Assembly (NCBI GenBank): GCA_046727435.1
Contig: JBKPCR010000112.1
Location: forward strand, 1 to 7,462
Length of the DNA: 7,462 bases
From: CAVPRW01 sp046727435 [NCBI: bacterium]
Lineage (GTDB): Bacteria; Tectomicrobia; Entotheonellia; J063
Reading direction: 5' to 3'
The translations under genes were made by a program, and so were the position numbers. Of this stretch, positions 1 to 7,462 are shown piece by piece. Positions within the stretch are counted from its first letter, which is position 1. The number at the start of each line of letters is the position of its first letter. The notes beneath the pieces are model-generated. The model did not search any database and had not been told where the DNA came from. It saw nothing but the letters and a program-made list of their open reading frames with translations.

Positions 1-517
1 GAATACGGTCCTCGCAGGCACGCTCGCGCACATTGTACGGGATCTGGATGCTGTGGATGCGCCCACTACGCATGATGTCCAGCATCGTCGGATAGGCGCT
101 GGTTGAGTAATGGGTAATACCGATGAGACCGATGCGCCCCCCATCCCGCAGTCGCTCGAGCGTCCCCAGATGTGTGCGCCAATCGACCAGATTATGGATC
201 TGCAGGACATCAATGTAGTCAGTTTTGAGCAGGCGGAAGGAGTTGTCGATCTGGGCTTCGCCCTGAGCCCGACCGTGGCACCAGACCTTGGTAGCGAACT
301 GAAAACGCTCCCGGCAGCCCTCGGTGGTTCGGCCAATCACCTGCTCACTCTGGCCGTACATCGGCGATGAGTCGACAAACGTCACCTGTGCGGCGATGCA
401 GCGCTCGACGATCTGACGCCGTACCGCGATGTCGTGTTCGGCGCTGACATCAAAAGTTCTGGCGGTTCCCAGGCCGATGACCGGCACCCGCAGGCTGCCA
501 AGCTGACGAAATTCCAT
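1..517 (-). CDS. Aldo/keto reductase, C-terminus cut by window edge
   Basis: NAD(P)H-dependent oxidoreductase of the aldo/keto reductase superfamily, a cytoplasmic TIM barrel. The visible 172 residues start MEFRQLGSLRVPVIGLGT, the usual AKR opening. The family's catalytic tetrad is all present: Asp49 and Tyr54 in FVDSSPMYGQSE, Lys77 in FATKVW and His108 in VLQIHN. The GRIGLIGITHYS segment after residue 127 is the standard barrel strand before the cofactor site. AKRs usually run near 300 residues, so the last 40% lies outside the window. The ATG follows the stop of the UGSC selenoprotein gene by 12 nt, and no strong Shine-Dalgarno is visible (only a weak GAGAG upstream), so translational coupling is plausible. 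The substrate cannot be inferred from sequence. Its place as third gene behind the UGSC pair suggests, but does not prove, a shared pathway. Confidence 0.93.
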   Translation of the reverse strand, partial: MEFRQLGSLRVPVIGLGTARTFDVSAEHDIAVRRQIVERCIAAQVTFVDSSPMYGQSEQVIGRTTEGCRERFQFATKVWCHGRAQGEAQIDNSFRLLKTDYIDVLQIHNLVDWRTHLGTLERLRDGGRIGLIGITHYSTSAYPTMLDIMRSGRIHSIQIPYNVRERACEDRI

Positions 518-529
518 CCTAGGCTCTCG

Positions 530-1087
530 CTATCGTTCGACCTGCCCCGTCAACAGGACACGGACCACCTGGTCGGCTATGTGTTGGGCTCCAGCCTCAA
601 TCTCGGCATCGGTGAGGGTCGACAATGGGTGTGGCATGTAGATTACCGGATAGTTGGGGACTCCCCACACCGTGGCTGTCGCTTGCCCGGTAGTCACGAA
701 GTGATCGGTGCAGATGGTCGCCGCCGGGATCCCAGCGCGATCGAGGTGAATGCCGTCGTGCACACTGCACGAGCTGCACGAGCCTCAGTCGCCAACCCCA
801 ACGATCACCAGATCGCAGGTGGTGGCGAGTTCTTTGATCGCCTCGGGGGCAGCTGGCTTCGAGGCCGATGGTTTGCGATGGTGCACGATATTGGTGAAGC
901 TATACCGGGCGTTGAGGATGGCGGCGACCGAATCCAACATGTTGTCCGCCTTCGATTTGCTATTGTCGAGCAACCCCACCCGCTTCTCCCGCAGACTCGA
1001 CAGCCGCGGCGCCAGGGCCGATTCTGCCACCGTGGCTTCATTCACCGGACTGATCAGCACCAGCTTCGGAACACTATCTGTTGGCAT
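530..1087 (-). CDS. UGSC-family selenoprotein (in-frame UGA = selenocysteine)
   Basis: A 185-residue cytoplasmic protein if UGA at 787-785 is read as selenocysteine 101. The frame is open on both sides of that codon: 100 residues before it, ending VIVGVGD, and 84 after it, beginning GSCSSCSVHDGI. The joined motif GVGD-U-GSCSSCSVHD is the defining signature of the UGSC (seleno)protein family, whose members carry Sec or Cys at this position. The family-typical segments SALAPRLSSLREKRVGLLDN and HHRKPSASKPA lie upstream, and TICTDHFVTT followed by NYPVIYMPHP lies downstream. This argues against a frameshift or pseudogene. A second redox pair (Cys104, Cys107) sits beside Sec101, suggesting thiol/selenol redox or conjugation chemistry, but no reaction is established that I know of. 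The ATG has a GAGAGG Shine-Dalgarno 7 nt upstream. The gene lies 13 nt after the Cys-rich partner gene and 12 nt before the aldo/keto reductase. Automatic annotation would split it into two short ORFs (1087-785 and 763-530). Confidence 0.9.
756..772 (-). promoter_or_regulatory. Putative bacterial SECIS hairpin
   Basis: Just 3' of the UGA the minus-strand RNA can form a perfect 7-bp stem: UCGUGCA (772-766) with UGCACGA (762-756), closing on the loop GUG (765-763). If the last A-U pair opens, the loop is AGUGU. Bacterial SECIS elements need a small apical loop with a G in its first two positions, about 16-37 nt after the UGA. Here the G at 765 is the 20th nucleotide after UGA, and it is followed by U as in the E. 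coli fdhF loop. The element lies inside the coding sequence, as expected for bacteria. SelB binding is inferred. Confidence 0.65.
785..787 (-). other. UGA recoded as selenocysteine
   Basis: The codon is TGA on the minus strand (787 to 785). It falls exactly at the U of the family's U-G-S-C motif, between Asp100 and Gly102, with family-like sequence continuing in the same frame to a TAG at 532-530. Reading it as Sec is inferred from motif position, intact downstream frame and the hairpin that follows. The selA, selB, selC and selD genes it would need are not in this window. Confidence 0.88.
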
Positions 1088-1100
1088 AGTCCGCCCTCTC

Positions 1101-2195
1101 TTATGAATGACGTGAACGCCAGGCGATGGGCCAGGTGACGGCGGTCGATGATACCTTTGGTCCCCAGCTCGGGATCACCGCACTCATGGCGCCCTCGTCC
1201 CCGCCGGCTGCGACAATCATGAGGTCCTCCGGGCGCTCAACCACCGAGACATACTGCTGCTCGTCGCCCGGCTCGACTGCGCCGGGTAAGCCGCCACCAC
1301 GTTTCAAATCGGCGACCGTCCGGCGCGCATGCTCGCTCAAGTAGGTGCGCACATCGCGCTTGGCCCAGCCGTGGCGGGAGATGGTATGCATATGCTCAGC
1401 GGCGACGACGATGACCATTTCCCCCTGGCGTGTGCCACTGGCGCTGTCGGCCACCGATCCCGAGGTGGTCAACGACGTCCCCAGGCTCGACATGGCGTCA
1501 GCAATCGTCGTTAGAACCCCTTCGGGCGTATGGCTCAAGCCATTGCGTACTTGCCGCGGTCCCTCACAGGCAAAGATGGTGACGGCGCTGGCTTCAGGGG
1601 CGAGACCACGCTCGACATGCAGCGGCAGCCAAGAGCTGTCCTGGGCATTCTCCGCGATACAATAGGTATACTTGCCAGGGTGACCCAGGCATGAGCGATC
1701 GAACAAACCTGGGATAGCGCCGCAGGTGTTCATCAACACCAGTCGCACGGCACGGCCGATGGTGGCGTTGGCACGATTGCCTGGTCCAAACAGATTGTTG
1801 CGACAGTTGATCTGCAGGTCCTCGACGACCGGACCGTTGACGATGACCAAAATCGCTGATCCGCCCAGGCTGGCCGAGGGACCCACCAGATTGAACGGCG
1901 GCTGCAGCATCGCTTCCACGGCCGCAATGACCACGGGAGCATATTCGGGCAGGCATCCCGCCATCACTGCATTGGCGACGACCTGTTCCACAGTCACCCG
2001 CCGCCTCCGCTCAGGAACCATGCCCAACATCTCGTCGCGTCTACGCTCAACGTGGGCTAGAAAGGCCGCCACCCGCTCCTCCGTTGGTGGGATGACCGGA
2101 AGCCCGTCGGTCCAGCCCTGCTGATAGCAAAACTCGATGGCGGCGATTGGGTCGATGGCCTCGCGTCCGGTCACCTCAAGCGTTGCCTGCGCCAT
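1101..2195 (-). CDS. Conserved cysteine-rich partner protein of UGSC selenoprotein
   Basis: 364 residues, no signal peptide or membrane segment seen, so probably cytoplasmic. I recognise it as a conserved protein of the kind found next to UGSC-family genes, but know no assigned function. Visible landmarks are GWTDGLPVIPPT at residues 27-38, NAVMAGCLPEY around 75-85, GGSAILVIVNGP around 111-122, and FGPGNRANATIGRA with LMNTCGAIPG around 136-163. The C-terminal stretch is GGDEGAMSAVIPSWG. At least seven cysteines (23, 81, 131, 158, 169, 179 and one in FACEGP) fit a thiol-redox or metal-binding role, which is inference. An upstream GTG at 2204 is in frame but overlaps the Shine-Dalgarno; ATG at 2195 has GAGGAG 8 nt upstream and is preferred. 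It is the first gene of the unit and ends 13 nt before the selenoprotein start. Confidence is high for the gene, low for any function. Confidence 0.85.
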   Translation of the reverse strand: MAQATLEVTGREAIDPIAAIEFCYQQGWTDGLPVIPPTEERVAAFLAHVERRRDEMLGMVPERRRRVTVEQVVANAVMAGCLPEYAPVVIAAVEAMLQPPFNLVGPSASLGGSAILVIVNGPVVEDLQINCRNNLFGPGNRANATIGRAVRLVLMNTCGAIPGLFDRSCLGHPGKYTYCIAENAQDSSWLPLHVERGLAPEASAVTIFACEGPRQVRNGLSHTPEGVLTTIADAMSSLGTSLTTSGSVADSASGTRQGEMVIVVAAEHMHTISRHGWAKRDVRTYLSEHARRTVADLKRGGGLPGAVEPGDEQQYVSVVERPEDLMIVAAGGDEGAMSAVIPSWGPKVSSTAVTWPIAWRSRHS

Positions 2196-2203
2196 GCCTG
2201 TCA

Positions 2204-2209
2204 CTCCTC
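2204..2209 (-). promoter_or_regulatory. Shine-Dalgarno deciding the partner-gene start
   Basis: GAGGAG lies 8 nt before the ATG at 2195. The alternative in-frame GTG at 2204 begins inside this motif, so the ATG is the likelier start. Confidence 0.75.
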
Positions 2210-2220
2210 ACTCGGGGGGC

Positions 2221-2254
2221 ATCGGTGCCAGCTGGGTGAGCCAAGCTGGCCGAT
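2221..2254 (-). promoter_or_regulatory. Leader hairpin in 5' UTR of the UGSC operon
   Basis: An inverted repeat has perfect 7-bp arms, GCCAGCT (2227-2233) and AGCTGGC (2244-2250), separated by 10 nt. Four more pairs (ATCG at 2221-2224 with CGAT at 2251-2254) extend it beyond a 2-nt bulge. It sits between the predicted transcription start (about 2258) and the Shine-Dalgarno at 2209-2204, so it would fill most of the leader RNA. It could be an operator if it acts as DNA, or a translational or stability element if it acts as RNA. It matches no riboswitch class I recognise. Confidence 0.5.
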
Positions 2255-2265
2255 CGTCGTCGACG

Positions 2266-2294
2266 AGTGTACTGGGGTTTGTGAGAGGTGTCAA
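2266..2294 (-). promoter_or_regulatory. Sigma-70-like promoter of the UGSC operon
   Basis: Minus strand: a perfect -35 TTGACA (2294-2289), a 17-nt spacer and a -10 TACACT (2271-2266, four of six consensus bases). Predicted start is near 2258, giving a leader of about 60 nt before the ATG at 2195. It is correctly placed and oriented for the partner gene, the selenoprotein and the aldo/keto reductase. Confidence 0.7.
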
Positions 2295-2316
2295 CGATGT
2301 CGAGTGGTATACTCCG

Positions 2317-2349
2317 CTTGCAATCGGCTTTCTCCCGCCAATCGCCAAG
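2317..2349 (-). terminator. Hairpin downstream of the aminotransferase gene, possible terminator
   Basis: In the minus-strand RNA, CUUG plus CGAUUGGC (2349-2337) pairs with GCCGAUUG plus CAAG (2328-2317) around an 8-nt loop GGGAGAAA. This makes 12 pairs with two G-U wobbles and one bulged G. It lies about 85 nt after the aminotransferase stop and before the promoter of the next unit. No U-tract follows, so intrinsic termination is doubtful. It could be a 3'-end stabiliser or part of factor-dependent termination. Confidence 0.3.
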
Positions 2350-2434
2350 ACGAGACGGCAGCGATGAAGGGAACTGACAGTAGCATGCGCAGAGCGCCCG
2401 TGCCCATGGCGCAAGAAGGCATCACCGCTGTCGA

Positions 2435-3373
2435 TTACGCCGTCACTAACACCTTTTGGTAGATCGGCGTGCGCCATTCGGCATGTTTGTCGGTGGTGCC
2501 GCGCACCACACGTAGATAGTGCTGCAAAATCTCCTGGGTGATGGGACCGGGTTGTCCATTGCCGACGGGAAAACGATCCACGCTGAGGATGGGGGTGACT
2601 TCATAACCGCTGCCGCAGAAAAACGCTTCATCGGCCACGTAGACCTGCGTGCGATCGATCTCCTGCTCCTTCACCGTGAGACCCATTTCTTCTTGGAACA
2701 GTTGCATCAGCGTGACACGGGTGATACTTTCCAGGATGTCAGCCGTGGTGGGCGGGGTAATCACCTCGCCTTTACGCACCATGAAGAACGACGCACCTGA
2801 GCCCTCGGCCACATGCCCCTGGGAGTTCAGGAGGATTGGTGCGTCGTACCCATCCACTGTTGCCTGCAAGCTCGCCAGGCGACCATTCTGGTAGTTGGCG
2901 CCGCATTTCAGGCGAATGGGAATAGCGTTATCCGAGGTGCGCACCCACGAACTGATGCAGCAGTGCATGCCTTTGCCCTCGTCGGTGAGGCGGCCACGGC
3001 GACGGAAGATGAGATACACCCCCACGGGCTCGGTCGAGGTGAGGCCCTCGGCGTCGACGTAGGCCACCAGGTAACCGTGGGCATCTTCCTTGAAATTATT
3101 GCCCTTGATGACCTCGCGCAGCGCTTCTTCCAGATCGGCGGGAGCATATGGCACCGAGAAGCGCATCATTTTCATCGACTCGGACCACCGCATGAAATGC
3201 TCCTGAAGCCTGAAAGCATAGGCGTCTTGCCTATCGTCGTTCCAATAGATACGAATGCCCTCAAACACGTTGGTGGCGTAGAACGCCGCGGCGGTCGAGA
3301 CGTGGATGGTCGCGTTCTGATACGGCACCAGTTGACCATTCATCCAGAGGTACTGCGGCAAGGCTGGTGGCAT
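2435..3373 (-). CDS. ilvE: Class IV PLP aminotransferase, branched-chain type
   Basis: Likely the branched-chain amino acid aminotransferase, which reversibly transfers the amino group between glutamate and the 2-oxo acids of valine, leucine and isoleucine, in the cytoplasm. With the preferred start it has 312 residues, close to E. coli IlvE (309). Class IV marks are the N-terminal LWMNGQLVPY, FEGIRIYW near residues 37-44, and Lys156 in RLKCGANYQNGRLA, which aligns with the PLP-Schiff-base lysine. Glu190 in VAEGSGASFF is the residue that contacts the PLP ring nitrogen in this fold, and GEVITPP follows. DEAFFCGSGYEVTPI near the C-terminus is also typical. Two in-frame ATGs occur, at 3379 and 3373; AAGGAG ends only 2 nt before the first but 8 nt before the second, so 3373 is chosen. 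It is divergent from ispG. A D-amino-acid or aminodeoxychorismate-type relative is less likely given the length and the FEGIR motif. Confidence 0.85.
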   Translation of the reverse strand: MPPALPQYLWMNGQLVPYQNATIHVSTAAAFYATNVFEGIRIYWNDDRQDAYAFRLQEHFMRWSESMKMMRFSVPYAPADLEEALREVIKGNNFKEDAHGYLVAYVDAEGLTSTEPVGVYLIFRRRGRLTDEGKGMHCCISSWVRTSDNAIPIRLKCGANYQNGRLASLQATVDGYDAPILLNSQGHVAEGSGASFFMVRKGEVITPPTTADILESITRVTLMQLFQEEMGLTVKEQEIDRTQVYVADEAFFCGSGYEVTPILSVDRFPVGNGQPGPITQEILQHYLRVVRGTTDKHAEWRTPIYQKVLVTA

Positions 3374-3381
3374 ACACATGT

Positions 3382-3387
3382 CTCCTT
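3382..3387 (-). promoter_or_regulatory. Shine-Dalgarno deciding the aminotransferase start
   Basis: AAGGAG on the minus strand is 8 nt from the ATG at 3373 and only 2 nt from the upstream ATG at 3379. The spacing favours 3373 as the start. Confidence 0.7.
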
Positions 3388-3470
3388 CATATCTACCATA
3401 TCTGCGTTGGGCCAGGGCTATAGGCGGCGAAGATGGCCTTCAGCGTACCAGGTTTGCGGCATCAAGTCTA

Positions 3471-3505
3471 CCCTCACTCCAGCCCTGTCCCCGTGGGGGA
3501 GGGAG
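3471..3505. repeat. Degenerate copy of a dispersed GC-rich hairpin repeat
   Basis: The 35 bp from CCCTCACTCCAGC to the GGGGGAGGGAG end match the reverse complement of 5102-5136 at 28 of 35 positions by eye. Both have CCCTCAC-CCAGC followed by a small C-rich/G-rich inverted repeat; here TCCCC and GGGGA flank a short loop. It lies in the divergent region between ilvE and ispG, just upstream of the ispG promoter. Such short palindromic repeats are common in several environmental bacterial genomes. No transposase is linked to it. Confidence 0.7.
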
Positions 3506-3517
3506 AACAGGCGTTGC

Positions 3518-3546
3518 TTTACCGGTCGGCGTCCCCATGGTATACT
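3518..3546 (+). promoter_or_regulatory. Extended -10 promoter of ispG
   Basis: The -10 is TATACT (3541-3546, five of six consensus), preceded by TGG (3538-3540), which makes an extended -10 TGn. A weak -35 TTTACC (3518-3523) is 17 nt upstream. A start near 3553 would leave a leader of about 67 nt before the ATG at 3620. Its TGGTATACTCC core also occurs at 2305-2315. Confidence 0.6.
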
Positions 3547-3619
3547 CCCCCCCTGTGGGTCATCAGCGGGTGTGAGGAACGGGGCAGATCGATATCGCGT
3601 TCATAAGGGATGAGGGCCT

Positions 3620-5779
3620 ATGATCTCAACGCTGCCGTATTGCGCCAGTCCATGTCATTACCAGCGCCGCCAGACGCGTGTGGTGTCTGTGGGAGATGTG
3701 CCGATGGGTGGGACCTACCCCATCCGCGTCCAGTCGATGACAACGACGGACACGTGCGATACTGAGGCGACTGTCAAGCAGATCATCCGGCTCGTCGAGG
3801 CCAACTGCGAAATCGTCCGAGTCACCGCCCCGTCGATCCGTGACGCCGAGAATTTGCGGGAAATCAAGGCCGCGCTGAGCCGGCAAGGAATTAAAGTCCC
3901 CCTTGTAGCTGACATTCATTTCACCCCCAACGCCGCTCTGATCGCCGCCGACTACGTCGAGAAGGTGCGCATCAATCCAGGCAACTACGCCGATCGCAAG
4001 CTGTTCCAAATCAAAGAGTACAGTGACAACGAGTACGAGGCGGAATTGGAGCGTCTGGAAAAGGCCTTCAAGCCGCTAGTGCTGAAGTGCAAGCACAACG
4101 GCGTCGCCATGCGGATCGGCACCAATCACGGATCGCTGTCTGACCGCATCATGAATCGCTATGGCGATACCCCGCTGGGCATGGTCGAGTCGGCGTTGGA
4201 GTTCGTACGTATCTGCGAGACCTATGGCTTCCGCGATATCGTCCTGTCCATGAAGGCATCCAATCCACAGGTGATGATCCAGGCCTATCGGTTGCTGGCC
4301 GCGCGTATGGATGAGCTGGGCATGGACTACCCATTCCATTTGGGAGTGACCGAGGCGGGGGATGGCGAGGATGGACGCATCAAATCAGCGATCGGCACTG
4401 GGGCACTGCTGGATGACGGCATCGGCGATACCGTGCGGGTGTCCCTCACCGAAGACCCGGTGGCCGAGGTGCCCGTCTGTTACGCGTTGATCAAACCCTA
4501 TAACGATCGACTCCAACACCTCCCAGCCTCCCAGCCAGAGGGCATCGACCTGCGATCGCGCGCGTGTCCGTTGAACGGCCTCGAGATCTCTGAAGCGCGG
4601 AACCCCTATGAGTATGGCCGGCGGTTCGCACGCTGGCTCGATGTCGGTGGGCTGCGGTTAGGTGGGTCCTATCCGGTGCGTGTCGAGCTGGCGCCGCGTA
4701 TCCCGCTGGCGGAGGTCGCAAACCTCATGTACGAGATCGAGGCGCTCGTGCAGCCGGGACGTAAGGAGCTGCCTCCGTGCGAGATCATCCAGTTGCGGGT
4801 CGAGACCGAGCCTGATATTAAGGCCTGTATCGCCGTTGCACAGGGGCTGCGCGCCCGTGGCCTAATGGCGCCGCTAGCGGTCAACGTGTCGTCGGCGCTT
4901 CCAGGGTGGACGCGACTCTTGCCCTATGTCGCGAAGCTGAACGTCAGCCCCGCTCCTCACGCGGACGAGTCCGTGTGGGCTGATCGGTTAGGGGAGCTGA
5001 TCGAAGCGGTGAAAGCAGCCGGTCGCGCCCTGCAGTGGAACCTGAGCCCGGCATGTATTCCCTCCCCCTCGACGGGGGAGGGCGAGGATGGAAGGAGTAT
5101 ACCCCCTCTCCCTCCGGGAGAGAGCTGGGGTGAGGGAAGAACGCTCGCAGAACTTGTCAACACTGCCATGGCGCTTGCCCATCTCTGCCGGGCGCACACG
5201 TTCGATGGCTATCTGATGGCCATTGATGGGGTGCCAACGATCCCAGCCTACCGCCTCCTGGCCGCAGAGCTAGCTGCTGCAGGATTGGAGACCCCCTTGA
5301 CGCTGAAAACCTCACGGTATGCCCCAGAGGACGCGCTGCTGTGCGCCTCACTCACGCTGGGATCGCTCCTGTGTGACGGCTTTGGGGATGTTATCGAGGT
5401 GGGGAGCGACCTCCCTTCAACCGATGCCCTACGTTTGAGCTACAATATCTTGCAAGGGGCGCGGCGGCGCATCTCGAAGACGGAGTTCATCTCCTGCCCA
5501 TCGTGCGGTCGCACGCAATTCGACCTGGAGACGACGACCCAGCGCATCAAGTCTCAGACCAACCATCTGACCGGGGTGAAGATCGCCATTATGGGCTGCA
5601 TCGTGAATGGGCCGGGGGAGATGGCCGATGCCGATTTCGGCTACGTCGGAGCGGGTCCAGGAAAGATCAACCTCTATGTCGGCAAGGAGTGCGTCGAGCG
5701 CAACATCGCTTTCGAGCTCGCCGATCAAAAGCTCATCGAGCTGATCAAAGCCCAGGGCAGGTGGATTGAGCCTGCGTGA
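3620..5779 (+). CDS. ispG: 4-hydroxy-3-methylbut-2-enyl diphosphate synthase, large three-domain form
   Basis: IspG (GcpE) converts 2-C-methyl-D-erythritol 2,4-cyclodiphosphate to HMBPP, the penultimate MEP-pathway step for isoprenoids, using a [4Fe-4S] cluster and an external electron donor. At 719 residues it is the large form known from plants, Chlamydia and some other bacteria, not the roughly 370-residue E. coli form. The first TIM barrel carries GGTYPIRVQSMTTTDT (30-45), VADIHF and KVRINPGNY, then IGTNHGSLSDRIM and SMKASNP. A central insert domain spans roughly 300-600. The C-terminal reductase-like domain binds the cluster with Cys626 and Cys629 (SCPSCGRTQFD), Cys660 (IMGCIVNGPGE) and Glu667; the Cys-to-Glu spacing of 7 equals E. 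coli's. GAGGG precedes the ATG by a few nt, and the N-terminus YCASPCHYQRR matches family starts. A dispersed repeat inside the gene encodes about residues 481-507. The gene is monocistronic here and converges on the downstream minus-strand gene. Confidence 0.97.
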   Translation: MISTLPYCASPCHYQRRQTRVVSVGDVPMGGTYPIRVQSMTTTDTCDTEATVKQIIRLVEANCEIVRVTAPSIRDAENLREIKAALSRQGIKVPLVADIHFTPNAALIAADYVEKVRINPGNYADRKLFQIKEYSDNEYEAELERLEKAFKPLVLKCKHNGVAMRIGTNHGSLSDRIMNRYGDTPLGMVESALEFVRICETYGFRDIVLSMKASNPQVMIQAYRLLAARMDELGMDYPFHLGVTEAGDGEDGRIKSAIGTGALLDDGIGDTVRVSLTEDPVAEVPVCYALIKPYNDRLQHLPASQPEGIDLRSRACPLNGLEISEARNPYEYGRRFARWLDVGGLRLGGSYPVRVELAPRIPLAEVANLMYEIEALVQPGRKELPPCEIIQLRVETEPDIKACIAVAQGLRARGLMAPLAVNVSSALPGWTRLLPYVAKLNVSPAPHADESVWADRLGELIEAVKAAGRALQWNLSPACIPSPSTGEGEDGRSIPPLPPGESWGEGRTLAELVNTAMALAHLCRAHTFDGYLMAIDGVPTIPAYRLLAAELAAAGLETPLTLKTSRYAPEDALLCASLTLGSLLCDGFGDVIEVGSDLPSTDALRLSYNILQGARRRISKTEFISCPSCGRTQFDLETTTQRIKSQTNHLTGVKIAIMGCIVNGPGEMADADFGYVGAGPGKINLYVGKECVERNIAFELADQKLIELIKAQGRWIEPA
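5060..5138. repeat. Two hairpin repeats inserted in frame within ispG
   Basis: Two adjoining GC-rich inverted repeats lie in the coding sequence. The first has 9-bp perfect arms CCCTCCCCC (5060-5068) and GGGGGAGGG (5074-5082) around a 5-nt loop. The second has 7-bp arms CTCTCCC (5106-5112) and GGGAGAG (5116-5122) around TCC, and continues into CTGGGGTGAGGG. Read in the gene frame they encode PSPSTGEGEDG and PPLPPGESWGEGR, a low-complexity Pro/Gly/Glu peptide unlike the rest of IspG. The second unit is the inverted counterpart of 3471-3505. Confidence 0.8.
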
Positions 5780-5780
5780 G

Positions 5781-6629
5781 CTACTCTCTCCACACCAACC
5801 AAGTACCCGGCAACCCGTCAATGGGCGCACCGATGTCGATCACGCCCTCATGCTGCAGGCGGGTTGCCGCCTCCTCTACCTCGACGCGGGGGACCCCCAC
5901 CACACGCTCGGTCTGCGTTAGCGAAGCGTAATACACCACCGACAGATACTGTCTGGTGAGGCGATACACCGCCTCCTGGCGTAAAATCTCTCGCCCACGG
6001 GCCACTGGCTCGGGCAGCCAGGTTTCCAGCAGATCCCAAACGTAGGTAAAGGTCGGTTCGTAACGGGCCTCGATCATGGTGATGGAGAGCTTGCGCTGCA
6101 GTTCGGCGATCGCCTGATCGAAGATCAGCCGGCTCCTGGAGGCGTCAAGGTGCGTGCGGCGTTTCAGCTCCTTGGTGGTTAGGGGATGGTCCTCGACCAA
6201 CACATCCATGATCTGCTTAGCGGCGCGTGACAGCCGACCAGCTTCATAGTCGTAGAGATATTGCTCGTCGTGTGCAGAGCCATGCAGAGCATAGAAATCC
6301 GGGAAATGCGCCAGCGCTACCATGCTGGGTTTCCCGAGAATCAACTTGCCGTAGTACACAAGGCGTTTGGCGGGGAGGAGATCTTTGAGATTCCACGTGA
6401 GCATCAACTCCGGGTCATGATGTGAATGCTCTGGAAAGACCGGATTACGCCGCCCACAAACCGCCACCCACAAGCAGGGAAGCTGCTGGGTACGGTTGGT
6501 GAACACCAGGCAGAAGCCGACGTCCTCGACGAACTGCAGCGCCGTCCGTTCATTGTGGACGCGTAGGCGAGATCGCCGGCGGAAGCGTCGGTCCCGTTGT
6601 TGCTCCAGGTCCTCAACAGAATACCTCAT
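5781..6629 (-). CDS. AlkZ-related winged-helix protein
   Basis: 282 residues, cytoplasmic, resembling AlkZ-related proteins: relatives of the YcaQ/AlkZ DNA glycosylases (HTH_42 family), which unhook interstrand crosslinks or remove alkylated bases. Landmarks are LQFVEDVGFCLVF (31-43), QLPCLWVAVCG (49-59), WNLKDLLPAKRLVYYGKLI (79-97) and PDFYALHG. A winged-helix segment follows (about 136-190, AAKQIMDVLVEDHPLTTKEL), then a further helix-turn-helix-like C-terminus. It is shorter than E. coli YcaQ (about 410) and Streptomyces AlkZ (about 370). I could not see the catalytic Gln-x-Gln motif, so glycosylase activity is uncertain and it may only bind DNA. GGGGAAG lies about 9 nt before the ATG. Its stop and that of ispG are separated by one base, so the two genes converge with no room for a separate terminator. 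Confidence 0.78.
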   Translation of the reverse strand: MRYSVEDLEQQRDRRFRRRSRLRVHNERTALQFVEDVGFCLVFTNRTQQLPCLWVAVCGRRNPVFPEHSHHDPELMLTWNLKDLLPAKRLVYYGKLILGKPSMVALAHFPDFYALHGSAHDEQYLYDYEAGRLSRAAKQIMDVLVEDHPLTTKELKRRTHLDASRSRLIFDQAIAELQRKLSITMIEARYEPTFTYVWDLLETWLPEPVARGREILRQEAVYRLTRQYLSVVYYASLTQTERVVGVPRVEVEEAATRLQHEGVIDIGAPIDGLPGTWLVWRE

Positions 6630-6986
6630 GGTCGTATCTTCCCCGCGCCATCACGCCTTGGCCTATATTAAATATCCGGCAACAGGTTCTTTCCGCCAGC
6701 CCACGACGTCCTCCGCCATCGCTTGGCCTTGCCCCGCCATCATCTCTCGCCTTGCCGTCGAGGGCTTTTTCCCCTTTTCTCATCCGGTCGCACAAGCCTG
6801 GCCGCGACCTGCCCACGGTGGTTAACTTCGCGCACCGTCGGCCAAGTTATGCTATAATCGCTCATATATACATCTGGCTCATCCCTGTGGCGACGATCGC
6901 CCGAGCGATGGTCACAAGGCCTCCACACCGTTCACCCCCTGCGCTCGTCCGGCTCACGCGCCACACCCTGGAAGGAGAAGCCCTCC
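6630..6986. other. Divergent intergenic region, no gene seen
   Basis: 357 bp between the AlkZ-related gene and the phosphotriesterase-family gene. Short ORFs here have no recognisable protein character. It holds an AT-rich patch near 6663-6675 (TATATTAAATATCC), which may be the minus-strand gene's promoter area, although no convincing -35/-10 pair was found. It also holds the extended -10 at 6850-6858 serving the plus strand. Confidence 0.6.
6850..6858 (+). promoter_or_regulatory. Perfect extended -10 promoter element
   Basis: TGC (6850-6852) is directly followed by consensus TATAAT (6853-6858), a textbook extended -10. No good -35 lies at 16-18 nt, which extended -10 promoters often do without. 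It points at the phosphotriesterase-family gene, with a leader of about 120 nt. Confidence 0.65.
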
Positions 6987-7462
6987 ATGGAGCAGGTTCA
7001 AACTGTTCTCGGCCCCGTCCGCGTCGAGCAACTCGGCGTCACGCTCATGCATGAACACCTGGTCATTGGGTGGCCGGGGTGGGTTTTCGACCCGCTGGCG
7101 CGCTTCGACCGCATGCGGGTCACCAGCTTGTTGATCGAGCGTCTGAATGAGCTGAAAGCACTGGGGGTGTCGACCTTTGTCGATCCCTGTCCAATTGAAC
7201 TCGGTCGTAATCCCGAGCTGGCGGCTGAGGTCGCCGAGGCGACAGGGATGAATATCATCTGCGCCACCGGCCTCTACACGAATCGACTGGGCATCCCGGT
7301 GTATTTCCGACAGCGCTCGGTGGATGAGATCGCCGAGATCTTTGCGCGCGAGTTGAGCGAGGGGATCGGGTCCTCCGGTATTCGAGCCGGGCTTATCAAA
7401 TGCGCCACCGGTCTGAATGAGATCACCCGGCATGAGGAAAAATGCCTGCGGGCGGCAGGCCG
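6987..7462 (+). CDS. Phosphotriesterase-family metallohydrolase, cut by window end
   Basis: First 158 residues of an amidohydrolase-superfamily TIM barrel of the phosphotriesterase family, whose members hydrolyse phosphotriesters, lactones or related esters with a two-metal centre. The start MEQVQTVLGPVRVEQLGVTL leads into the His-x-His metal ligands His22 and His24 (LMHEHL). The bridging, usually carboxylated lysine is Lys138 in AGLIKCATG. GVSTFVDPCPIELGRNP and IICATGLYT are typical strands between them. The later His ligands and the catalytic Asp lie beyond the window. AAGGAG (6972-6977) is 9 nt before the ATG, fixing the start. It is the first gene after an extended -10 promoter. The substrate cannot be told from this part; a lactonase-like activity is as likely as a true phosphotriesterase. 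Confidence 0.93.
   Translation, partial: MEQVQTVLGPVRVEQLGVTLMHEHLVIGWPGWVFDPLARFDRMRVTSLLIERLNELKALGVSTFVDPCPIELGRNPELAAEVAEATGMNIICATGLYTNRLGIPVYFRQRSVDEIAEIFARELSEGIGSSGIRAGLIKCATGLNEITRHEEKCLRAAG

Follow-up and report, generated by a model that had tools for sequence, protein, structure and literature searches.

UGSC proteins (PF24696/NF041046) accounted for 8.2% of the selenoprotein genes in an ocean survey and ranked among its commonest families, according to the accessible text of PMC9402790. PMC13188914, in the part available, counts them among largely uncharacterised selenoproteins and credits the family to a 2007 paper. A fusion of UGSC to a conserved unknown domain, UGSC/Unknown_1, is reported from GOS data in the accessible portion of PMC2398784. 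Among the closest described systems outside the family is GrdB (PF07355, TIGR01917), which bears the selenocysteine (Sec) of protein B in glycine/sarcosine/betaine reductase and to which UGSC shows a remote similarity; GrdB likewise carries Sec, is encoded beside a second subunit and occurs as several paralogues per genome, eight grdB genes being recorded for one strain in the available text of PMC10838667. From the same partial source comes FarB/FarE of Cloacibacillus, a GrdB/GrdE-like two-protein Sec system proposed for reductive carbon-heteroatom cleavage, in this case C-F cleavage of fluoroacetate. FarB/FarE is built on GrdB and GrdE, whereas our own comparisons of UGSC and its partner covered the GrdB- and GrdE-like proteins of related genomes. 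The UGSC gene analysed here lies in a window of 7,462 nucleotides, the whole stretch of DNA under study, and shows no difference in kind from the described family: it shares the profile score, the UGSC motif, the in-frame UGA and the bSECIS-like hairpin. The additions made here are an apparently obligate partner, the finding that Sec alone is used in the genomes searched, and an expansion to 12 matches in one genome (G224).

The sequence-only reading, an earlier note on this DNA, had joined two short minus-strand ORFs into one gene, with a UGA at the U of the U-G-S-C motif and a frame continuing to TAG. This description proved right, including the coordinates and the length of 185 residues. 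The ORF list has 785-1087, whose 100 codons run up to a TGA, in the same frame as 530-763, and with TGA translated as U the product reads ...GVGD-U101-GSCSSCSVHD... and runs on to the TAG. The read-through product scored 205.6 bits against the Pfam profile PF24696 (cut-off 25; residues 11-179) and 160.9 bits against the NCBIfam profile NF041046 (cut-off 125; residues 35-178). Since both alignments run across residue 101, the family match covers the UGA, and because the read-through product matches both profiles across it, the in-frame UGA is more than chance. The product passes both curated cut-offs, with the UGA occupying the leading position of [UC]GSC. The window gene is a genuine selenoprotein and a fresh member of the UGSC family, which had been described by 2008 (PMC2398784, accessible text). 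The earlier remark that the gene is hidden from ORF callers holds for simple callers, but curated family models do recognise the gene when its UGA is translated. Annotation that halts at the UGA breaks UGSC-family copies. The partner gene upstream and the relationship to GrdB were both absent from the sequence-only reading.

Table 1. Features of the 7,462-nucleotide window; positions count from its first letter.
Feature	Position	Strand	Remarks
Aldo/keto reductase (cut)	2-517	-	
UGSC-family selenoprotein gene	530-1087	-	185 codons, one of them an in-frame UGA; TAG stop at 530-532
SECIS-like hairpin	756-772	-	7-bp stem, GUG loop 763-765, UGA-to-loop distance 19 nt
UGA, almost certainly read as selenocysteine (U101)	785-787	-	TGA in the same column of 64/64 relatives and the window
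Possible Shine-Dalgarno sequence GAGAGGG	1094-1100	-	Within the 13 nt that separate the partner stop from the UGSC start; putative, from sequence
Partner protein gene	1101-2204	-	367 codons; undescribed family; the UGSC start codon follows after 13 nt; invariant Cys84 in AGC-x-P
Branched-chain aminotransferase	2435-3379	-	
IspG	3620-5779	+	719 residues
AlkZ-related protein (PF24741)	5781-6629	-	
Phosphotriesterase-family protein (cut)	6987-7460	+	

An alignment with UGSC homologues, which the sequence-only reading had proposed as a check, placed a stop codon in the U column of every relative, always TGA (65/65 with the window). These 64 loci were found by peptide patterns, one of which adjoins the UGSC motif, and therefore the survey was redone with the Pfam profile. 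Nine of 60 genomes related to G001 contained profile matches, and exactly one TGA was present in 35 of the 37 matches; the remaining two were fragments of the second half of the profile (positions 94-171 and 112-171) that start after the U. For the phylum of G001 this came to an in-frame TGA in 27 of 28 matches, the 28th being a fragment that begins past the U. From the phylum of G002, 151 genomes were drawn, 11 had matches, and all 41 matches carried exactly one in-frame TGA. A Cys form of UGSC was not met in the genomes searched (60 related to G001, 151 from the phylum of G002). Such forms do exist, because the accessible text of PMC2398784 counted 21 Cys beside 255 Sec homologues in ocean (GOS) data, in line with the earlier statement that the family has either residue at this position. 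Compared with L001, the closest relative of the window at 72% identity, the gene had a dN/dS of 0.088 in the 98 codons that precede the UGA and of 0.09 in the 81 that follow it. The ratios are rough because synonymous sites are close to saturation; for the 70 codons past the hairpin pN/pS was 0.215 and dS was not computable. As judged from these sequences, both sides of the UGA appear to be under equal protein-level constraint. The window is a single assembled sequence, which would allow the UGA to be a plain stop or a sequencing error that leaves two short genes or a pseudogene. This explanation has next to no chance of being right, as the UGA recurs in all 64 relatives and all 41 profile hits of the second phylum and the hairpin downstream is frozen and covarying; UGA conservation and the equal dN/dS together rule out a pseudogene or sequencing error. 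A reassigned sense codon was also rejected: the ispG frame in the same window terminates with UGA, so UGA is not reassigned wholesale. Sec coding emerges directly from these computations, and decoding of the codon as selenocysteine is practically certain.

The hairpin that the sequence-only reading noticed downstream of the UGA agrees with the bSECIS rules as given in the accessible text of PMC13188914, with its 7-bp stem, GUG loop and 19-nt spacing, and the 42 nt following the UGA gave -15.3 kcal/mol. Its plain folding energy is unremarkable. The region 3' of the UGA folded no lower than shuffled sequence (z -0.45), and the minimum-energy structure was a different one in 6 of 32 singly folded sequences (L090-L093, L096, L097). 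An Rfam scan of the window at gathering thresholds returned no matches. The evolutionary evidence is stronger, and it is because of this evidence, not the folding energy, that the hairpin is convincing. Codons +6 to +9 after the UGA are identical in 64/64 sequences, and the mean normalised entropy of codons +3 to +10 was 0.115 (n=8) versus 0.724 elsewhere (n=61; Mann-Whitney p 3.7e-6, a descriptive value because the stretch was picked after the sequences had been seen). This comparison took the window and 63 loci, 64 close sequences in all, after the frameshifted L064 and L082, a duplicate of L001, had been dropped, and it was confined to columns with the amino acid at least 90% conserved. One locus-finding pattern, CSVHDGIH, covers codons +6 to +13 and was back-translated degenerately, in an exact way that is not visible; the same hairpin recurs in paralogues found by profile rather than by peptide pattern. 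For covariation, 8 close sequences were aligned with 29 distant paralogues, giving 37 in total of which 35 are distinct. Of the stem cells, 93.9% were paired and 23 cells, in three of the seven pairs, had changed on both sides. The paired percentage, the count of cells changed on both sides and the covariation score were each reached by 0/500 shuffles and collapsed once the partner strand was slid. The number of pairs with two-sided changes (130/500 shuffles as high) and the further pair types (51/500) were not unusual alone, and the lowest stem pair was broken in 12/35. The hairpin is thus a feature conserved as a paired structure with frozen synonymous sites, and this part of the earlier claim stood.

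To place the host, the IspG protein of the window was compared with 18 genomes. It matched G001 and G029-G032 at 57-62% over its full length; of the 13 others, one was unmatched and the rest (12) showed 39-49% across about the first 280 residues. By IspG, the host would group with G001 and G029-G032, which we take as its apparent phylum. L001, labelled a Proteobacteria MAG, also groups in the phylum of these five collection genomes, and its label may be wrong. Both UGSC and tRNA-Sec were found in all five genomes of this phylum in the collection. At E 1e-9, tRNA-Sec was detected in 9/9 UGSC-positive, 6/11 UGSC-negative and 3/14 control genomes, and the tRNA gene of G001 was read by ARAGORN as tRNA-SeC with anticodon TCA. 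Among the 28 genomes of the relatives, 23 had a tRNA-Sec match of at least 66 bits, G005 had one of 56, and G007, G009, G014 and G018 had none above 47.3; this score line is our own, other class II tRNAs reaching about 55 and 5/14 controls passing the gathering score. selB was above cut-off in 13 of 16 genomes and below it in three, and selA was above cut-off in 12 and below or missing in four. In G001, selB directly follows the end of selA, which is cut by a contig edge. The missing tRNA-Sec, selA and selB are likely draft gaps, as the genomes are mostly drafts.

Immediately upstream of the UGSC gene lies the gene of the partner protein. A partner homologue was found on the same strand as UGSC in 85 of 94 loci, upstream in 75 and downstream in 10 (about 5.5 kb away in L047), and was not seen within the stretch searched in the other nine; L082 was dropped from this count as a duplicate. 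UGSC and partner are in one reading frame in four of the 85 loci (L081, L095, L100 and L102). These recall the fusion described in the accessible text of PMC2398784, but the window carries a two-gene pair, and identity of the partner with Unknown_1 is not implied. The two genes also occur together across genomes. Among the 60 genomes related to G001, the partner was present in exactly the same nine as UGSC, and in the phylum of G002 it was found in 11/11 UGSC-positive and 0/20 UGSC-negative genomes (31 searched, including 20 of the 140 UGSC-negative ones). In this second phylum, a partner lay at most 700 bases from 36 of 41 UGSC matches, on the same strand in 36/36. Matches per genome agree as well (78 UGSC and 84 partner matches over 20 genomes, Pearson 0.975), where matches are not equal to genes: one UGSC and one partner of G029 are each split over two matches, and several matches in G224, the genome with the most UGSC matches, lie at contig edges.

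UGSC and partner have diverged in step. Their pairwise distances over 24 loci (the window, 17 paralogues and six of seven hand-picked close loci) correlated with r 0.88, and 0/5000 permutations did as well; for 15 paralogues in five genomes, with partners swapped only within a genome, r was 0.90 and again 0/5000 were as good. Because the paired distances beat permutations even within genomes, each UGSC keeps its own partner. We consider it very probable that UGSC and the upstream protein form an obligate functional pair, and a physical complex of the two may be presumed from the pairing and co-divergence. An obligate UGSC partner is not described in the accessible texts of PMC2398784, PMC13188914, PMC9312934, PMC7539508, PMC9402790 and PMC5029168, a literature search that most subscription journals lay outside, and strict pairing is also unmentioned in the one-line descriptions of PF24696 and NF041046.

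Pfam families were tallied for 115 proteins near 20 UGSC loci (G001, G029, G030 and G080) and, as a control, for a random 115 proteins shorter than 900 aa taken from 20 other regions in G029, G030 and G080. The top families of the two tallies differ, but no third gene recurs beside the UGSC-partner module, any one family accounting for at most four of the 115 proteins, and no conserved neighbour points to a substrate or an electron donor. Homologues of the aldo/keto reductase and branched-chain aminotransferase of the window were met in the loci of the 64 relatives as distant ones only, in L026 and L039. Two orphan partners, at 1971-3002 (+) of L123 (G031) and 1995-3026 (-) of L124 (G030), had no UGSC within the 5 kb searched; both adjoin a TlpA-like redoxin and a small Cys-containing protein, as named from reading the sequence, and perhaps represent a Sec-free version of the module.

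To characterise the two proteins, near-duplicates were thinned, leaving 48 of 87 UGSC and 33 of 72 partner proteins in the alignments. The UGSC set left out L064, L082, L081, L095, L100, L102, L059 and L090 (duplicate, frameshifted, fused or cut), and the partner set left out L082 and L083, the partner of L083 being split over two frames. In the partner, Cys84 is invariant in 33/33 and Cys182 nearly invariant. No convincing family was found for the 33 partner proteins (best Pfam E 0.0022, best NCBIfam E 0.0083, both scattered), and a PDB sequence search with the partner profile gave no hits at E 10. GrdE was tried and rejected as an identity: PF09338 had no hit in the 33 members at E 1, and hhalign gave E 0.48 over 16 columns. 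The structural model of the partner (pLDDT 87.2) had only weak fold matches. The best Foldseek hits in the PDB were to class I fumarases (E 1.9e-4, prob 0.91, TM 0.25), with a cyanuric acid hydrolase next (E 1.7e-3). Together with the invariant Cys84, this could point to a lyase or hydratase whose main catalyst is the partner, fumarase- or cyclic amide hydrolase-like, with UGSC activating or repairing it. This seems quite improbable, however, since the fumarase rows have TM-scores of about 0.2-0.3 and rmsd of 16-20 A, the best VIA-align Z of 5.6 (chorismate mutase) and the 4.9 to a fumarase are in the noise range, and one strictly invariant Cys in 33 sequences is too few for a three-Cys cluster.

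In the AlphaFold2 model of UGSC (pLDDT 93.6), strands and helices alternate within the domain and Sec101 follows the third strand; U101 and C104 are invariant in the UGSC alignment. The 50 VIA-align rows listed for this model are mixed alpha/beta chains. Z reaches 10.5, for a designed protein, and the rows also include response regulators, PurE, lumazine synthase and a flavodiiron protein; none of the 50 is named thioredoxin. Such mixed alpha/beta neighbours of a predicted model would indicate no function. A PDB sequence search with the UGSC profile returned three low-scoring, chance-like hits. In the thioredoxin fold, the redox motif follows the first strand. The order of elements in the UGSC model does not look like that fold, which the accessible text of PMC2398784 calls likely for UGSC. 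That text, the UxxC motif found in many redox selenoproteins with both of its residues invariant, the conserved cysteines of the partner and the TlpA-like redoxin near the two orphan partners would all suit a general thiol/selenol oxidoreductase of thioredoxin- or peroxiredoxin-like type, with the partner as its dedicated client or reductant. We think this unlikely, given the position of Sec after the third strand, the mixed alpha/beta rows and a sequence similarity that points to GrdB instead; moreover, a housekeeping reductant would not usually come as many paralogues in one genome, each tied to a separate partner.

The similarity to GrdB is distant. TIGR01917 matched UGSC with E 7.9e-7 over residues 61-178, at 28.3 bits against a cut-off of 602.2, and PF07355 was not among the UGSC hits at E 0.001; membership of UGSC in the GrdB family is rejected on both counts. 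Profile comparison by hhalign with the GrdB-like proteins of related genomes gave E 1.5e-4 and a probability of 51.9% with the U columns aligned, although both profiles carry Cys for Sec, which favours alignment of that column; PrdB-like proteins gave E 4.9e-4 and a probability of 32%. From these comparisons, UGSC appears to be remotely related to the Sec domain of GrdB. Unlike GrdB, it is one 185-residue domain, and its partner is not GrdE. GrdB- and GrdE-like genes occur separately in UGSC-carrying genomes: PF07355 matches were present in 20/21 related genomes and GrdE-like genes in 7/8 genomes searched, and in G080 the GrdE-like, GrdB-like, partner and UGSC genes stand consecutively on one strand within 7.5 kb. 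As a separate observation, in at least 11 of 20 GrdB-/PrdB-like loci (PF07355; L103-L122) the open frame stops at a UGA in the place expected for Sec; L104, for instance, reads ...ILTST-U-GTSTRCG. The PF07355 matches run to the last model positions just before this UGA, and a profile search alone misses the Sec.

Because of the remote GrdB similarity and the partner pairing, we propose a reductase with UGSC as its Sec subunit. The SelB and tRNA-Sec of the host would decode the UGA as Sec under the direction of the hairpin. The product would be a single domain of predicted Rossmann/flavodoxin-like fold, with Sec101 at the start of a helix and three residues before the invariant Cys104. It would work as an obligate pair with the upstream protein, putatively the substrate subunit and main holder of the substrate. 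The selenolate might then attack a substrate carbon and cleave a carbon-heteroatom bond, as in the Sec subunits of glycine, betaine and D-proline reductase, after which Sec with Cys104 would be re-reduced by a thiol donor. The proposed reduction of fluoroacetate by FarB/FarE (PMC10838667) is a precedent for chemistry of this kind on a GrdB-like scaffold. UGSC-partner paralogues within one genome would differ in substrate. Taken as a whole, the explanation by Sec decoding, an obligate pair and a two-subunit reductase that depends on Sec and breaks a bond in its substrate seems rather probable to us. The GrdB-like bond-cleaving chemistry taken for itself is a doubtful suggestion, and the active-site chemistry and range of substrates are likewise inferred. 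More broadly, and tentatively, the pair could represent a novel class of two-subunit selenoenzymes, in which a stripped-down GrdB-like Sec subunit and a substrate subunit unrelated to GrdE have been multiplied to attack many organic substrates reductively in free-living, mostly uncultured bacteria, with Sec and never Cys in the genomes searched. The partner, the predicted fold, the remote link to GrdB and the near-absolute use of Sec make the function of UGSC experimentally approachable as a pair.

Two further observations concern the other end of the window. The IspG protein contains an in-frame insert (SPSTGEGEDGRSIPPLPPGESWGEGRT) near residues 480-510, similar in appearance to an intergenic repeat that has been translated. 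The relative at L168 has gaps opposite 20 residues of the insert, and the DNA at 3492-3512, in the interval between ilvE and ispG, is partly complementary (81% over 21 nt). The gene of the AlkZ-related protein stands tail to tail with ispG, with a single base between the two stop codons.
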